A DNA stretch of 64,000 nt from Candidatus Gastranaerophilales bacterium (GCA_944322785.1 CALUPW010000001.1:186001-250000); one strand, 5' to 3'; positions 1-64,000 are shown, numbered from the stretch's first letter. The notes: generated from the sequence alone by a model not told the origin. Numbers and translations: made by a program.

Positions 1-45
1 AAACCGTTTTTGAAACATTAAGTCTTAATATGGTTCTGTAAATTC

Positions 46-74
46 TTGTGCAATTGTGAAAAACTTGTTATAAT
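46..74 (+). promoter_or_regulatory. sigma70-type promoter upstream of the poly-G reading frame
   Basis: A TTGTGC -35 box (46-51) and a perfect TATAAT -10 box (69-74) are separated by 17 bases. A strong Shine-Dalgarno (AGGAG, 101-105) and an ATG at 116 follow. This is a complete expression signal, although the reading frame behind it stops after 16 codons in the sequence as given. Confidence 0.6.
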
Positions 75-115
75 AAAAACGTAAAAATATTAAAATACAA
101 AGGAGCTTGAAAAGC

Positions 116-166
116 ATGGAAACTATTGATATGACTGGATTACAGGGGGGGGGGGGCAACCCGTAA
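116..166 (+). other. 16-codon frame running into a 12-G tract (possible contingency locus)
   Basis: The ATG at 116 has an AGGAG 10 bases upstream and reads METIDMTGLQ, then four glycines from an uninterrupted run of 12 G (145-156), then a stop at 164-166. One G fewer (or two more) would join this start in frame to an open frame that ends at 707, giving about 196 codons without any stop. The downstream frame is largely repeat-like sequence and I do not recognise a protein in it, so the gain of a real product is uncertain. The tract may instead be a sequencing or assembly artefact. I report it as a short frame, not as a confirmed gene. Confidence 0.3.
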
Positions 167-370
167 AACTGGCTCCTGCTGCGATTTAACCTTATGTCAT
201 TCTGAGGATAAGGACAATTCAAGTCCAAAGATTGAAGAATTTTATAAAAAAATGAAACGTCATTCCGGACTGGCTGCAAAATCCGTTGAGACAGAGTCGA
301 AACGAGATTTTATGCCCCTACCTTGTGACTCAGAATCTAATAATGAGCAATTCACACTTTTGTCCCCGAC

Positions 371-400
371 GGTCATTCTGAACTTGATTCAGAATCTATC
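371..400. repeat. palindromic repeat copy 1 (TCATTCTGAAC type)
   Basis: ATTCTGAA (375-382), a 5-base loop CTTGA and TTCAGAAT (388-395) form a perfect 8-bp hairpin. Nearly the same 26 bases recur at 595-620, and the first 13 bases (TGTCATTCTGAGG) recur at 195-207. Confidence 0.65.
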
Positions 401-593
401 AATTTTGATAAAAAATATTTGGCACTTTTGGTGGCAAAAGTGCCTCAAAACCATCCGCCACGCTACGTTCACTAATAATCTGCACGGCTCAACCCGAAAG
501 CCGGCAAACTCGCTAACGCTCAGACAAAGCCGGCTTCTGCCCTATGTTTCGCCAGCAATTATTGTTCACTCCGCTATTGCGGCAAAATCATTA

Positions 594-662
594 TGTCATT
601 CAGAACTTGTTTCAGAATCTCTTAATACATCAACAGATTCCGGCTCGGAGGCCGGAATGACG
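594..662. repeat. compound REP/MITE-like element
   Basis: The element starts with a second copy of the 371-400 repeat (one mismatch in the stem). It ends with a perfect hairpin ATTCCGGC (637-644), loop TCGGAG, GCCGGAAT (651-658). Its outer ends GTCATTC and GAATGAC are inverted repeats of each other, so the whole unit can fold as one structure. There is no coding content of its own. Confidence 0.6.
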
Positions 663-764
663 GGTACAGAGTCAAATATCATTCACCGCAAAGTCCGGAG
701 TGACTAAGGAAACCGGATGCCACGCACTCCGTCCCGTCACTCTGACGGAAGTCAGAGTCTATTA

Positions 765-1505
765 ATGCCGGTTAATTTAATTTTGCACCTATTGCGGCAA
801 AAGTGTCAAAAAGCCGCCTTCACCATGGCAGAAGTTTTAATAACCCTCGGTATAATCGGGATAGTCGCCGCCATGACTTTGCCGTCGTTAATCCAAAAAC
901 ATCAAAAGAAAGTCCTCGTAACCAAACTTAAAAAAACATATTCAATTTTTAGTCAGGCATTAATCCAATCACAGCTTGTCAACGGCGAATTCAGCACATG
1001 GCCTGTTCGTGAAAATATAGTTCCGATAGAGTATTTTAACAGATATTACAAACCGTATTTTAACGGCTCACAATTTTGCATAAGCGCTGCAGCCTGCGGT
1101 TATAAAGCAGTAGGGGCAGGCTCAGACGCAAATAAGCCATGGAAAAATTTGAAGGGCAACACCATCGGGTGGTATCTGCTTTCAGGTTCTTCAAGAGTAT
1201 GTTTTTTATTAAATGACGGGTCTTTTGTTTTTCTGCCCAGAAATAGTAACGATTAAAACGGAGAACTTATTTATGTATCAACTATTTATATTGATATTAA
1301 CGGTCCGCTTTCCCCTAATGTTTTAGGTAAAGATGTTTTTCTATTTAAAATAGATAATAAAAAAGGTTTTATACCCTATTGTTATGACAGAACGCAGGAG
1401 CAAATAAACAACGGCTGCACCAAAAACAGTTCGGGGAATAACAACTGCTGTACGGCAAAGATAATGATGGACGGCTGGGAAATCAAAGACGATTATCCGT
1501 GGTAA
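765..1505 (+). pseudogene. type IV prepilin / pseudopilin, interrupted by one in-frame stop
   Basis: The N-terminus reads KAAFTMAEVLITLGIIGIVAAM, the class III/IV prepilin cleavage region and hydrophobic helix with Glu at +5, followed by a globular part. The frame stops at TAA 1254-1256, after about 163 codons from the ATG at 765. The same frame then continues without another stop to 1503-1505 and encodes the expected pilin tail: a DINGPxSPNVLGKDVF-type segment, paired cysteines and an ending of WEIKDDYPW. A single nonsense change therefore splits an otherwise intact gene of about 246 codons. The start is uncertain: 765 (MPVNLILHLL) and 717 are both in frame and neither has a ribosome binding site. 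Repeat elements lie immediately upstream. If expressed, the product would be a secreted pilus or secretion-system subunit processed by a prepilin peptidase. Confidence 0.75.
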
Positions 1506-1600
1506 AACGTGAAATTTGTATGACGTAAGTTATAATAAATATATGGTGGGTGCTCAGCAAAGCCCCGTTACAGCCTTAAATGAATAACAATATAATTTGT

Positions 1601-1633
1601 AAAAAGAGTCCTAATGCATTTCGGACTCTTTTT
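1601..1633. terminator. bidirectional intrinsic terminator
   Basis: AAAAAGAGTCC (1601-1611) pairs with GGACTCTTTTT (1623-1633) around an 11-base loop, giving a T run on both strands. It sits between the convergent prepilin pseudogene and helicase gene. Confidence 0.85.
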
Positions 1634-1652
1634 ATTAAATTGTCATGGGTTT

Positions 1653-4600
1653 TCAGCCATTTAAATCTCTCAAAACCCTGTCAAGGCATGCGATTGAGGA
1701 GTACTGCCATTCACGGAAAGTTATACGGTTTACTTTGAACCCGCAGCGTTCTAAGATTGCCTGTTTTTTCATTGAAGGCATTGCGGTTGAGAATTTATCT
1801 TCCATACCGTCAACTTCAATAACGATTTTATCGTCAACAAGAAGGTCTGCGCTCAAACCTGCAATTTCTGCACCAGCTTGAACTTTATGACCCCGTTCCC
1901 GTATTTGTGCGGCAATTTCCTGTTCAAGTTCGTTTTTGTAGGTGTTTTCGGCAATGTCGCCCGAGAGCATTGCCTGACGCATATTTTGATAATGTTTCAA
2001 AAAGTTTATGTAATTTCTGAAGTGGCCTTCCGGAAGTTCTGTCGGGTCTTTTGATATGAAATTGATTACTTTGTTTCTGGCACGTGTGACAGCGACGTTA
2101 AAGAGGTTTGGCTTTTGAAGGAAGATAAGGCTTTGCGGAAAACTGTTGTTTGCAATTGCCCAGCTTATCAGCATAATATCTCTTTCGTCACCCTGAAACG
2201 TGTGCGCTGTACCGATTTCAATCTGGTGTTTTTTTATCATGTGATCTGACAGAACTTTTGATAAAGAAACCTTCAACTGTTCGACCTGCGCACGGAATGG
2301 AGAAATAATTCCGATAGAAACAGGATTGTCAGGGTTTTTGCGCTCGTCCTCGATGACGATTTCGTGAACACGTTTTACAACCGCCTCGATTTCCGGAAGG
2401 TTTCGGGTTGCGTCTGCATCGACCTTGCCGTCTTTGACTTCCTCAAGTTCCAGTACAAGGTCATCGGATTTGTCTTTTCTCATAACTCTTATTCTGTCGT
2501 TGTAGAATTCGTGGTTTGAGAAGTTGATAACCGGCGGAAGGCTTCTGAAATGTTCGTCAAGCATAACCGAATTAATCGAATAATAGTCGGCAAGATCGAA
2601 CATGGAATTTGTCCTGAAACGCCAGATTAACTGATATTTGTCCGGAATTCCGTACTGGCTTAAGAAAGACTGTTCTTTAGCTTTTTCAAGGAATGAAAGG
2701 TGCGGAAGCTGTTTGTCGTCGCCAACGATTACCGCACGTTTTGCACGGAAAAGTATCGGGAAACAGCTTGCGATGTCGCACTGGGAAGCTTCGTCAATAA
2801 TTGCGACATCAAACATTCCTGGTTTCAGCGGAAGCGAGTCTGATACTGCGTAAGTCGTTACACACCAGCAGGGAAAGGCTTCAAGAAGCGGTTTAAAATC
2901 TTCTTCTTCAAGAATGTTTGTCTGCTGGCGTTTGCGATTTGAGATGAGTGATTTTGCGTGGATTTTCAGCCTGCGGCATTTGTTTTCGTCACGCAAAAGT
3001 GCTTTCAAAGCTTCACGGCGTTTGTTTTTCAGAATATTCACCGCAAGTTTGGGCTGTTTCTTTTTCATCTGGCGGATTTGTTCTGACATTATATGAAGGT
3101 TGCCGAGAGTCTGGATTTGTTCTTCAACTCCGTTCATATCCGCAATTTTGGCGGCCATTTGAAGTTCTTCCGCAAGTTTTGAAAGGTTTTGCGGTGTTGC
3201 GTCAAAATCTTTAACTTCAAGAATTTTTTTCAGCTGCGACAGCGTTGTAAAGTTGGTGAATTTGCTGAAAATCCCTGATTTTTGGATGTTTTCACGGAGT
3301 GTTTTAATTGTATTTCTGATTGTTTCGACTTCGTTCTTTTTGAGATTTTTTCTGATAAAAAACGGCGCCGGATGAAGCGGGCGTTCTTCTTCAACGTCAA
3401 CGGATTTGTCGTGCCAGAGTTTTTCAAGTTTTATAATCTGTTCGCACTTGTTTTCCGTGTCACGGAGGATATTGAGATGGTTTTTCATATCGTCCGTATC
3501 TGCAAATAAAGCATCTTCAAAATCGTTGTCAAGAGATGAGTGTTCCGCAATCAGGGCGTTAAGTTCGTTGCTTAATGACCGCTGGTAAGTGAGCCTTCCG
3601 GCACGGAGCGCCATGTGACTTGCGCCGAGAGCATTAAGTCTTTCCGCCACAACATCGACCGCCTTGTCCATTCTGGAGGCGACAAGAACTGTTTTACCGT
3701 TTGCGACAAGGTGTGCGACAAGGTTTACTATTGTCTGGGATTTTCCTGTCCCCGGAGGTCCCTGAACAGCTACGAATTTTGTGTTGTCTATGTTTTTGAT
3801 TACCTGCTGCTGGGTGTCTGAAAGCGACAAAGGGGTTATCGGATAAAATTCTTTTATTGCATTAATATCTTTTATTGGAACGGATTTTTCCTTGCTCTGT
3901 GCAAATTCTTCGTTAATTATACTTAATGCCGTTTCTCTGTAAATTCCGCTCGGCTGTTCGGCAATTCTGGTCAATTCGTGCAAAACTCCCGCTGTCATCG
4001 AGGGGCGTTTTGTCAAAATGATGGCGCTTTGATATGTAACAGAAATTTTTTCCAGCTTAACACGTTCTTTTTGCTGCTGTTCTTCGTGTTCAATTACATC
4101 TTCTATATTTTCACCGTCGATTTTTTCTTTGTAAAAATCTTTTTCCTCGGTTTTTGTAATGTTGTCCTCTGTTTCATAGTCCGATTTGTTGCAGGAGATT
4201 TCAACGTCAGGAACAAGAGATTTTAATGTGGTTAAAAATATATTGAGTTTTTCCTCGGTTATCGGAAGTTCAGGCACAACGTCAAGAAGCCCTTCAAGCA
4301 TAATATCGGTTTCATCTTCGTCGTCGGATTTTTTCATCAAAGCCGCAAGAGCACCGGTATTCAGTGAAAGAACTTCATCAAGCGGAAGACAGTTGATGTT
4401 TACGCCGTTTCTTTCAAGTTTGCACGGCATATAAAGAAGCGGGGTCAAAAATTCATTCTGGCGCTTTGATTTGTTGCTTTTTCCGACAAGAAAAAGATAT
4501 CCGTAAATCAGATATTTGTCTTTTGAGCCGAGTTCACTCTGAAGCATAAGTTCCGTGAGTTTGCTGTCCTTGCCGTCAAGGGAAATGTAATCTTTATTCT

Positions 4601-4781
4601 GTGTAAAAAGTTCTTCTTCCCCTTTCAGAAAAATCCATTTGTTGTCTTTGTCGCCTTTCAGGTTTCGGAAAGTTGAACTTTTAACTTCTTCTCTCACGCA
4701 GTCGTGAAGATACTGGCTTAATTTTTTTATAAAACTGTTATTAAATGCCGAATTTAGTGCTTTTGTTGCTTCCTGTAACAT
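1653..4781 (-). CDS. DNA2/NAM7-type SF1 helicase with C-terminal PD-(D/E)XK-like nuclease domain
   Basis: A protein of about 1042 residues with superfamily 1 helicase motifs in order: Walker A GPPGTGKSQT (about residue 340), Walker B DEASQCD (about 660), the GDDKQLPHL motif, AHTFQGDERD (motif V) and VAVTRARNK (motif VI). The last 90 residues include SADLLVDDKIVIEVDG, which resembles the DUF559/Vsr-like nuclease core with an E-x-D pair. The family unwinds DNA or RNA; the added nuclease suggests a repair or defence role (inference). I place the start at 4781 because AGGAG lies 10 bases before that ATG; an upstream in-frame ATG at 4805 has no such site. The N-terminal 330 residues are not recognised. 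It stands alone, divergent from the tRNA nucleotidyltransferase. Confidence 0.85.
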   Translation of the reverse strand: MLQEATKALNSAFNNSFIKKLSQYLHDCVREEVKSSTFRNLKGDKDNKWIFLKGEEELFTQNKDYISLDGKDSKLTELMLQSELGSKDKYLIYGYLFLVGKSNKSKRQNEFLTPLLYMPCKLERNGVNINCLPLDEVLSLNTGALAALMKKSDDEDETDIMLEGLLDVVPELPITEEKLNIFLTTLKSLVPDVEISCNKSDYETEDNITKTEEKDFYKEKIDGENIEDVIEHEEQQQKERVKLEKISVTYQSAIILTKRPSMTAGVLHELTRIAEQPSGIYRETALSIINEEFAQSKEKSVPIKDINAIKEFYPITPLSLSDTQQQVIKNIDNTKFVAVQGPPGTGKSQTIVNLVAHLVANGKTVLVASRMDKAVDVVAERLNALGASHMALRAGRLTYQRSLSNELNALIAEHSSLDNDFEDALFADTDDMKNHLNILRDTENKCEQIIKLEKLWHDKSVDVEEERPLHPAPFFIRKNLKKNEVETIRNTIKTLRENIQKSGIFSKFTNFTTLSQLKKILEVKDFDATPQNLSKLAEELQMAAKIADMNGVEEQIQTLGNLHIMSEQIRQMKKKQPKLAVNILKNKRREALKALLRDENKCRRLKIHAKSLISNRKRQQTNILEEEDFKPLLEAFPCWCVTTYAVSDSLPLKPGMFDVAIIDEASQCDIASCFPILFRAKRAVIVGDDKQLPHLSFLEKAKEQSFLSQYGIPDKYQLIWRFRTNSMFDLADYYSINSVMLDEHFRSLPPVINFSNHEFYNDRIRVMRKDKSDDLVLELEEVKDGKVDADATRNLPEIEAVVKRVHEIVIEDERKNPDNPVSIGIISPFRAQVEQLKVSLSKVLSDHMIKKHQIEIGTAHTFQGDERDIMLISWAIANNSFPQSLIFLQKPNLFNVAVTRARNKVINFISKDPTELPEGHFRNYINFLKHYQNMRQAMLSGDIAENTYKNELEQEIAAQIRERGHKVQAGAEIAGLSADLLVDDKIVIEVDGMEDKFSTAMPSMKKQAILERCGFKVNRITFREWQYSSIACLDRVLRDLNG

Positions 4782-4878
4782 TGTTTTTACTCCTGTCTGC
4801 CCCATTTCGTTTGTTTATTAATCCGCATGCGGGGTTAAAATCTTCCATTTTTTCTTATTTTACGATAAAATCAGTGAT

Positions 4879-6048
4879 ATGGACATCATCAGTTTAAACG
4901 ATACTTCAAATCTCTACCTTGTCGGCGGTGTTGTGCGTGATGAACTTCTCGGGATTAAATCCCTTGATGTCGATATGGTTTACGAAGGAAATGCGATTGA
5001 GGATTGTGCGGATTTAGGCGAACTCATACAGGTAAATCCTGATTTTGGTACAATCCGCTTGAAATTAAACTCTCATCGGAATTCCAGCCATTTTTGGGGT
5101 GAAAACGGCGAAATTCTGCCATCTCCCACAGTGAGAGGGGTTACTGTTGTTGACATAGCCTCAACCCGCACAGAAAATTACCCGCACAAAGGGCATTTGC
5201 CGGTTGTTGATAAAATCGGAGTTCCTTTAAAAGAAGATGTTATGCGCCGTGATTTTACGATAAATTCTCTCTACAAATCCGTTAAGAATGGCGAAATTCT
5301 TGACTTTACGGGCGGGCTTGAGGATTTGAAAAACAAGAAAATCCGTATCCTTCACGACAAAAGTTTCATTGACGATCCGACAAGAATAATCCGTGCGCTC
5401 AAATTTTCTCATCGTTTCGGGTTTGAATTGGAAGCTGAAACCCGAAAATTGCGTGATGAATATTTGAAAAATATAAATTATGACATGTGTTATAAGCGTG
5501 TAAAAAAAGAACTCATTGAAACCCTCGGGCTGAACAGTGACAAACTTTTTGCAGAATTTATAAAAAACGGGATTTACAAACTCGTGACAGAAACAGATGT
5601 TGAATTGCCTGATGTGCCGGTTGAACCTTTGATAAAAAAATATGCGCCAAAATCCGAAAATATATGGCTGATTTACGCAGGTGTCCTGCGTGAGTTATCA
5701 CGTCTTGAACTTACACGGAAAGAACAGAAAATCTTTGACGATTTCAAAGAACTGGAAGCGTTAGAATTAAAAAATAATTTTGAAATTTACAGGGCTTTTG
5801 AGGGAAAAGAAATTGAAAGCGTGATACTTTATGCGGTTTTGAAAGACGAAAAAACCGCTCTGCATTATCTGGATGATTTAAAGAAAATAAAAATTCAGAC
5901 AACAGGCAAAGATTTAGAAGCGGCGGGGTTTACCCCCTCGCCAAAGTACAGGGAAATTTTTGATTTTCTCCTGCAAAAAAAATTGGAAAATCCTCTGATG
6001 ACTTTAGAAGAAGAAATTAATTCGGTTAAAAAAGAGTTTTGTACATAA
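4879..6048 (+). CDS. tRNA nucleotidyltransferase / poly(A) polymerase family protein
   Basis: This is a class II nucleotidyltransferase of 389 residues. The head domain starts LVGGVVRDELLG (residues 14-25), with the metal-binding pair D30/D32 in SLDVDMV. A block near residue 122 reads RRDFTINSL, and DDPTRIIRALKFSHRFGF matches the RNA-binding neck. Members add CCA (or CC or A) to tRNA 3' ends, or poly(A). The tmRNA gene nearby lacks an encoded CCA, so a CCA-adding activity is needed, but from sequence alone I cannot separate CCA-adding from A-adding or poly(A) activity. There is no Shine-Dalgarno; a TAAAAT -10 box ends 7 bases before the ATG. Confidence 0.85.
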   Translation: MDIISLNDTSNLYLVGGVVRDELLGIKSLDVDMVYEGNAIEDCADLGELIQVNPDFGTIRLKLNSHRNSSHFWGENGEILPSPTVRGVTVVDIASTRTENYPHKGHLPVVDKIGVPLKEDVMRRDFTINSLYKSVKNGEILDFTGGLEDLKNKKIRILHDKSFIDDPTRIIRALKFSHRFGFELEAETRKLRDEYLKNINYDMCYKRVKKELIETLGLNSDKLFAEFIKNGIYKLVTETDVELPDVPVEPLIKKYAPKSENIWLIYAGVLRELSRLELTRKEQKIFDDFKELEALELKNNFEIYRAFEGKEIESVILYAVLKDEKTALHYLDDLKKIKIQTTGKDLEAAGFTPSPKYREIFDFLLQKKLENPLMTLEEEINSVKKEFCT

Positions 6049-6063
6049 AAAGATAACAGTATT

Positions 6064-6272
6064 TTAATATAATTTATTTATCATTTTAATTGTTGCATCA
6101 AATATATTTTCTGCAGTTTGATTTTTATCAATTGTAACCGTTTTATATAATTTTGTATCGGGCGACCAAATGTCTGCTGCTCTGTAAAATACAGTAATTA
6201 CCGGAATGTTTAGCGCATTCCCAAGATGCATGGTGCCGGTATCTGCGCTGATTAATAGTAATGATTTTTTGT
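6064..6272 (-). pseudogene. C-terminal stump of a glycosyltransferase family 9 (heptosyltransferase-like) gene
   Basis: Reading the minus strand upstream from the stop at 6064-6066 gives a coherent tail of about 65 residues containing SLLLISADTGTMHLGNAL, then PVITVFYRAADIWSP and a final amphipathic helix. This matches the nucleotide-sugar binding end of GT9 enzymes (D-T-G-x-M-H-L). No start codon or N-terminal domain exists upstream: the frame is cut within a few codons by a stop, and the opposite strand begins the XRE gene there. I read it as the remnant left by a deletion or insertion whose junction is near 6270. Confidence 0.7.
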
Positions 6273-6587
6273 GAAAAAGAGTATATAGCCAGAATAATTA
6301 AGCAGGCACGAAAGCAAAAAGGACTAAAACAGGCTCAGTTAGCAGAAAAAGTAGGTATTAGCGAGAAGCATTTGAGTAAAATTGAAACCGGTAAAAATTA
6401 TCCTGCATTAGATAATTTTTTTAAAATTATTGAAGTGTTGGATCTATCATTTAAAGATTTCGGACTTGAAGCGACAGAGGAATTACCTGTACAGAAGTTA
6501 AAATTACAAAGAATCATAAATACATCATCAGAAGAGCAAATTAATGCATATTTAGATATTATAGAATGTATGCAAAAATATATTTAA
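6261..6587 (+). CDS. XRE-family helix-turn-helix regulator
   Basis: A protein of 108 residues. Residues 8-65 form a classic Cro/CI helix-turn-helix (ARKQKGLKQAQLAEKVGIS, then EKHLSKIETGKNYPALDNF). The C-terminal 40 residues are charged and unassigned. The first four residues (MIFC) come from sequence that belongs to the antisense of the GT9 remnant, while the family-like N-terminus begins at EKEYIARIIKQ. The original start codon thus appears to have been lost and replaced at a fusion junction. No Shine-Dalgarno is visible. It is probably a DNA-binding repressor, possibly left over from a mobile element beside the tmRNA hotspot; its target is unknown. Confidence 0.8.
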   Translation: MIFCEKEYIARIIKQARKQKGLKQAQLAEKVGISEKHLSKIETGKNYPALDNFFKIIEVLDLSFKDFGLEATEELPVQKLKLQRIINTSSEEQINAYLDIIECMQKYI

Positions 6588-6600
6588 TATAAATATACTC

Positions 6601-6628
6601 TTGAAAAAATAAAAAATGCGGTTATAAT
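6601..6628 (+). promoter_or_regulatory. promoter of tmRNA
   Basis: TTGAAA (6601-6606) and a perfect TATAAT (6623-6628) with a 16-base spacer. The transcript would start near 6635, leaving a 5' leader of about 59 bases to be removed before the mature tmRNA 5' end at 6694. Confidence 0.7.
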
Positions 6629-6693
6629 GATAGAACGGGCTGCAAGCTGCAATACGCAAACCTGCGGTCATGTACATTAAAAATTGAATATAT

Positions 6694-7090
6694 GGGGACG
6701 TTTTGGATTTGACAGGATGTTTCGGTTGGAACAGGCTGCGGGTCCGTGCGCTGTTCACGGTTATCAACGAGCAAAACAAATTAAATGCTAACAACGTAGT
6801 TGAAGCAGACTTCAGCAGAGCTTATGCAAAAGCTGCCTAGTTTGCGATTATAGCTCCTTGTAACGCCCAGCTTGCCGGTGTTATGAGGCCATCATGCAAG
6901 ACGCAGTGCAGTGATTGGCGGTAACTGCATCAAGACTTCCGTCAGGGGTTTAGAGTTTCCCTAAAATAAAACCAGAGGCTGATTTATAAGGTTTTGATTT
7001 TCCCCCGAATCGGCCAAAAAATGAAAATCTACACTCGTAGACGTCGGTTACAATCCATTTTGGACGCGGGTTCGACTCCCGCCGTCTCCA
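6694..7090 (+). ncRNA. ssrA: transfer-messenger RNA (tmRNA)
   Basis: The 5' end GGGGACG pairs with CGTCTCC at the 3' end (7083-7089) to form the 7-bp tRNA-like acceptor, followed by discriminator A7090. The T-arm GCGGGTTCGACTCCCGC is intact. The CCA end is not encoded and must be added. The tag reading frame runs from GCT 6787 to the TAG at 6838-6840 and encodes ANNVVEADFSRAYAKAA, a 17-residue degradation tag with the usual Ala-Ala end. The molecule (397 nt, one piece, not permuted) rescues stalled ribosomes together with SmpB, which is not in this window. Its 3' end is repeated at 9196-9211. Confidence 0.97.
7075..7090 (+). repeat. att-like direct repeat, copy 1 (3' end of tmRNA)
   Basis: The 16 bases ACTCCCGCCGTCTCCA, covering the T-stem 3' side and acceptor of tmRNA, are repeated exactly at 9196-9211. 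tmRNA 3' ends are well-known integration sites for phages and islands. Confidence 0.6.
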
Positions 7091-7098
7091 GATTATGA

Positions 7099-7126
7099 CA
7101 AAAAAGCCTTAATAAAGGGCTTTTTT
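7099..7126 (+). terminator. terminator of tmRNA
   Basis: A-rich left arm with GCCTT (7106-7110), loop AATA, and AAGGGC followed by six T (7121-7126), starting nine bases after the tmRNA 3' end. Confidence 0.75.
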
Positions 7127-7686
7127 ATTATGTGTGCGCAGGTGAATATGAGAAACCCGCACAAGGCGGAGCCTTGTCATCGGGTTCGAACGGGAGCGAG
7201 CTGAGGGCGAAGGTGTTCTTTTACAGAGTGCTTTGCGTATGACAGATGGTGCGATTATTTCGGGCAATCGGCTTTTGTAGCGGGTTTTAGGGGTAGGAAA
7301 TAATCAAACCATGTGTACCATAAATACTCTTTTTACTCTTTTTCTGGTCGGGGCAGACGGTGTGATTTGTTCGGGCAAAAGGATTTTAGCTCCCTCTATA
7401 CTTGTCTTTTAGGGGCTTTGTGGCTTAGTGCAAATGATTTGATTATTTTGGGCAAAGTGAGGCTTTTGAGGTTTTTGAAATTTTCATCATCTTTCTATTT
7501 CAATGGATACGAAACAGAACAGTAGGTTTTGGTAATCTTTGATTACCGAAACAAAAAAGACGCAATAAATTGGAATTTACCACTCACTACCTGCTATAAA
7601 TAATTTGATGAGTTTTGATGTGGTAAATCATAGATTTACCACATCCTACTTGCTAATTAATGATCAAGAGAAATATTTACAGCCTT
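7127..7686. other. gene-free stretch with hairpins and degenerate repeats
   Basis: No convincing gene. It contains a two-part hairpin at 7154-7186 (AACCCG outer stem, ACAAGGC/GCCTTGT inner stem). Two diverged direct repeats lie near 7243 and 7353 (cores ATTTCGGGCAATCGGCTTTT and TGTTCGGGCAAAAGGATTTT). A hairpin GGTAATC-TTT-GATTACC lies near 7530, and a 12-bp palindrome at 7617-7645. A 70-codon frame at 7313-7525 has no start context or recognisable content. The base composition of 7140-7210 is clearly richer in G+C than its surroundings. Confidence 0.55.
7575..7655. repeat. hairpin plus direct repeats downstream of the metalloprotease gene
   Basis: GATGTGGTAAAT (7617-7628) and ATTTACCACATC (7634-7645) form a perfect 12-bp stem with a 5-base loop. 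The right arm begins a 22-base motif (ATTTACCACATCCTACTTGC...) that is repeated with four changes at about 7575-7596. A similar GGTAATC/GATTACC hairpin lies at about 7531-7549. It could act as a transcription end for the minus-strand gene, but no T run follows. Confidence 0.5.
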
Positions 7687-8928
7687 TTAGAGTAAAACTC
7701 CACCATACTCTTTATATAAAGCTATTACTTCATTAGATAAGTTGCGACCTTCAACCAAGTAAGAAAAAGTTTCAGCAAGAAATTCTGCAGGATTTTCTGT
7801 TGCATATGAAGATACTTCACCAGCTACTTTGATTTTTTGAGTATTTCCGAGCCATTCTCTTAATTCTTTTGGATATGAACTTTTGTTTTCATCATAAAAT
7901 GCTTTTACATAAGATCTTTTAGATATGTAAGGGTCGTTCAAATGCCCAAATTCATGATAAATAGATTTAAAACAGCTTGATAATACAAATGGTTTTTTAA
8001 TATTTGCTTCTCTGATATACTTCATCAGAAGCGTTTCTTGTTCATCAGTTGTCATTTTTGCAATTTTATTAATATCGACTTCTAAACCAAGTGATATTAA
8101 TCTTTCTTTAGCAGAACTGTTATTTAATATAGCCTTGATTTTTTTTATCGGATTTGATAAGAAACTGTTTGTTTCCGCAGTTGCCGTTAGCAAGTTTTCA
8201 AAGAGTTCAATTTTCTCATTAAAACTACATTGATTTTTACTAAATTTGCGCAATTTTGGCAGCAATTCTTTTATAATATTTGTTGAATATATATCAGGGG
8301 AACTGAATTTACCATTTTGTATCGTAATAAGAGAACCTCCTTTTAGATAGTTGTTAATCGTCTTGTCAATATCTTCAAAGACTAATTTGTTAATGTCTAG
8401 ACGTTGGCTGCCTCCATCGATTTGCAATATTGTTTGATCATCTATGGACTCATAATGAATGCTTTTCGGGATTTTAGTTTTTCCTTTTAATTTGTTACAG
8501 ATGTTGACAATTCCTTCATTAATCCAGTTCACAATATCAATATCTTTGGCACTAAATCCACCATATTCCTTAATTCCTAAATGAGTTTTACCAAACTCTA
8601 TAGCCTCTTCAATAGTTTTTGCTGGAGTAAATTCAATGTGTTCTGCAAGTTTCTTAGCTTCTGATACTTTACCTTTTGAAGCTAGGGCAATGCATGTACC
8701 AACTAATGCTAATGCACCAAAACCGATACCTACTTTTGCCATAGTTGATAATTGTTGTTTTGGGGTATTTTCTGTATTAGAATTTCCTTTAAAAGTAAAG
8801 GTGTCTTTCTGTAAAGGTGCTAAATAACTATTCTTTGTTGAATATGCAGGTTTCCCTGCTGAATAAAAGGCTTTATATACACCGTTTTGACTATTATTAC
8901 CAATTTGTTCTACTGTTATGTTTTGCAT
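7687..8928 (-). CDS. putative zinc metalloprotease with one membrane segment (lineage-type FKG protein)
   Basis: 413 residues. The N-terminal 60 residues are low-complexity and polar and end in DTFTFKGN, a short motif also seen in two other unrelated proteins here. A hydrophobic segment follows (about residues 63-82, KVGIGFGALALVGTCIALA). Near the C-terminus, YHEFGHLND supplies an HExxH zinc site, and about 60 residues later NPAEFLAETFSYL supplies a likely glutamate ligand, an arrangement seen in lethal-factor-like and related peptidases. I infer a membrane-attached or exported peptidase; its substrate is unknown. It is the only gene between the two copies of the tmRNA 3' end, which suggests it was carried in by an element. 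Confidence 0.6.
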   Translation of the reverse strand: MQNITVEQIGNNSQNGVYKAFYSAGKPAYSTKNSYLAPLQKDTFTFKGNSNTENTPKQQLSTMAKVGIGFGALALVGTCIALASKGKVSEAKKLAEHIEFTPAKTIEEAIEFGKTHLGIKEYGGFSAKDIDIVNWINEGIVNICNKLKGKTKIPKSIHYESIDDQTILQIDGGSQRLDINKLVFEDIDKTINNYLKGGSLITIQNGKFSSPDIYSTNIIKELLPKLRKFSKNQCSFNEKIELFENLLTATAETNSFLSNPIKKIKAILNNSSAKERLISLGLEVDINKIAKMTTDEQETLLMKYIREANIKKPFVLSSCFKSIYHEFGHLNDPYISKRSYVKAFYDENKSSYPKELREWLGNTQKIKVAGEVSSYATENPAEFLAETFSYLVEGRNLSNEVIALYKEYGGVLL

Positions 8929-9296
8929 TTTGTATTTCTAACCTTACACTTATACACGTATATAAAGTTAGAAGCTTCTTAAATATTGACAAAATATTAA
9001 GACATTTACTTCAAATTGTTACATTTTAAAATATTCAAATTCTTAGCACCTAACATTACTTCAGTTGTCCAAAATACTCAAACCATCTGCGCCAAGAAAT
9101 CAAACAATGTGCTCTTTTATAGAAGGCTTGACGACAAAATGGCAGCGCCATTGCCGGCGTCAACCGCAGACCCGTTAAATGCGAGCGACCAAGACACTCC
9201 CGCCGTCTCCACCATTAAAATTCATAAACTTTTTATAGCCGCATTTTCAATAGCATTTTCCCAGCACAGTGCGGGTTTTCGCTAATTTAAGAGAAT
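8929..9296. other. gene-free stretch containing the displaced tmRNA end
   Basis: The left 100 bases are AT-rich and would hold the promoter of the minus-strand metalloprotease gene. The right half (about 9120-9285) is richer in G+C and contains the repeat of the tmRNA 3' end. An 89-codon plus-strand frame (9016-9285) runs through the repeat and has no recognisable protein features, so I do not call it a gene. Confidence 0.5.
9196..9214 (+). repeat. att-like direct repeat, copy 2, with CCA
   Basis: ACTCCCGCCGTCTCCA (9196-9211) matches the tmRNA 3' end exactly and is followed by CCA in the right place (discriminator A at 9211, CCA at 9212-9214). The tmRNA gene itself lacks that CCA. This is what the original 3' end would look like after an element integrated into tmRNA and replaced it. 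Confidence 0.55.
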
Positions 9297-9698
9297 TTAT
9301 TTGATATAATTTTTAGAGAATTTTATCACGCTTGCATATAAATTTTGAGGAGGAATTTTATTAGTATTATAATTTCCTTTTGTCATTGTTCCTGAATCCT
9401 CGTTTGAACTGATTTCCTCTACAATTTCAACAGTACATCTGCAATTTGGGTGAGGTTTTTCTGGAACTTCTTCATAAAAATCAAATTCTTCACCATCTAA
9501 AGATTTGCATACATCACATGTATTCTCGCTATTTTCAGAGTGCCAAATATATTTGTTATAACTAATACCGCCCTTCAAGAGGATATTTTCAATATTTTCT
9601 TTTTCTTCATGAGCATCCTGAACATAATTATTTTCATTCAGTTTTTTATATCTATGCAAGGATTTGCCAATACTTTGCAAATCAATAAATTTTTTCAA
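9297..9698 (-). CDS. MuF / SPP1 gp7-like minor head protein, C-terminal fragment
   Basis: 133 residues from a TTG at 9698. The middle reads WHSENSENTCDVCKSLDGEE followed by HPNCRCTVEIV, the cysteine-rich end of phage Mu gpF / SPP1 gp7 minor head proteins (W-x-T/S, C-x-x-C, HPNCRC). Full-length family members are several hundred residues; here the frame opens only just upstream of the TTG, so the N-terminal portal-binding part is missing. The gene has no ATG, no Shine-Dalgarno and no other phage genes around it. I regard it as a prophage relic that may no longer be functional, next to the tmRNA integration site. Confidence 0.55.
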   Translation of the reverse strand: MKKFIDLQSIGKSLHRYKKLNENNYVQDAHEEKENIENILLKGGISYNKYIWHSENSENTCDVCKSLDGEEFDFYEEVPEKPHPNCRCTVEIVEEISSNEDSGTMTKGNYNTNKIPPQNLYASVIKFSKNYIK

Positions 9699-9784
9699 AT
9701 TTTTTTTTGCAACAGGATTTGAAGATTACGAAACAAACTTTGTGCAATAATGTTAATTACAGAAATTAATGATAGAATAGTTAT

Positions 9785-10489
9785 ATGAAAAAAGAGTTTC
9801 TTAAGGAAATTTTGAATCTTAAAAATCCTACACAGGCAAAACTTAATACACGCTTTTACAAAACAGGAAAAGGTGAATATTCAGAGCATGATATATTTTT
9901 AGGGCTTGTTTCCGCTCAAAACAGAGCTATTGCAAAAAAATATTATAAGTCCTTGGCTCCGGCGGAACTTGAGGAGCTTTTGCACAACAAATATCATGAA
10001 ATCCGTATGACAACGCTTTTTATGCTTGTTTTAAAATACAAACATGCCGATTTTGAACTTAAAAAAGAGATTTTTGAAATTTATATAAATAATTATGCAT
10101 ATATAAATAACTGGGATCTTGTTGACAATTCAGCCCCGTATATTGCGGGTGATTACGTATTTAATTACGGAGGATTGGATGTTTTACAGCGGCTTGCAAA
10201 GAGCGGTCATCTCTGGGCAGAACGGATATCCGTTGTTGCATCTCTTTATTTTATTAAAAAACAGAGTTTTGATTACCCGTTAAAAGTATGCGAATACTTT
10301 TTGCCGCACAATCATGATTTAATCCACAAAGCTGTCGGCTGGATGCTTCGTGAAGTCGGTAAACAGGATATAAATGTTCTTGAAGAATTTCTAGAAAAAT
10401 TTACGCTTAAAATGTCCAGAACAACTTTGAGATATGCAATAGAACGATTTGATGAAGATATGCGGAAACATTATCTTTTGATGAAATAA
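9785..10489 (+). CDS. AlkD-family DNA alkylation repair glycosylase
   Basis: 234 residues of HEAT-like helical repeats. The segment YINNWDLVDNSAP (about residues 106-118) carries the Trp and Asp expected in the AlkD active cleft, and SGHLWAERISVVAS carries the second conserved Trp/Arg block. Known members remove N3- and N7-alkylated purines without base flipping. The start ATG has no ribosome binding site; TAGAAT (9773-9778) lies 6 bases before it, so the mRNA is probably leaderless. It is monocistronic. Confidence 0.88.
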   Translation: MKKEFLKEILNLKNPTQAKLNTRFYKTGKGEYSEHDIFLGLVSAQNRAIAKKYYKSLAPAELEELLHNKYHEIRMTTLFMLVLKYKHADFELKKEIFEIYINNYAYINNWDLVDNSAPYIAGDYVFNYGGLDVLQRLAKSGHLWAERISVVASLYFIKKQSFDYPLKVCEYFLPHNHDLIHKAVGWMLREVGKQDINVLEEFLEKFTLKMSRTTLRYAIERFDEDMRKHYLLMK

Positions 10490-10528
10490 AATCTTCAGGA
10501 CAAATATGGCTTAAGAAACTGCACCGGT

Positions 10529-11752
10529 TCAGATTTTTTTGAAAATAAGAGAGGTGTTTATTCCGCCGAATGCAAAATTGTTTGACATAACGATTTTGTT
10601 ATTCATTTCAAGACCTTCATGTTTTATATAACCCAGCGGTGCGCAGTTTTCATCAATTTCATTAAGATTTAATGTCGGATGATACCAGTTGCTGTTCATC
10701 ATTTTTACTGTCAAAATTGCTTCAATTGCGCCGCAGGCACCTAAAGTGTGTCCGGTATAACTTTTTAATGAACTTATAGGAACTTTTCTTTTGAAAACAT
10801 TGTATGTTGCAGCGGATTCTGCAACATCTCCCTGCATGGTTGCTGTTCCGTGGGCATTGATATATCCGATTTCATCCGGTGAAATTTTTGCATATTTTAA
10901 TGCCTCAACCATTGCATTTCCCATTGTTTCAGCATTAGGATTCGTAATATGGGTACCGTCTGTAGTGTTTCCGTAGCCGATAATTTCTGCATAAATTTTT
11001 GCGCCGCGTTTTTTGGCATGTTCATATTCTTCAAGAATTAAAGTTCCAGCACCTGCTCCAATTACAAGACCGTCACGGTTTTTATCAAAAGGTGAAGGTG
11101 TAAGTTCCGGCGTTTCATTTTTCAAACTTGTTGCATAAAGAGTGTCAAAGATTGCAATATGAGTAGGGTTAAGTTCCTCAGCGCCGCCTGCAATCATAAC
11201 TGTTTGATAACCGTCTTTTATTGCTTCATAAGCAGCTCCGATACCCATTGATCCTGATGTGCAGGCGGTGGACGTCGGGATTAGACGTCCTTTTGTTTTG
11301 AAATAGAGTGAAATATTTACGGCTGCCGTCTGCGCCATCATTTTAACGTATGAACCTGAGTTAAGATTTTTGACTTCTTTGTCAATCTGCATTGAATAAA
11401 AATCAATAAGTGTTGTTAATGATCCCGATGATGAACCGTAGGCAACCCCCGTTTGACCGTTTACAATTATTTCATCGTTCAAAAGTCCTGCGTCAATAAG
11501 GGCTTTTTCTGCGGTTGCAACGCTCATAATTGCGACTTCACCCATTGTTCGGGTAATTTTCCTCGTAAAATGCTCAGGCGGAACAAAATCCTTGACAGGG
11601 GATGACAGTCTTGTATTCAATTTTTTGTACTGTTCAAGTTCCGGTGTATAACAAATACAGTTTTTGTACGTTTTAAGTCTTTCAAAAGCCTCATCAACTT
11701 CACAGCCTAAACTGCTGGCAAGCGCCATTCCTGTTACAACAACTCTTTTCAC
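10529..11752 (-). CDS. beta-ketoacyl-ACP synthase (aryl polyene cluster, ApeO-type)
   Basis: 407 residues, FabF-like thiolase fold. The catalytic Cys lies in STACTSGSMG (about residue 164), with the two histidines in NAHGTAT (about 300) and YTGHTLGACG (about 333). It would carry out decarboxylative chain extension on ACP. It starts at GTG 11752, overlapping the upstream reductase by GTGA, and is the last gene of the four-gene left arm. Its active site is complete, unlike the truncated chain-length-factor protein at 14079, which is a plausible partner. The ApeO name rests on cluster position and similarity, so I give no symbol. Confidence 0.9.
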   Translation of the reverse strand: MKRVVVTGMALASSLGCEVDEAFERLKTYKNCICYTPELEQYKKLNTRLSSPVKDFVPPEHFTRKITRTMGEVAIMSVATAEKALIDAGLLNDEIIVNGQTGVAYGSSSGSLTTLIDFYSMQIDKEVKNLNSGSYVKMMAQTAAVNISLYFKTKGRLIPTSTACTSGSMGIGAAYEAIKDGYQTVMIAGGAEELNPTHIAIFDTLYATSLKNETPELTPSPFDKNRDGLVIGAGAGTLILEEYEHAKKRGAKIYAEIIGYGNTTDGTHITNPNAETMGNAMVEALKYAKISPDEIGYINAHGTATMQGDVAESAATYNVFKRKVPISSLKSYTGHTLGACGAIEAILTVKMMNSNWYHPTLNLNEIDENCAPLGYIKHEGLEMNNKIVMSNNFAFGGINTSLIFKKI

Positions 11753-12477
11753 AAATAAAGACCTCCGTTTACGGAAATTACCTGTCCGGTAATATATGCG
11801 GCATCCTCACTCATCAAATAATTCGCAAGACTTGCAACTTCTTTAGCAGTTCCAGTTCTTCTCATCGGGATTATCTTTTTAAGTTCATCAACCGGTAAAT
11901 CCTTTGTCATATCAGTATCAATTACTCCGGGGGCAATACAGTTTACCGTAATTCCTCTTTTTGCAAGTTCAAGTGCAAGTGATTTTGTTGCACCGATTAT
12001 TCCGGCTTTTGAGGCACTGTAATTTACCTGTCCACGGTTTCCGGCAAGTCCAGAAACGGATGACATTGTTATAATCCGTCCTCTTATTCTTGCGGAAATC
12101 ATAGGCATTACAACAGGTTTTAAAATGTTGTAAAATCCCCCGAGATTCGTATTTAAAACCTCGTCCCACTCATCATCAGCCATTGCCGGAAAAACATTGT
12201 CTTTTGAAATCCCTGCATTTAATACAATACCGTAATAAACACCGTTTTGTTCAATATCTTTTGAAATTATTTCTTCACATTCTTTTCTGTTTGTTATGTC
12301 AAACTGCAAAATTCTTGCGTTTTGTCCGAGTTGATTGATTTGTTCTCGGACAATTTCGGCCTTTTGAAGATTACTGTTGCAATGAAGAACAATATCATAT
12401 CCGTTTTTTGCAAGATACAATGCGATTTCTCTTCCTATCCCGCGGCTTGAGCCGGTTATTAAAATATTTTCAGACAT
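11749..12477 (-). CDS. 3-oxoacyl-ACP reductase (FabG-type SDR, ApeQ-type)
   Basis: 242 residues. The NAD(P)-binding GSSRGIGREIA is at residues 8-18; the NAG block reads NAGISKD; the catalytic Ser is in MSSVSGLAG and the Tyr-x-x-x-Lys in YSASKAG. The C-terminus TGQVISVNGGLYL is standard for FabG. It reduces the keto group after each extension in the polyene cycle. It overlaps the dehydratase gene by 8 bases and the ketosynthase by 4, so the four genes are one translationally coupled unit. Confidence 0.93.
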   Translation of the reverse strand: MSENILITGSSRGIGREIALYLAKNGYDIVLHCNSNLQKAEIVREQINQLGQNARILQFDITNRKECEEIISKDIEQNGVYYGIVLNAGISKDNVFPAMADDEWDEVLNTNLGGFYNILKPVVMPMISARIRGRIITMSSVSGLAGNRGQVNYSASKAGIIGATKSLALELAKRGITVNCIAPGVIDTDMTKDLPVDELKKIIPMRRTGTAKEVASLANYLMSEDAAYITGQVISVNGGLYL

Positions 12478-12925
12478 TGAGCATTCCTATCAAATTTATC
12501 TCGTTTGCAGGCATATAAGCATTTATTGTTGCTTGCGCACAAACTTCTCCCTCATTATAAATTAAACACTCAAACGAAACAAGTTCATTATCCGAAAAAA
12601 CTTCTTTTGCTGTTATTTCGTAAATTTTTCCGTTTTCAAAGAATTCAATATTTGAGTTAAAAATCCTTGTACCAAGTAAAAATCCTATTCTGGGACGTTT
12701 CATGTTGTTTTTGAAGTATGAATAACAGCCGATTGTCTGCGCCATAAATTCAATGCCGGTGATTGCCGAAATTCCGTTTAGAGATTTGTCAAAAAACATT
12801 TTTTCCGGATAAATTTTTACAACGGTTTTTACCGTATGTTCATCCAGATTGTAATCAATAATATCATCAATCAGGATTATCGGATGTTTGTGCGGCAAAA
12901 CTTTTTCCAAATCATATTCCGGCAT
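12470..12925 (-). CDS. hotdog-fold 3-hydroxyacyl-ACP dehydratase (ApeP-type)
   Basis: 151 residues. LPHKHPIILIDDI near the start corresponds to the FabZ/FabA LPHRxPFLLVD block with the catalytic His, and GIEFMAQTIG supplies the acidic residue on the central helix. It would remove water to form the trans double bond in each cycle. Its ATG overlaps the stop of the preceding ketosynthase in TAATG. A second hotdog dehydratase is fused to the ligase at 16392, so the cluster has two, as known aryl polyene clusters do. Confidence 0.85.
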   Translation of the reverse strand: MPEYDLEKVLPHKHPIILIDDIIDYNLDEHTVKTVVKIYPEKMFFDKSLNGISAITGIEFMAQTIGCYSYFKNNMKRPRIGFLLGTRIFNSNIEFFENGKIYEITAKEVFSDNELVSFECLIYNEGEVCAQATINAYMPANEINLIGMLNV

Positions 12926-14049
12926 TAGTTTCTCCCTAAAATTATTACTGCATTGGTTCCGCCAAAACCGAATGCATTGGATAAAACATTATCAATTTTT
13001 TTGTCGGCGGATTTTGTAATAAGATTAATTTTCGGCAATTCAAAATCATACTCTCCGTCATAAACATGCGGTAAAATTTTGTTAAATTTGATAGTATGAC
13101 AGCAAAGGGCTGTTTCCAGAGAGGCAGCAGCACCGAGACAATGACCTGTCAAAGGTTTTGTCGAACTTGCTTCAACGCATGAGCCGAAAATATTGTAAAC
13201 GGCGTTTGCTTCCATCAAATCATTTGATTTTGTGCCTGTTCCGTGAAGATTTATGTAATCAACAGCATCAGGTTCAAGATTTGCTTCATCAAGAGCCATT
13301 TTAATTGCCCTTGCTGCTTCATAACCTTTCGGATCCGGTGTTGCAGCATGGTAGGCGTCTGATGTTTCTCCTATTCCTTTAATCAGGATACCGGAATCGT
13401 TTTTTTCAACTACAAACAGTGCAGCTGCTTCCCCGATGTTAATTCCGTTTCTGTTTTTTGAAAATGGGTTTGATTTTTGATGCGACAGAACTTCAAGCGA
13501 ATGAAAACCGAAAATAGGAAGTTTTGCAAGACTATCAACGCCTGCAACGATTACAGCATCACAGATTTCGTTGTTTATAAGTTTTCTTGCCGTGGAAAAA
13601 GCTTTTACGCCAGAGGAACATGCTGTTGAAACACTTTCATAGAACCCTTTTAAGCGTAAATGATTATGTATAAATTCTGCGGGATTTCCGATTTCAAAAT
13701 GTTTTTTAATTTTTGATTTTTCATATTCTTCAATTCCCGAATTTGTTGTTGCTGCTACAACTCCGATTTTATTTTGCGGGTATTTATTTAAAATTTCGTT
13801 AATTTTCTTATCCATTCTGTTTATCAAATAGAGTAAAAGCCTGTTTGAACGGAGATTGTAATTTATATTTAAAATATCCGGCAATTTGCAGTTGATTTTT
13901 CCGAAATAGAAAGTTTCACCTTTAATAATGCTTTCATCAGGTGTTAAAAAAGAATTTTTTCCGCACAAGGCATGTTCAAAAATCTCATCAATATTATTGC
14001 CGAGATTGCAAATTGCGTCATAACCCGTAATACAAATTCTGTTTTGCAT
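12925..14049 (-). CDS. second beta-ketoacyl-ACP synthase (ApeR-type)
   Basis: About 374 residues with the Cys-His-His triad in STACSSGVKAF (about residue 144), LHGTGTKS (about 268) and LTGHCLGAA (about 302). I choose the ATG at 14049 because TTGGAG lies 6 bases upstream; a GTG two codons earlier is less likely. In characterised clusters one ketosynthase pairs with the chain-length factor and another starts chains from the aryl precursor; which does which here cannot be told from sequence. It is the first gene of the left arm, 29 bases from the divergent right arm. Confidence 0.88.
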   Translation of the reverse strand: MQNRICITGYDAICNLGNNIDEIFEHALCGKNSFLTPDESIIKGETFYFGKINCKLPDILNINYNLRSNRLLLYLINRMDKKINEILNKYPQNKIGVVAATTNSGIEEYEKSKIKKHFEIGNPAEFIHNHLRLKGFYESVSTACSSGVKAFSTARKLINNEICDAVIVAGVDSLAKLPIFGFHSLEVLSHQKSNPFSKNRNGINIGEAAALFVVEKNDSGILIKGIGETSDAYHAATPDPKGYEAARAIKMALDEANLEPDAVDYINLHGTGTKSNDLMEANAVYNIFGSCVEASSTKPLTGHCLGAAASLETALCCHTIKFNKILPHVYDGEYDFELPKINLITKSADKKIDNVLSNAFGFGGTNAVIILGRN

Positions 14050-14078
14050 TTTCACTCCAACTATATTAGTATGTTAGC

Positions 14079-14678
14079 ATGAATCAAAAATTTTTCATAT
14101 ACAAAAGTTCTGTTTCAATTGATGAAAAACCTGATGTATCTTTTATTCCGATGATGACAAGACGAAAGCTCAGCAGACTTGCAAAAATTGCTTATTCAAC
14201 GCTTTACGGCTGTCATCCTGATTTATCGGAGGGGGTAAATCTTGTCTTTGCATCTCATTACGGTGAGTTTGATATTCTTGAAAATTTGATTGAGCAGTAC
14301 AGTTCAGAAAATGAGGTTTCGCCGATACTGTTCAGCTCTTCAGTTCATAATGCAGCAATCGGTAATTATTCACTTCTTAATAATATAAAAAACAAATATA
14401 ATGCCGTTTCTGCCGGTGAAAACAGCATTTCAAACGGTTTGCTTGAAGCTTTTACGGAATCTGAAAAAACTCTTTTTTGTTATGCTGATACACTTCCTTA
14501 TTCAAAAAGTCTTTCGTGTTTTGTCGGGCATGAGGAGGCTGAAAATTCTGATGAAATTCAAATTATAATGACTGAAAATTTGCCAAACGGGCAGGAATTT
14601 GAAAGGTTTGCAAGATTTTTGAACAAAGAAACCGATGAGTTTGAGGCACCGATTTATACATTAAGGAGAATGAAATGA
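14079..14678 (+). CDS. ketosynthase-like chain-length factor (ApeC-type)
   Basis: 199 residues, about half a normal ketosynthase. VSPILFSSSVHNAAIGNYSL matches the beta-ketoacyl synthase N-terminal-like family (chain length factor) in which the catalytic Cys is absent: the corresponding spot has no cysteine nucleophile. Such proteins pair with an active ketosynthase and set product length. No Shine-Dalgarno precedes the ATG; a TAGTAT hexamer 6 bases upstream fits leaderless start. It overlaps the next gene by ATGA. Confidence 0.75.
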   Translation: MNQKFFIYKSSVSIDEKPDVSFIPMMTRRKLSRLAKIAYSTLYGCHPDLSEGVNLVFASHYGEFDILENLIEQYSSENEVSPILFSSSVHNAAIGNYSLLNNIKNKYNAVSAGENSISNGLLEAFTESEKTLFCYADTLPYSKSLSCFVGHEEAENSDEIQIIMTENLPNGQEFERFARFLNKETDEFEAPIYTLRRMK

Positions 14679-15409
14679 TCAGATTTTTCCGTTCTTGTCT
14701 GATAATCCTTTGTTTTATTTTGTTCGGGATTGGAGCTGCGATAATAAGTTTTGTTATTTTCCCGTGTATAGCTCTAACAAGACCGGAGGAAAAACGAAAA
14801 TATTTATATGCAGAAGTTATTCATAAAGCCTGGAATTGGTTTATAAGAGATTTACAGAGAATCGGGATTATAAAAATCAATGTTTCGGATATGGAAAGAC
14901 TTAAAAATTTATCGGGAAAGGTTATTGTTGCAAGCCATCCGACGTTCATTGATGTTGTAATTTTAATCGGATTAATTCCTAAATCAACCTGTCTTGCCAA
15001 AAAAGAAACTCTTAAAAATCCGTTATTTCGAAATATTGTAAAGTCTATTTATATTATTAACGATATAGATTTTGAAAAGTTAAAGGCCGATACGGACAGA
15101 TTTTTAAAGGAAGGGTTTAATATTATAATTTTTCCTTCAGGCACCAGAACCAAACCGGGGGAAGATTTTAAAATACACAAAGGTTCTGCAGCTATTGCCC
15201 TCAATTCAAATTCCGGAATTATTCCCGTAAAAATTACAACAGACTATCCTTTTTTGCAAAAAGGCCGGCCTGTTTATGACATAGGTGAAAAATACGTGAG
15301 CTATTATCTTGAAATAAAGCCTCAAATTGATGTAAACAAATATTCGGATATGCCACGGATCAAGGCTCGTAATTTTATTTGCGCACAAATTAAAGCCGAT
15401 ATTATTTGA
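14675..15409 (+). CDS. 1-acyl-glycerol-3-phosphate acyltransferase family protein (ApeD-type)
   Basis: 244 residues with an N-terminal membrane helix (residues 3-30). The acyltransferase HX4D motif is HPTFID (His about residue 88), and the substrate motif reads FPSGTRTKPG. Both match the PlsC family. In this context it probably transfers the polyene acyl chain from ACP to a membrane glycerolipid or an intermediate, so the pigment becomes membrane anchored (inference). AGGAG precedes the ATG. Confidence 0.85.
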   Translation: MIRFFRSCLIILCFILFGIGAAIISFVIFPCIALTRPEEKRKYLYAEVIHKAWNWFIRDLQRIGIIKINVSDMERLKNLSGKVIVASHPTFIDVVILIGLIPKSTCLAKKETLKNPLFRNIVKSIYIINDIDFEKLKADTDRFLKEGFNIIIFPSGTRTKPGEDFKIHKGSAAIALNSNSGIIPVKITTDYPFLQKGRPVYDIGEKYVSYYLEIKPQIDVNKYSDMPRIKARNFICAQIKADII

Positions 15410-15491
15410 CTTTGTTAACAAGTTAGATTATCATAAAAGAGAAAGGCAGGCGGATTTTAATAAATTGAACCGCCAAAAAGCAGGCTGGAAG

Positions 15492-15749
15492 ATGATTGTT
15501 GATGAAATAAAACAACTTATTATAGATACACTGGATTTGGAGGATATCACACCTCAGGATATTGATGAAAATGCGCCGCTCTTTATTGACGGTCTTGGAT
15601 TGGATTCAATAGACGCTCTCGAATTGGGAATGGCATTAAAGAAAAAATACAATCTCAAAATGGGTTCAAATAACGATGAAAATAAAGAATATTTTTATTC
15701 TGTAAAAACTCTTGCGGATTTTGTCGATTCTCAAACTAAACAGGGTTAA
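15492..15749 (+). CDS. acyl carrier protein 1 (ApeE-type)
   Basis: 85 residues from the ATG at 15492. The phosphopantetheine attachment serine is Ser39 in GLGLDSIDALEL. An in-frame TTG at 15465 would add nine residues, but the ATG start aligns with the usual ACP N-terminus (MIVDEIKQLIIDTLDLEDI). It carries the starter and/or growing chain as a thioester. It needs the phosphopantetheinyl transferase encoded at 21474. Confidence 0.88.
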   Translation: MIVDEIKQLIIDTLDLEDITPQDIDENAPLFIDGLGLDSIDALELGMALKKKYNLKMGSNNDENKEYFYSVKTLADFVDSQTKQG

Positions 15750-15752
15750 AGT

Positions 15753-16004
15753 ATGAGTGAAAAATTTACAAAAGAAAACATATTGAAACAACTTACTTCA
15801 ATACTTGTTGAAGACTTTGAAATTGATGAAAAACAGATTACGCCGGAGGCTCATTTGTTTGAAGATTTGGATTTGGACAGTATTGATGCAGTCGACCTTG
15901 CCGTGCGTGTTCAGCAGTTTACTGGGAAAAAAATTCCGCCGGAAAATTTTAAACAGATTAAAACAATTGAAGATGTTGTAAATGCGATTGAAGAACTGTT
16001 ATGA
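15753..16004 (+). CDS. acyl carrier protein 2 (ApeF-type)
   Basis: 83 residues with Ser43 in DLDLDSIDAVDLAV as the prosthetic-group site. It lies three bases after the first ACP gene and overlaps the next by four. Two dissimilar ACPs side by side are a hallmark of aryl polyene clusters, where one takes the aryl starter and the other the malonyl or extension chain; the assignment between the two is not decidable here. Confidence 0.9.
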   Translation: MSEKFTKENILKQLTSILVEDFEIDEKQITPEAHLFEDLDLDSIDAVDLAVRVQQFTGKKIPPENFKQIKTIEDVVNAIEELL

Positions 16005-16399
16005 AAGTAATTTTCCCTCTGATTTTTACATTTGTGGTAATTGGTGTTTTTCATTTTACACACCTTAATGCGCTTAAATTTTATCCGGCGCTTATAAATT
16101 TGTTAATATTTTCAATATTTTTTTCATCAACATTTACAAAAGAAACAATTATCCAGAAATTTGCCAGAATGATGGAAGGAAAAGAGCTGCCGGAAATTGT
16201 TAAAGATTATACCCGAAAACTCACATATATATGGTGCGTTTTTTTAATGTTTAATTTTATTCTTTCTTCTGCTACAATATTCATGAGTTCAAAAGTCTGG
16301 ACAATTTATAACGGATTTGTTTCATATTTTTTGACGGGGCTTTTATTTGCGGTCGAATATATTATACGACTCCGTTTTAAGAGAAAGCATAATGTTTAA
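16001..16399 (+). CDS. small polytopic membrane protein of the polyene cluster (ApeG-type)
   Basis: 132 residues with about four hydrophobic segments: residues 3-22, 27-44, 75-95 and 103-124. A conserved-looking cytoplasmic loop reads TKETIIQKFARMMEGKELPE. It resembles the COG4648-type membrane protein found next to the ACPs and ligase in characterised clusters; its role is unknown, perhaps anchoring the synthase to the membrane. Overlaps both neighbours. Confidence 0.7.
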   Translation: MKVIFPLIFTFVVIGVFHFTHLNALKFYPALINLLIFSIFFSSTFTKETIIQKFARMMEGKELPEIVKDYTRKLTYIWCVFLMFNFILSSATIFMSSKVWTIYNGFVSYFLTGLLFAVEYIIRLRFKRKHNV

Positions 16400-17948
16400 T
16401 TTTGGTGATGAAAAAGCATTAATAAAACATAACGGGTATGATTACAGTGCACAAGAAGTTAAAAAACTGATTTTGCCGCGTATTGCCTGGCTAAATATGC
16501 AAAAATGCAATAATTTGATTTTAACTGGTGAGGATAATTTTGAATTCGTTTTAAATTTTTTTGCCGGAATTTTTGCGGAAAAAGAGATTTTTCTTGTTGC
16601 CGACAAAACAAAAATTGAAACTTTCGGTGATGACTTCATAAAAAATATAGATCTTGCGGACTGTAAAAATTTGGAATTGAGAACACCGGATGCAAAGAAT
16701 GTTTTTATTAATTTGTTCACATCAGGGTCTACAGGTGAACCGAAACTAATTCGAAAAACACTTCAAAATCTCCTTAATGAGGCTGAAGATTTGATTAAAC
16801 AATTTCCGATACCAAAAGATTGTGTTTTTCTGACTACCGCCAAAATGTCACATATGTTTGGAATTGTTTTTGCTCTAATTTTCCCGCTTGCAAACGGAAA
16901 TCTTATTGATACAAATATGATAAAATTTCCGGAACAAATTAAATCGGATAATTTTGTTTTCATTACAACACCTTCATTTCTTGATAAAATGGCAAAATAC
17001 GACAACAATCCAAGAAAGCCGAAATATATTTTCACGGCAGGCGACAAACTTAACAATTCTGCTTTTGAGTATTTTGAAAAAGATTCAAATGTTGTTGAAA
17101 TTTACGGAAGTACCGAAAGCGGCACGGTTGCCTTCCGCACATCATCAAAAGATAGTTTTTTGACACCTTTAAAGAATGTTAAAGTCAGGGCGGATATAAA
17201 TAATCAAATTGTTGTTGAATCCCATTATTTTTTGGAAAATCTTTTAACATTAAATGATATTATTGAAAAATCAGGTAATAAATTCCGAATTCTCGGGCGT
17301 TCAGACAGGATTTTAAAAGTTCAGGAAAAAAGAATTTCTGCAGTTGAGCTGGAAAATATTTTAAATAAACATGAATTTATTGAAAATTCATACTGTCTTA
17401 AAACCGGAGAAAAAGTCGGTGCCGCAATTGTTTTAACCGGAAAAGGGCGGGAAAAACTTCTGGAAACAGGCTCTGCAGAATTGATAAAATTAATAAAGGC
17501 GTATGTAAAAAAATCTTCTGAAATAGTTCCGCAAAAGTGGCGTTTTTTGTATGAAATACCAAAAAATTCTGCCGGCAAAACAGACAAAACGAAAATTGAA
17601 AATATTTTCGGGCTGAATTTGTCAATGCCTTTTGTTATTGATAAAAAGATAACGGAAAATGGTGCTGAAATAAAACTGATATTTTTAAAGAACTCAAACT
17701 TTTTTAAAGGGCATTTCCCTGACGTTGCGATTTTGCCGGGAGTTGTCCAGTTATTTTTCGCACATTTTTTAGCAGAAGATGTGTTTGATGAAAAAATTTC
17801 AATGAAAAAAATAAAGAAAATTAAATTTTCCCGTGTTATAAAACCGGAAAGAGAAGTTATCTTAAAACTTAAAAATAGTGAATTGTCGGTTGATTTTATT
17901 TTTAAGGATTCTGAAAATCAGTTTTCATCCGGAACTTTTATAAAATAA
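16392..17948 (+). CDS. acyl-ACP/CoA ligase fused to a hotdog dehydratase (ApeH-ApeI-type fusion)
   Basis: 518 residues from the ATG at 16392 (an upstream in-frame ATG at 16347 lies inside the preceding gene). The AMP-binding domain has TSGSTGEPKLIRK (about residue 111), YGSTESG and GRSDR; a C-terminal KTDK supplies the catalytic lysine region. From about residue 415 a FabA/FabZ-like hotdog follows, with GHFPDVAILPGVVQLFFAHF (His about 440). The ligase would activate the aryl acid starter; the hotdog would dehydrate, or hydrolyse, chain intermediates. In enterobacterial clusters these are separate genes, so the fusion links the two steps physically. Confidence 0.85.
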   Translation: MFNFGDEKALIKHNGYDYSAQEVKKLILPRIAWLNMQKCNNLILTGEDNFEFVLNFFAGIFAEKEIFLVADKTKIETFGDDFIKNIDLADCKNLELRTPDAKNVFINLFTSGSTGEPKLIRKTLQNLLNEAEDLIKQFPIPKDCVFLTTAKMSHMFGIVFALIFPLANGNLIDTNMIKFPEQIKSDNFVFITTPSFLDKMAKYDNNPRKPKYIFTAGDKLNNSAFEYFEKDSNVVEIYGSTESGTVAFRTSSKDSFLTPLKNVKVRADINNQIVVESHYFLENLLTLNDIIEKSGNKFRILGRSDRILKVQEKRISAVELENILNKHEFIENSYCLKTGEKVGAAIVLTGKGREKLLETGSAELIKLIKAYVKKSSEIVPQKWRFLYEIPKNSAGKTDKTKIENIFGLNLSMPFVIDKKITENGAEIKLIFLKNSNFFKGHFPDVAILPGVVQLFFAHFLAEDVFDEKISMKKIKKIKFSRVIKPEREVILKLKNSELSVDFIFKDSENQFSSGTFIK

Positions 17949-17982
17949 TCTTTTAGGTTATAATTTTTTTAAAGAGGGTTTT

Positions 17983-18399
17983 ATGAAGAGAATTGAAAGA
18001 GATACAATAATTGAAATTCCGTTTTATGATCTGGATCCGATGAATGTCGTATGGCACGGAAACTACATCAAATACACGGAAATTGCCCGCTGCAATCTTC
18101 TTGATAAAATCGGATACAGTTATGAGGAGATGAAAGCTGACGGAGTTATGTATCCTGTGGCTAAGATGGAGATGAAATTTATAAAACCTGCGGTTTTTGC
18201 CCAGAAAATAATCGCAACGGCTATTATAGATGAAATAGAACCGTCGCTTAATATGCGGTACGTGATTAAAGACGCAAAGACGGAGGAAATTATCTTTAAA
18301 GCAAAAACAATGCAAATTTGTGTTGATTTTAAATCCGGTACAAGTCTTTACGAAGCGCCTGAAAAATTTAAAAAAGGAATTGAATGTTTAAATATGTAA
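17983..18399 (+). CDS. acyl-ACP/CoA thioesterase, 4HBT hotdog (ApeK-type)
   Basis: 138 residues of the YbgC/4-hydroxybenzoyl-CoA thioesterase family. FYDLDPMNVVWHGNYIKYTE (residues 14-33) carries the catalytic Asp18 and the HGNY block. It would hydrolyse an aryl or polyene thioester as an editing or release step. GAGGG precedes the ATG; it overlaps the next gene by 16 bases. Confidence 0.85.
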   Translation: MKRIERDTIIEIPFYDLDPMNVVWHGNYIKYTEIARCNLLDKIGYSYEEMKADGVMYPVAKMEMKFIKPAVFAQKIIATAIIDEIEPSLNMRYVIKDAKTEEIIFKAKTMQICVDFKSGTSLYEAPEKFKKGIECLNM

Positions 18400-18902
18400 C
18401 AATTTTATTTTCATTAATATTTTTTTCATCAACTGTATTTGCGGCAGATATTTTTGAATACCCTGCAAAAGCAAAGGATGTTGCGGAAAAATTACCGCCT
18501 CTAAACAGTGTTGAATGTACTTTTAATCAGGAAAAAACCTTCAAAAACAAAACTCTCAAATCGGGCGGAAATTTTCAATTTATAAAAGATAAAGGCGTTA
18601 TTTTTGAAACGCTTTACCCCGTCCGGTCAACATCTTCATACACATCAAATCAGAATAAACAAATAAATGAGGTTATAAAAGGTATTGCAAACAAGGACTA
18701 CTCATTTATAAACAAAAATTTCAATCTGTTTTATTTTGAGCAGGGCGGCAGCTGGACGGTTGCATTAAAACCAAAAGAAAAATCACCTGCTGCTTCGCAG
18801 CTTGAAAGTATAATAATTTCCGGTAAAACAGATATCAAAAAAATTGATATAAAAACACTTAACGGGAACAATACATCAATAAACTTTTCGTGCGGGATAT
18901 GA
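18384..18902 (+). CDS. LolA-like periplasmic carrier (ApeL-type)
   Basis: 172 residues with a signal peptide (FKYVTILFSLIFFSSTVFA, cleavage before ADIF) and a LolA/outer-membrane lipoprotein carrier fold (FNQEKTFKNKTLKSGGNFQF). In such clusters it is thought to carry the lipid-linked polyene across the periplasm. Its stop overlaps the exporter start as ATGA, giving one transport module. Confidence 0.75.
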   Translation: MFKYVTILFSLIFFSSTVFAADIFEYPAKAKDVAEKLPPLNSVECTFNQEKTFKNKTLKSGGNFQFIKDKGVIFETLYPVRSTSSYTSNQNKQINEVIKGIANKDYSFINKNFNLFYFEQGGSWTVALKPKEKSPAASQLESIIISGKTDIKKIDIKTLNGNNTSINFSCGI

Positions 18903-21019
18903 AAAAGATAAATATTTTAAGAATTTTATTTGTTATAATTTTGGGCATTATCGCTTTTTTTGCGTTGTCTAATCCCAAAAAAGTTGAAACAAATCTGTTA
19001 AAAGCGTTCTTTTCAAACGGTGCAAAAGACGAAGTCCTTGTAGATTTGAGCGGAAAATACTCCTCAAATATAAACGTTCTTTTTGAAAGCGAAAATCTTG
19101 AACTTCTTGAAAAAGCCAGAGAACATTTTGAAAAACAGATTGATAAAAAAAGTTTTGTTGTAGAAAAAAAAGATGTTCAAAAAACGCTTGACTTTTACAA
19201 AAAATATAAAAACAATCTTTTGTCCGATAACGATTACAAACTTTTAAAGTCCGGGGATTTTGAGAGAGTTTCGCAAAATGCACTTGACAATATTTACAAT
19301 CCGTTCGGATTTTCCATTCTTCCTGTTGAAGAAGATCCTTTCTACCTGTTTACTGATTTTTTGACAGAGTTAGGACAGGCGGGAATTGCAGGAACTATCA
19401 ACGGAAAATATTATGAAGTTATAAATTTAAAAGTTGATGACAATCTGTCACTTTCGCCTTCTTTGATGAATAAGGAAGTTGCAAAACTCATAAAGCTTCA
19501 AAAATTGTACAACAACAAAGAGCTTAATACATATTTAACAGGTGCACCTGTGCATGCTTATTATGCGAGCGAAAGTTCAATGAATGAAATTAATCTTATT
19601 TGTATAATTTCAACAATTTTTGTAGGCGGTTTGATTTTCTGGTATTTCCGCTCTTTAAAAATTCTTATTCCTGTCCTGCTCAGCCTAGCACTCGGTATGG
19701 GAACCGGATTTTGTGTTACATCTTTGATATTTTCGTCTATCCATATTTTAACATTCGTTTTTTCAACAACTTTAATCGGAATTTGTGTGGATTATTCATT
19801 CCACTATCTTATGGAATGTGATATCAAAAAAATAATAAAAAGTTTGACAGTCAGTATGGTTTCAACTGTTCTGGCGCTTTTAATTCTGTCGTTTTCGGGT
19901 ATTGAACTTTTAAAACAAATTTCTGTTTTTACGTCAACCGGACTTGTGACGGTCTATCTTTTCGTAATCCTTTTTTACGGATTGCTGCCCCGCCAAAGTT
20001 CAAAACATATTTTTAATTTTAAATTTGACAAAAGAATTTTAGTTATATTTTTTCTTGTAATTGCGGCAGGGCTTTATAAAATACAATTCAATGATGATAT
20101 AAGAACAATGTACAAGCCTTCAAAAGAAATGCTGAATGCAGAAAAACTTTATCAAACCGTAACCGGCAAAAATTCAAATACATCGTTTATTATAGTAAAT
20201 GGCGGAGATTTACAGACAATTCTTGAAAAAGAAGAGCAAATCGGTGAAAAATTGTCAGATAATAATATTGCGTATTATTCTCTCAGTCGTTTTGTTCCAT
20301 CCATTAAACGCCAGAAAGAAAATCAACAGCTTGTTAAAGAACTTTATGATAAAAAACTTTCTGTTTTTTCAGAATTTTTAACACAAACTGATATCAAAAA
20401 TTTAAAAATGTTTAATCAATCAGTTATTCCACAAGATGTATTTCAAAATGTAAATCAGCTTAAGGAGTTTGTTATTGACAAAAACAATTCTATTATGATT
20501 GTTTACGATTTGCAAAATCCTGAAATTATTAAAGGAATACCCGATGTCAGATATATAAATTTAACAAAAGAAATTTCAGGCGGAATAAAAAATGTGAGAA
20601 TTGCGGTTTTGAAAATTCTTTCACCGATTTATATTATTTTATATCTGATTCTTGGATTTATTTTTTCATTTAAAAATGCACACAAAATTATTTTTCCCTC
20701 AGTTCTTGCGAGTTTGTTTGCGATTTCTGCGGTAAGTCTTTTTGAACCGTTGAATCTTTTTCATATCCTTGCGATATTTTTGATAACCGGTTTCGGGCTT
20801 GATTATTCGGTTTTCAGATACAACGGTTCAAAAAATTCCAGCGATGCCGTGTTCATCTCCTGTATTACGACCGTATTTTCGTTTTCACTGTTGTCATTAA
20901 CCAGTTTCCAATTGATAAGTTCACTGGGATTTGTGCTTGCATTGGGGCTGCTAAGTTCATATATTTTGAGCCTTGCCTTGATATCAAAAGACTTTGATGA
21001 GGCAAGAGAAACCATATAG
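18899..21019 (+). CDS. MMPL/RND-type exporter (ApeM-type)
   Basis: 706 residues with two repeats, each a large extracytoplasmic domain followed by about five to six membrane helices (about residues 225-370 and 575-700). FSTTLIGICVDYSFHYLMECD and ITGFGLDYSVFRY carry the G-x-x-x-D-Y proton-relay motif of MMPL proteins. It would lift the polyene lipid out of the inner membrane to the LolA-like partner. I take the ATG at 18899 rather than a GTG three codons upstream. The last 217 bases overlap a phosphopantetheinyl transferase frame on the other strand. Confidence 0.88.
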   Translation: MKKINILRILFVIILGIIAFFALSNPKKVETNLLKAFFSNGAKDEVLVDLSGKYSSNINVLFESENLELLEKAREHFEKQIDKKSFVVEKKDVQKTLDFYKKYKNNLLSDNDYKLLKSGDFERVSQNALDNIYNPFGFSILPVEEDPFYLFTDFLTELGQAGIAGTINGKYYEVINLKVDDNLSLSPSLMNKEVAKLIKLQKLYNNKELNTYLTGAPVHAYYASESSMNEINLICIISTIFVGGLIFWYFRSLKILIPVLLSLALGMGTGFCVTSLIFSSIHILTFVFSTTLIGICVDYSFHYLMECDIKKIIKSLTVSMVSTVLALLILSFSGIELLKQISVFTSTGLVTVYLFVILFYGLLPRQSSKHIFNFKFDKRILVIFFLVIAAGLYKIQFNDDIRTMYKPSKEMLNAEKLYQTVTGKNSNTSFIIVNGGDLQTILEKEEQIGEKLSDNNIAYYSLSRFVPSIKRQKENQQLVKELYDKKLSVFSEFLTQTDIKNLKMFNQSVIPQDVFQNVNQLKEFVIDKNNSIMIVYDLQNPEIIKGIPDVRYINLTKEISGGIKNVRIAVLKILSPIYIILYLILGFIFSFKNAHKIIFPSVLASLFAISAVSLFEPLNLFHILAIFLITGFGLDYSVFRYNGSKNSSDAVFISCITTVFSFSLLSLTSFQLISSLGFVLALGLLSSYILSLALISKDFDEARETI

Positions 21020-21474
21020 TCAGGAAGTAATTTGAATGTGACTGCGGATTTTTTTGTATCCTGAAGTTTTAGTCCGGCCTCATAGGCAGTCCAAAATGCA
21101 TAGAAAGTTTCTTTATCTATTTTTTCAGGAGTTAGTTTGTAATAGTTAAAAATTCTTTCAAAATTTCTCGGACGCATAAATTCAACATCGGCGCCGGTAC
21201 TTTTGTTATCAAATGCCGCAATAACCAGATTTCTGCTATGTGAAATACTGAAATGTAAATCTTTGTTGTTTACAAAATAAGGTTTTTGATTGTCTATCTC
21301 AATTTCGGCGTCTGTTCTGTTGTAAAAATTAAGACACACCATTTTTACAAGCAATCTGCCGAATGCGTATTCCCTACGCCTTTTGGCGAGTGCATGGTTT
21401 TTGCCGAAGTTGTCTATAATAAATTTAATTTCCTGTCTTGTGAAATTTTTATGGTTAATAAAAAATATATCCAT
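20803..21474 (-). CDS. 4'-phosphopantetheinyl transferase (Sfp type)
   Basis: 223 residues from the ATG at 21474. Blocks: AKRRREYAFGRLLVKM, LHFSISHSRNLVIAAF, TGADVEFMRPRNFERI (Mg-binding Asp/Glu) and FYAFWTAYEAGLKLQ, the W-x-x-x-E-A-x-x-K motif. It converts apo-ACPs to holo-ACPs and so activates both carrier proteins of this cluster. The recognisable family ends at about residue 160; the remaining 60 codons run antisense through the end of the exporter gene, an unusual convergent overlap of 217 bases. The start codon is 14 bases from the divergent methyltransferase start. Confidence 0.85.
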   Translation of the reverse strand: MDIFFINHKNFTRQEIKFIIDNFGKNHALAKRRREYAFGRLLVKMVCLNFYNRTDAEIEIDNQKPYFVNNKDLHFSISHSRNLVIAAFDNKSTGADVEFMRPRNFERIFNYYKLTPEKIDKETFYAFWTAYEAGLKLQDTKKSAVTFKLLPDYMVSLASSKSFDIKARLKIYELSSPNASTNPSELINWKLVNDNSENENTVVIQEMNTASLEFFEPLYLKTE

Positions 21475-21488
21475 GCTAAAATAATACC

Positions 21489-22568
21489 ATGGGAACGGAA
21501 AAAACTGCAAAAATTAAATACAGAAGAAAGCATAATAAAAAAGGTTCAAAAGTCGAGGCGCTTTCAAATGCTCAAAAAATTGCATTTGCGCCGTTTACAT
21601 TTCAGGCTGTTGCATCCATGCTTGATTTCGGAATTTTAAACTTTCTTGATAAAAATTCAGCTGATTTAGATACAATAATTAAAGCCTGCAGCATTTCAAA
21701 ATATACTGCCCTAACACTTTTGCAGGCCGGATATTATTCCGGAATTGTTGAAAAAAATGATGAAATTTATTCTCTTTCCCTGCTCGGCGAATGTTTTTTG
21801 CATGATGAAATGACAGTAAATAATTTTAATTTTATGCGGGATGTTTGTTATCTGGGGGCAAACGAGCTTACAGAGTCTTTTCAAAAAAGTGTTCCGGCAG
21901 GCTTACAAAAATATTTTGTAAATTCTCTGACGATTTATCCTCATGTGCCGAATTTACCTGAAAAAGCAAAAAAATCCTGGTATGATTTTGATTATTTTTA
22001 TTCGGATAACTGTTTTGAAGAAGTTTTAAAAATAATTTTCAAAGACGGAGTAACAGATATTTTTGATATCGGAGGTAATGCCGGAAAATTTGAAAAAGTC
22101 TGCCTAAATAAATATCCGGATTGTCATGTAAATATTATTGACCTTCCGGTTAATGAAAAAATTGCGAAAAATAATGTAAATTCCCCCAATTTGAAATTTT
22201 ACGGGGTTGATTTGCTCTCGGATGACAAATTGCCAGAGATTTCAGGTGCTGTTTTAATGAGCCAGTTTATTGATTGTTTTTCGGAAGTTCAGGTTAAAAG
22301 TATCCTTGAAAAAGTTAAAAAATTTTCAAAAAAAGGTACGAAAATATATATTCTTGAACCGATAATGGATAATCAGGAGTTTGAAGGTGCATCGTTTGCA
22401 ATTTCTCATATTTCGCTTTATTTTACCTGCATGGCAAACGGCAACAGCAAAATGTACACCCTGAATGAACTTACGTCAATGGTTAAGAATTCGGGGCTTA
22501 GAATTGACAAAATCCATACAAATGTCGGACTTCACTGTTATACACTTCTGGAGTGCAGCGTTGTATGA
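21489..22568 (+). CDS. SAM-dependent methyltransferase of the polyene cluster (ApeB-like)
   Basis: 359 residues. The N-terminal half (QKIAFAPFTFQAVASMLDFG) resembles the dimerisation helices of O-methyltransferases. The SAM site is DIFDIGGNAGKFEKV (about residue 192), then VNIIDLP and ISGAVLMSQFIDCFS. Probably methylates the aryl head or a hydroxyl of the polyene (inference from context; several characterised clusters encode a methyltransferase). No Shine-Dalgarno; TAAAAT ends 6 bases before the ATG. Overlaps the next gene by ATGA. Confidence 0.75.
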   Translation: MGTEKTAKIKYRRKHNKKGSKVEALSNAQKIAFAPFTFQAVASMLDFGILNFLDKNSADLDTIIKACSISKYTALTLLQAGYYSGIVEKNDEIYSLSLLGECFLHDEMTVNNFNFMRDVCYLGANELTESFQKSVPAGLQKYFVNSLTIYPHVPNLPEKAKKSWYDFDYFYSDNCFEEVLKIIFKDGVTDIFDIGGNAGKFEKVCLNKYPDCHVNIIDLPVNEKIAKNNVNSPNLKFYGVDLLSDDKLPEISGAVLMSQFIDCFSEVQVKSILEKVKKFSKKGTKIYILEPIMDNQEFEGASFAISHISLYFTCMANGNSKMYTLNELTSMVKNSGLRIDKIHTNVGLHCYTLLECSVV

Positions 22569-23464
22569 AACAGTGGTATGAGATTAAAGAGCAGGCCGCA
22601 GGAGAAAAACGTTTGTGGCTTTTGTGGCATATTTATAAAATTTTCGGGAAACGTGCAATAAATTTCATCGCTTTTTTTGTTACTTTTTTCACATTTATTT
22701 TTGCAAAAGACATAAGAAAATATTCAAAAAAATATCTCACGGTAATTTCCGGTTTAACCGGAATAAAACCTTCTATATTCAATCAATTCAGACATTTTTT
22801 ATCATATTCACATGTTTTGACGGACAAAGTGGAAATTTTTTCAAACAACTTTGATAAAGAAAAAGTGCTTTTTGCATCATCAGGCGAGCGTGAACTTTTG
22901 TATTCGGATTTGGATAAAAAGAAAGGGGTGTTTTTTATATGTACCCACGTGGGTAATACTGATGTTATGCGGACATTTTTTATAAACAATGTGCGTAATC
23001 CGGAGCTTAAAGTGAATGTTTTTTTCAGCCGTACACAAAGTCAAATTTTTAACGGATTTATAAAAAAAATTTCAACGGAAATTCCATTGATACCATATCT
23101 TGTAGAAGATATCGGTGTTGATACGGCAATCAGATTGAAAGACAGTCTTGATGAAGGAAACATTGCATTTATTGCAGGTGACAGAGTTGCAGAAAATTCA
23201 AATGGGGCAGTTTTTGAAGCTGAACTATTTAATCATAAAGTAAAATTTCCGGTCGGCAGTTTTAAACTTGCTCAACTAATGGAAGTTCCAATCTACTTTA
23301 TAAGCGCATTAAAAACTAAAAACGACACCTATACAATCCACCTTGAAAAACATCATTTTACAGACCTTTCAAATCTGCAGGAGTCTTATGTAAAATTTAT
23401 TGAAAGGATTACTCTTTTAAGTCCATTGCAGTTTTATCATTTTTACGACTTGTTTTTCGATTAA
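22565..23464 (+). CDS. LpxL/HtrB-family lipid acyltransferase
   Basis: 299 residues from the ATG at 22565. The HX4D motif is CTHVGNTDVM (His about residue 128), and GNIAFIAGDRVAENSNG is the second conserved block; an N-terminal membrane stretch lies at residues 30-50. Enterobacterial ApeJ is a two-part glycosyltransferase/acyltransferase; this protein has only the acyltransferase part and no glycosyltransferase is present in the cluster. It may attach the polyene to a sugar or lipid acceptor, or act in lipid A assembly. Confidence 0.75.
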   Translation: MKQWYEIKEQAAGEKRLWLLWHIYKIFGKRAINFIAFFVTFFTFIFAKDIRKYSKKYLTVISGLTGIKPSIFNQFRHFLSYSHVLTDKVEIFSNNFDKEKVLFASSGERELLYSDLDKKKGVFFICTHVGNTDVMRTFFINNVRNPELKVNVFFSRTQSQIFNGFIKKISTEIPLIPYLVEDIGVDTAIRLKDSLDEGNIAFIAGDRVAENSNGAVFEAELFNHKVKFPVGSFKLAQLMEVPIYFISALKTKNDTYTIHLEKHHFTDLSNLQESYVKFIERITLLSPLQFYHFYDLFFD

Positions 23465-23515
23465 TTAGACAACAGGCGGATTTTTGTCATATTGTTTTAA
23501 TTCTAAAATTTTTTT

Positions 23516-24121
23516 ATGATGAAAAGGCTGCTTGCACTTTTAATATTTTCAAATTCGTTTTTTCAAAGTCAAAGCTTTGCAAACGATAATTTTTCAACGA
23601 ATCTTGCAGCCTTGAAAATTCATCACAATCTGTCGTCCGGATGTTTTAAGGGAGATAAATACAAACTTGTTCCGTATTCTGTTAATTGGAATACAAAAGA
23701 TGAATTTTTAAAAAGAGTTTGTCAACGTTATCCTTATTTATACCGTGCTTTAAAGAAAAACGGGTTTCCCGCTCTTGCAAGCCATAAATATATTTTTATT
23801 TATGACAAAACTATTGATAAAAAAGAATTTGATACAATAAAATTTCAGATACCCGAAAAGTCAACAATTTTAAGAATTACTCATCTGACAGATTATTTTG
23901 AAACCGGAGATTTTACCTATGAATTGTTTTTATTTAACAGTCAAAATTCCTGCATACAAAAACGTGCGGTTATGAAAAATCTTTCAAATGAATTTTACGA
24001 AAATAACGGAATTATAATGAAATCAATAGTTTTAGATTCATCAAAATATGATACCGGATTGTATGTCGTTTCAAATTATAAGAACAAAAGAAGTTATGCG
24101 ATCCTTTTTGAATTTTTATAA
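23516..24121 (+). CDS. secreted protein of unknown function at the end of the polyene cluster
   Basis: 201 residues with a signal peptide (MMKRLLALLIFSNSFFQSQSFAND). The mature part has three cysteines and the pattern WNTKDEFLKRVCQRYPYLY; I do not recognise the family. There is no lipobox Cys. Position after the pigment genes suggests a periplasmic helper such as the ApeN-like proteins, but there is no sequence support for that. TAAAAT at 23504-23509 lies 6 bases before the ATG and no Shine-Dalgarno is present, so it seems to be transcribed on its own. Confidence 0.7.
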   Translation: MMKRLLALLIFSNSFFQSQSFANDNFSTNLAALKIHHNLSSGCFKGDKYKLVPYSVNWNTKDEFLKRVCQRYPYLYRALKKNGFPALASHKYIFIYDKTIDKKEFDTIKFQIPEKSTILRITHLTDYFETGDFTYELFLFNSQNSCIQKRAVMKNLSNEFYENNGIIMKSIVLDSSKYDTGLYVVSNYKNKRSYAILFEFL

Positions 24122-24141
24122 ATTTTGAATATAATTTACAG

Positions 24142-24216
24142 AATTTCATGAAATTTACTCTAAACGGTGGATAATTCTAGAGTTTTATTGACAATCATTT
24201 TCAAATAGTTTAAATG
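24142..24216 (+). promoter_or_regulatory. promoter region of the RND efflux operon with a possible operator
   Basis: A perfect TTGACA -35 (24188-24193) is followed after 17 bases by TAAATG (24211-24216). Just upstream is a 14-base perfect palindrome AATTTCATGAAATT (24142-24155) that could bind a dimeric regulator. No regulator gene is adjacent. Confidence 0.4.
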
Positions 24217-24256
24217 TAAAATTAGGAGATTCTACTGTTTAAAGTTGGAGAGATTT

Positions 24257-25441
24257 ATGAAAATAAAAATAACACGAAAACGTGCAGCAATTGCAATTAT
24301 ATTGATAATTATTCTTCCGATTATTTATAACAAAGTGACCGCTCAGATTGCGGCCTATGTGCAGCGTAAAGCAATGATGATGCCAAAAGAAGTCGTTGTT
24401 GACAATCCTCATATTGAAAGCGTAAATGTTTCGGCTGAAGCAACAGGACGTGTTGAGGCAAAATATTCAATTGATGTTGTTGCTCGTGTTCCGGGATTTT
24501 TGATAAAAAAATATTTTAAAGAAGGTGATTTTGTGAAAAAAGGTCAGCTTCTTTTCCAGATTGACCCCAGAGAATATGAATATGAAGTGAAAAACTCTGC
24601 AGCCAACGTAAATCAATACAGTGCTCTTTTAAAAAATGCACAACAGGAATTGAACAGAGCAAACGCACTTATAAAAGAAGATTTGATAAGCCGTTCCGAT
24701 GTAGACTCAAGCCTTGCAACAAGAAACCAGAACAGAGCGCTTCTTGATGCTGCCAGACAACAGCTCGAAATTGCAAAGCTTAATTTAGGGTACACTTCAA
24801 TAAAATCTCCGATTGACGGCAGAATCGGTAAAGTAAATATAACCGAAGGCAACTATGTAACTGCAACTTCAGGTGCTCTTGTAAACGTTGCAAGTACAAA
24901 CCCCGTTTATGTCACATTCAGCCTGAAAAGCGATGATTTTGGCAAACTCTTGAGAGCAAGCAACCAGTTTAAAGATGTTGAAGTTAAAGTTCAATTCAGC
25001 GACGGAAGCTGGTATGAAAAAATCGGTACGATAAACTTTGTAGATAACAGAATTGATGAAAACTCCGGTTCAATCACACTCCGTGCAACATTTGAAAATC
25101 CGAAAAGCTGGCTTGTTCCGGGGGATTATATGAAAGTTGAGTTGACTGCGCCTAAAGTGGTTGATTTTATGACTATCCCTCAATCCTGCACAAAAGGCGA
25201 TGCAATGAGCGGATATTATGTATGGGCGGTTGAAGATGATAAAGCTGTCCGCAAAAATATTGAAGTTTCTGATGAAATAAATAACAACTGGGTTATTAAA
25301 AGCGGTTTGAAAAATTCTGATGTAGTTGTTGTTTCCGGTATCCAAAATATAGCCGCAGAAGGTCAAAAATTAAAACCGCTCAGAAAAACAGAAAATGAAG
25401 ATAAAAAGCAGGTAAAATCCGATGAAAAAGATAATATTTGA
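24257..25441 (+). CDS. RND efflux periplasmic adaptor (membrane fusion protein)
   Basis: 394 residues from the ATG at 24257, chosen for the GGAGAG 5 bases upstream; a TTG four codons earlier is also in frame. An N-terminal membrane anchor (residues 9-25) is followed by a lipoyl half-motif ([20 protein letters not shown]), a short coiled-coil hairpin, the second lipoyl half ([24 protein letters not shown]) and a beta-barrel domain. It links the pump at 25422 with the TolC-type channel at 28682. Its end overlaps the pump gene by 20 bases. Confidence 0.92.
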
Positions 25442-28400
25442 TAAAGAAAAACTGTATTTTTTTATAACAAAACCCAGATTTGCACTTGTAATATCAATTT
25501 GTATAGTTTTACTCGGGCTTATTTCTATTCTGGGGCTTAAGCAGGAGAGTTACCCTGATGTAACCCCGCCTCAGGTAAGAGTTTCGGCAAACTATCAGGG
25601 CGCAAGTGCCGAGGTAATTGAGTCAACCGTTGCAACCGTTCTGGAAAACAAACTTAACGGTGTTGAAGATATGACTTATATGACATCAACTTCGTATGAC
25701 GGAAGTTACAGTTTGACAATTTATTTTAAAGTCGGAACTGATAAAAATATCAACCTTATGAATGTCCAGAACCTTATTCAGCGTGTTCAATCCCAGCTAC
25801 CGGAAGACGTTCAAAGAACAGGTGTTACTGCAATAAGCCGCTCATCAGGTGCGGGTGCGGTAATATTGACACTTTATCCCGAATCCGGCAACTGGTCACA
25901 ATTGGATTTGACCAATTACGGCTCTATATATATTAAAGACGAATTAAAACGTGTTGAAGGCGTTGCGGATGTAATGGTTTTCGGCGGCGGCAACTATTCA
26001 ATGAGAATCTGGCTTGACCCGCAGAAAATGGCTGGTTTAAAGGTTTCTACAAGCGAAGTTAAATCTGCAATTACAAACCAGAATACTCAGGTCGCAACAG
26101 GTGCCCTGGGTGCATTGCCTACCGACAAAAAAACAGCCTTACAAATCACATTAAAAACTCCGGGGCGTCTGGATGACGTAAAAGAATTTGAAAATATAAT
26201 TATTCGTTCAAATATGGACGGTTCAAATATCAAACTTAAAGATATCGCACGTGTTGAACTGGGTGCTGAATCATATTCAAATTTAGGTCTGGTAAACGGT
26301 AAACCTTCGGCGGTTGTTGTTATTTCACAGCTTCCGGATGCAAACATTATCAACCTTTCCAAAGCTGTTAAGGCAAAAGTCAACGAACTTAATGCAAGAT
26401 TGGATAACGGAATTAAAATTTTGTATGTAAAAGATGACGCCGACTTTATTCATGAATCTATGAAAGAAGTTGAATTTACAATTCTTTTAACTGCGTTAAT
26501 CGTTGTAATTATAATATTTTTATTCCTCGGCGACGGTATGGCAACCCTTGTTCCCTGTGTAACAATTCCGGTTTCTCTTGTGGGAACGTTTTTTGCACTA
26601 AAAGTTATGGATATGTCCATAAACCTTCTCTCGCTCTTTGCTCTTGTACTTGCAGTCGGTGTTGTTGTTGACGATGCTATCGTTGTTATTGAAAACGTAA
26701 AACGTCACATTGATGAAGGCAAATCCGCAATTATGGCAACACAAATTACAATGGAGGAAGTAGGTTTTGCTCTTGTTGCAATGGCAATGGTATTAATGGC
26801 GGTATTTGTTCCTATTGTATTTATGGGCGGTATGACAGGTGTTATGTACAAACAATTTGCGGTATGTATTGCTGTTTCGATTGCAATTTCCGCAATCTGT
26901 GCGTTGACCCTTTCGCCTGCAATGTGTTCACATTTTCTGGGACAGGAAAAGAAACCGCACAAACTGTCTGACCATCCGCTGTTTGTTACGCTTGAACATA
27001 TAAAAGAAAGAGTCGGAAAAAGAACATCTGTTCTTGTTGTCAAATTTAACGAATTCTTCGCAAAAGTTGAAGACTTTTATATGGAATATGTAACAAAATT
27101 CGTTTATAATAAAAAACTTGTTATAATTTTCTATTCAATACTTCTTGCACTTACTCTTGTCTGTTTTAAAACAATTTCAACAGGTTTTATTCCTGATGAA
27201 GATCAAGGGGTATTACTTGCAACTATTACACTTCCCGACGGTGCGTCTTTGCAGAGAACAGAGGAAGTTTCAAGAAAATTCATTGACGAAATCCGTGATA
27301 TTGACGGTGTAAATGAAGAAAAACTTACCGTATTCGGCGGGGACGGTGCAGTCAACCAATCAACCGCAATTATTCAGCTGGATGACTATGCCCATAGAAA
27401 AATCGGTCCTGTCGAATGGGTTAAAAGAAAGATAAAAGGGCAAGAAACGGATTTGTCACATGAAGCTATTCTTGCAAAAGTCCGTGTTGTTGCCGCAAAT
27501 ACAAAAGAAGCGCAAATCATGGCATTTTCACCGCCGGCAATTATGGGTATGAGTATGATGGGCGGTTTTGAATTCCAGATGCTTTCTCAGGGTGAACACA
27601 CCCCTCAGGAAATGGAATCATGGGCTAACAAACTTATTGCAGCAGCCAATCAAAACCCGTCACTTTCAAACGTAAATACTTCATTTCAGGCAAATGTGCC
27701 TCAATATATAGTTGAAATTGATTATGAAAAAGCGCTTGCACAAAATGTTGATTTGCAGGAACTTTATTCAACATTATCTTCTATGATAGGTACATATTAT
27801 GTAAACGACTTTAATAAATATGATCGTATATTCAAAGTACAAATGCAGGCTGAAAGCCGTTTCCGTGATAAAGCAACCGATTTGTCCGGTATTTATGTAA
27901 AAAATAATAACGGAGTTATGGTTCCGATACTGTCAATCGTAAAACTTAAGCAAACAGTCGGAACAGCCGCAATTTCACGTTACAATCAGTACACATCCGT
28001 TCAAATTCAAGGAAACCCGGCATCAGGCAAAAGTTCCGGTGACGCAATGAGTGCAATGGAAGATGTCGCAAATGAAGTTTTGCCGTCTGATATGTCGTTT
28101 GACTGGTCGGGAACTTCCGCTCAGGAACGTGAAGCATCTGGACAAACGGTAATGATTATCACTATGGCTTTGATATTTGTATATCTGTTCCTTGTTGCAC
28201 TTTATGAAAGTTATACAATTCCGATTGCGGTATTGTTGATTTCGCCGATTGCAGCTCTGGGCGCTTTGATATTCCAGATGATGATTAACCAGTCATTTGA
28301 TATTTATTCACAGGTTGGTATGATTACATTAATCGGTCTTGCGGCAAAGCAATCTATTTTGATTGTCGAGTTTGCAAAAGAAGAACATGAAAAACACGGT

Positions 28401-28685
28401 CTGCCTGTTAAAGAAGCCGCAATAAAAGCCGCAAAATTGAGATTCAGAGCGATTATGATGACGGAACTCGCATTTATTATCGGGGTTTTGCCGATGATAT
28501 TTGCTCAAGGAGCCGGTGCAAACTCAAGAATTTCAGTCGGTTCAACCGTATTTGGCGGTATGATTGCGGCAGCGACACTGGGGGCTGTTTTAACACCGGC
28601 ATTCTACGTAATTGTTCAGGAATTTGTTGACCTGTTTCCGAAAAAAGAAATTACCGAAAAAGATTTGGAGATTGCAGTAAAATGA
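25422..28685 (+). CDS. RND multidrug efflux transporter (HAE1 family)
   Basis: 1087 residues, the normal length plus a slightly long tail. Twelve membrane helices with two large periplasmic loops. TM4 has [16 protein letters not shown] (about residue 410) with the paired Asp of the proton relay, and TM10 has the matching Lys in [32 protein letters not shown] and [12 protein letters not shown] are family hallmarks. It exports drugs, bile compounds or lipids using proton force. Its stop overlaps the channel gene start as ATGA. Confidence 0.95.
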
Positions 28686-30208
28686 AAAAGGTTTTAAATC
28701 TGTTTTTAATATGTTCAATATTAGCGCTTTCAACAACGCCTGTACTGGCAAAAAATACGGCATCCTCATCAAAGTCTGCCAATATTGCCAAAAAGCCCGA
28801 GGAAATTCAAATTGTTGAACCTGAAAAGAAAAAGAAGGTTAACAAGAAACGGGAGCGCAAAAAAAATATTGAAAACGCAAAATCTCATCAAGAATCTTCA
28901 AAAGAAGCCGAGGGCATGTATGAAACAAAGTTTCCTGCCATAAACAGCAAAATTGAATATACTGATATGAACGGTGAAGTTACGTTGAGTGATTGTATCA
29001 AACTTGCAATTACACATCACCCGACGATAATGTCTGCTATCAACAATGCAGAGATTTATAAATCCCGTGTGGGACAGGCATGGTCAAACTATTTTCCGAC
29101 ATTATCTGCCGGTGTAAATTATTCACGAAATGACATGTTTATGACAATGTCTAATGCCTATATGCGTTCAATGTCGCAAAAGTACAATATGTATTATATG
29201 CCGCAGTTATCGGCGGATATGTTGCTTTTTGATTTCGGCAAAACAAAATCAATGGCAGATTCTGCAAAAAGAACTTTTGAAGCATCAAGATATGATGCTG
29301 AAACCAGTATTGAGCTTGTAATATATAATGTAAAAGTTGCATATTACAATCTTGTGTTTGCCAAAATTCAGCAAACTGTTTATGAAGACACTGTAAAGGA
29401 TTTTGAACTTCAGTTAAAACAGGCAAAAGCGCATTATGAAATAGGTAAAAAGGCAAAGATTGATGTAACAACTGCAGAATACAACCTCGGGAATGCAAAA
29501 GTGAATTTGATTAAGGCAAAAAATACTCTTGAACTTGCAGCGGCAGAACTTGCGAATGCTGTCGGTATTCCGGAGCTTGAGAATGTTGTGTTAAAAGACA
29601 AGCTTAATACAAAGGCTTATGATGTCAATTTTAAAGATTTGCTTGCAACGGCAGAAGCTTCCCGTCCTGCGCTTCTTGCTTCCAAAAAACTTATGGATGC
29701 TGCGGAAATGAATGTAAGAAGTGCAAAACGTGCGTTTACTCCTGATTTAACTGCGTTTGGCTCCTACAATCAGGGCGGACGTCAGATTGATTCTGATTAC
29801 GGGTATCAATTCGGAGTTCAATTAAGTTATACAGGTTTGAACCTTATGCTGTTAAAAAAGCAGGTTGATGAAGCCACTGCAACTTACAAAAAAGCGGTTG
29901 CGGATTATGAACAGCAAAAACAAAACGTTTATCTGGAGGTCAAAAGCGCATATATAAGTCTTTTAAATTCTCATGACAGTTTAGGCGTTTCAAAACTGGC
30001 GCTTCAACAGGCAAAAGAACGTCAATATCAGGCATTCAGAAGATATCAGGTCGGTCTTGGTGATGCAATCGAGTTTAAAGATGCTGAAAACTCTTACTTG
30101 AACGCACAATTGGATTATTATTCAAACCTTTTGAATTACAATATTAATGCGGCGGAAGTTGAAAGGGTAATCGGTGCACCTATTAAAGAATCAAATGTTG
30201 ATTTGTAA
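28682..30208 (+). CDS. TolC-family outer membrane efflux channel
   Basis: 508 residues with a signal peptide ([23 protein letters not shown]), then a lysine-rich linker (residues 45-75) and the two TolC repeats ([21 protein letters not shown] at the first helix, [17 protein letters not shown] in the second). Forms the outer-membrane exit duct of the tripartite pump. The basic linker of about 45 residues before the repeats is longer than usual. Confidence 0.9.
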
Positions 30209-30227
30209 TAAACTGATAACAGGCAAC

Positions 30228-30268
30228 AAAAAGTCTGCGGATATGGTATTTTAAATCCGCAGACTTTT
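30228..30268 (+). terminator. terminator of the RND efflux operon
   Basis: A perfect 14-bp stem AAAAGTCTGCGGAT / ATCCGCAGACTTTT with a 12-base loop, followed by GTTT. It probably works in both directions, as the next gene converges on it. Confidence 0.85.
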
Positions 30269-30285
30269 GTTTAATTATTAGTTTT

Positions 30286-30825
30286 TTAAATGTTTTTGCC
30301 GAGATTGAATGCCATTTCTAATTCTTTTGTTCTGCTGTTTATACAATTCGGGGCATCTGCATTACCGCCAGAAACATAACCGCAGAATTTCACATTGTTA
30401 AAACATGCAATCCAGCCGTTTAATCCGTTTATTACAGGTTTTATTGAGTCTTCACCATCAGCGGAGGTTGTTAAAAGATAAACTTCTCTAAATTTGTAAT
30501 CCGCTGAAAATAATGAATTTGCACGGTCAATCATTGTCTTCATCTGCCCGCTCATTTCATAATAATATACAGGCGTTGCCCATACAATTACATCAGATAT
30601 TTTAATTTTTTCTGTTATTGCATTTGCATCATCATCAATTACACAATGACCGAGTTTCTGGCATGCAAGACAGCCTTTGCAGAATTTGATTTCTTTGTCT
30701 TTTAATGAAATAAATTCAACATCATGACCTGCTTCTTTTGCACCTTTTTCAACTTCTTTTGCGAGAATTTCCGAGTTGCTTCCGTTTCTTAGACTCGTTG
30801 ATATTATCAAAACCTTTTTTGACAT
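30286..30825 (-). CDS. NAD(P)H-dependent FMN reductase / flavodoxin-like flavoprotein
   Basis: 179 residues. The N-terminal STSLRNGSNSEIL is the FMN phosphate loop of the NADPH-dependent FMN reductase family. CKGCLACQKLGHC (residues 49-61) is the cysteine cluster of iron-sulfur flavoproteins, and WATPVYYYEMSGQMKTMIDR lies at the flavin edge. Likely a small cytosolic electron carrier or quinone/azo reductase in oxidative stress. GGAGG precedes the ATG. Monocistronic. Confidence 0.85.
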   Translation of the reverse strand: MSKKVLIISTSLRNGSNSEILAKEVEKGAKEAGHDVEFISLKDKEIKFCKGCLACQKLGHCVIDDDANAITEKIKISDVIVWATPVYYYEMSGQMKTMIDRANSLFSADYKFREVYLLTTSADGEDSIKPVINGLNGWIACFNNVKFCGYVSGGNADAPNCINSRTKELEMAFNLGKNI

Positions 30826-31044
30826 ATAAATACCTCCATTTGTTCAAAATATATTATACTATTTTGGCCGGATATTAACAAATACTCATAATGTATAATT
30901 TATTATGCAGGTAAAGTATTAATATATTCTAACCCTTTACATTCATTTTTTCCATGTTAGAATTCAAAGTGTTGAGTTTTTATCTCAGAGTTAATAAAAG
31001 CACTAACAGCCTTACAGGCAAGATGAAATAGCGATATTGATTAT

Positions 31045-31311
31045 ATGAAAGTTTATCCTGTTAATTTTACCTCTCAAAAAAGATACAATTCAAATCTCAA
31101 TATTAAAAAACACCAAACGCCGGTTCATGAAGGTTTGACAACCGCTGCTGCATGGTTTAGTTTCGGATTCGGACTGGATTTTGTGTCAAGAAAATGGGGA
31201 AACTTTACAAAATCTCCTCTTACAAATTCAATTATTTTGAACGGAATAATAGGTTCAGGAGCCGGAATATTTACAGGCGCAAAAGTTCTGCTAAACAAAA
31301 ATAAAAATTAA
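31045..31311 (+). CDS. small lineage-type membrane protein with N-terminal FTS motif
   Basis: 88 residues. The start KVYPVNFTSQKRYNSN resembles the short FKG/FTS-type N-termini of the proteins at 7687 and 41605. Two glycine-rich hydrophobic stretches (residues 33-50 and 65-82, NGIIGSGAGIFTGAKVLL) suggest membrane insertion. Function unknown. GATATT 6 bases before the ATG suggests a leaderless transcript. It ends 4 bases into the end of the convergent MlaA-fusion gene. Confidence 0.6.
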   Translation: MKVYPVNFTSQKRYNSNLNIKKHQTPVHEGLTTAAAWFSFGFGLDFVSRKWGNFTKSPLTNSIILNGIIGSGAGIFTGAKVLLNKNKN

Positions 31312-33506
31312 TTTACACTAATTATTTCATTTCCCTTTTCATTAATTTTATCTTTTATTTCATTTCGCAAATCTTCAAGAAATTCTGCTCTGTATAAAAA
31401 TCCTAAATGTGCACCGTTGTCATAATATACGGATTTGTTTTTTGTGTAAAGTTTCAGTTTCTTTAACTGTTCGTGGGTTGTCAAATAGTCATTTATTGAG
31501 TGGAAAATTACGTAATTTTCTCCGTTTTTTAAATAATCTGATAGTGAATGAAGGCTTGCTTCATAACGTAAATCATCTATAGTTTCGTTTTCTTCATTTA
31601 AAAGATATTTTTCCGCATAATCATGATAGCTCATGTTATTAATTTGCCGGTACAGTTCGTTTTTATTTTTAAAAGATTCATTTTCTATAGTATAAACAAG
31701 ATCCGACAGCTTTTGGTGCATGATAAAACCCGTAATAAGTTTTGCTTCATAATCTGAAAAAGGCAGTTCTTGAATTACTTTTCGTTTATCATCCTCCAGC
31801 TGTGAAATCTGTATAATCTTTGAAGCCGTAATTGCAACTCTTTCTTTTAAATTGTCAGGATTTCTTTCCCAGTCGCCGGCAGTTTTATCAACCTGTTCCA
31901 TTGCATAAATCAGTTCAACAGGCGGGCATATAGAAATATATTTTGTTATATTAAGAGTATTGTTTTTAAATTCTTTGTCCGCAAGAAAAAGTGCGGTTAA
32001 TGCGCCGAATGAAGTTCCGATTACCACTCTTTTATCAAATTGATAGTTATATTTGTTTTCAAGTTTTGTAATTATTTTGTTTGTAACGCTTTTTAAATAA
32101 TCAGCATCTCGGGAGGGAATTCCCGGGAAATAACCTTCGGGCATACTTCTGGCAAATTCCCACTGGAAAGCACTGCCCAGAATTATTACCGAATATCCTT
32201 CGTCATAAAACATTTTTGCAAGAAGCACAGAGTGGCTTGACATTATACCTTCGCCGATAGAAGGAAAGATTATTGCAAGGGGTGAAATCTTTCTGCCTTT
32301 TTGTAATATAAAACGAAATTTATAATCATCTCTGTCCGGTGACATATTGACCGAGGAAGTTTTAATTCTTTTGGCAAAACATCTGTTCCATATAGAAATT
32401 TCAGCCCAGATGGATTCGTCAACTCCCGGAAGGTCAAACAGTGCAGTTCTCATACTGTCTGTTACAGGTGTTTGCGGGTTGTAGTCAAAAAGAAGTTTGT
32501 CCGCCATAAGTCTGGAATTTTTTTCGTTATAAGCATTTAATACAGCAGAATCCGCATCATCACCTGCTTTTATGATTTCTGCAATCGATAATCTTTCACC
32601 GTCTTGAACTTCAATTTTATCTGCAACTTTCTTTTCATCAATTTCGGCATCCGTCAATTTTTGAGTTTCAATCTCGTTTTCAACGTCATTTTTTACAAGT
32701 TCGGGTTCTTCAGGATTATCAATGGTTTTGTTTTCTTTAATCAAATCAATTGCCGTATCAAGCACATCTTTTCTGTCCAGATTTCTGCATTTAATATAGT
32801 TTTCGACACCGTAAAGTTTTCTGGTTATGTCATAAGGATCTGCATAATTTGATTCAATCATTTTTATTAAGGGCTGCATGTAGGAGCTTCTGTTGACAAG
32901 AAGCCCTGCCTTAACAATTGCAAGAACCGGCGTGGCTATGTAACATGACGGGTTTAAAGCTGCATCCAGTGCACGTCCTGCAAGACCTCTGGGGCTTGTC
33001 CCGTTTATTACTGGACAAACCAGATAAGGGCCGGGTTTTACTTTGCATTTTGCAAAAGCCTGTTCCATATTTTCATTTGTCGGTTCTATTTTAAAAAATC
33101 TTTTGGCAGGATCATACATTCCTCCGAGTCCCAGAGTTGTGTTTGTCAAAAATCTTACGGTTTCATTTTTTGAAGTTTCAAAATCTTTTTGTATTAAACT
33201 GCTCACAAGACGTGCCGGATATTCAATGTTTGTTGCAATTCCTTTTATTCTGTCCATTCCGTATTTAGGCATTATTGATGCCCAGATTATATGCACCGGT
33301 CGAATTGCATATTTGTTCAGTCCGCAATTGAAATTAAACATTTTTCTGTTGAATTTTTCATATTTGTCATTTCCCAAATATTCGTAAACATAATCAGGGT
33401 ATTTTGATGGATATTTTATTGCCTCGTCTGCGTAAGTATAACTTTTTGCAAAGCTGATTATGCTTGCTGCGATAAAGATAAATAATAAAATTTTTCCTGA
33501 CTTCAT
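31308..33506 (-). CDS. MlaA/VacJ-like domain fused to an alpha/beta-hydrolase
   Basis: 732 residues with a signal peptide (residues 1-26) but no lipobox Cys, unlike typical MlaA. Residues about 50-250 match MlaA: KYEKFNRKMFNFNCGLNKYAI, ETSKNETVRFLTNTTLGLGG, GPYLVCPVINGTSPRGL. A variable acidic linker follows. Residues about 420-720 form an alpha/beta-hydrolase with the nucleophile elbow GTSFGA (about 497), a candidate acid in the HSINDYLTTHEQ region and a final HLGF histidine. MlaA extracts phospholipids from the outer membrane; the attached hydrolase could cut them there (inference). A permease-linked MCE protein is encoded at 45664. Confidence 0.8.
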   Translation of the reverse strand: MKSGKILLFIFIAASIISFAKSYTYADEAIKYPSKYPDYVYEYLGNDKYEKFNRKMFNFNCGLNKYAIRPVHIIWASIMPKYGMDRIKGIATNIEYPARLVSSLIQKDFETSKNETVRFLTNTTLGLGGMYDPAKRFFKIEPTNENMEQAFAKCKVKPGPYLVCPVINGTSPRGLAGRALDAALNPSCYIATPVLAIVKAGLLVNRSSYMQPLIKMIESNYADPYDITRKLYGVENYIKCRNLDRKDVLDTAIDLIKENKTIDNPEEPELVKNDVENEIETQKLTDAEIDEKKVADKIEVQDGERLSIAEIIKAGDDADSAVLNAYNEKNSRLMADKLLFDYNPQTPVTDSMRTALFDLPGVDESIWAEISIWNRCFAKRIKTSSVNMSPDRDDYKFRFILQKGRKISPLAIIFPSIGEGIMSSHSVLLAKMFYDEGYSVIILGSAFQWEFARSMPEGYFPGIPSRDADYLKSVTNKIITKLENKYNYQFDKRVVIGTSFGALTALFLADKEFKNNTLNITKYISICPPVELIYAMEQVDKTAGDWERNPDNLKERVAITASKIIQISQLEDDKRKVIQELPFSDYEAKLITGFIMHQKLSDLVYTIENESFKNKNELYRQINNMSYHDYAEKYLLNEENETIDDLRYEASLHSLSDYLKNGENYVIFHSINDYLTTHEQLKKLKLYTKNKSVYYDNGAHLGFLYRAEFLEDLRNEIKDKINEKGNEIISVN

Positions 33507-33595
33507 AATTCTCCTGCCGGAATATGGGGATTTTTCAGTTTAATTTTATGTAAACAGAATAAAAAAAATATCGCCCTACCGGAGGTTTTGCGGGT

Positions 33596-34399
33596 TTAAT
33601 CCGGTTCTGCCATATCAATTAATTTACAGGATTTTTTTGCTCTGCTTCTGTTCTCCTTTTTTTCGTATTTTTCTTTAATTTTTTTCATGTTTTCAGGTTT
33701 TATCATTTCCTCTAAAGGCATTTTAAGATTGAAACCAAACCTGTGTTTTTTGCCCTGTTTTGCCTCTTTTTCATACTTTACTGCCTTCATAAAATAATCC
33801 GGATGGTTTTCGTAAAGATGAATCCAGTCAATAGGTGACTGAAAAAAACACAGGTAACAGCCGTTTCTTTTGCGCCAGTTGTAATAATCTGGATAATTAA
33901 GCCCGCTTTCAATTAAAATATCTTCAACGTCCGATAAATTAAAGTTGTTTTCAATCAGCGGGTAATGAACAATTACATGCTTTTTTTCAAATTCGCTGTT
34001 CAAAACAACCCCGTCACGATAGCTTTCGTCCGCCCTGATGCCCGCATAAAGATGAATTTTTTCATAACCCTCCTCAAGTATTTTTCTCTTAAAAAATTTG
34101 ACGGAAGGTTTAACTTTTAATTCAACGGTGCACCATCTGGCAAACATATTCGGGAGCATTCCGGTTGTTGAAAAAATATGGTCAAAACTTTTTTCAGGTT
34201 TTACATAAGTTATTTTTTTATCCAGAAAAACTTCAATTTTATTCAAATAATCATAAGTTTCAGGTAAATCAAGCCCTGTGTCATAAAAAACGTATTCGAT
34301 TTTTTCATGTAATTCCGGCATGTTGTCCCTGATAAACAGAGCAAGTGCCGTTGAATCTTTGCCGCCGCTAAGTGTTAAGATGTAACATTCTTTTTCCAT
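33596..34399 (-). CDS. phosphoadenosine phosphosulfate reductase-family protein (orphan, PP-loop ATPase fold)
   Basis: 267 residues. The ATP-pyrophosphatase loop LSGGKDSTALAL is at residues 9-20 and YDTGLDLPETYDYL follows. Cysteines in ARWCTVELK and GCYLCFFQSPIDW could hold an iron-sulfur cluster, as in DndC and related sulfur-transfer proteins; no dndB, D or E gene is nearby, so that role is not supported. The C-terminal 40 residues are very basic. Possible roles: sulfonucleotide reduction, tRNA or DNA sulfur modification. AGGAG precedes the ATG. It is transcribed alone. Confidence 0.75.
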   Translation of the reverse strand: MEKECYILTLSGGKDSTALALFIRDNMPELHEKIEYVFYDTGLDLPETYDYLNKIEVFLDKKITYVKPEKSFDHIFSTTGMLPNMFARWCTVELKVKPSVKFFKRKILEEGYEKIHLYAGIRADESYRDGVVLNSEFEKKHVIVHYPLIENNFNLSDVEDILIESGLNYPDYYNWRKRNGCYLCFFQSPIDWIHLYENHPDYFMKAVKYEKEAKQGKKHRFGFNLKMPLEEMIKPENMKKIKEKYEKKENRSRAKKSCKLIDMAEPD

Positions 34400-34632
34400 T
34401 TCCCTCTCCTTCCGGTTAAATAAAATTCTTCTGTGATTGTTGGTTTATCACAGAATTTGTGTTCGGTCAGTGTATTTTATTAATTGTATCATCCGTTTTC
34501 AAAATCCGTCAAGCTTCAAATCTGATTTGTATATGAGCAGTGACGATATTAGCCGTTCAGCCAATATACTTTTATATTTGCATGTGATATCATGCAATTT
34601 TGGAATTATAAAGCTATAAAAGCGGAGACAAA

Positions 34633-34812
34633 ATGAATAAACGGGACACATGGAAGCTCTTAAAGCAAGAGAGGTTTATTCTTAAATTGTTGAAATGTAA
34701 TTTTTCAGAAAAAGAGGTGGCTGAGCAATTGAATATAAGTATACATTCTGTAAAATCTCATGTTGCGAGGCTTGAAAAACTCGGCTTGTGGAAAGTTGAT
34801 TTCCTGAAGTAA
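34633..34812 (+). CDS. 59-residue LuxR/GerE-type helix-turn-helix protein
   Basis: Starts MNKRDTWKLLKQE, with GGAG 6 bases before the ATG. Residues 26-50 (SEKEVAEQLNISIHSVKSHV, then ARLEKLGL) are the DNA-recognition helix pair of NarL/LuxR regulators, with no receiver domain. TATAAA lies upstream. It may be a stand-alone regulator or a remnant of a response regulator; its neighbours (the PAPS-family gene diverging to the left and a metalloprotease converging from the right) are candidates for control. Confidence 0.75.
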   Translation: MNKRDTWKLLKQERFILKLLKCNFSEKEVAEQLNISIHSVKSHVARLEKLGLWKVDFLK

Positions 34813-34837
34813 AAAAATCTCTCCTCACGGAGAGAGT
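34811..34837 (-). terminator. terminator of the EF-hand metalloprotease gene
   Basis: On the minus strand, TCTCTCC/GGAGAGA forms a 7-bp stem with a 4-base loop and is followed by seven T. The T run overlaps the stop codon of the small regulator gene on the plus strand. Confidence 0.75.
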
Positions 34838-34974
34838 CGATAATACCCTTACAAATGGTGGTAATTAATAGTAAATCAAATTTATAATACAAATGTAAGG
34901 CAAGGCTAACAATTTGTCAAGTGTTTTTTCATATTACTTAATATGTAAGATGCAAAAATAATAATTCTGACCTG

Positions 34975-36516
34975 TTATGCGTAACTCCACCATTTCCAGT
35001 CAGGGACTGCTTCCCCGGGATAAAGCTTTTCAATGTGTTCAATAATAGCATTTTTTTCATCCGGTCCGTCTTCACGAAAACTATTTGGCATACCTAAATT
35101 CTCAGTAATAGGGGTTATCACCTCAAATTCATCACCTGCGATACTGTCATTATAGTCAGCACTTTGTGTGTAGGCGTAGTATTCACCCCACATGCAGCTT
35201 GCTATATAACGAAGTTTCATTGCATCATCTGTATAAGGACCTGCTGAAATTAATGAGGACAAGTTTTCAGAATAATAACTGTATTCGCTTGTGCTAAGTC
35301 CGCCTTTTGCATATAATCTGTCCAGTAATTCTTGTGTGGGCTGCCAGTAGTACGACCCATTGTATTCAACAAATGATGAATAAAGATAAGCAGTTGCATG
35401 CGTAAGTTCATGCACCAGTGTTTCAACAACCATATACCAGTTGCCACGTAACATTCTAATATCCATTGTTATGCCGGCATCAAACGTATCTGTATCATTA
35501 TCATAAAATATTGTTCTTATATTCTGTCCGTTATAGTTTTCTGTTTTGTATTTCGGTAAATATCCACCTTTTGTATAGGAGTCACCCTGTTTAAAATCAG
35601 GATTTAAATCGTCTGCGCCTATTTGTCCAACTGCTATTTGGTTGCCGTGTAAGTCAGGCATTTTAGTGAATCTGTCCAGAGCTTCTTTTTGTTCTTCCAA
35701 TCCGGCCGCTTTCAGATATTCCTCGGTTCTTGCAATTGCAAACTCTAATTTTCCTTGATCATCCAGTGATTCGTAATATGATTGAAGTTCATTGGCGTAG
35801 GCATCAACTTTGGCTTTGTAATCTTCAAAAGACTCGCCGAGTTCTTCTCCGATTAAGGCTTTTATTTCGTCCGCAGTCAGTGTGGAATCCGAATTTTCAT
35901 CAAGCATATTAAATATACGGTTTATTGTGCCGAAAAAGTCATGATGGCTGTCTTCCCAGTCGTCATTCTGTGTCAATTCAATCAACTGGCTGCGTTTAAT
36001 TCCGCCTGATTCAGTGATTTGAGAATCCTGTTCATGAAGCCAGTCAAACATGCTTTCGACATCGTAAAATTCATCTAAAAACGATGGTTTTGGTGTATCG
36101 TCAGGAGTTTCCGGCTCGGTTGAGCCTTCCGGTTTTTTGTGATGAAGGTCATAAATTATTTGTTTTATGTTGTCGACTTGAGAGGGTGGTATCCCGTCTA
36201 TTGTTATTGCAAATTGACTGTTCGCCTTGATGTTTGATACAGCTGGTGGTATTTTTTTTAAAATCCCCGTACAATTGCTTGCTTCAATGTCATCTGCTGC
36301 TGAGGATGTTACATTGTTCTTTGCGGCTTTATCTGCGATTGAATAAAGAGTCGCATTTTTATTTGCTTCAAGCATTTCATCAACGATACTTGAAGTTCCT
36401 TCCCTATCAATATTTCCCTGCTGAATACTCTGGTCATCCCCGCTATGTAAAGTTTTTATCTGTTGTTTAACGACCAATTGCAGCAACGGTAATTTTGTCT
36501 CTATACTGCTTTTCAT
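34975..36516 (-). CDS. putative HExxH metalloprotease with an EF-hand
   Basis: 513 residues without a signal peptide. A low-complexity N-terminal third is followed by a calcium-binding loop DENSDSTLTADE (about residue 212, EF-hand spacing) and by the zinc motif VETLVHELTHATAYL (about residue 367). Candidate third ligands lie in CMWGEYYAY and DEFEVITP. The family is not recognised. Large acidic Ser/Thr-rich regions suggest secretion by a route without a Sec signal. No Shine-Dalgarno is visible. Not in an operon. Confidence 0.6.
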   Translation of the reverse strand: MKSSIETKLPLLQLVVKQQIKTLHSGDDQSIQQGNIDREGTSSIVDEMLEANKNATLYSIADKAAKNNVTSSAADDIEASNCTGILKKIPPAVSNIKANSQFAITIDGIPPSQVDNIKQIIYDLHHKKPEGSTEPETPDDTPKPSFLDEFYDVESMFDWLHEQDSQITESGGIKRSQLIELTQNDDWEDSHHDFFGTINRIFNMLDENSDSTLTADEIKALIGEELGESFEDYKAKVDAYANELQSYYESLDDQGKLEFAIARTEEYLKAAGLEEQKEALDRFTKMPDLHGNQIAVGQIGADDLNPDFKQGDSYTKGGYLPKYKTENYNGQNIRTIFYDNDTDTFDAGITMDIRMLRGNWYMVVETLVHELTHATAYLYSSFVEYNGSYYWQPTQELLDRLYAKGGLSTSEYSYYSENLSSLISAGPYTDDAMKLRYIASCMWGEYYAYTQSADYNDSIAGDEFEVITPITENLGMPNSFREDGPDEKNAIIEHIEKLYPGEAVPDWKWWSYA

Positions 36517-36608
36517 ACAGAAAAAGACGGAATTTTGGGAATTATTCTTTAACTTTTAAATTTATTGTTTACAAAATGTTACATTAATTTAAAAACACGT
36601 AATTACAA

Positions 36609-37262
36609 TTAATTTTTGTAACGAAGCTGGTAATTTTCACCGCTGCCGTAAACCTCTAATGTTAAAGGTACTCCGTTGTAGCTTTTGGGCGGCGGATTGT
36701 ATTCCTTTACCGCAGAAAGCATTCTTTTTGCGGCATTTAACAGGGGTTTGTTTGCTGTATTTTGATAAAGTTTTTTTTGTTTCAATTTGCCGTGCTCATT
36801 TATTATGAATTGAATATCGCAGCTTCCGGCACCTTCAAGTCCGGTCATATCAAATTCGGACATAAGTGCATTTTTTAATCCGTTTTTATAGATATTTAAA
36901 TCGGCAAACGGATCTGTTTTTACCTGATAAGACGGGGTATCATCCCAGATTTGGTCAATATCCGGAATATCTTTTACAACAGTTTTTTCACTGGTATTAG
37001 GAACTTTTTCCCGTTTTTTAGGCTCCGGTCCCAGAAATAATACAAAACAAATTGAAAATATGCAGCATAATGAAAATATTGTTATTGAAAGCCAGCTGAC
37101 AGGCAGAAGAGGACGTTTTTTTACTACCTCAATTTCTTCCTCTGAATATGATTTTATCGGATTGACAGGTGCATCCGGAACTTCTTCAAATATATTATTT
37201 CCGCATTCGCAATAATCAACCTTTTCTTTATATAAAGTTTTACATTCTTTACATCTAAACAT
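36609..37262 (-). CDS. zinc-ribbon membrane protein with TonB/TolA-like C-terminal domain
   Basis: 217 residues. Residues 3-21 (CKECKTLYKEKVDYCEC) form a small zinc ribbon that would face the cytoplasm; a membrane helix lies at about 57-78. The C-terminal domain (ADLNIYKNGLKNALMSEF, SCDIQFIINEHGKLKQKKLYQN) has the TonB C-like pattern of a short strand-helix-strand unit that binds a partner in the periplasm. It ends the five-gene operon. A TATAAT box 10 bases before its ATG may give it an internal promoter. Confidence 0.65.
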   Translation of the reverse strand: MFRCKECKTLYKEKVDYCECGNNIFEEVPDAPVNPIKSYSEEEIEVVKKRPLLPVSWLSITIFSLCCIFSICFVLFLGPEPKKREKVPNTSEKTVVKDIPDIDQIWDDTPSYQVKTDPFADLNIYKNGLKNALMSEFDMTGLEGAGSCDIQFIINEHGKLKQKKLYQNTANKPLLNAAKRMLSAVKEYNPPPKSYNGVPLTLEVYGSGENYQLRYKN

Positions 37263-37283
37263 TTCTGTATTTATTATACCATA

Positions 37284-37427
37284 TTATCTTTTAATTTTCA
37301 CGTTTATGATTTCCAGCAAAAAAGATTTATGAAGCTGCGGTTTTAGTCCGGCAATAATAAAGGTTGTACCGAACATAGCAACAACAAGCGCAAGTATTGC
37401 TGTAATTAAAAAAGTTTTTTTGTTCAT
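37284..37427 (-). CDS. 47-residue single-span membrane protein
   Basis: Starts MNKKTFLITAILALVVAMFG, with one membrane helix (residues 5-28) and a short basic tail ending VKIKR. Its ATG overlaps the stop codon of the upstream gene (ATGA), and the next gene starts 21 bases after it, so it sits inside the operon and is translated with it. Function unknown; a small assembly or regulatory subunit of the membrane complex would fit. Confidence 0.75.
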   Translation of the reverse strand: MNKKTFLITAILALVVAMFGTTFIIAGLKPQLHKSFLLEIINVKIKR

Positions 37428-38320
37428 AACCTTACCCTTTCATAATCCGAATAATCTGACGGTGATGAGTAATGTGTTTGATAGTCAAGGATAAATCCGC
37501 CTTTAAAACGGACTTTTGTTCTCTTGGTATTTTCCGGAAAATTAAGGACTTCATCCCCTTCCAATCTTTTTAACACACTTATCATGTCAGCTTTTGCATT
37601 ATCTGCATATTTTTTGTTTGTACAATTATAGTTGAGATTTGTTATATGGCCTGTTTCGGATACGTCAAAGCTGAAAAGAATTAATGTCCCGACCGGTGCT
37701 TCTATTGCCGATTCATCCATTATCCTGTTTTGGAGAGTGCTTCTCCATACGTTCCAGGCAACAATTTCTTCTTTTGAAGCCTTAAATTTACGGTTTCCTA
37801 CTTCATCACTTGCATTTAATTCAACGTTATCCTCAGGAATTTCCATGGTCATTTCATGTTCTGCTGTCGGCCGCTGGAGTTCTGCTACTTCCAAATCCTG
37901 TTCGGTAAACAGCATTTCCTGATCGGAAAAATTAATATCCTGTTCCTGATATGATTGTTGATTTTCTTCTAAAGTCATATCCAATCCGGTAGTTGACTCT
38001 GTTGTTTCAAATCCGGTTTCAATATGACTTTCTCTTATATCGCCGCCTGTTTGAACATCAAAGGAAAGCTGTTTATCATCATCAGGTTTTATATGTATTG
38101 TTTTTTCGGGTGTTTTTGCAATATTTTTTTGCACCCGCATAAATTTAACTTTAACTTCAAAATCCGAAACTATTCTTGTCTGCGGGTTCATAAGCTGGTC
38201 TTTTATTTTGAAGTTCATATTTTCAAGCGTAACCGGTTTGTGCATTACAGGATGAATTATCAAAACCAGTACTGTCATAAATATATATAAAAATATTACG
38301 AATTTTTTTATACGCTTCAT
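37424..38320 (-). CDS. TonB/TolA-like energy-transducer protein
   Basis: 298 residues. A membrane anchor (residues 5-24) is followed by a long acidic Glu/Gln-rich linker (about 90-190) instead of the proline-rich rod of classic TonB. The C-terminal domain from about residue 190 (IVAWNVWRSTLQNRIMDES, LILFSFDVSETGHITNLNY, DMISVLKRLEG) matches the TonB/TolA C-terminal pattern. It would span the periplasm. No ExbB/ExbD genes are in this window; the upstream polytopic protein may take that place (inference). Confidence 0.65.
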   Translation of the reverse strand: MKRIKKFVIFLYIFMTVLVLIIHPVMHKPVTLENMNFKIKDQLMNPQTRIVSDFEVKVKFMRVQKNIAKTPEKTIHIKPDDDKQLSFDVQTGGDIRESHIETGFETTESTTGLDMTLEENQQSYQEQDINFSDQEMLFTEQDLEVAELQRPTAEHEMTMEIPEDNVELNASDEVGNRKFKASKEEIVAWNVWRSTLQNRIMDESAIEAPVGTLILFSFDVSETGHITNLNYNCTNKKYADNAKADMISVLKRLEGDEVLNFPENTKRTKVRFKGGFILDYQTHYSSPSDYSDYERVRL

Positions 38321-38332
38321 TTTTCATCATTT

Positions 38333-39943
38333 CTAGTCTTTATCTAGTTTTGCGATTAATTCATCGCTTGCATAGATATCAAACATTGTTTGTGAAAGCA
38401 TAAAGGTTTCTGCAATCAACAAGGCTGTCGGAACAAGAGCGGCAACAAAGCTTAAAAACAGACCTTGCAAATCTCCGCCGATTTCGGTTGCAAAGTAGGA
38501 AATGTTCATTGTAAATTCAATAAAGATAATTGAACAACCGATGAAAAGAGAGCGGCGTCTGTCAGATTCAAGCTTTCTGGTACCTTCAAGCCCGAAGATG
38601 CTGACACCGTGCTGTCTGTAGTCACTGAAACCGTCTTGCTTTATAACCTGAGAAGCCTGAATTTTTTTTGTTGCAGTGAATGCGGCAACAAATGAAAAGA
38701 ATGCAAAGATAATCAAAAATGTTGCAAGAACCAGAAATACCGGTGAAAATCTTAAACCTGAAATTCTTATCCAGCCTGCAGCTTCGGGGAAGCACATCGC
38801 AAGTGTATTGGAAACACCGTATGCAAGAAACGGTGCGGTTAAAATACCGATTACGATTTCACCGGTGGATTTCAATTGCAGGTTAAAAATTCTGTCTTTA
38901 ATATTTTGGATTTTTGTTTTGGAAAAGCTGTTTATATATCTTTCAATCCATTGTCTGTAAGATTTAAGAACAGATTCAAAGTCTTCACGATATTCATATT
39001 TGTTAAGTGTCATTGCCCATTCGCCTGAGGTATGTTTAAAGTATCCGCAGCCGAGTGAAAGAGCAGTCAAAAGTCCGGAGAAGAAAAGCGAAATAAATAC
39101 CGCAAATGTGACAAAATCGTTTAAGTTCATATAATAAACAAGGTTTACAACATAAATCCCCAGCATAAATATAAGGGCAAGAACTACCATAAATCCTTGT
39201 GCAAAGCGTGCAGTCGGGGAAACGTTTTTGTCATTTGAGCTTTGTAAGAACAGATAAACCCCCTGTTTTAAAAGCAATGCTGCGCCGAATACAAGGATTG
39301 AATATGCAACCCATACTTTGATATTTGTCGGCATATGAAGATAATTTGCCGATTCTTTTATTGACAATCCCATAAGGTAGTTGGCAAGACCGAATGCGCA
39401 AAGTATTGAACTGATTGCCATTGCAACATGTAAAAATATATTTGTTCTTGTATTGGAGCCGATTTTGTTTTTCAAATCGTTTATCTGAAAGGCGACCTGT
39501 TTAATGATTGCGACTCTCATTCCTTCAATATCAGCTCTTTGTTTTTCGAGTTTTAATCTTGTTACGGCATTGGGGTCATTGCCGTAAAGTTTTTTCATAT
39601 CTTCTTCGGTCAAATCTTCTTTTGCAATTGTTGTAACAGTTTTTTTAACAGGTGCATTCTCAAGAATTTTTATGTTTATAAATTCGCTGCAGTCGGCAAA
39701 CATTATTTTACAAATATTCCCGATTTCGACTTTTTTAATCGGCTGTCCTTTAAAAAGCACTCTTTCATTATGGAATGTGTTCATTAAAACACATTTGTTT
39801 TCGTCTTTGTCGTACTGGAGAGTAAGAAGAACGTCAAAATCTAAATCCAGCTGAAAGTCACAATTCGGGTTCGTGCCGATATTAATTACATCTTTTTCAT
39901 CAAAGATTTTTTCATGTTTTGAAGATGATACAACAATTGTCAT
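38333..39943 (-). CDS. polytopic membrane protein with N-terminal FHA-like domain
   Basis: 536 residues. Residues 1-95 look like a forkhead-associated fold (VINIGTNPNCDFQLDLDFD, then MNTFHNERVLFKGQPI for the asparagine-containing loop), but the Arg and Ser/His of the phosphothreonine pocket are not evident, so it may not bind phosphopeptides. A short linker and about eight membrane helices follow in pairs (e.g. 175-192, 208-230, 250-275). The membrane part is not a recognised transporter. It sits between the vWA gene and the TonB-like genes in one operon. Confidence 0.6.
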   Translation of the reverse strand: MTIVVSSSKHEKIFDEKDVINIGTNPNCDFQLDLDFDVLLTLQYDKDENKCVLMNTFHNERVLFKGQPIKKVEIGNICKIMFADCSEFINIKILENAPVKKTVTTIAKEDLTEEDMKKLYGNDPNAVTRLKLEKQRADIEGMRVAIIKQVAFQINDLKNKIGSNTRTNIFLHVAMAISSILCAFGLANYLMGLSIKESANYLHMPTNIKVWVAYSILVFGAALLLKQGVYLFLQSSNDKNVSPTARFAQGFMVVLALIFMLGIYVVNLVYYMNLNDFVTFAVFISLFFSGLLTALSLGCGYFKHTSGEWAMTLNKYEYREDFESVLKSYRQWIERYINSFSKTKIQNIKDRIFNLQLKSTGEIVIGILTAPFLAYGVSNTLAMCFPEAAGWIRISGLRFSPVFLVLATFLIIFAFFSFVAAFTATKKIQASQVIKQDGFSDYRQHGVSIFGLEGTRKLESDRRRSLFIGCSIIFIEFTMNISYFATEIGGDLQGLFLSFVAALVPTALLIAETFMLSQTMFDIYASDELIAKLDKD

Positions 39944-39978
39944 AAAAATTTCCTCATATTAAAGTAATAAAATATTTG

Positions 39979-40650
39979 TTATCTGCCGAGGGCATGGATA
40001 AATTGTCTGATTGCTTTGTCAGAATTTTGTTCCGGTGAAACAATAAGCTGTTTTTCACCCAGAACCGGATTAAGTTTTTCTTTAACCATATCCAGTTTTT
40101 CCGGATGTGCGTACAAAAACATCATTGCAAGACCGGGCATATATTGTTTAGCATTTTCGACATTTTTAGGAAGAAGTTCCCAGTTAATTTGTTTTTCAAT
40201 AGCACCTTCGTTTTCCAAATCTCCCAGAACAACGATTGCGGGACGATAACCTTCTTTTTGCATTGCAAGAGCGTGGTTAAAGCCTTTTTTCAATCCAACA
40301 CCGTAGGCTGTGCCGTAATCATTGCTGTCATAGGCAGTAAATGCATCCAGAGCTTTTGTTATACCGGAATTGTTAAAGGGAGTTCCTTCATAGATTAAAT
40401 AGGCATCCTCAGATACTCTCAAAATTTTAATCTGATCTTCCGGATCAAGAAGGTTGCATATTTGACGTAAAGTTTTTTTCTGATCATCCAGAGCCTTCTG
40501 GTTTGATGCGGATGAATCTATCAAAAACATTACAGCTGCAGGTTTGAAATCATCAACTTTTACTCTTGACATAGCCGACCATAATAATTTGCCCACAATA
40601 GAGAGGGCAACTATCAAAATTCCTAATATAATTAATCTTTTATTATTCAT
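39979..40650 (-). CDS. membrane-anchored von Willebrand factor A domain protein
   Basis: 223 residues. A membrane helix (residues 6-25) is followed by a vWA domain that begins AAVMFLIDSSASNQKALDD with an intact MIDAS D-x-S-x-S (Asp45-Ser47-Ser49); the second MIDAS loops are in NDYGTAYGVGLKKG and VLGDLENEG. The domain would bind a protein partner through a metal ion on the outside. It is the first gene of the five-gene operon, with GAGAG before the ATG and 35 bases to the next gene. Confidence 0.8.
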   Translation of the reverse strand: MNNKRLIILGILIVALSIVGKLLWSAMSRVKVDDFKPAAVMFLIDSSASNQKALDDQKKTLRQICNLLDPEDQIKILRVSEDAYLIYEGTPFNNSGITKALDAFTAYDSNDYGTAYGVGLKKGFNHALAMQKEGYRPAIVVLGDLENEGAIEKQINWELLPKNVENAKQYMPGLAMMFLYAHPEKLDMVKEKLNPVLGEKQLIVSPEQNSDKAIRQFIHALGR

Positions 40651-40791
40651 AACTCTCTCATTCTATTAATAATAAATCTTTTAATATAATATTATCATAT
40701 AGCTGCCTTTAAATCAATCTTTTAGTGTAATTTTAACATTATGCCAAAATTATTATCTTATGTTAAAATCATCCTGTAAGGAGAACTTTTT

Positions 40792-41397
40792 ATGGAAAAA
40801 TATTTGGAAATATTTGCGGTTATTTTAGGGGCGTATTTAATCGGTTCCATTCCGACAGGATATATTATTGTAAAGCTTGCTACAGGGCAGGATATCAGAA
40901 CAATAGGATCCGGCTCAACCGGTGCAACAAACGTTAAAAGAGTTATGGGGAAAAAATGGTTCTTTATAACGCTTCTTCTTGATGCATTTAAAGGTGCATT
41001 ACCTGTTGTTCTTGCAGCCCTCTTTGCATCAAATTTTACGGATATCGGACTTTTGCCTGTGCTTGCAGCTGTTGCAGTTATTTTGGGACACAGCAAATCT
41101 GTTTTTCTTAAATTTACCGGCGGTAAATCCGTAGCATCAGGTGTCGGAACAATTCTTGCACTAAACTGGATTGTCGGACTTATTATTGCCGCAATCTGGG
41201 GAATAATTACATACACATCAAAATATGTTTCTTTAGGTTCAATAATCGCACTGGCAATTTCTCCTTTTTTGATGTATTTCTTTAATCAGCCTGTTGCATA
41301 TATTGTTTATTGTGCACTTGGTGCAATTTATATAATATATCTTCACCGTTCAAATATTCAAAGACTGATTAAGGGTGAAGAAAACAAGGTAAGATAA
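40792..41397 (+). CDS. plsY: glycerol-3-phosphate acyltransferase PlsY
   Basis: 201 residues with five to six membrane helices. LIGSIPTGYIIVKLATGQDI, IGSGSTGATNVKRVMGKK and the KFTGGKSVASGVGTIL block are the three conserved PlsY motifs. It acylates glycerol-3-phosphate from acyl-phosphate in the first step of phospholipid synthesis. AAGGAG precedes the ATG. A small membrane protein gene follows after 2 bases. Confidence 0.96.
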   Translation: MEKYLEIFAVILGAYLIGSIPTGYIIVKLATGQDIRTIGSGSTGATNVKRVMGKKWFFITLLLDAFKGALPVVLAALFASNFTDIGLLPVLAAVAVILGHSKSVFLKFTGGKSVASGVGTILALNWIVGLIIAAIWGIITYTSKYVSLGSIIALAISPFLMYFFNQPVAYIVYCALGAIYIIYLHRSNIQRLIKGEENKVR

Positions 41398-41399
41398 AA

Positions 41400-41615
41400 A
41401 TGGATTTTACAATTTTATTAATAGGATTGGGCGTAATTATCGCTGTAATTATAATCGGAAAAGTTTTGAAAATCGTTGCAAAAATTATTTTTACTATAAT
41501 TTTAATTCTTGCAATTGCATTAGGAATTTTTCTCTGGCAGAAAGATAATATTTTTAAAGTATTTTCTAATAATAAAGCCGGATATACAGTTGAACTTAAT
41601 CAAATTACCCTTTAA
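41400..41615 (+). CDS. small membrane protein next to plsY
   Basis: 71 residues with two hydrophobic spans (residues 4-22 and 28-47) and a short polar tail. The family is not recognised. It is translated with plsY (2-base gap) and its end overlaps the end of the convergent large gene by 11 bases. Confidence 0.6.
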   Translation: MDFTILLIGLGVIIAVIIIGKVLKIVAKIIFTIILILAIALGIFLWQKDNIFKVFSNNKAGYTVELNQITL

Positions 41616-44355
41616 TCATTTGCCCGAAAGTCTGGCTGTTGGTAAAGTTTAAGCTTGACTGTGTTTGTTCTGTTGTGGAACTGGGTTCAATATATGCCGG
41701 AGATTTTTTGTTTTTGTTCACATTATATGATTGGATTGAACGCTTTCCGGTCAGACGTTTCATAAATTGATAGTAATTTTTCTTAAATCCGGTGGCTTTA
41801 TTTTGTTCTTCTTCAAGTTTTAACAATTCATCACGGGTGTGCATTCCGACAGGAACCCCTACTGATTTTCTTGTCAGCCATTCTCCGATTGTTGTATTGG
41901 TCAATGTAATCCAGCTCATTCCCATCAAAGATCCGTTGTATTGTTTTTGGAAGGTTTTGTTGAACAGGTCAATCAGCAGGGTTTGATAGAACAATCTTGA
42001 ACCTTCCTGAACAAATCTTTCTTTGAATTTGGTTTCGGCGCCTTCAACATCGTTTCCGTTTGATTTCAGCATAACCATGTTGTAGTTGTCTGTCATCAGG
42101 AACCAGATTGTGGCGGCAGATGCTGCTGTTTTTGCGAGGTTTGACAGGTCGCTGTTTGAAAGATTTGACATTGTATTTACGTTAAAGGCTTTTAATGTAT
42201 TATCCATTACAAAATCGTAGAATTTTTTCTGATATTTTGCCTTGAGTTTTTCATCATTCGTATTTGCTATTGCTTTTTTGTATTTGTCAACCTGCTCGTA
42301 AATTTTGTCGAAACTTTTTGAAACAGCTTCCATATTTAATTCATCCATTGATTTTCCGGATTTTGGAGCTTTTTTCATAAACATTTCAACAATACCGTTT
42401 GCAATTTTATAGGGGAATTTAACTATGCTCCACATAAATGAGAATGGGGTGATTATGAAGTTTATGAGCGGTTTTATTTTTTTGTCACGTACACCGAAGT
42501 TTACAAGTCCGTTAAGAGCATCCATATAATTGTTAAATATTTTGCCGCTTTTATCGCCGGATTTGTCAAGTGCTGATTTGATTTCGTCGGAAAATTGTGT
42601 ATCTGTTATTTTATTCAAGCCGTTTGTCTGGATTCTCGCTATCAATTCTGCATTATCGTTACCTTTTTTATTCAATTCGGTTTTAATTTTTGCAAGGTCT
42701 GTTTTTAAAGTTTCGTCAGATTTCAGACTATTAATTGTTTTAAATCGGTATTTTTTTGCAATATCTTTATATCCGTTTTTATCAAGAATTTCAATCAATG
42801 ATTTTTGATTTTTTCTTAAAACTTCAGGGTGAATATCTTGTTTTTCAATGTTTGTCAAAAATCCGTCAATCACTTTTATATCGGAGGTTTTAGAAAGTTC
42901 TCTCATAACTTTTTCAACAACCAGTTCTCTTGAACGAATTGCAACGGTTTTATATTGTCTGCCACGTGTATTCAGCCCGTTTTCAATCAGGGTGTCGGCA
43001 ACTTTATCAATTTCTTTTTGTGAAACTTTGTAATCTGAAATTTCCGCAAGGTTTTTGTAAATATTTTTAAAAGGCTTAAATACCGCCTCAAACGCCGCAT
43101 CAATTCTCGGTATTTTTCTCAGTCCCTTAACTGAAAATCCGATTGCAATTGACGCTGCGCATGCTTTCATCAACGTGTTAAATGAAAGAAGCGGTTTTTG
43201 TAATTTTTCTTTTGAATTTGCTTTGTTTTCGCTGTTTGCCTGAAAACTTAAATTTTTGGGTTTTATTTGAGCTTCGGGTGCATGATTCTTTTCATTAATT
43301 TGTCTTGCCTGCTCAGGCGTGAGTCTTGTAATATGTTTTCCGTTTCTAAGACGGGAGTACATTTCGGTTACTAACACTGTAAGTCCTGTATTTAACATTA
43401 TTCCTGTTTTGGAATTGTTAATCAATTTGTTAAGCGCACCCATCGTGATAAGTGTTAAATAGCCGCTTGTCAAAATTCTTGAGGTTTCCTGTCTGAATCT
43501 TGCACGTTTTTCTTTTTTTGCTTCTGCCGGATTGTCATCCATCATCCGTGAAAGGTTGTAGGCATCATTTGCAAGAAAGATTGCCGGCGGTAAGCCTGAT
43601 ACAAGTCTGTTAAGTGCTCTTTCATGTTTTGTATCATAATTCCCGACTTTTGAATCAAAGGATTTCATGGAACGCTGGAAAATATACCATTCCATATTTC
43701 TTTCAACTTCTTGTTCAACCCGGGTTTTTGCTTCCTCAGATAGCTCATTAACTTTTATGCCGAGTTTTGCGGCTTCATTTTTGTAGCCATCTTCAATGGT
43801 CATTTTTTTAAATTCTACAAGACCTTGAAATGCGTTAACTTCGTAATCAATTTTTGAACGTTGTCTGATTTTTTTGAAGAGCGGTTTTTCAAGAGTTTTT
43901 TCAGACCATCTTTCGAGCGGTTTGAAGTGTCCGAGGCCTTCAACAATTCCGTTCAAAATATCACCGGGAAATTTAAGGAACGGATCTGAAAAACCATCCC
44001 CGACAAGTGTAGGAATGGTCTTTTTTGAAACTATTACGTTGTTACCTTCTGTTTTAACGAGATTTGACTGGATAACAGCGTTATAGAGGTTGTGAACCAT
44101 GCCGTCAAGCGGCTCTTCCATTTCATTTAAGAATTTGTTGATGTCGGTTTTTGCTGCCGGTTTATAAAGACTAAAAAAAGAGCCTTTAAAAGCTAACTCG
44201 TTTGAATTTGTTTTTAAAGGACTCTTATTTAAACTTGAATTTTGGGACATGTGTTCGGAAGATAACGATTGCGGCAGCGGCACCTGATTTCTGGATACCT
44301 CGCCATTGTTCTTTCGTTTTGGCCGTATCGTTTGTTGAATTTTTCCTACTAACAT
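41605..44355 (-). CDS. large lineage-type protein of unknown function with N-terminal FKG motif
   Basis: 916 residues. A polar N-terminus of about 55 residues ends NELAFKGSFFSLYKP, again with an FKG motif. The rest is mainly charged alpha-helix with scattered hydrophobic segments (about 300-340 TSGYLTLITMGALNKLI, 398-416, 660-680 and 755-772), and has no motif I recognise. No signal peptide. AAGGA precedes the ATG. It may be a large structural or membrane-associated protein specific to this bacterial group. Confidence 0.65.
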   Translation of the reverse strand: MLVGKIQQTIRPKRKNNGEVSRNQVPLPQSLSSEHMSQNSSLNKSPLKTNSNELAFKGSFFSLYKPAAKTDINKFLNEMEEPLDGMVHNLYNAVIQSNLVKTEGNNVIVSKKTIPTLVGDGFSDPFLKFPGDILNGIVEGLGHFKPLERWSEKTLEKPLFKKIRQRSKIDYEVNAFQGLVEFKKMTIEDGYKNEAAKLGIKVNELSEEAKTRVEQEVERNMEWYIFQRSMKSFDSKVGNYDTKHERALNRLVSGLPPAIFLANDAYNLSRMMDDNPAEAKKEKRARFRQETSRILTSGYLTLITMGALNKLINNSKTGIMLNTGLTVLVTEMYSRLRNGKHITRLTPEQARQINEKNHAPEAQIKPKNLSFQANSENKANSKEKLQKPLLSFNTLMKACAASIAIGFSVKGLRKIPRIDAAFEAVFKPFKNIYKNLAEISDYKVSQKEIDKVADTLIENGLNTRGRQYKTVAIRSRELVVEKVMRELSKTSDIKVIDGFLTNIEKQDIHPEVLRKNQKSLIEILDKNGYKDIAKKYRFKTINSLKSDETLKTDLAKIKTELNKKGNDNAELIARIQTNGLNKITDTQFSDEIKSALDKSGDKSGKIFNNYMDALNGLVNFGVRDKKIKPLINFIITPFSFMWSIVKFPYKIANGIVEMFMKKAPKSGKSMDELNMEAVSKSFDKIYEQVDKYKKAIANTNDEKLKAKYQKKFYDFVMDNTLKAFNVNTMSNLSNSDLSNLAKTAASAATIWFLMTDNYNMVMLKSNGNDVEGAETKFKERFVQEGSRLFYQTLLIDLFNKTFQKQYNGSLMGMSWITLTNTTIGEWLTRKSVGVPVGMHTRDELLKLEEEQNKATGFKKNYYQFMKRLTGKRSIQSYNVNKNKKSPAYIEPSSTTEQTQSSLNFTNSQTFGQMIKG

Positions 44356-44442
44356 TTTTAATCCTTCCCGACATGTATTTTTAACTGAACTAATTATTTT
44401 AGCAAGAGGGATTATATAAAAAATTTACGTTCGTTTACAATT

Positions 44443-45246
44443 TTAAAAAGCGTAAATTATTGCTTGTAAAAGAGCCTTAAAACTTGCTTTTGCGGAATTC
44501 GTTGTTTCAATAACTTCTTCATGCGAAAGGCTCTGTCCGCCTTTTACGCCCGCTGCGGCATTTGAAATACAACTAATTCCAAGAACATTAATTCCGCAGT
44601 AATTTGCGACAATTGCCTCCGGTACTGTTGACATTCCAACCGCATCTGCCCCCATAATTCGTGCCATTTTAATTTCTGCAGGTGTTTCATAACTGGGGCC
44701 TGATGATGCAAAGTAAACTCCGTGCTGTGGCTTAATTCCGAGTTTTTCTGCACATTCATCAGCAACTTTTATCAAATCTTTTTTATAAATTTCGCTCATA
44801 TCAGGAAATCTTTCGCCAAAGTCCGCATCATTCGGGCCGATAAGCGGATTTGTACCCATAAAATTGATATGGTCGGTAATTATCATCAGATCCGAAGGTT
44901 TAAAACTTTCATTGACAGCGCCTGCTGCATTAGTCAGTATAAGATTTTTTACCCCAAGTTTTTTCATAACTTTTACGGGATACGTGATTTCCGCCATTGA
45001 ATGACCTTCGTAAAAGTGGTTTCGTCCCTGCATCATAACAACCCGTTTCCCGTTAATATTTGCAAAAACCAGACGTCCTTTGTGACCATGAACGGTTGAT
45101 TTTATAAAATTCGGGATTTCTGTATAAAACAGTGCATAATCACAGTTTTCATCAGCAAATTCACCTAATCCAGAACCAAGAATAATACCGATTTCAGGTT
45201 TAAAATTGTTTGTTTTTTCGTTTATATATTTTAACGTATCTTCCAT
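44443..45246 (-). CDS. purine nucleoside phosphorylase, trimeric type
   Basis: 267 residues from the ATG at 45246, which has GGGGAG 5 bases upstream; an in-frame ATG at 45279 is less likely. Blocks: GIILGSGLGEFAD (phosphate loop), STVHGHKGRLVF, MMQGRNHFYEGH, LTNAAGAVN, GPSYETPAEI and MSTVPEAIVANYCG. It splits inosine or guanosine with phosphate. Together with upp (46287) it indicates nucleoside salvage. Confidence 0.94.
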   Translation of the reverse strand: MEDTLKYINEKTNNFKPEIGIILGSGLGEFADENCDYALFYTEIPNFIKSTVHGHKGRLVFANINGKRVVMMQGRNHFYEGHSMAEITYPVKVMKKLGVKNLILTNAAGAVNESFKPSDLMIITDHINFMGTNPLIGPNDADFGERFPDMSEIYKKDLIKVADECAEKLGIKPQHGVYFASSGPSYETPAEIKMARIMGADAVGMSTVPEAIVANYCGINVLGISCISNAAAGVKGGQSLSHEEVIETTNSAKASFKALLQAIIYAF

Positions 45247-45281
45247 AAAAACTCCCCGGATAGAAAACTTTATACACAAAT

Positions 45282-45316
45282 ATGCACAAAAGTTTTTTAC
45301 AAAAACTTTTGTGCAT
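45282..45316. terminator. hairpin terminator after the omega-like gene
   Basis: A perfect 16-bp stem ATGCACAAAAGTTTTT / AAAAACTTTTGTGCAT with a 3-base loop; the T run lies within the stem on both strands. It separates the minus-strand genes at 45330 and 45246, so the phosphorylase would need its own promoter or readthrough. Confidence 0.75.
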
Positions 45317-45329
45317 AAATAAACTTACA

Positions 45330-45569
45330 TTAGCCTACAAGTCTGTTATCATCAGCTTCAGAGGCTTTTACCATAATAGCATGCTCTACCGGATTTTCTC
45401 TTGTATAGCCGGTATCGTAGTTTTCTTCAAACCCGAAATCATCATGAGCTTTTTTTGCCTGATTTTCATCAACAAGTTTTTTTGCCAGTTCCGCAATCTC
45501 ATAAACAAGCTGATATCTGTTATCGGTGTTTTCGTTTAAATCCCATGCTACTTTTATTATCTGTTCCAT
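45330..45569 (-). CDS. RNA polymerase omega subunit-like protein
   Basis: 79 residues. NRYQLVYEIAELAKKLVDE (17-35) and ENPVEHAIMVKASEAD (58-73) correspond in order and spacing to the omega family blocks (N-R-Y-x-L-V-x-x-x-A-x-R-A, then P-V-x-x-A-I-x-E). The middle is short. Omega aids assembly of RNA polymerase. The match is by pattern only; a small unrelated helical protein is the alternative. Confidence 0.55.
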   Translation of the reverse strand: MEQIIKVAWDLNENTDNRYQLVYEIAELAKKLVDENQAKKAHDDFGFEENYDTGYTRENPVEHAIMVKASEADDNRLVG

Positions 45570-45663
45570 ATGTAAACCTCACAATTTCAATAATATTAAT
45601 ACTATAATACAAAAAAAATTTTCGCAAGTGGCAAAAATCATGTGTTTATGTATAATTAAAGAC

Positions 45664-46290
45664 ATGGTAAAGGATTTTAAACTGCATTTTTACGCATGGA
45701 TTGAATTTTTTATATGGCTTTTAATCCTTTGTTTTGTTATTGCGGGAATTAAAATTTATCATTACCATAAAACAAAAGAGTTAAAAACATATCAAATTTT
45801 TATGCCTGATGTTGACGGTATGATAGTAGGCTCCCCCGTTAAATTTATGGGAGTTCAAGTCGGCTATATTCAAAAAATAAATATCGTAAACAATACGGTT
45901 TACGTAAAATTTGTGATAACTGAAAAGGATGTTTCAATTCCGCAGGGCTCGGTTGCAACAGTTGAATTTAACGGACTCGGCGGCTCAAAATCCCTTGAAA
46001 TAACCCAGCCTACAGAGGAAACTCTCGCCTCAGACCAGTATATTGTTATAAATCAGCCCAAACGGCTTCATGATTCAATTACGCTTTTAAATGATATGTT
46101 TGACAAAATCGGCGCAATAGGAACAAGAAGTGCTTATTTCCTTAATCAGTTTGAAACTGAAACAAAAGATATGAAAAATATAAATCCAGCAATAATTACA
46201 AGAGAAATTAACAAAGTTGATGATGTTCTTGATAGAATGGAAAAAAATAACAAAGATTTTAAAAACAGAATAAAGGAGTGGAAAAGATGA
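45664..46290 (+). CDS. MCE/MlaD-family lipid transport protein
   Basis: 208 residues from the ATG at 45664. A membrane anchor (residues 10-30) is followed by an MCE domain (FMPDVDGMIVGSPVKFMGVQVGYIQ, VATVEFNGLGGSKSLEI). The MCE ring would pass lipids between membranes, fed by an ABC transporter not present here and possibly served by the MlaA-like protein at 31308. TATAAT (45651-45656) is 7 bases before the ATG and no ribosome site is seen, so the mRNA looks leaderless. Overlaps upp by ATGA. Confidence 0.85.
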   Translation: MVKDFKLHFYAWIEFFIWLLILCFVIAGIKIYHYHKTKELKTYQIFMPDVDGMIVGSPVKFMGVQVGYIQKINIVNNTVYVKFVITEKDVSIPQGSVATVEFNGLGGSKSLEITQPTEETLASDQYIVINQPKRLHDSITLLNDMFDKIGAIGTRSAYFLNQFETETKDMKNINPAIITREINKVDDVLDRMEKNNKDFKNRIKEWKR

Positions 46291-46937
46291 ATTTAGAAAA
46301 TGTACGCATTATTTCAAACCCTGTTGTTCTCTTAAATTTGTGCACAATGCGTGACAAAAACACGGACAGTCAGGGGGTGCGGATTGCAACAAGAAAAATT
46401 ACGAGAAGTCTTTTATATGAAGCTTCAAAGAACCTTCCTCTTGTGGAAAAGGAAATCACAACCCCGATAACAACTTTTAAGGCAAAAACAATAGACCCCG
46501 GCATCAATATCATAATTTCACCGATTTTGAGAGCGGGGCTTATTTTTACTGATGAAGCGATTGATATTTTACCGCAAGCCTGCATCCGGCATATAGGAAT
46601 GTACAGAGATGAAAAAACTCTTAAGCCGGTCTGGTATTATAATAAGGTTCCTATGGCTGCGCCAAATCCGGAAAAATTTTATATTTATATAACAGATCCC
46701 ATGCTGGCAACCGGAAATTCTCTGCTTGAAGCCATAAAACTTTATGCAGACAAGGGAATTCCCATTAAAAACATCAAATGTATATGTATAATTGCAGCTC
46801 CGCAGGGGATTGAAAATATTCAGAAACATTTTCCGGATATCGAAATTATAACAGCTGCAGTTGATGAAACGCTTAATGAAAAAGGTTATATTGTTCCTGG
46901 AATGGGTGATGCCGGCGATAGAATTTTTAATACATAG
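46287..46937 (+). CDS. upp: uracil phosphoribosyltransferase
   Basis: 216 residues from the ATG at 46287 (GGAG 9 bases upstream). Blocks: TRKITRSLLYEASKNLP, ISPILRAGLIFTDEAIDILP (uracil side), DPMLATGNSLLEAIKLY (PRPP loop) and IVPGMGDAGDRIF. It makes UMP from uracil and PRPP. It is coupled to the MCE gene by ATGA, an unexpected operon pairing. Confidence 0.95.
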   Translation: MNLENVRIISNPVVLLNLCTMRDKNTDSQGVRIATRKITRSLLYEASKNLPLVEKEITTPITTFKAKTIDPGINIIISPILRAGLIFTDEAIDILPQACIRHIGMYRDEKTLKPVWYYNKVPMAAPNPEKFYIYITDPMLATGNSLLEAIKLYADKGIPIKNIKCICIIAAPQGIENIQKHFPDIEIITAAVDETLNEKGYIVPGMGDAGDRIFNT

Positions 46938-46967
46938 TTGATTTGTAAATAAATGTTACAAAACAAA

Positions 46968-47002
46968 ACGGCACTTTTTAAAGTTTAAATGAAAAGTGCC
47001 GT
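46968..47002 (+). terminator. terminator of the MCE-upp operon
   Basis: ACGGCACTTTT (46968-46978) pairs perfectly with AAAAGTGCCGT (46992-47002); a weak T-rich tail follows. Confidence 0.7.
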
Positions 47003-47036
47003 AATTTATTTGTGTATAAAGTGTAGGAATATTTTT

Positions 47037-48407
47037 ATGTCTGATTTCGATTACAACAATATATTTCCTATAAATTTACAGGATCTTATATTTCAAGCAC
47101 GTAAGAAAACTTATAAGGCCGAATATCTTGCGGAATATCCTCTCAAACAGGGTAAAGGCTGGCGAAGTATTGCCTCAAAATTTATTATTTCCAAAAAGGA
47201 TTTTATAAAAAACAATCCGCAACTGAAAAAGTATTTTGAGAATGAAACACTTTCAATTCCTGTAGGAACAAAGTTTAATGTCCCCGGTCACAAGGCACAA
47301 AAAGGTGATACTGCCGAAACTATTGCCGCAAAATACGGAATGACCGTAAAAGAATTTTTGCAACTCAATAATATGGACAATAAAACATCAAAAGTTTTGC
47401 AAGACAGGATATACTATGTATTTTCTCAACCTTCCCAAGCATTTAAGAAAAACTGTGCACGCATGGAAGATATGCAAAGAGCCGCACTTGATATAAAACC
47501 GCCTCTTGCACCTCCGGATGAAATCAGAACGGCATCAAAATCAGTTGCTCCGGCTAAGACAGAGGAAACAATACCGCCGTTAAGGGCACCGGAATTGACG
47601 CCTCAAGAGATTAATGCAAAAGTCAAATCCGTTTCGACAAAATCGGATGTTTGTAAGGTAACCGGAATAAGTATGGATTTTATAGATAAACTTATAGCTT
47701 TTGAAGGTGTAAAAAGACAGCTTGATGAGGATCCAATTTCACGGCCGATTGTCGGAATCGGGCATGATCTTGCCTGTCGTTCAAAAGATGAACTTGAAAA
47801 GTACAGAAAGTTGAAAGCCAGAGGTTATGAACTTTCCGATAAAGAGATGTATCAGCTTCTTGCAAAGGATATTTTTGAAGCACAGGCGGGTATAAAAAAG
47901 GTATTTAAAGAAGAATATGATATGCTTAGTAAAAAGCAGAAAGAAGCTTTAATTGATTTAACTTTTAATATAGGGCCAAGTGCGCTTGCAAAAAGCAAAA
48001 AACTTATAAAAAATATAAAAGAGGGCTGTAAACATCTTCACAAAAATCCTAAAAAAGCAGCAGCATGTTTTTATAATGCTGCAATGGAATTTGATCACAG
48101 AGTCGGAGGCGGAAAAGTTCTTCCGGGACTCTGCAAAAGAAGAATTAACGACATGATGATTTTTACGGGACAAAAACCCTCGCAAATGCCGCGGAAAGTT
48201 CTTGAAAAACTTTATGAAAACTATGCCAAAGGGCTTTATGCCGCTGAAAACAAGACTGAATTTTTCAGAACGGCAAATGAACTTATGGATTGTAAACTGA
48301 TAAAAAATAAACATGGCAGAATTGAAACAGCCGCAATACAAAAACCGACATTTTTAGTTGCAAACAATCGTAACAGAACAACAGACGTAATCGTAAAGAG
48401 TTCTTAA
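47037..48407 (+). CDS. LysM domain protein with T4-type lysozyme (GH24) domain
   Basis: 456 residues from the ATG at 47037. A LysM repeat (HKAQKGDTAETIAAKYGMTV, about 80-125) is followed by a proline-rich linker and, from about residue 210, a phage-type lysozyme domain: LIAFEGVKR with the general acid Glu223, an Asp nine positions later, and GIGHD. The Thr of the E-8x-D-5x-T catalytic triad is replaced by Ile. The helical remainder (KKQKEALIDLTFNIGPSAL) is conserved. No signal peptide is visible. It may cut its own cell wall or be a domesticated phage enzyme. Confidence 0.8.
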   Translation: MSDFDYNNIFPINLQDLIFQARKKTYKAEYLAEYPLKQGKGWRSIASKFIISKKDFIKNNPQLKKYFENETLSIPVGTKFNVPGHKAQKGDTAETIAAKYGMTVKEFLQLNNMDNKTSKVLQDRIYYVFSQPSQAFKKNCARMEDMQRAALDIKPPLAPPDEIRTASKSVAPAKTEETIPPLRAPELTPQEINAKVKSVSTKSDVCKVTGISMDFIDKLIAFEGVKRQLDEDPISRPIVGIGHDLACRSKDELEKYRKLKARGYELSDKEMYQLLAKDIFEAQAGIKKVFKEEYDMLSKKQKEALIDLTFNIGPSALAKSKKLIKNIKEGCKHLHKNPKKAAACFYNAAMEFDHRVGGGKVLPGLCKRRINDMMIFTGQKPSQMPRKVLEKLYENYAKGLYAAENKTEFFRTANELMDCKLIKNKHGRIETAAIQKPTFLVANNRNRTTDVIVKSS

Positions 48408-49351
48408 ACAACAACAATTTCGCCGACGATTTCGCCGTGAAGAGTTTTTATAAGATTGTCAAAGGGTATATCTGCCCAGTGAAGATTTTTTAAAGATTTT
48501 ATAACAACGGCTTCACGTGCTTTCATATCACAATCACTTATTTTTACAACAAAAGCTTCCTGTTTTTCTATATTTACGGCAATACAAAGCCCGCCTGCCC
48601 CGACTTTTGCAATTATATTATTTGAGTTTTGAATAATTTTTGTATCAAGTCTGTTTTCGCCGCCGATAAGATAAGGTTGATTTAAAAAAGCATTTGTAAT
48701 TTTTTGATATCTCGGATTCGTAAAAATATTCAGATATCCGAAAAGCATGTTTTCAAGCGGCATTGACATGATAGGAACACCACAGCCGTCTTTAGTTAAA
48801 GGAAATCTATGATTAAGCCGGCAGAGTTCTGTTATTTTTTCTTTTATTTTTATTTGAAGCGGGTGTTCAAAACTGTCATAGCTTGCCATATTCCATCCGT
48901 TCATTTTGCAAAGTCCAAGCATCATAATGTGTTTGCCAGCACAATTGTTATGCAAAACTGTTTCTTTTTCATCATTTAAAAGCATTTCTTGTTGTTTTGT
49001 TCGTGATAGAGGTTTGTGAATCCCGCATTTCAAATAACTTTCATCAAGTCCGATTTTGTTTAACAGACTTTTTTCGACTTCAATATGAACATCTTCACCG
49101 GCATGGGATGCACAACATATTGCGATTTCTTGCTCGGTCATATTATATTTGATATCCATTCCGTAATCTATCAAAAGCGCTGCCTGTAAAGGTTTTGCGC
49201 ATGAGCGGAGATAAAACGGATAATGACCGGTTTCACCGGTATATTCAATTATTCGTTCTCTGTCAGCCAGCATCCGAAAACCGACGTGTTCTTCCTCTAC
49301 TAATGTTCCACGTAAATATTTTACTAAAATTTCAGGTCTGGGGTTAAACAT
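48404..49351 (-). CDS. L-asparaginase II family protein
   Basis: 315 residues of the asparaginase II family (plant-like type, distinct from AnsA/AnsB). Blocks: YLRSCAKPLQA, CASHAGEDVHIEVEKSLL, LHNNCAGKHIMMLGL and KDGCGVPIMSMPL. It hydrolyses asparagine, feeding nitrogen and aspartate metabolism. Overlaps the upstream gene by 8 bases and converges on the lysozyme gene with a 4-base overlap. Confidence 0.85.
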   Translation of the reverse strand: MFNPRPEILVKYLRGTLVEEEHVGFRMLADRERIIEYTGETGHYPFYLRSCAKPLQAALLIDYGMDIKYNMTEQEIAICCASHAGEDVHIEVEKSLLNKIGLDESYLKCGIHKPLSRTKQQEMLLNDEKETVLHNNCAGKHIMMLGLCKMNGWNMASYDSFEHPLQIKIKEKITELCRLNHRFPLTKDGCGVPIMSMPLENMLFGYLNIFTNPRYQKITNAFLNQPYLIGGENRLDTKIIQNSNNIIAKVGAGGLCIAVNIEKQEAFVVKISDCDMKAREAVVIKSLKNLHWADIPFDNLIKTLHGEIVGEIVVV

Positions 49352-50114
49352 TTCTTTTCACCAATTTTAATAACTGTATAAGTTTTTCTTTTAATTTTTT
49401 ATTTTCTTTTTTTAATTCCTCAATCTCTGCGGAGGTCTTTTCTCCGGCGTTTTGAAAAGTTCTTGCCGTATCCGGAACCATATTGTAATCAAGAATAAAT
49501 CTTTTTTTTGCTTCTTCTTTTAAAAGAAATATTACTTTAAAATCATCTTTTTTTACCATATCCATCGTGTCAAGAACTTCTACAAATTTAAGATGTTTTC
49601 CGTTGCAATCGTCGATTTTTTTCTGTTCATCCAGTGCTTCCTGAACCTGCTGAATAGTTAAGGTTTTATTTTTCCTTAAATATTCGCCTGTTTTTAATTT
49701 GCCGGAGATAAATCCCGCCATTGCATAAGCTTCTGCAGACTCAGGCATTTCAAGATATTTCTGTTCAATACAGAACATGAAATATTTTGCCGCTTCCTCC
49801 ATTGTTAAAAACATGTTTAGAGAAATCTCAATAATTGAATATCCTTTTTCACAAAGATTTAAAAAATTGTATATGTTTGTATCCAATCCGTTTTTTCGTT
49901 CAAGCAACTCGTTTTTCCCATTAAACGTCAAAATCGGAACGTGCAGAGAAAACATATCACTTGATGAAGTGTCTAAAAATTCCGCACAACAGTTCTTTTC
50001 CATGTCTTCTTTTAATTTAATATAAAGAACCTGCTTTACCCAGAGGGGAAGTTCGGTAAGTTTTGCAAGATATAATTCAAAAATATTCTTTTTCAAAGTG
50101 TGTTTGCCTCTCAT
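49344..50114 (-). CDS. unknown helical protein with MshEN-like segment and C-terminal coiled coil
   Basis: 256 residues. The family is not recognised. The segment NKTLTIQQVQEALDEQKKID then KFVEVLDTMDMVKKDDFKVI has the shape of the MshEN/type II secretion ATPase N-terminal repeats (L-T-x-x-Q-L-x-x-A-L-x-x-Q). It ends in a Glu/Lys-rich coiled coil (EIEELKKENKKLKEKLIQLL). Its position coupled to asparaginase II is unexplained. I take the ATG at 50114; a TTG just before is also in frame. Confidence 0.55.
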   Translation of the reverse strand: MRGKHTLKKNIFELYLAKLTELPLWVKQVLYIKLKEDMEKNCCAEFLDTSSSDMFSLHVPILTFNGKNELLERKNGLDTNIYNFLNLCEKGYSIIEISLNMFLTMEEAAKYFMFCIEQKYLEMPESAEAYAMAGFISGKLKTGEYLRKNKTLTIQQVQEALDEQKKIDDCNGKHLKFVEVLDTMDMVKKDDFKVIFLLKEEAKKRFILDYNMVPDTARTFQNAGEKTSAEIEELKKENKKLKEKLIQLLKLVKRNV

Positions 50115-50299
50115 CAAGTTTGGATTTGAACTTTAAAATAATATCACATAAATTCCTGTTTTGCTATGGTGTTAAGATATTTAAACTCCGTAAAATACCG
50201 TAATTCAACTTATTTGGCCGCAAAAAAATCCCCTTTTCTTCCTATTGATTTAGTTTTTAAATAATTGTAAAATAACAGTATTGGATAGGAGACATAGTT

Positions 50300-51508
50300 A
50301 TGGAAAATGAAAACAAATCAGAACTGGTTAAAAAAATAATCGTTCTTGTTCTTACATTAATCGGATTTATCACAACAATTAAACTGGCAATCATATATTA
50401 TAATGCAAATTTTAATCCGTATGCGCTTCCAAGTTTTTGTTCAGTTGATGAATTCATAGACTGCGATGGTGTTGCAAAAACTCCCGAATCTCAATTTTTC
50501 GGAATCCCTCTTGCATACTGGGGATTGTTTTTGTATTCTTTTATTACAATGCTTGTATTTGCACCAAAACTTAAAAACTTTAAACTCTTAAGATTTCTTG
50601 AAGTCTTTAAAAATCCGCTTGATTACATAACGGCACTGGGCACTATTTCATTTGCAATCAGTATGGTGCTTTTGTGCATAAGTTTGTTTGAAATCAATAA
50701 ACTTTGTGTTTTATGCGCATGTACTTATGTAATTGATTTGTTAATTGCACTTGTTGCGGCAGACTATAAAAACGGCGGATTTATCAAAGCTTTCAAAAAC
50801 AGTTTTGTTGACTTTTTTGATGCATTAAAGATTAAAAAATATTTAATTGCATTTATTATTGTTGCAGCTGCGGCGGCAGGATTTTTAACATATACGACAA
50901 AATCATTTATTTTTACTCCGCAGTTGAAAAATCAGAGTGTTTTTGCTGAATTCGTAAGAACAAAACACAACAAATATGCAGTAAAAGGTAATGTTCTCGG
51001 TAATGAAGACGGAACGGTTATTATATATTCATTTACGGATTACAGATGCGGTATCTGCTGTGCTTATAACATTATGATTCACAAATTAATAAGAGAATTT
51101 AAAAATGTTAAAGTTGTTCACAAAAATCTTCCGCTTGATATGGAATGCAACAAATATTTGGGACAACCGTTCCATGTCGGGTCATGTACAATGGCAAGAT
51201 ATGCGCTTGCTGCAGAAAAACAGGGCAAATTCTGGGACATCAATTCCGTATTTTTTGAAAAACAGCCGGATAACGAAGAAGAAATTCTTGAAATTGCGAA
51301 AAGACTGAGACTTGATATTGAAAAACTTCAGGCTGATGCAAACAGTTTTGCGGTCAGAAAACAAATCGAATCCGAAATTGAGGAAGCAGCTTCAAAAGGT
51401 ATCAACGGAACCCCCACAACTGAAATTAACGGAAAACTTTATGTTGGAATCAAACCTTATGACGAATTCAAAAAAATACTTATTGAAGCAGGAGCAGAAG
51501 AAAAATAA
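50300..51508 (+). CDS. VKOR-DsbA fusion for disulfide bond formation
   Basis: 402 residues. The N-terminal half has four to five membrane helices with the vitamin K epoxide reductase cysteines: loop pair in SFCSVDEFIDCDG and the quinone-side CVLCAC motif. The C-terminal half is a DsbA-like thioredoxin domain in the periplasm with CGICC in YRCGICCAYN and the cis-proline GTPTTE. The VKOR part reoxidises the thioredoxin part using quinone. This fusion is typical of cyanobacteria and some other bacteria. ATAGGAG precedes the ATG region. Its end overlaps queH. Confidence 0.9.
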   Translation: MENENKSELVKKIIVLVLTLIGFITTIKLAIIYYNANFNPYALPSFCSVDEFIDCDGVAKTPESQFFGIPLAYWGLFLYSFITMLVFAPKLKNFKLLRFLEVFKNPLDYITALGTISFAISMVLLCISLFEINKLCVLCACTYVIDLLIALVAADYKNGGFIKAFKNSFVDFFDALKIKKYLIAFIIVAAAAAGFLTYTTKSFIFTPQLKNQSVFAEFVRTKHNKYAVKGNVLGNEDGTVIIYSFTDYRCGICCAYNIMIHKLIREFKNVKVVHKNLPLDMECNKYLGQPFHVGSCTMARYALAAEKQGKFWDINSVFFEKQPDNEEEILEIAKRLRLDIEKLQADANSFAVRKQIESEIEEAASKGINGTPTTEINGKLYVGIKPYDEFKKILIEAGAEEK

Positions 51509-52040
51509 TTCAACTATTTTGCTTCACGCCTGTTGTGGAATATGTTCATCATATCCCGTATCTTATTTACAAGATGCGGGATTTGATGTTGTTGTATATT
51601 TTTACAATCCGAATATCTATCCTGATACGGAATACAAAAAGCGCCTTGAGGCAGAAAGAACTTTATGTTCTCATTTTGGGGTTTGGCTGATTGAGGAAAA
51701 TTATAATCCTGAGGAATTTTTTGATTATGTAAAAGGCTTTGAGAATGAACCTGAAAAGGGATTGAGGTGTGACAAATGTTTTGAACTGCGCCTTCAAAAA
51801 ACTGCAGAAAAAGCTAAAGAATTAGCCATAACGGATTTTACCACATCAATTGTAATCAGTCCGCACAAAAATTTCCAAAAACTCGCCAAAATAGGTACCG
51901 AAATTGCCGAAAAAGAAAACTTAAATTTTCTGGCGGTTGATTTTAAAAAGAAAGACGGATTTTTAAAAACTAATAAAATAGCAAATTCATTATCTTTATA
52001 CCGTCAGAATTACTGCGGCTGCAAATTCAGTATGCGATAA
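51459..52040 (+). CDS. queH: epoxyqueuosine reductase QueH
   Basis: About 193 residues. LLHACCGICSSYPVSYLQDAG at the start, GLRCDKCFELRLQKTAEKA in the middle and YCGCKFSMR at the end are the conserved QueH (DUF208) cysteine blocks for its iron-sulfur cluster and iron site. It makes queuosine at tRNA position 34 by removing the epoxide. I choose the ATG at 51459, inside the end of the VKOR-DsbA gene (50-base overlap); the longer frame from 51312 lies out of phase inside that gene and is unlikely. An AGGAG at 51490 might serve another, non-ATG, start. Confidence 0.85.
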   Translation: MTNSKKYLLKQEQKKNNSTILLHACCGICSSYPVSYLQDAGFDVVVYFYNPNIYPDTEYKKRLEAERTLCSHFGVWLIEENYNPEEFFDYVKGFENEPEKGLRCDKCFELRLQKTAEKAKELAITDFTTSIVISPHKNFQKLAKIGTEIAEKENLNFLAVDFKKKDGFLKTNKIANSLSLYRQNYCGCKFSMR

Positions 52041-52044
52041 TTGT

Positions 52045-52347
52045 CTAAAGTATTGAGCAGATATTACGATAGTTTGATAGAAATCTTACAATGTATAATT
52101 TCCCGCCGGATACCGAATATACAATTAAATAATTTGTCATGAACGGTAGAAATAATATCTCATAATTTCCTGAAAGTTCTGGTCTTCTTTTTCCTATTCC
52201 GGGATAAAATGATAAATTAACAAAAGCTTTTCGTAATTTTTTAACAAAATCCTTTGATGCATTTTTATTGTTCTCTGCAATAAATTTTTTAATTTGTATT
52301 ATATCGTTCTGAGCCTTTTCTGTTATTATAATTTCAAGTTTATTCAT
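52045..52347 (-). CDS. ParE/RelE-type toxin
   Basis: About 100 residues from the ATG at 52347. KLEIIITEKAQNDIIQIKKFI and YPGIGKRRPELSGNYEILFLPFMTNYLIVY match the ParE fold. It would poison gyrase or, if RelE-like, cut mRNA. The start lies within the end of the antitoxin frame (8-base overlap), so translation is coupled. It is convergent to queH with only 4 bases between. Confidence 0.85.
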   Translation of the reverse strand: MNKLEIIITEKAQNDIIQIKKFIAENNKNASKDFVKKLRKAFVNLSFYPGIGKRRPELSGNYEILFLPFMTNYLIVYSVSGGKLYIVRFLSNYRNICSIL

Positions 52348-52585
52348 CTGTTTCAATCATTTTGTCCATAAACCCAAGTCCGTCATGAATACGTCCGGTT
52401 TTAATGTCTTCAACACCATCGGCAATATCATTTTTAAGATTTTTGATTTCATCGGGAGTTACTGAAATACTGGAAATAGCAATACTTATAGTTTCATTTA
52501 TTGCTTCATTTATAGAGTTATAAATCCCTGCAGCAATTTGTTCTTTAATAAATTTTTCATTGCTTGGTGATAATGATATGTCCAC
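52340..52585 (-). CDS. ParD-type antitoxin
   Basis: 81 residues. MDISLSPSNEKFIKEQIAAG followed by YNSINEAINETIS is the ribbon-helix-helix start of ParD/CopG antitoxins; the acidic tail (DEIKNLKNDIADGVEDIKTG) would wrap the toxin. It is normally an autorepressor of its own operon. Confidence 0.8.
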   Translation of the reverse strand: MDISLSPSNEKFIKEQIAAGIYNSINEAINETISIAISSISVTPDEIKNLKNDIADGVEDIKTGRIHDGLGFMDKMIETDE

Positions 52586-52702
52586 TAAATACTCCTATGT
52601 TATGTATCAACTAAATTATAACAAATTTAATACGGAATTTCAATAAAAATAAATTTTCATGCTAAAATGTTTTTGCAGTAAAGATTAGGGAGAGTTTAAA
52701 AA

Positions 52703-53284
52703 GTGCATGAAATTCTTGTAAAAATTAACGATTTATTTCAGTCATGGGGTGTTATGGGGCTTGCACTCAATTCATTTATCGAAAGTTTTTTTCTTGTTCC
52801 GCCTCCGGATATTCTTTTGATTTCCATGGATCTTGCAAAACCTGAAAAATCACTTTATTATGCGACAATATGTACTATTGCATCAGCCTTTGGCGGAGCT
52901 TTCGGGTATTTAATCGGGTATGTAGGCGGGCGTCCTGTGTTCAACTTTTTGTTCAGAAACAAGCATGAACAATTTGAAAATGTCGAAAAACTTTATGCAA
53001 AATACGGTTCATTTGCCGTTTTCTTTTCTGCATTTACGCCCATTCCTTATAAAATTTTTACAATCGCAAGCGGTATTTTGAATATGAATTTCTGGAAATT
53101 TATGATTGCAAGTTTTCTGGGCAGAGGCATGAGATTTTATCTTGTGAGTATTGTTCTTATGCTGTTCGGTGAAACAATCAAGCACTATATTGAATGGGTA
53201 ATTTTAGCTGTTACGCTCCTTATCATTCTTTTCTTTGTTGTTTTATACAAAAAACGACATATGTTTAAAAATGACAGTAATTAA
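52703..53284 (+). CDS. DedA/YqaA-type membrane protein (VTT domain)
   Basis: 193 residues with about five membrane segments. GVMGLALNSFIESFFLVPPPDILL, then FGGAFGYLIGYVGGRPVFNF and FTPIPYKIFTIASGILNM are the VTT/SNARE-associated conserved parts (E near the first helix, G-rich loop, F-T-P-x-P). The family is linked to lipid flipping (undecaprenyl phosphate, phosphatidylethanolamine). It starts at GTG 52703, with AGGGAG upstream. Confidence 0.85.
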   Translation: MHEILVKINDLFQSWGVMGLALNSFIESFFLVPPPDILLISMDLAKPEKSLYYATICTIASAFGGAFGYLIGYVGGRPVFNFLFRNKHEQFENVEKLYAKYGSFAVFFSAFTPIPYKIFTIASGILNMNFWKFMIASFLGRGMRFYLVSIVLMLFGETIKHYIEWVILAVTLLIILFFVVLYKKRHMFKNDSN

Positions 53285-53394
53285 TTTCATATATTTATAT
53301 TAGTGTATATTTTGCAAAAAAGATATATAATAAAATAAATCAGTATTTGATTTGGTATGAAAAATCATTAAAATTAAGAAAAAGGATGATTAAG

Positions 53395-54378
53395 ATGAAT
53401 AAAAAATTAGCTTTGTTATTATCGGCGGTAATGTTTTTGGGAGTAACATCACCTTCATTTGCAGCTTCAAAACAAAAACCGCATGCCGTTATTAACCAGT
53501 CAACAATTCCTAAAACCGTTGAGGAGGAACCTCCTGTTGCGACCGGTGCGATAGAATACAACCCGAAATTATACCCCAATCCGAATTTGAACCATGCGGT
53601 AAGCAGCTACAAAAAAGCAAACTATACAGGTGCTGCTCAGGAACTTTTTTCATACCTGAAAAAGTATCCTGAGGATCCTAAAGCTCTTTATTATATGGCA
53701 ATGACACTCGCAAATCTCGGAGATTCGGATACTGCTATTCAACTTTATGAAAGAGTGATAATGCTAAATCCCGGTGAGGCATTTGTATCATCAGCAGCAA
53801 AAGGCCGGGATTGCCTTACTGGCGGGCCTTTGTGCACAGAGTCTGCAATAATGCAGCCGACAGAGCCGGATCCGCTCGATGAATTTATTAATGCTCCTTA
53901 CGGCGACGGATTTTCTCCCGAGTTGAAAGAACAGATGAAGTTTAAAGACCTTGAAAATATTCAGGAAAATATTAACAGAAAACCTGAACTTGATGAAGAA
54001 GATGTTCAGGAAATCAAGGATTTTGATGAAAAGCATTCGGGTGAAGCCCTTACAGATAACAAAATTGCAATGGCAGACGGTGAAGTTTCAAATGATGATA
54101 TTGTATCTGCATTGAATACTTTAAGAAAAGCCGGTATGACTGTTTCAATCCAGCCTTCAGCCGCAACGCAATATCAAAATCCGCAAATGGCAGAGATGAG
54201 CATGATGCTTGGCGGAAATCAGAACAGGAATAATGATTCAATGGCACAGATGCTTCCGTACATGATGCAGGCAGGAACAAAAGAAGGTGCTCAAAATCTT
54301 GATCCTCAAGTTATTCAGGCAATGATGATGAATTCAATGATGAGCAGTTTTGACTTTAATACATCAGATAATGATTAA
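53395..54378 (+). CDS. secreted TPR-repeat protein
   Basis: 327 residues from the ATG at 53395. A signal peptide (MNKKLALLLSAVMFLGVTSP) is followed by TPR helices (YKKANYTGAAQELFSYLKKY, ALYYMAMTLANLGDSDTAIQ) and a Met/Gln-rich low-complexity C-terminus. Likely a periplasmic scaffold. It is followed after one base by another TPR protein, this one cytoplasmic, so the two may act together. Confidence 0.8.
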   Translation: MNKKLALLLSAVMFLGVTSPSFAASKQKPHAVINQSTIPKTVEEEPPVATGAIEYNPKLYPNPNLNHAVSSYKKANYTGAAQELFSYLKKYPEDPKALYYMAMTLANLGDSDTAIQLYERVIMLNPGEAFVSSAAKGRDCLTGGPLCTESAIMQPTEPDPLDEFINAPYGDGFSPELKEQMKFKDLENIQENINRKPELDEEDVQEIKDFDEKHSGEALTDNKIAMADGEVSNDDIVSALNTLRKAGMTVSIQPSAATQYQNPQMAEMSMMLGGNQNRNNDSMAQMLPYMMQAGTKEGAQNLDPQVIQAMMMNSMMSSFDFNTSDND

Positions 54379-54379
54379 T

Positions 54380-54979
54380 ATGTCATACGATTATGAAAAA
54401 GCTAAAAATAAACTTTTGACATTCGCCCTGGATGACGAATGTCAAAGTTTTTTTGAAAAGAATAATTGTATTTTAGAACTTGCATATTGTAATCTTTTAA
54501 AGGGGGAGCTTGAGGGTGCGGAAAATTTGTTTAAACATCTGCTCGGCGCAGATCCGAGAGCGCACTGGGGAAGTATTTTATGCGGGATTTTACTTAACAA
54601 ACTCACCCCCTATCCGACATATTTTGAACTGAGAAATTTTTTTGAAATTGACATAAATCTTTTAATCAATTATCAAAGAGGGGAGTTTGTTGAAGAACTT
54701 ATAAGATATGCAGATGTATTTTCCTCTGTCAATTCTGAAACTTACAAATATCTGGGTCGTGTTTTCTGGGCAAATGAGATTTTCTCATACGGAAAATTTT
54801 TTTTAGAGCAGGCGAAAAATTATATGTATAATGATCCTGAACTTCATATTCTTCTTGCGAATGTTTACATACAAGAAGGCCGGATTGACAGAGCTTTAAA
54901 TTCAGTTAATACATGTCTTTGCATTTTGCCTGAATATTTTCCGGCGATTGATTTGAAAAAAAAATTAATGAATAATTGA
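54380..54979 (+). CDS. TPR-repeat protein, no signal peptide
   Basis: About 199 residues from the ATG at 54380 (MSYDYEKAKNKLLTFAL). TPR-like pairs: LAYCNLLKGELEGAENLFKHLL, YKYLGRVFWANEIFSYGKFF and LLANVYIQEGRIDRALNSVN. The first in-frame ATG at 54371 overlaps the preceding gene. Function unknown. It ends 4 bases into a longer in-frame opening of the next gene, whose real start is at 55045. Confidence 0.7.
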   Translation: MSYDYEKAKNKLLTFALDDECQSFFEKNNCILELAYCNLLKGELEGAENLFKHLLGADPRAHWGSILCGILLNKLTPYPTYFELRNFFEIDINLLINYQRGEFVEELIRYADVFSSVNSETYKYLGRVFWANEIFSYGKFFLEQAKNYMYNDPELHILLANVYIQEGRIDRALNSVNTCLCILPEYFPAIDLKKKLMNN

Positions 54980-55044
54980 TTGAAAATAAACTTTATGCTA
55001 CATTGGTAACGCTGGATTTTTACAAACCCCGAGGAGAAAGAAAA

Positions 55045-56094
55045 ATGATTATTATAATGGAGCGGACCGCAACAAAGGCAAATGTTGAAAAAGTTCTTGA
55101 TTTGCTAAAGGAAAACGGTTTTAAAGTTCGATGCAACGAAGGCGAAGTGCATACTGTAATAGATGCGTTAGGTGACAAAACAACCGTTACCCCCGGCAGG
55201 CTTGCCGCATACGAAGGTGTAAAAGAAGTTAAGGTAATAAGAGAACCTTTTAGACTTGCTTCCCGTGACAGTCATGAGGAAGATACGGTTATTGAGTTTG
55301 CAAACGGGGTTAAAATCGGCGGGAAAAATAAACCAGTAGCCATGGTGGGACCTTGTTCCGTTGAAGACGATTATGACGGACTTTTACAGGTAGCGTTTGC
55401 TGCAAAAGAATTAGGTTGTCAATTTTTGCGGGGCGGGGCTTTTAAACCCAGAACATCACCCTATGATTTTCAAGGTCATGGTGAAAAGGCGCTTAAATAT
55501 CTAAAACGTGCAAGTGAAGCAACAGGACTTTTGACTGTTTCTGAAATTATGGATGCATCAGATCTGGATATGATGTGTGAATATATTGATGTTTTGCAAA
55601 TCGGTGCACGCAACGTTCAAAATTTCAAACTTCTTCAGGCAGTTGGAAGATGCAACAAGCCGGTGATTTTAAAACGGGGACTTGCAAGTACAATCAGAGA
55701 GTTTTTGCTTGCAGCAGAACATATAATGTATCAGGGGAATCACAATGTAATCCTCTGTGAACGTGGTATCAGAAGTTTTGACAGTGCATTTACACGAAAC
55801 GTTATGGATATTGCATCTATTCCTGTTATCAAAAAATATTCTCATCTTCCGATAATTGTTGACCCGAGCCATGGAACAGGGCAGAGATATTTGATTGAGC
55901 CGATGGCAAAAGCAGGTCTGGTTGTGGGTGCTGACGGTATTATGATAGAAGTTCATCATGACCCTGAAAATGCTCTGTCTGACGGAAAACAAAGTCTTCC
56001 GATACCGATGTTTAAAGATGTAATGAAAAGAATAAATCAATTTAATGACAGGCTTCATTACGAGAAGAAATATTTGAGTGCTGATGTAAAATAA
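55045..56094 (+). CDS. aroF: DAHP synthase (3-deoxy-7-phosphoheptulonate synthase), AroF/AroA(II)-like small type
   Basis: 349 residues from the ATG at 55045 (GAGGAG 9 bases upstream). A ferredoxin-like N-terminal regulatory domain ([19 protein letters not shown]) is followed by the catalytic barrel with [51 protein letters not shown] and VDPSHGTG. It condenses PEP and erythrose 4-phosphate, the entry to aromatic amino acids and to aryl precursors the pigment cluster would need. Confidence 0.95.
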
Positions 56095-56174
56095 TCAAGA
56101 CAACTGCAAGATCCCTTTCGCAATTTGTTATGGACGGGATTGTCAGGCGCAGAATACCGTGTTTACAGCAAAAA

Positions 56175-56206
56175 ACAACCCCGCTAATTTTATAAAGCGG
56201 GGTTGT
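56175..56206. terminator. bidirectional terminator between aroF and the pentapeptide gene
   Basis: Perfect 11-bp stem ACAACCCCGCT / AGCGGGGTTGT with a 10-base AT-rich loop; A-rich left and right flanks give T runs on the minus strand. Confidence 0.8.
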
Positions 56207-56231
56207 AAAATATTTATGAATTTAATTAACA

Positions 56232-56762
56232 TTAATAATCGCTCATTACGGAGTCTTCATCATCCTTTAAGGAGGACAAATCATCACTGTATTTTGCATC
56301 AAAATCTTCAGGCATCATTTCGCTGTCAGGCCAAACCGTATCTTCATCAAAACGGCAGGCATTTAAGTTTACGGAGGCTGATAAATCTGAATTGCTCAAA
56401 TCACTTTCTGAAAAAATACATCCTGCCATATCAGCGTCCGTAAAATTACAATAAGTCATTTCCGCATAACTGCAATCGGCACCGTTTAAGAGAGCATCTG
56501 AAAAATCACATTCCAGAACTCTTGCTCTTGTAAAATCAACTGATGTTAAGTCAGCATTGTTGAATTTTACAAAAGATAAGGCACAGTCCGCAAAAGAACT
56601 TGAATTTAAATCAACATCGCTAAAATCTATTTCCGCAAGGTTGATGCCGGAAAAATCCACCTCGCTTAAGTCTACTTCTTCCTGTTCATGTTTCCATTCA
56701 TTAAATTTTTCGGGATATTTCTGTAATAATTCGACTAATTCTTCTTTAGTATAATCAATCAT
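56232..56762 (-). CDS. pentapeptide repeat protein
   Basis: 176 residues. From about residue 30 to 130 it is an A(D/N)LxX pentapeptide ladder (VDFSGINLAEIDFSDVDLNSS, then NADLTSVDFTRA, SDALLNGADCSYAE) with Phe/Leu at every fifth position, forming a square beta-helix. The C-terminal 40 residues are acidic. Such proteins mimic DNA or act as scaffolds; this one has no recognised partner. AGGAG precedes the ATG. Confidence 0.9.
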   Translation of the reverse strand: MIDYTKEELVELLQKYPEKFNEWKHEQEEVDLSEVDFSGINLAEIDFSDVDLNSSSFADCALSFVKFNNADLTSVDFTRARVLECDFSDALLNGADCSYAEMTYCNFTDADMAGCIFSESDLSNSDLSASVNLNACRFDEDTVWPDSEMMPEDFDAKYSDDLSSLKDDEDSVMSDY

Positions 56763-56790
56763 TCTATTCTCCTTTATGTATATTTTAATG

Positions 56791-57423
56791 TTAATTTTTT
56801 ATCAAATCCATCTGTATTGCCAGTAATACTGCCTGCGTCCGGCTTGTTACATTCAGTTTCTTAAAGATACTGTTAAGGTGGCTTTTGACTGTTACCTCTC
56901 GTAAGACCAATTTTTCGGCTATGTTTTTATTATTTGCACCTTTTGCTGCCAATGTCAAGACCTCTAATTCTCTGTTTGTTAAAGTTTTTAACGGGGCATT
57001 TGATTTAAAGGAAAGTTCCTTAGAACCGTCTTTTGCCTGTTTTGTCCATTCACTGCGCCGCAAAACAGCTTCCAGTCTAGCCAGAAGGTTGGGCAGTACA
57101 AAAGGTTTTGTTATATAATCATCAGCACCGTTTTTTAGTCCCGCAACAATTTTTTGTTCATCGGAAAGTGCTGTAATCATAATTATCGGGATGTATTTTG
57201 TCTTTTCAAGTTTTCTTATAGCCTTTAAAGTCTGCCAGCCGTCGAGGTTCGGCATCATTATGTCAAGCAGAATAATATCAAAATCAGTTTTTTCGGTTGC
57301 CAGTATTTCAAGCGCCTGAATGCCGTCAATTGCAACACGCACATTATACCCGTAATATGGCAGGGCATCTTTTAAATATTTAGGGTTGTCATCGACTAAA
57401 AGTACGTTTGCCGGTGCGGACAT
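56791..57423 (-). CDS. NarL/FixJ-type response regulator
   Basis: 210 residues. The receiver has the acid pair LLVDDN, the phosphorylation Asp in IILLDIMMPNLDGW (about residue 54), the Thr/Ser switch ITALS and a Lys in ITKPF. The LuxR helix-turn-helix (LTNRELEVLTLAAKGANNKN, VTVKSHLNSIFKKLN) follows. No sensor kinase is adjacent. Tandem with a second regulator, 10 bases apart. AAGGA precedes the ATG. Confidence 0.93.
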   Translation of the reverse strand: MSAPANVLLVDDNPKYLKDALPYYGYNVRVAIDGIQALEILATEKTDFDIILLDIMMPNLDGWQTLKAIRKLEKTKYIPIIMITALSDEQKIVAGLKNGADDYITKPFVLPNLLARLEAVLRRSEWTKQAKDGSKELSFKSNAPLKTLTNRELEVLTLAAKGANNKNIAEKLVLREVTVKSHLNSIFKKLNVTSRTQAVLLAIQMDLIKN

Positions 57424-57433
57424 CTTAATTCCT

Positions 57434-58081
57434 TTACACGATATTATTTTTGAGTGCTTTTAATGCAGCCTGTAACCTGTCGTCAACTTCAAGTTTTTGA
57501 AGAATACTTGCAACGTGTGCTTTTGTTGTATTTATACTTATCACAAGAAGCTGTGCGATTTCCATGTTTGAATAACCTTCGGTCATAAGTTTTAATATCT
57601 GTTTTTCACGAGATGTGAGTTCGTAATCTTTTCCGCTTGTTTCAGAATCAAAATTGCTGGAGGATGTTGTTGCTTTTAAAACAATGTGTGCAATACTCGG
57701 GTCAAACCATGCAGCTCCGTCGGCTACTGATTGAACAACATCAACAAGTCTTTTAGGGTTAATTTCTTTTGAGCAGTATGCATTTGCGCCTGCTTTTAAG
57801 CTGTTCATAACTTCTTTTTCATCGTTATGGGATGTAAGAATGATTACTTTAACGTCTTTGTTTGAAGAACGGATTTGTTTAGTTGCGTCAATCCCGTTCA
57901 TATTGGGTAAGCCCAGATCCATAATTACAACGTCAACGGGATTGTTTTTGAAAATTTCCAGAGCTTTTTCGGCAGATTCTGCTTCGTAGATGTTTCCGAC
58001 ATAATCAACGCCTTCAAAAGTCGTTTTGAGTCCGAAGCGTGTAAGTTCATGATCTTCAACAATAAGGATATTTATTTTCAT
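57434..58081 (-). CDS. NarL/FixJ-type response regulator
   Basis: 215 residues. Receiver with LIVEDHELT, phospho-Asp in VVIMDLGLPNMNG and the switch ILTSHNDEKEV; a Lys in YCSKEINPKRLV. A LuxR helix-turn-helix (LTSREKQILKLMTEGYSNME) follows. GAGGA precedes the ATG. It overlaps the TPR gene by 4 bases (ATGA). The two adjacent regulators differ, so they probably answer different inputs. Confidence 0.93.
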   Translation of the reverse strand: MKINILIVEDHELTRFGLKTTFEGVDYVGNIYEAESAEKALEIFKNNPVDVVIMDLGLPNMNGIDATKQIRSSNKDVKVIILTSHNDEKEVMNSLKAGANAYCSKEINPKRLVDVVQSVADGAAWFDPSIAHIVLKATTSSSNFDSETSGKDYELTSREKQILKLMTEGYSNMEIAQLLVISINTTKAHVASILQKLEVDDRLQAALKALKNNIV

Positions 58082-59619
58082 ATATTTAATTCCTCTTTTG
58101 CGGGGGTGTAATCAGGATTGAGTTTTAAACTTTTTTGAAAATTTGCGTTTGCGTCCTGACTTAGTCCCTGAGCTTTTGCAATCAATCCTTGATAATAATA
58201 ATATCTAAAATCATTTTCGTCAATATATCCTGCGATTGACAAATACATCTTTGCTCGGTTTATGTTATTTTTTTCGAGTTCAACACGGGCGAGGTCAATC
58301 CATGCGTCTTTATAGCAGAGATTTATTGCGATTGATTTTTTAAGATAAGGTATTTCTCGTTCTTTTTCAAAAAGGGCCATATAATAATATGCCTGCGGAC
58401 AGTCTGAATGATTTTTCAAAATTTTTGCGATAATTTCTTTTGCTTTTTTATCTTTGTCGAGCATAAGATATGTTTGGGCAGCTTTTACAGAAGGCAGTGT
58501 GGAATTTTTATCTTTATTTTCCGCAGATTCGTAATATTTGAGTGCCGTTTTAAAGTCTTTGTTTCTGTATGCCAAATCTCCAAGAACAAGAAGTGTTATG
58601 GGATTGCTTTTATTGAGTTTGTAAGCTTTTTGTGCAATATCTTCTGCTTTTTCATACTCTTTCATATCAAAATAAACACGGGAAAGAAGCGCATAGATAT
58701 CTTTGTTGTTTTTCTTTTTTGCTGTAACTGCACCTTGAAGTGTGCGCAGGGATTTATTCAATTCTTTTTCGTAATAATAGTAGTATCCCAGATGATAATT
58801 TTTTTTGTAATCCGCTTTTTGGGTTTTATACAAAATATATTGTTCAAGTGAATTAACTTTATTTGTATATTCATCCGTAATTAACGGTTGTTCTTTGATT
58901 GATTTGACAATTTTCAATGCATTTTGCGGTTTTTTGCCTTGAGAAATTATTTCGGCTTTAAGTTTGCTGTAATTTATATTCTGTGTATTTTTTGCAATTG
59001 CCGCATCTATATATTTTAATGCATTTTCAATATTTCCAGATTTTAAAGACCCGAGTGCGGCAAGATAATTTGCATAATCCGAGCCTGCCATAAGAATTGA
59101 GTTTTTAACAAGTTCTGATGTAGCTTCACGGCTCTGGTCGTTGTAAATTATGTTTGAAAAAACTTCGCCTAAATAAATCTCGTCATTTCGTGAAAGTTTT
59201 GAGGACGGAAAATAAAATCTTTTTATTTCATCATTAAGCAAAAAACCGATATCTTTATCTTTAACTTTGTCAAGCGCAAGTTCTGCGAGGTTAAAAAATC
59301 CTATATCAGCCATTTTTGTCGCAAGCTGCAGATATGCATAGTCGCTTGGCTGAATGCTTTCAATTAAAACAGTAAAATCTGTATATGCAGCACGAACGTT
59401 GCTTTGCATAAAACGATTAAGCCCGATTGCATACTGATTGTAGATATCGTTTTTGGTCAGGGTTGCTTTTTTAGGTTCAAGAAAAGAAAACTCAAATGCC
59501 GGCGAATTTGAAACCGGGTTTGCCGGCTGAATATGTGCATAAGGATTGTCAGCCAATGCCGCAGCCGGACTAAACATACACAATATCATCAACAATAATT
59601 TATATTTTTTGCCGTTCAA
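58078..59619 (-). CDS. secreted TPR-repeat protein
   Basis: About 513 residues from a TTG at 59619 that has GAGG 7 bases upstream; the next in-frame ATG would cut into the signal peptide. A signal peptide (KYKLLLMILCMFSPAAALA) precedes about a dozen TPR helices through the rest (e.g. YDMKEYEKAEDIAQKAYKLN, IYALLSRVYFDMKEYEKAED). Likely an outer-surface or periplasmic scaffold, possibly an input for the response regulators behind it. Confidence 0.8.
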   Translation of the reverse strand: MNGKKYKLLLMILCMFSPAAALADNPYAHIQPANPVSNSPAFEFSFLEPKKATLTKNDIYNQYAIGLNRFMQSNVRAAYTDFTVLIESIQPSDYAYLQLATKMADIGFFNLAELALDKVKDKDIGFLLNDEIKRFYFPSSKLSRNDEIYLGEVFSNIIYNDQSREATSELVKNSILMAGSDYANYLAALGSLKSGNIENALKYIDAAIAKNTQNINYSKLKAEIISQGKKPQNALKIVKSIKEQPLITDEYTNKVNSLEQYILYKTQKADYKKNYHLGYYYYYEKELNKSLRTLQGAVTAKKKNNKDIYALLSRVYFDMKEYEKAEDIAQKAYKLNKSNPITLLVLGDLAYRNKDFKTALKYYESAENKDKNSTLPSVKAAQTYLMLDKDKKAKEIIAKILKNHSDCPQAYYYMALFEKEREIPYLKKSIAINLCYKDAWIDLARVELEKNNINRAKMYLSIAGYIDENDFRYYYYQGLIAKAQGLSQDANANFQKSLKLNPDYTPAKEELNI

Positions 59620-59629
59620 ACTTTTTCCT

Positions 59630-61360
59630 CTACTTCTGTATAATACCAGAATAATAGTAATTGAACAAATCGACAATACCTTTTTGTTCAGAATTTACAT
59701 TCTCGTTAATGATAAAATTATAAATATCAAGAAGATTATATTTGTTAAGAGTTTTGGCATCTTCTGATTTCAGGCGGTTGTGATTTTCCGTCAAAAATAC
59801 TTTTATAATTTTATCCACCGGTATTTTCAAAAATTCATCCACAAGACTTTTGTCAAAATGTGTGCCTGAATCTTTGATTAATATATCAATAACATTTCGT
59901 ATCGGCATTTTGTCACGGTAGTGGCGGCGTGAAGTTATTGCATCAAAGACATCCGCAACCGCTAAAATTCGTCCGCCGTAAGGAATTTCTTCGCCTTTCA
60001 GATGCCGGTAATAACCCGTACCGTCATATTTTTCATGGTGAGAGCAGGCAATTTCGGTTATTACTCTAAAATCCTTTGACATGCTGATGTTGTCCAGAAT
60101 ATTATGCGTAATTTGTACGTGTTCCTGTATATGACTGTATTCCTCAGGAGTTAATTTCCCTTCTTTTTGCAGAACGCTGTCACGGATACCGATTTTGCCG
60201 ATATCATGAAGAATTGCGGCTTTTTCAATCAATTCTTTTGTTTTATCGTCAAGATTAAGCTGATCAGCAAGAAGCATTGAATATAATTTTACTCTGCTGG
60301 AATGACCTGCCGTGATTTTGTCACGGGCATCTATTGATGAGGCTAGCGTATTTATAAAACTTTCAAACAATTCTTTTTGTTCTTTATAGAGCTGTTTCTG
60401 CTGCTCAAAAAGCTGGGCATTTTCCAGTGCAATACTTGCACTTCCTCCGATTGCAACCAGCAAATCTTCATCGTTTTTTGTAAAAGTTCCTTCTACTTTG
60501 TTAAGCACCTGAAATGCTCCGATTATTTCCTGATTGTTATTTTTTATCGGCATACAAAGAATTGTTTTTGTGTGGTAGCCGGTTTTTGAATCGACATCTT
60601 TATTAAATCGTCTGTCTGTGTAGGCATCGGCTATATTTAGAGTTTCGCCTGTTTTTACAACGTATCCGGCAAGCCCTTTATCTGCAGGAAATCTTATTTC
60701 CTGACTGTCCATGCCAAGTGCAACTTTTGACCAGAGTTCATTTTTTTCTTTATCGTAAATAAAAACCGTACATCTGTCAGCTTGCATAGCATTTTTTGTT
60801 TCTTCTGCAATAACCTTTAACAGTACGTTGATATCGGTAAGCGCTGTAATAGAGCGGCCGATTTTGACAAGTGACACAAGCGGGTCATTTTGAACAGGAA
60901 CCGTGTATGAGCTGTTTGATTTAATTTGTTCTTTATTCGATTTGATATAGGGCATAAGTTCAAATTCATCAATTTCCTGCGCATAATTTTTTGCATTTTC
61001 GTAATGAAGGAGGGCTACCTTGTCGTTTTTTTCCGAAAAACAAATGCTTCCCGATACAAATTCATTAACAAGTTTTGCGGTTGTGGAATTAGAATAATCC
61101 GCCATATAAGCTCCGTCATGCATTAAAGCAAGTGCGTTACGATAGTTGTTTTTATCAATTATGTAATCCGTAAGCCCCAGAAAACTCAGACAAACAGACA
61201 TATATGAAACTGATTTTTGATTTTTAAAAATATTTAATGCATTTGTAAAATCTTCTTTTGCCTGAATCGGGTTTTCCTGATGAAGCGATAATATGGCATG
61301 TTTAATCAGTTCAATGCCTTCATTATTTTTTCGACTTTTCTTATTTTCCAACTTTTCCAT
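59630..61360 (-). CDS. TPR-GAF-HD-GYP domain protein
   Basis: 576 residues from the ATG at 61360 (AGGTG upstream). TPR-like helices (1-140), a GAF domain (about 170-315: DRCTVFIYDKEKNELWSKVA, AGAFQVLNKVEGTF), and an HD-GYP domain with AAILHDIGKIGIRDSVLQ (about 382) and CSHHEKYDGTGYYRHLKGEE. HD-GYP enzymes degrade cyclic di-GMP. The usual G-Y-P is G-Y-Y here, while all visible metal ligands are kept, so activity is likely but the substrate loop is altered. It heads the signalling operon. Confidence 0.9.
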   Translation of the reverse strand: MEKLENKKSRKNNEGIELIKHAILSLHQENPIQAKEDFTNALNIFKNQKSVSYMSVCLSFLGLTDYIIDKNNYRNALALMHDGAYMADYSNSTTAKLVNEFVSGSICFSEKNDKVALLHYENAKNYAQEIDEFELMPYIKSNKEQIKSNSSYTVPVQNDPLVSLVKIGRSITALTDINVLLKVIAEETKNAMQADRCTVFIYDKEKNELWSKVALGMDSQEIRFPADKGLAGYVVKTGETLNIADAYTDRRFNKDVDSKTGYHTKTILCMPIKNNNQEIIGAFQVLNKVEGTFTKNDEDLLVAIGGSASIALENAQLFEQQKQLYKEQKELFESFINTLASSIDARDKITAGHSSRVKLYSMLLADQLNLDDKTKELIEKAAILHDIGKIGIRDSVLQKEGKLTPEEYSHIQEHVQITHNILDNISMSKDFRVITEIACSHHEKYDGTGYYRHLKGEEIPYGGRILAVADVFDAITSRRHYRDKMPIRNVIDILIKDSGTHFDKSLVDEFLKIPVDKIIKVFLTENHNRLKSEDAKTLNKYNLLDIYNFIINENVNSEQKGIVDLFNYYYSGIIQK

Positions 61361-61510
61361 AACCACACCTAAAAATCTATATTTTAATTATATAATATTT
61401 TGTGATAGAATTCAATTAATTAACAGGTACAAAAAGAGTATTTTGGTTGTATGAAAAAAATTATCAATTAATGTCATTGTAAGTTTAGTATAAATTAAGG
61501 AGGGAATGTG

Positions 61511-62338
61511 ATGAAAAAAATTTTGTTAACAGTATTTTCGGCGCTTGTATTTGTATTGCCTGCGCAAGCTGCATATGATACAAACGCAAGGGTTCCAGTT
61601 GTAGGCAAACAAATCGTAACCAAAAACGGATTGCCTTCAACCATAACTTTTAAAGTTGTAGATACGGCTGCGGACAATTCCAACTCTACAACTTCAAAAG
61701 TTATTGAAGTAAGCAGACAGAATTTGATATATGCAGGTAATGACAATGAAGTTGCTGCTGTTATTTCACAGGAGTTAGGTCGGGTTATGAATGCTCAGGT
61801 GTCTAAAGAAAAGTTCCGCAATCTTGCAAAAGCCGCTTTAGCCGGCACATTAAGCAGCGACAATATCCTTAATACCGCAGCAAACAGCGAATTTGCAGAT
61901 AACAAATTCTCTGAAAAAGATAACATGGATGCAGATATCACAGGTGTTGATTTAATGATTACGGCTGGCTACAATCCGCTTGCAATGGTTGTGCTTGTTA
62001 CCAAAATGCCCGGAAGTTTCTGGGAAGCATTCAGAGGCAATCCGTCAAATTCGAAACGTGCAATGAATATTTATGACTATTTGACATACAATTATCCTTC
62101 AAAAGTTAAAGCAGGTTATGCATGCAACGAATACAGATTCTTTTTAACTTATGCGGATCCGATTGTCGAAAAAAGAAATTCAAGTGAAAGAAAACTTGAA
62201 AAATTTAATAAAGAACAGGCTAAAAAGAAAGCAGAACGTACCAAACAAATTGCTCAATACAAAGCAACCGGCGGACTTACCGGATGGGATGCAACATATA
62301 TTCTTCTTGAAAACTTTGCAAATTCATCAGAAAAGTAG
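61511..62338 (+). CDS. secreted M48-peptidase-like protein with degraded zinc site
   Basis: 275 residues from the ATG at 61511 (GGAGGG upstream). A signal peptide (KKILLTVFSALVFVLPAQA) is followed by blocks that match M48 peptidases in order: NDNEVAAVISQELGRVMNAQ, then DADITGVDLMITAGYNPLAM and PSNSKRAMNIYDYL. The HExxH site has become QELGR: both zinc histidines are lost and the Glu remains. It therefore should not bind zinc in the normal way and may be a scaffold or inhibitor. The lysine-rich tail (EQAKKKAERTKQIAQ) is not conserved in peptidases. Placement in the family is by pattern. Confidence 0.65.
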   Translation: MKKILLTVFSALVFVLPAQAAYDTNARVPVVGKQIVTKNGLPSTITFKVVDTAADNSNSTTSKVIEVSRQNLIYAGNDNEVAAVISQELGRVMNAQVSKEKFRNLAKAALAGTLSSDNILNTAANSEFADNKFSEKDNMDADITGVDLMITAGYNPLAMVVLVTKMPGSFWEAFRGNPSNSKRAMNIYDYLTYNYPSKVKAGYACNEYRFFLTYADPIVEKRNSSERKLEKFNKEQAKKKAERTKQIAQYKATGGLTGWDATYILLENFANSSEK

Positions 62339-62360
62339 AAGTTTAAAAGTGTGTTTTAAA

Positions 62361-62395
62361 GGGCGCTGCGGGTTTTATCCGCAGCGCCTAATTTT
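62361..62395 (+). terminator. terminator after the M48-like gene
   Basis: GGCGCTGCGG (62362-62371) pairs perfectly with CCGCAGCGCC (62379-62388), loop of 7, followed by TAATTTTT. Confidence 0.85.
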
Positions 62396-62469
62396 TGATA
62401 ATCTTTTTATTGACAGAATTGTTAAAATATATTAAGATATAGACTGTTAAAATTTAGGAGGATTTAAGA

Positions 62470-63000
62470 ATGTCTGACACATTGCAACCAATAAACTGCC
62501 CGGCATGCAACAAGGAAATGGTAAAGGTATTTGTACCCGAAGAAGGGATAAACATTGATATTTGTCTGAACGGATGCGGCGGAATATATTTTGACAACAG
62601 AGAGTTTAAAAAGTTTGATGAAAAAGCGGAAAGCATCGATGAAATTTTAAAGGCAATTGAAGGAAAAACTTTTGCACTTGTTGACGAAAGTCTGCCGAGA
62701 ACCTGTCCTGTCTGCGGTTCAAAAATGGTAAAAAATTATTCAAGTGCAAACAAAACAATTCAGATAGAAGAATGTTACAGCTGCGGCGGCAAATTTTTGG
62801 ATAACGGAGAACTGCAAAAAATAAGAGCAGAATTTGATACAGAAGAAGAACGCTCTCAAGCTACAATGCAGGAACTTTATAACACTGTCGGCGGAAAGCT
62901 GAAAGAGCTGGACGAACAGAGAGCGGAAGCAAGAGCAAACCTTTCACCTCTAAATCGTCTTTTTAATTCTCTGATTTACGGCGGAAGCTCTCATTTGTAA
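62470..63000 (+). CDS. TFIIB-type zinc-ribbon protein
   Basis: 176 residues with two zinc ribbons. First: CPACNKEMVKVF with CLNGCGGIYFDNREFKKF (residues 9-45). Second: CPVCGSKMVKNYS with CYSCGGKFLDNGELQKI (about 78-118). The W/Y-F-D-x-x-E-L block is typical of the zf-TFIIB family. A helical acidic tail follows. Function unknown in bacteria; possibly a zinc-binding helper protein. AGGAGG is 9 bases before the ATG. Confidence 0.85.
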   Translation: MSDTLQPINCPACNKEMVKVFVPEEGINIDICLNGCGGIYFDNREFKKFDEKAESIDEILKAIEGKTFALVDESLPRTCPVCGSKMVKNYSSANKTIQIEECYSCGGKFLDNGELQKIRAEFDTEEERSQATMQELYNTVGGKLKELDEQRAEARANLSPLNRLFNSLIYGGSSHL

Positions 63001-63030
63001 AAAATTCTGTTAATAATACGGATTAATTTA

Positions 63031-63064
63031 ACAAAAGACTTTGGATTTTACCAAAGTCTTTTGT
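63031..63064. terminator. bidirectional terminator
   Basis: ACAAAAGACTTTGG (63031-63044) pairs perfectly with CCAAAGTCTTTTGT (63051-63064) with a 6-base loop, between the convergent zinc-ribbon and phosphohexomutase genes. Confidence 0.85.
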
Positions 63065-64000
63065 TATTTTGTAACTTCCGATTTTAAATAATCAATTTTT
63101 TCAAGGGTATCACTTTCAAAATAAATCCTTAAGAGCGGCTCTGTTCCGCTAGGTCTTATGAGTATCCAGCTTGTATTGTCGTCCAGATAAAGCTTTACGC
63201 CGTCTTTAAAATCCTTTTTAAGAATTTTAAAATTGCCGATTGCATTTAAATTTTTAAATTTTTCAATAAGAGGTTTGACATCTGATTGTTTTTCAAGTTT
63301 TTTGTCAATTCTGTCATTATAAAATCTGCATCCCACAAAATCGCAAAGTTCCTTTTGAAGCTCAACAAGAGGTTTACCTGAATATGCCATAGCCTCCAGA
63401 ATAAGAAGGTTTGCAAGAATGCCGTCTTTTTCCGGAATATGCCCTTGAATACTCAGTCCGCCGCTTTCCTCGCCTCCGATTACCGGATTGTATTTCCGCA
63501 TGGCATCACCCACATGTTTAAACCCGACTGCAGTTTCAATAACTTTTACCCCGAGTTTTTCGGCTGTTTTGTCCAGAAGAAGACTTGCCCCGACTGTCTT
63601 TACAATCGCACCTTCAAGTTTTTTATGATTTTTCAAATGCATTAACAAAATCGCAATAATTTCATTCGGAGAAACATATTCCCCGTTTTCATTTATAACC
63701 CCGAATCTGTCCGCATCACCATCATTTGCAAATCCTGCTGAATTAGGATTTGCTTTTACCTCATAAATTAAATCTTTTAAAAACTTCGGTTTCGGCTCCG
63801 GCATCCCGCCGCCAAAATTTGTGTCATGAAACATGTGAAGGCTTTTAAACTTTATCCCGTGATTTGTCAAAATTTTGTCAAAATATCCGATACTTGCCGA
63901 ATATAGTCCGTCAAAAATTATATTTGTTTTTAGATTTTTGATTTTGTTAATATCAACAAGGGCTTCAATATGTTTAAAATAATCTTTTGAAAAATCGTAC
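63064..64000 (-). CDS. phosphoglucomutase/phosphomannomutase family protein, 5' part cut by the window edge
   Basis: The gene runs off the right end; at least 311 codons lie here in one frame. Visible family blocks: the metal loop FANDGDADRFGVINE, the sugar loop IGGEESGGLSIQGH, and the phosphate-binding ILIRPSGTEPLLRIYFES near the C-terminus. The catalytic phosphoserine would lie outside the window. It interconverts 1- and 6-phosphate sugars for cell wall, LPS or glycan synthesis. A TTG at 63870 is merely an internal codon, not the start. Confidence 0.93.
   Translation of the reverse strand, partial: YDFSKDYFKHIEALVDINKIKNLKTNIIFDGLYSASIGYFDKILTNHGIKFKSLHMFHDTNFGGGMPEPKPKFLKDLIYEVKANPNSAGFANDGDADRFGVINENGEYVSPNEIIAILLMHLKNHKKLEGAIVKTVGASLLLDKTAEKLGVKVIETAVGFKHVGDAMRKYNPVIGGEESGGLSIQGHIPEKDGILANLLILEAMAYSGKPLVELQKELCDFVGCRFYNDRIDKKLEKQSDVKPLIEKFKNLNAIGNFKILKKDFKDGVKLYLDDNTSWILIRPSGTEPLLRIYFESDTLEKIDYLKSEVTK

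Follow-up and report, generated by a model that had tools for sequence, protein, structure and literature searches.

A conserved and apparently undescribed envelope operon combining vWA, FHA-8TM and TonB-like proteins in Candidatus Gastranaerophilales

Five genes were examined within a window of 64,000 nucleotides (i.e. the whole stretch of DNA analysed, GCA_944322785.1 CALUPW010000001.1:186001-250000) located in a 1.95-Mb genome of a Candidatus Gastranaerophilales bacterium. An ORF scan recovered all five as minus-strand ORFs between positions 36609 and 40650, where a preliminary description of this DNA had placed them. Intergenic gaps were 35, 12, -4 and 21 bases in the order vWA, FHA-8TM, TonA, peptide and ZnTonB, confirming the earlier account of a single-strand cluster with gaps of -4 to 35 bases. 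The features are as follows.

39979..40650, minus strand: vWA protein, 223 aa (ORF; PF13519, E 4.7e-8; PF00092, E 6.2e-6)
40504..40518, minus strand: MIDAS motif DxSxS, i.e. DSSAS at vWA residues 45-49 (sequence and alignment)
38333..39943, minus strand: FHA-8TM protein, 536 aa, proposed hub (ORF, alignment and AlphaFold2 models)
39650..39943, minus strand: degenerate FHA domain, residues 1-98 (VIA-align to Rv1747 FHA-1; alignment)
38333..39610, minus strand: predicted 8-TM membrane domain, residues 112-536 (AlphaFold2; TM and conservation analysis)
37424..38320, minus strand: TonA, putatively TonB/TolA-like, 298 aa (ORF; hhalign 92% to ZnTonB; downstream of FHA at 70/70 loci)
37284..37427, minus strand: 47-aa single-span peptide (homologues at 48/80 loci; hhalign 97% to TonA N-termini)
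36609..37262, minus strand: ZnTonB, zinc-ribbon TonB-like protein, 217 aa (ORF; TonB_2 in 14/17 homologues; ribbon in 66/71)
37188..37262, minus strand: zinc ribbon CxxC...CxCG, ZnTonB residues 1-25 (alignment)
36654..36878, minus strand: TonB_C/TonB_2-like domain, ZnTonB residues 129-203 (Pfam; hhalign to the genome's TolA)

A significant Pfam family was assigned to the vWA protein only. The window copy of ZnTonB gave a weak TonB_C match (PF03544, E 0.0079; PF13103, E 0.047) that was far stronger in relatives, and no significant family was obtained for the window copies of the FHA-8TM protein, TonA or the peptide. Scans for consensus promoters (24 promoter-like sites versus 17.6 expected) and for terminators (one terminator-like site versus 3.8 expected) were uninformative.

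All five genes were present in the same order in 14 of 14 genomes of the genus, indicating an arrangement far beyond chance. Across 80 named species-level loci, which are the best-matching loci and favour close relatives, an anchored vWA gene lay directly upstream of the FHA gene at all 76 testable loci, TonA lay downstream of the FHA gene at 70 of 70 loci, ZnTonB followed at 61 of 70 loci and a homologue of the peptide was found at 48 of the 80. The operon is thus conserved as a unit in relatives, which was the outcome of the gene-neighbourhood check proposed in the preliminary description. The commonest order, observed at 24 of the 80 loci, was TrbI-like, vWA, FHA, TonA, peptide and ZnTonB. 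The vWA and FHA genes also co-occurred: of 40 relatives, an identical set of 22 had both and the other 18 had neither. In a class-level sample the FHA profile matched 138 of 289 genomes; the matches listed all belonged to one bacterial family, and eight of the 138 resembled an isolated FHA domain (four of these eight were inspected). Half of the sampled class genomes lacked the system, some of the same family among them. A phylum-level sample, searched at E values up to 0.1, yielded a single marginal match (E 0.055) outside the family.

The domain and system libraries and the literature searched contained no named system with this set of genes, in agreement with the preliminary description, and a PMC search on the domain combination returned no paper describing the operon. 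A plasmid search gave no match for the operon genes. A phage or defence origin was rejected, PADLOC and PHROGs having given nothing convincing. We consider this to be a real, conserved and apparently undescribed envelope operon, and the earlier assignment to an envelope system is supported.

A second operon was detected in the same genome (locus L042, contig C3), comprising genes for a TrbI-like protein (437 aa), an FHA-8TM protein 49% identical to that of the window, TonA and a longer ZnTonB. Four exported vWA genes adjoin this copy on the opposite strand, and no TrbI-like gene adjoins the window copy. Many other loci carry a sixth gene in front, encoding a TrbI-like exported protein, and the order in single-copy genera is TrbI-like, vWA, FHA, TonA and ZnTonB. 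The arrangement is most simply read as an operon duplication in the genus, followed by loss of the TrbI-like gene from the window copy and of the anchored vWA gene from the second. The TrbI-like sixth gene, the second copy with its exported vWA genes and the relationship of the peptide to TonA were all absent from the preliminary description.

The TrbI-like protein of the second copy was homologous to the protein at the head of the canonical TolA-ExbB-ExbD-ExbD operon of this genome (30% identity, E 3e-23; hhalign 99.9%), tying the present operon to Tol-type envelope systems. Its likeness to TrbI/VirB10 is a resemblance only, as judged by comparison of the 437-aa partner (par437) with PF03743, where the best score was 26.3 bits (E 7.6e-6, one member) and the cut-off of 35 was not reached. 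TrbI-like proteins have signal-like N-termini and a Gly-rich hydrophobic C-terminal part; an outer-membrane placement, suggested by the weak Pfam match and these N-termini, would be a guess.

The vWA protein has a single N-terminal membrane anchor followed by the vWA domain, which would be periplasmic on the predicted topology. DxSxS was kept in 76 of 79 homologues, upholding the earlier claim of a membrane-anchored protein with an intact MIDAS. The vWA section of PMC12204202 lists other phyla and describes two classes of vWA force transducer, i.e. those with an SHLS anchor and those with a transpore helix carrying an Asp beside a TolQ gene. The anchored vWA protein fits, by its sequence, neither class of that section because S-x3-H was observed in 2 of 79 homologues and an acidic residue of the TM core in none of 79. 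As in the transducers described there, the gene for an inner-membrane-tethered vWA protein is closely linked to one for a polytopic membrane protein, with no ExbD adjacent, whereas the partner here is an FHA-8TM protein that is not TolQ-like by sequence and both the SHLS motif and the aspartate are lacking from the anchor.

Residues 1-98 of the FHA-8TM protein were modelled by AlphaFold2 as an FHA fold (VIA-align to Rv1747 FHA-1, Z 13.1 over 93 residues, rmsd 2.1), in line with the FHA-like front noted previously, and this domain would be cytoplasmic on the predicted topology. Canonical FHA domains bind phosphothreonine through the residues GR...SxxH...N. In a 32-row alignment no Arg followed the strand-3 IG and no conserved Ser/His positions were observed; as the phosphothreonine-binding positions are unconserved, the degenerate domain probably serves for docking. 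When modelled alone, the membrane domain was predicted well (pLDDT 87.2, pTM 0.81, with 62 homologues), and the modelled helices and hydropathy suggest eight TM segments. Both E476 and K226 are invariant and E512 and E362 are 98% conserved, all four residues lying in predicted TM segments, and T and P residues close to the TM glutamates are conserved as well. A fold search of this domain against the PDB produced no convincing relative (the top Foldseek match had E 0.028 and the highest VIA Z was 7.3, for unrelated chains), the TolQ/ExbB fold was not among the listed Foldseek and VIA-align matches, and PF01618 (MotA/TolQ/ExbB) matched none of 62 homologues at E values up to 0.1. In the comparison with known families proposed in the preliminary description, neither Pfam nor NCBIfam nor the fold search against the PDB pointed to a known transporter family. 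This result, together with the TonB-like arms that would be left unexplained, makes a regulated transporter or channel very unlikely, i.e. a system with solute movement through the 8-TM domain under gating by the other proteins, even though the protein is polytopic and charged residues are conserved in its TM segments.

TonA comprises a TM anchor, an HPVMHK juxtamembrane motif, a long acidic linker and a C-terminal domain at approximately residues 187-282. The TonA profile matched ZnTonB (hhalign 92%), while Pfam did not recognise the protein as TonB-like and the direct comparison with TolA gave an hhalign value of 2%. The earlier TonB/TolA-like assignment is therefore retained through ZnTonB and not through TolA, and the putative TonB-like fold of TonA is a weaker assignment than that of ZnTonB because it is linked via ZnTonB only. 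ZnTonB consists of a zinc ribbon, a TM segment and a TonB_C-like domain, as described previously. The ribbon was present in 66 of 71 homologues, TonB_2 was matched by 14 of 17 (best E 1.4e-8) and the head matched the genome's TolA (hhalign 92.8%). A PDB sequence search with the FHA, TrbI-like, TonA and ZnTonB profiles gave weak TonB matches, for ZnTonB only. The 47-aa peptide, whose homologues bear out the single-span gene originally noted, matched the anchor and P-x-M-H-K segment of TonA (hhalign 97%, E 4.4e-11; hmmsearch down to 2.7e-11). This match indicates that the peptide is, by homology, a headless TonA (i.e. an anchor and juxtamembrane paralogue without linker or head) and a real conserved gene.

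Known TonB/Tol-type arms depend on motors of the ExbB/TolQ family. No ExbB or ExbD gene was found in the operon, either in the window copy or in the relatives' loci inspected. A canonical operon with the order TrbI-like, TolA, ExbB, ExbD and ExbD is present elsewhere in the genome (contig C2), so that the earlier statement that there is no ExbB/ExbD motor holds for the locus but not for the genome. A MotA/ExbB-family protein was found in all 28 family genomes examined, irrespective of whether they carry the FHA operon. TolA and TonB bind their motors via an SHLS motif, according to PMC12204202. The corresponding S-x3-H was observed in 14 of the 16 near-complete TolA proteins encoded by ExbB operons and in only 1 of 80 TonA, 2 of 71 ZnTonB and none of 48 peptide sequences. 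As the motif is kept in TolA and nearly absent from the arms, TonA and ZnTonB are unlikely to be standard ExbBD clients.

These counts also bear on a reading in which the housekeeping ExbB-ExbD-ExbD motor serves TonA and ZnTonB in trans as ordinary clients, in the manner of AglRQS and GltG. Myxococcus GltG is a bitopic FHA and TonB protein that contacts the ExbB-like AglR (PMC3169522), the C-terminus of ZnTonB resembles the TolA of the ExbB operon and every family genome examined encodes a motor-family protein. However, that protein occurs equally in genomes that lack the operon and the docking motif is almost absent from all three candidate clients, such that we regard this reading as improbable. 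Similarities to the Tol/TonB systems (i.e. TolQRA and ExbBD-TonB) extend to single-span arms, a periplasmic linker, a TonB_C-like head and the TrbI-like homologue that heads the genome's own TolA-ExbB-ExbD-ExbD operon; the operon differs in the lack of ExbB/ExbD, the lost docking motif, the FHA-8TM and vWA proteins and the cytoplasmic zinc ribbon.

The lack of both ExbB/ExbD at the loci and a docking motif in the arms is compatible with the suggestion of the preliminary description that the polytopic protein may fill the motor role; the FHA-8TM protein would then take the place of ExbB/TolQ and, powered by protons or other ions, would move the vWA protein and the TonB-like arms. The invariant and near-invariant TM glutamates with nearby T and P residues would suit such a role, and the obligate pairing with a tethered vWA protein resembles the vWA-TolQ pairs in the vWA section of PMC12204202. 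Many non-motor proteins also have conserved TM glutamates, however, and the homologues exhibited neither a MotA/ExbB sequence match nor a TolQ-like fold among the listed matches, whilst the vWA anchor lacks the acidic residue of the published proton-binding helix. A motor of this type is possible but unlikely. The bolder form, in which a new kind of ion-driven inner-membrane motor would power the vWA protein and two TonB-like arms and perform a second, ExbBD-independent type of surface work for the family, is likewise doubtful.

Exported vWA genes were found near several single-copy operons as well as beside the second copy. DxSxS was kept in 28 of 28 exported vWA proteins examined, and 27 of 28 end in or near Y-[KE]-[FY]-[IVL]. 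These shared tails and the Gly-rich hydrophobic C-terminal part of the TrbI-like protein would be expected of a secretion or display machine with exported vWA proteins as cargo and the TrbI-like protein as an outer-membrane channel. This explanation is rather unlikely, as no ATPase was found at the loci and the majority of the 80 lack an exported vWA gene in their vicinity. Nor did the tail exhibit clear genome-wide enrichment, with six matches in its own genome as compared to three for the control and two of the six being themselves vWA genes, indicating that it is not a general sorting signal. The T6SS sheath gene (TssC/VipB, PF05943) was absent from 16 of 16 genomes tested, which also led to rejection of a T6SS membrane complex. 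The Bacteroidota T6SSiii proteins TssNQOPR are five envelope proteins that include a polytopic protein with a cytoplasmic domain, single-span periplasmic proteins and a vWA-fold protein (PMC10781749). The mix of proteins is comparable, but TssN has five TM helices as opposed to the eight predicted here and TssR is a lipoprotein.

The Myxococcus Agl-Glt machinery has the same kinds of domain, with an FHA domain in GltG, TonB_C-type domains in GltG and GltJ and a vWA adhesin in CglB. GltJ, with its TonB_C-type domain, and SjdR are discussed in PMC8262864, and Agl-Glt is defined by an AglR-AglQ-AglS motor together with the GltD/E/G/C core genes (PMC3169522). GltG joins FHA and TonB on one bitopic protein, whereas FHA is here on the 8-TM protein, and the present loci have a different gene set and no dedicated AglRQS motor. 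An analogous gliding-like surface motility machine would accord with the shared domain kinds and with a system commoner where flagellar FliG is missing: in the class sample FliG was present in 23 of the 130 genomes encoding the full FHA protein versus 15 of 20 listed family genomes without, a trend that is confounded by kinship. The association is not exclusive, as the system and FliG occur together in nine genera; moreover, no Glt TPR or barrel genes were recognised in the operon and a literature search found no gliding reported for the group. Gliding is a distinctly unlikely function.

The best reading is a trans-envelope tether or force transducer built on the FHA-8TM hub. We infer an inner-membrane complex spanning the periplasm, acting as a passive tether or powered by its hub, with a role in surface attachment or envelope coupling, and hold this view with confidence that is evenly balanced against doubt. 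The FHA-8TM protein would form the hub and the anchored vWA protein its obligate partner, with TonA and ZnTonB as arms whose TonB_C-like heads would point to the peptidoglycan or the outer membrane. The headless TonA may occupy or adjust the docking site of TonA, and the TrbI-like exported protein of many relatives may complete the set as a partner on the outer-membrane side. The cytoplasmic domains (i.e. the FHA domain without phosphothreonine-binding residues and the zinc ribbon) are likely protein-docking sites. Such a complex is probably not ExbBD-driven in the usual way, and its job would most likely be surface attachment or envelope coupling involving MIDAS-bearing vWA proteins. The arms of this conserved operon, of which one genus has two copies, are TonB-like but have lost the motor-docking motif, and they always occur with a vWA protein and with an 8-TM protein whose fold is unrecognised. 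There are two alternatives: the arms need no energy input, or they are served by an as yet unrecognised motor. The operon could reveal a new way in which bacteria link two membranes, in hosts that are common but poorly understood gut bacteria.

Relatives with the same genes carry the names Candidatus Gastranaerophilales or Melainabacteria, and the host belongs to the gut Gastranaerophilales ("Melainabacteria"), gut-dwelling relatives of cyanobacteria. In-frame stops were noted in some homologues; the one case checked (genome G199, locus L184) was a terminal stop codon within the match. One IMG/VR contig (L219) carries operon genes beside a serine recombinase, set among ordinary bacterial genes, and therefore looks like host DNA.

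The following genes lie around the operon that encodes the vWA protein, the FHA-8TM protein, TonA, the 47-aa peptide and ZnTonB:

31308-33506, minus strand: MlaA lipoprotein domain with a C-terminal alpha/beta-hydrolase-like domain in one 732-aa protein (domain matches)
34975-36516, minus strand: 513-aa protein that carries HELTH, a zinc-protease-like motif, and weakly matches EF-hand (motif, domain match)
40792-41397, plus strand: PlsY-like flanking gene, divergent from the operon

The HELTH-protein gene is located 92 bases 3' of ZnTonB; among the other loci of the genus that were read, only L027 and L030 have it beside the operon. In the domain search, the fusion protein matched MlaA with an E-value of 3.3e-42 and the alpha/beta-hydrolase-like domain with an E-value of 3e-4; its gene also adjoins the operon in several relatives. 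The PlsY-like gene, in divergent orientation, is a neighbour of the operon in the loci of genus g1 and in some other genera.

Variant forms of the operon genes were observed in relatives:

L176:8039-8338, L177:7887-8186, L178:342-641, L179:7521-7820: 99-aa gene that encodes only the FHA domain, one genus
L025:3412-4201, minus strand: ZnTonB as two overlapping ORFs, genome G019
L186:10097-12516 and 15185-17660: FHA/TonA separation and TonA-like heads alone, one genome

The FHA-only gene lacks the 8-TM part and is adjoined by a conserved set of other genes. The split ZnTonB reflects either a frameshift or an assembly error. In the L186 genome, three unrelated genes lie between FHA and TonA, and a TonA-like head occurs alone on two signal-peptide proteins.

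Elsewhere in the window's own genome, a TolA-ExbB-ExbD-ExbD operon begins with the gene for a TrbI-like protein, a homologue of the FHA-system partner:

contig C2, L145:9581-13303, minus strand: TolA-ExbB-ExbD-ExbD operon, two ExbD genes

The window additionally carries a tmRNA gene:

6694-7090, plus strand: tmRNA, tag ANNVVEADFSRAYAKAA
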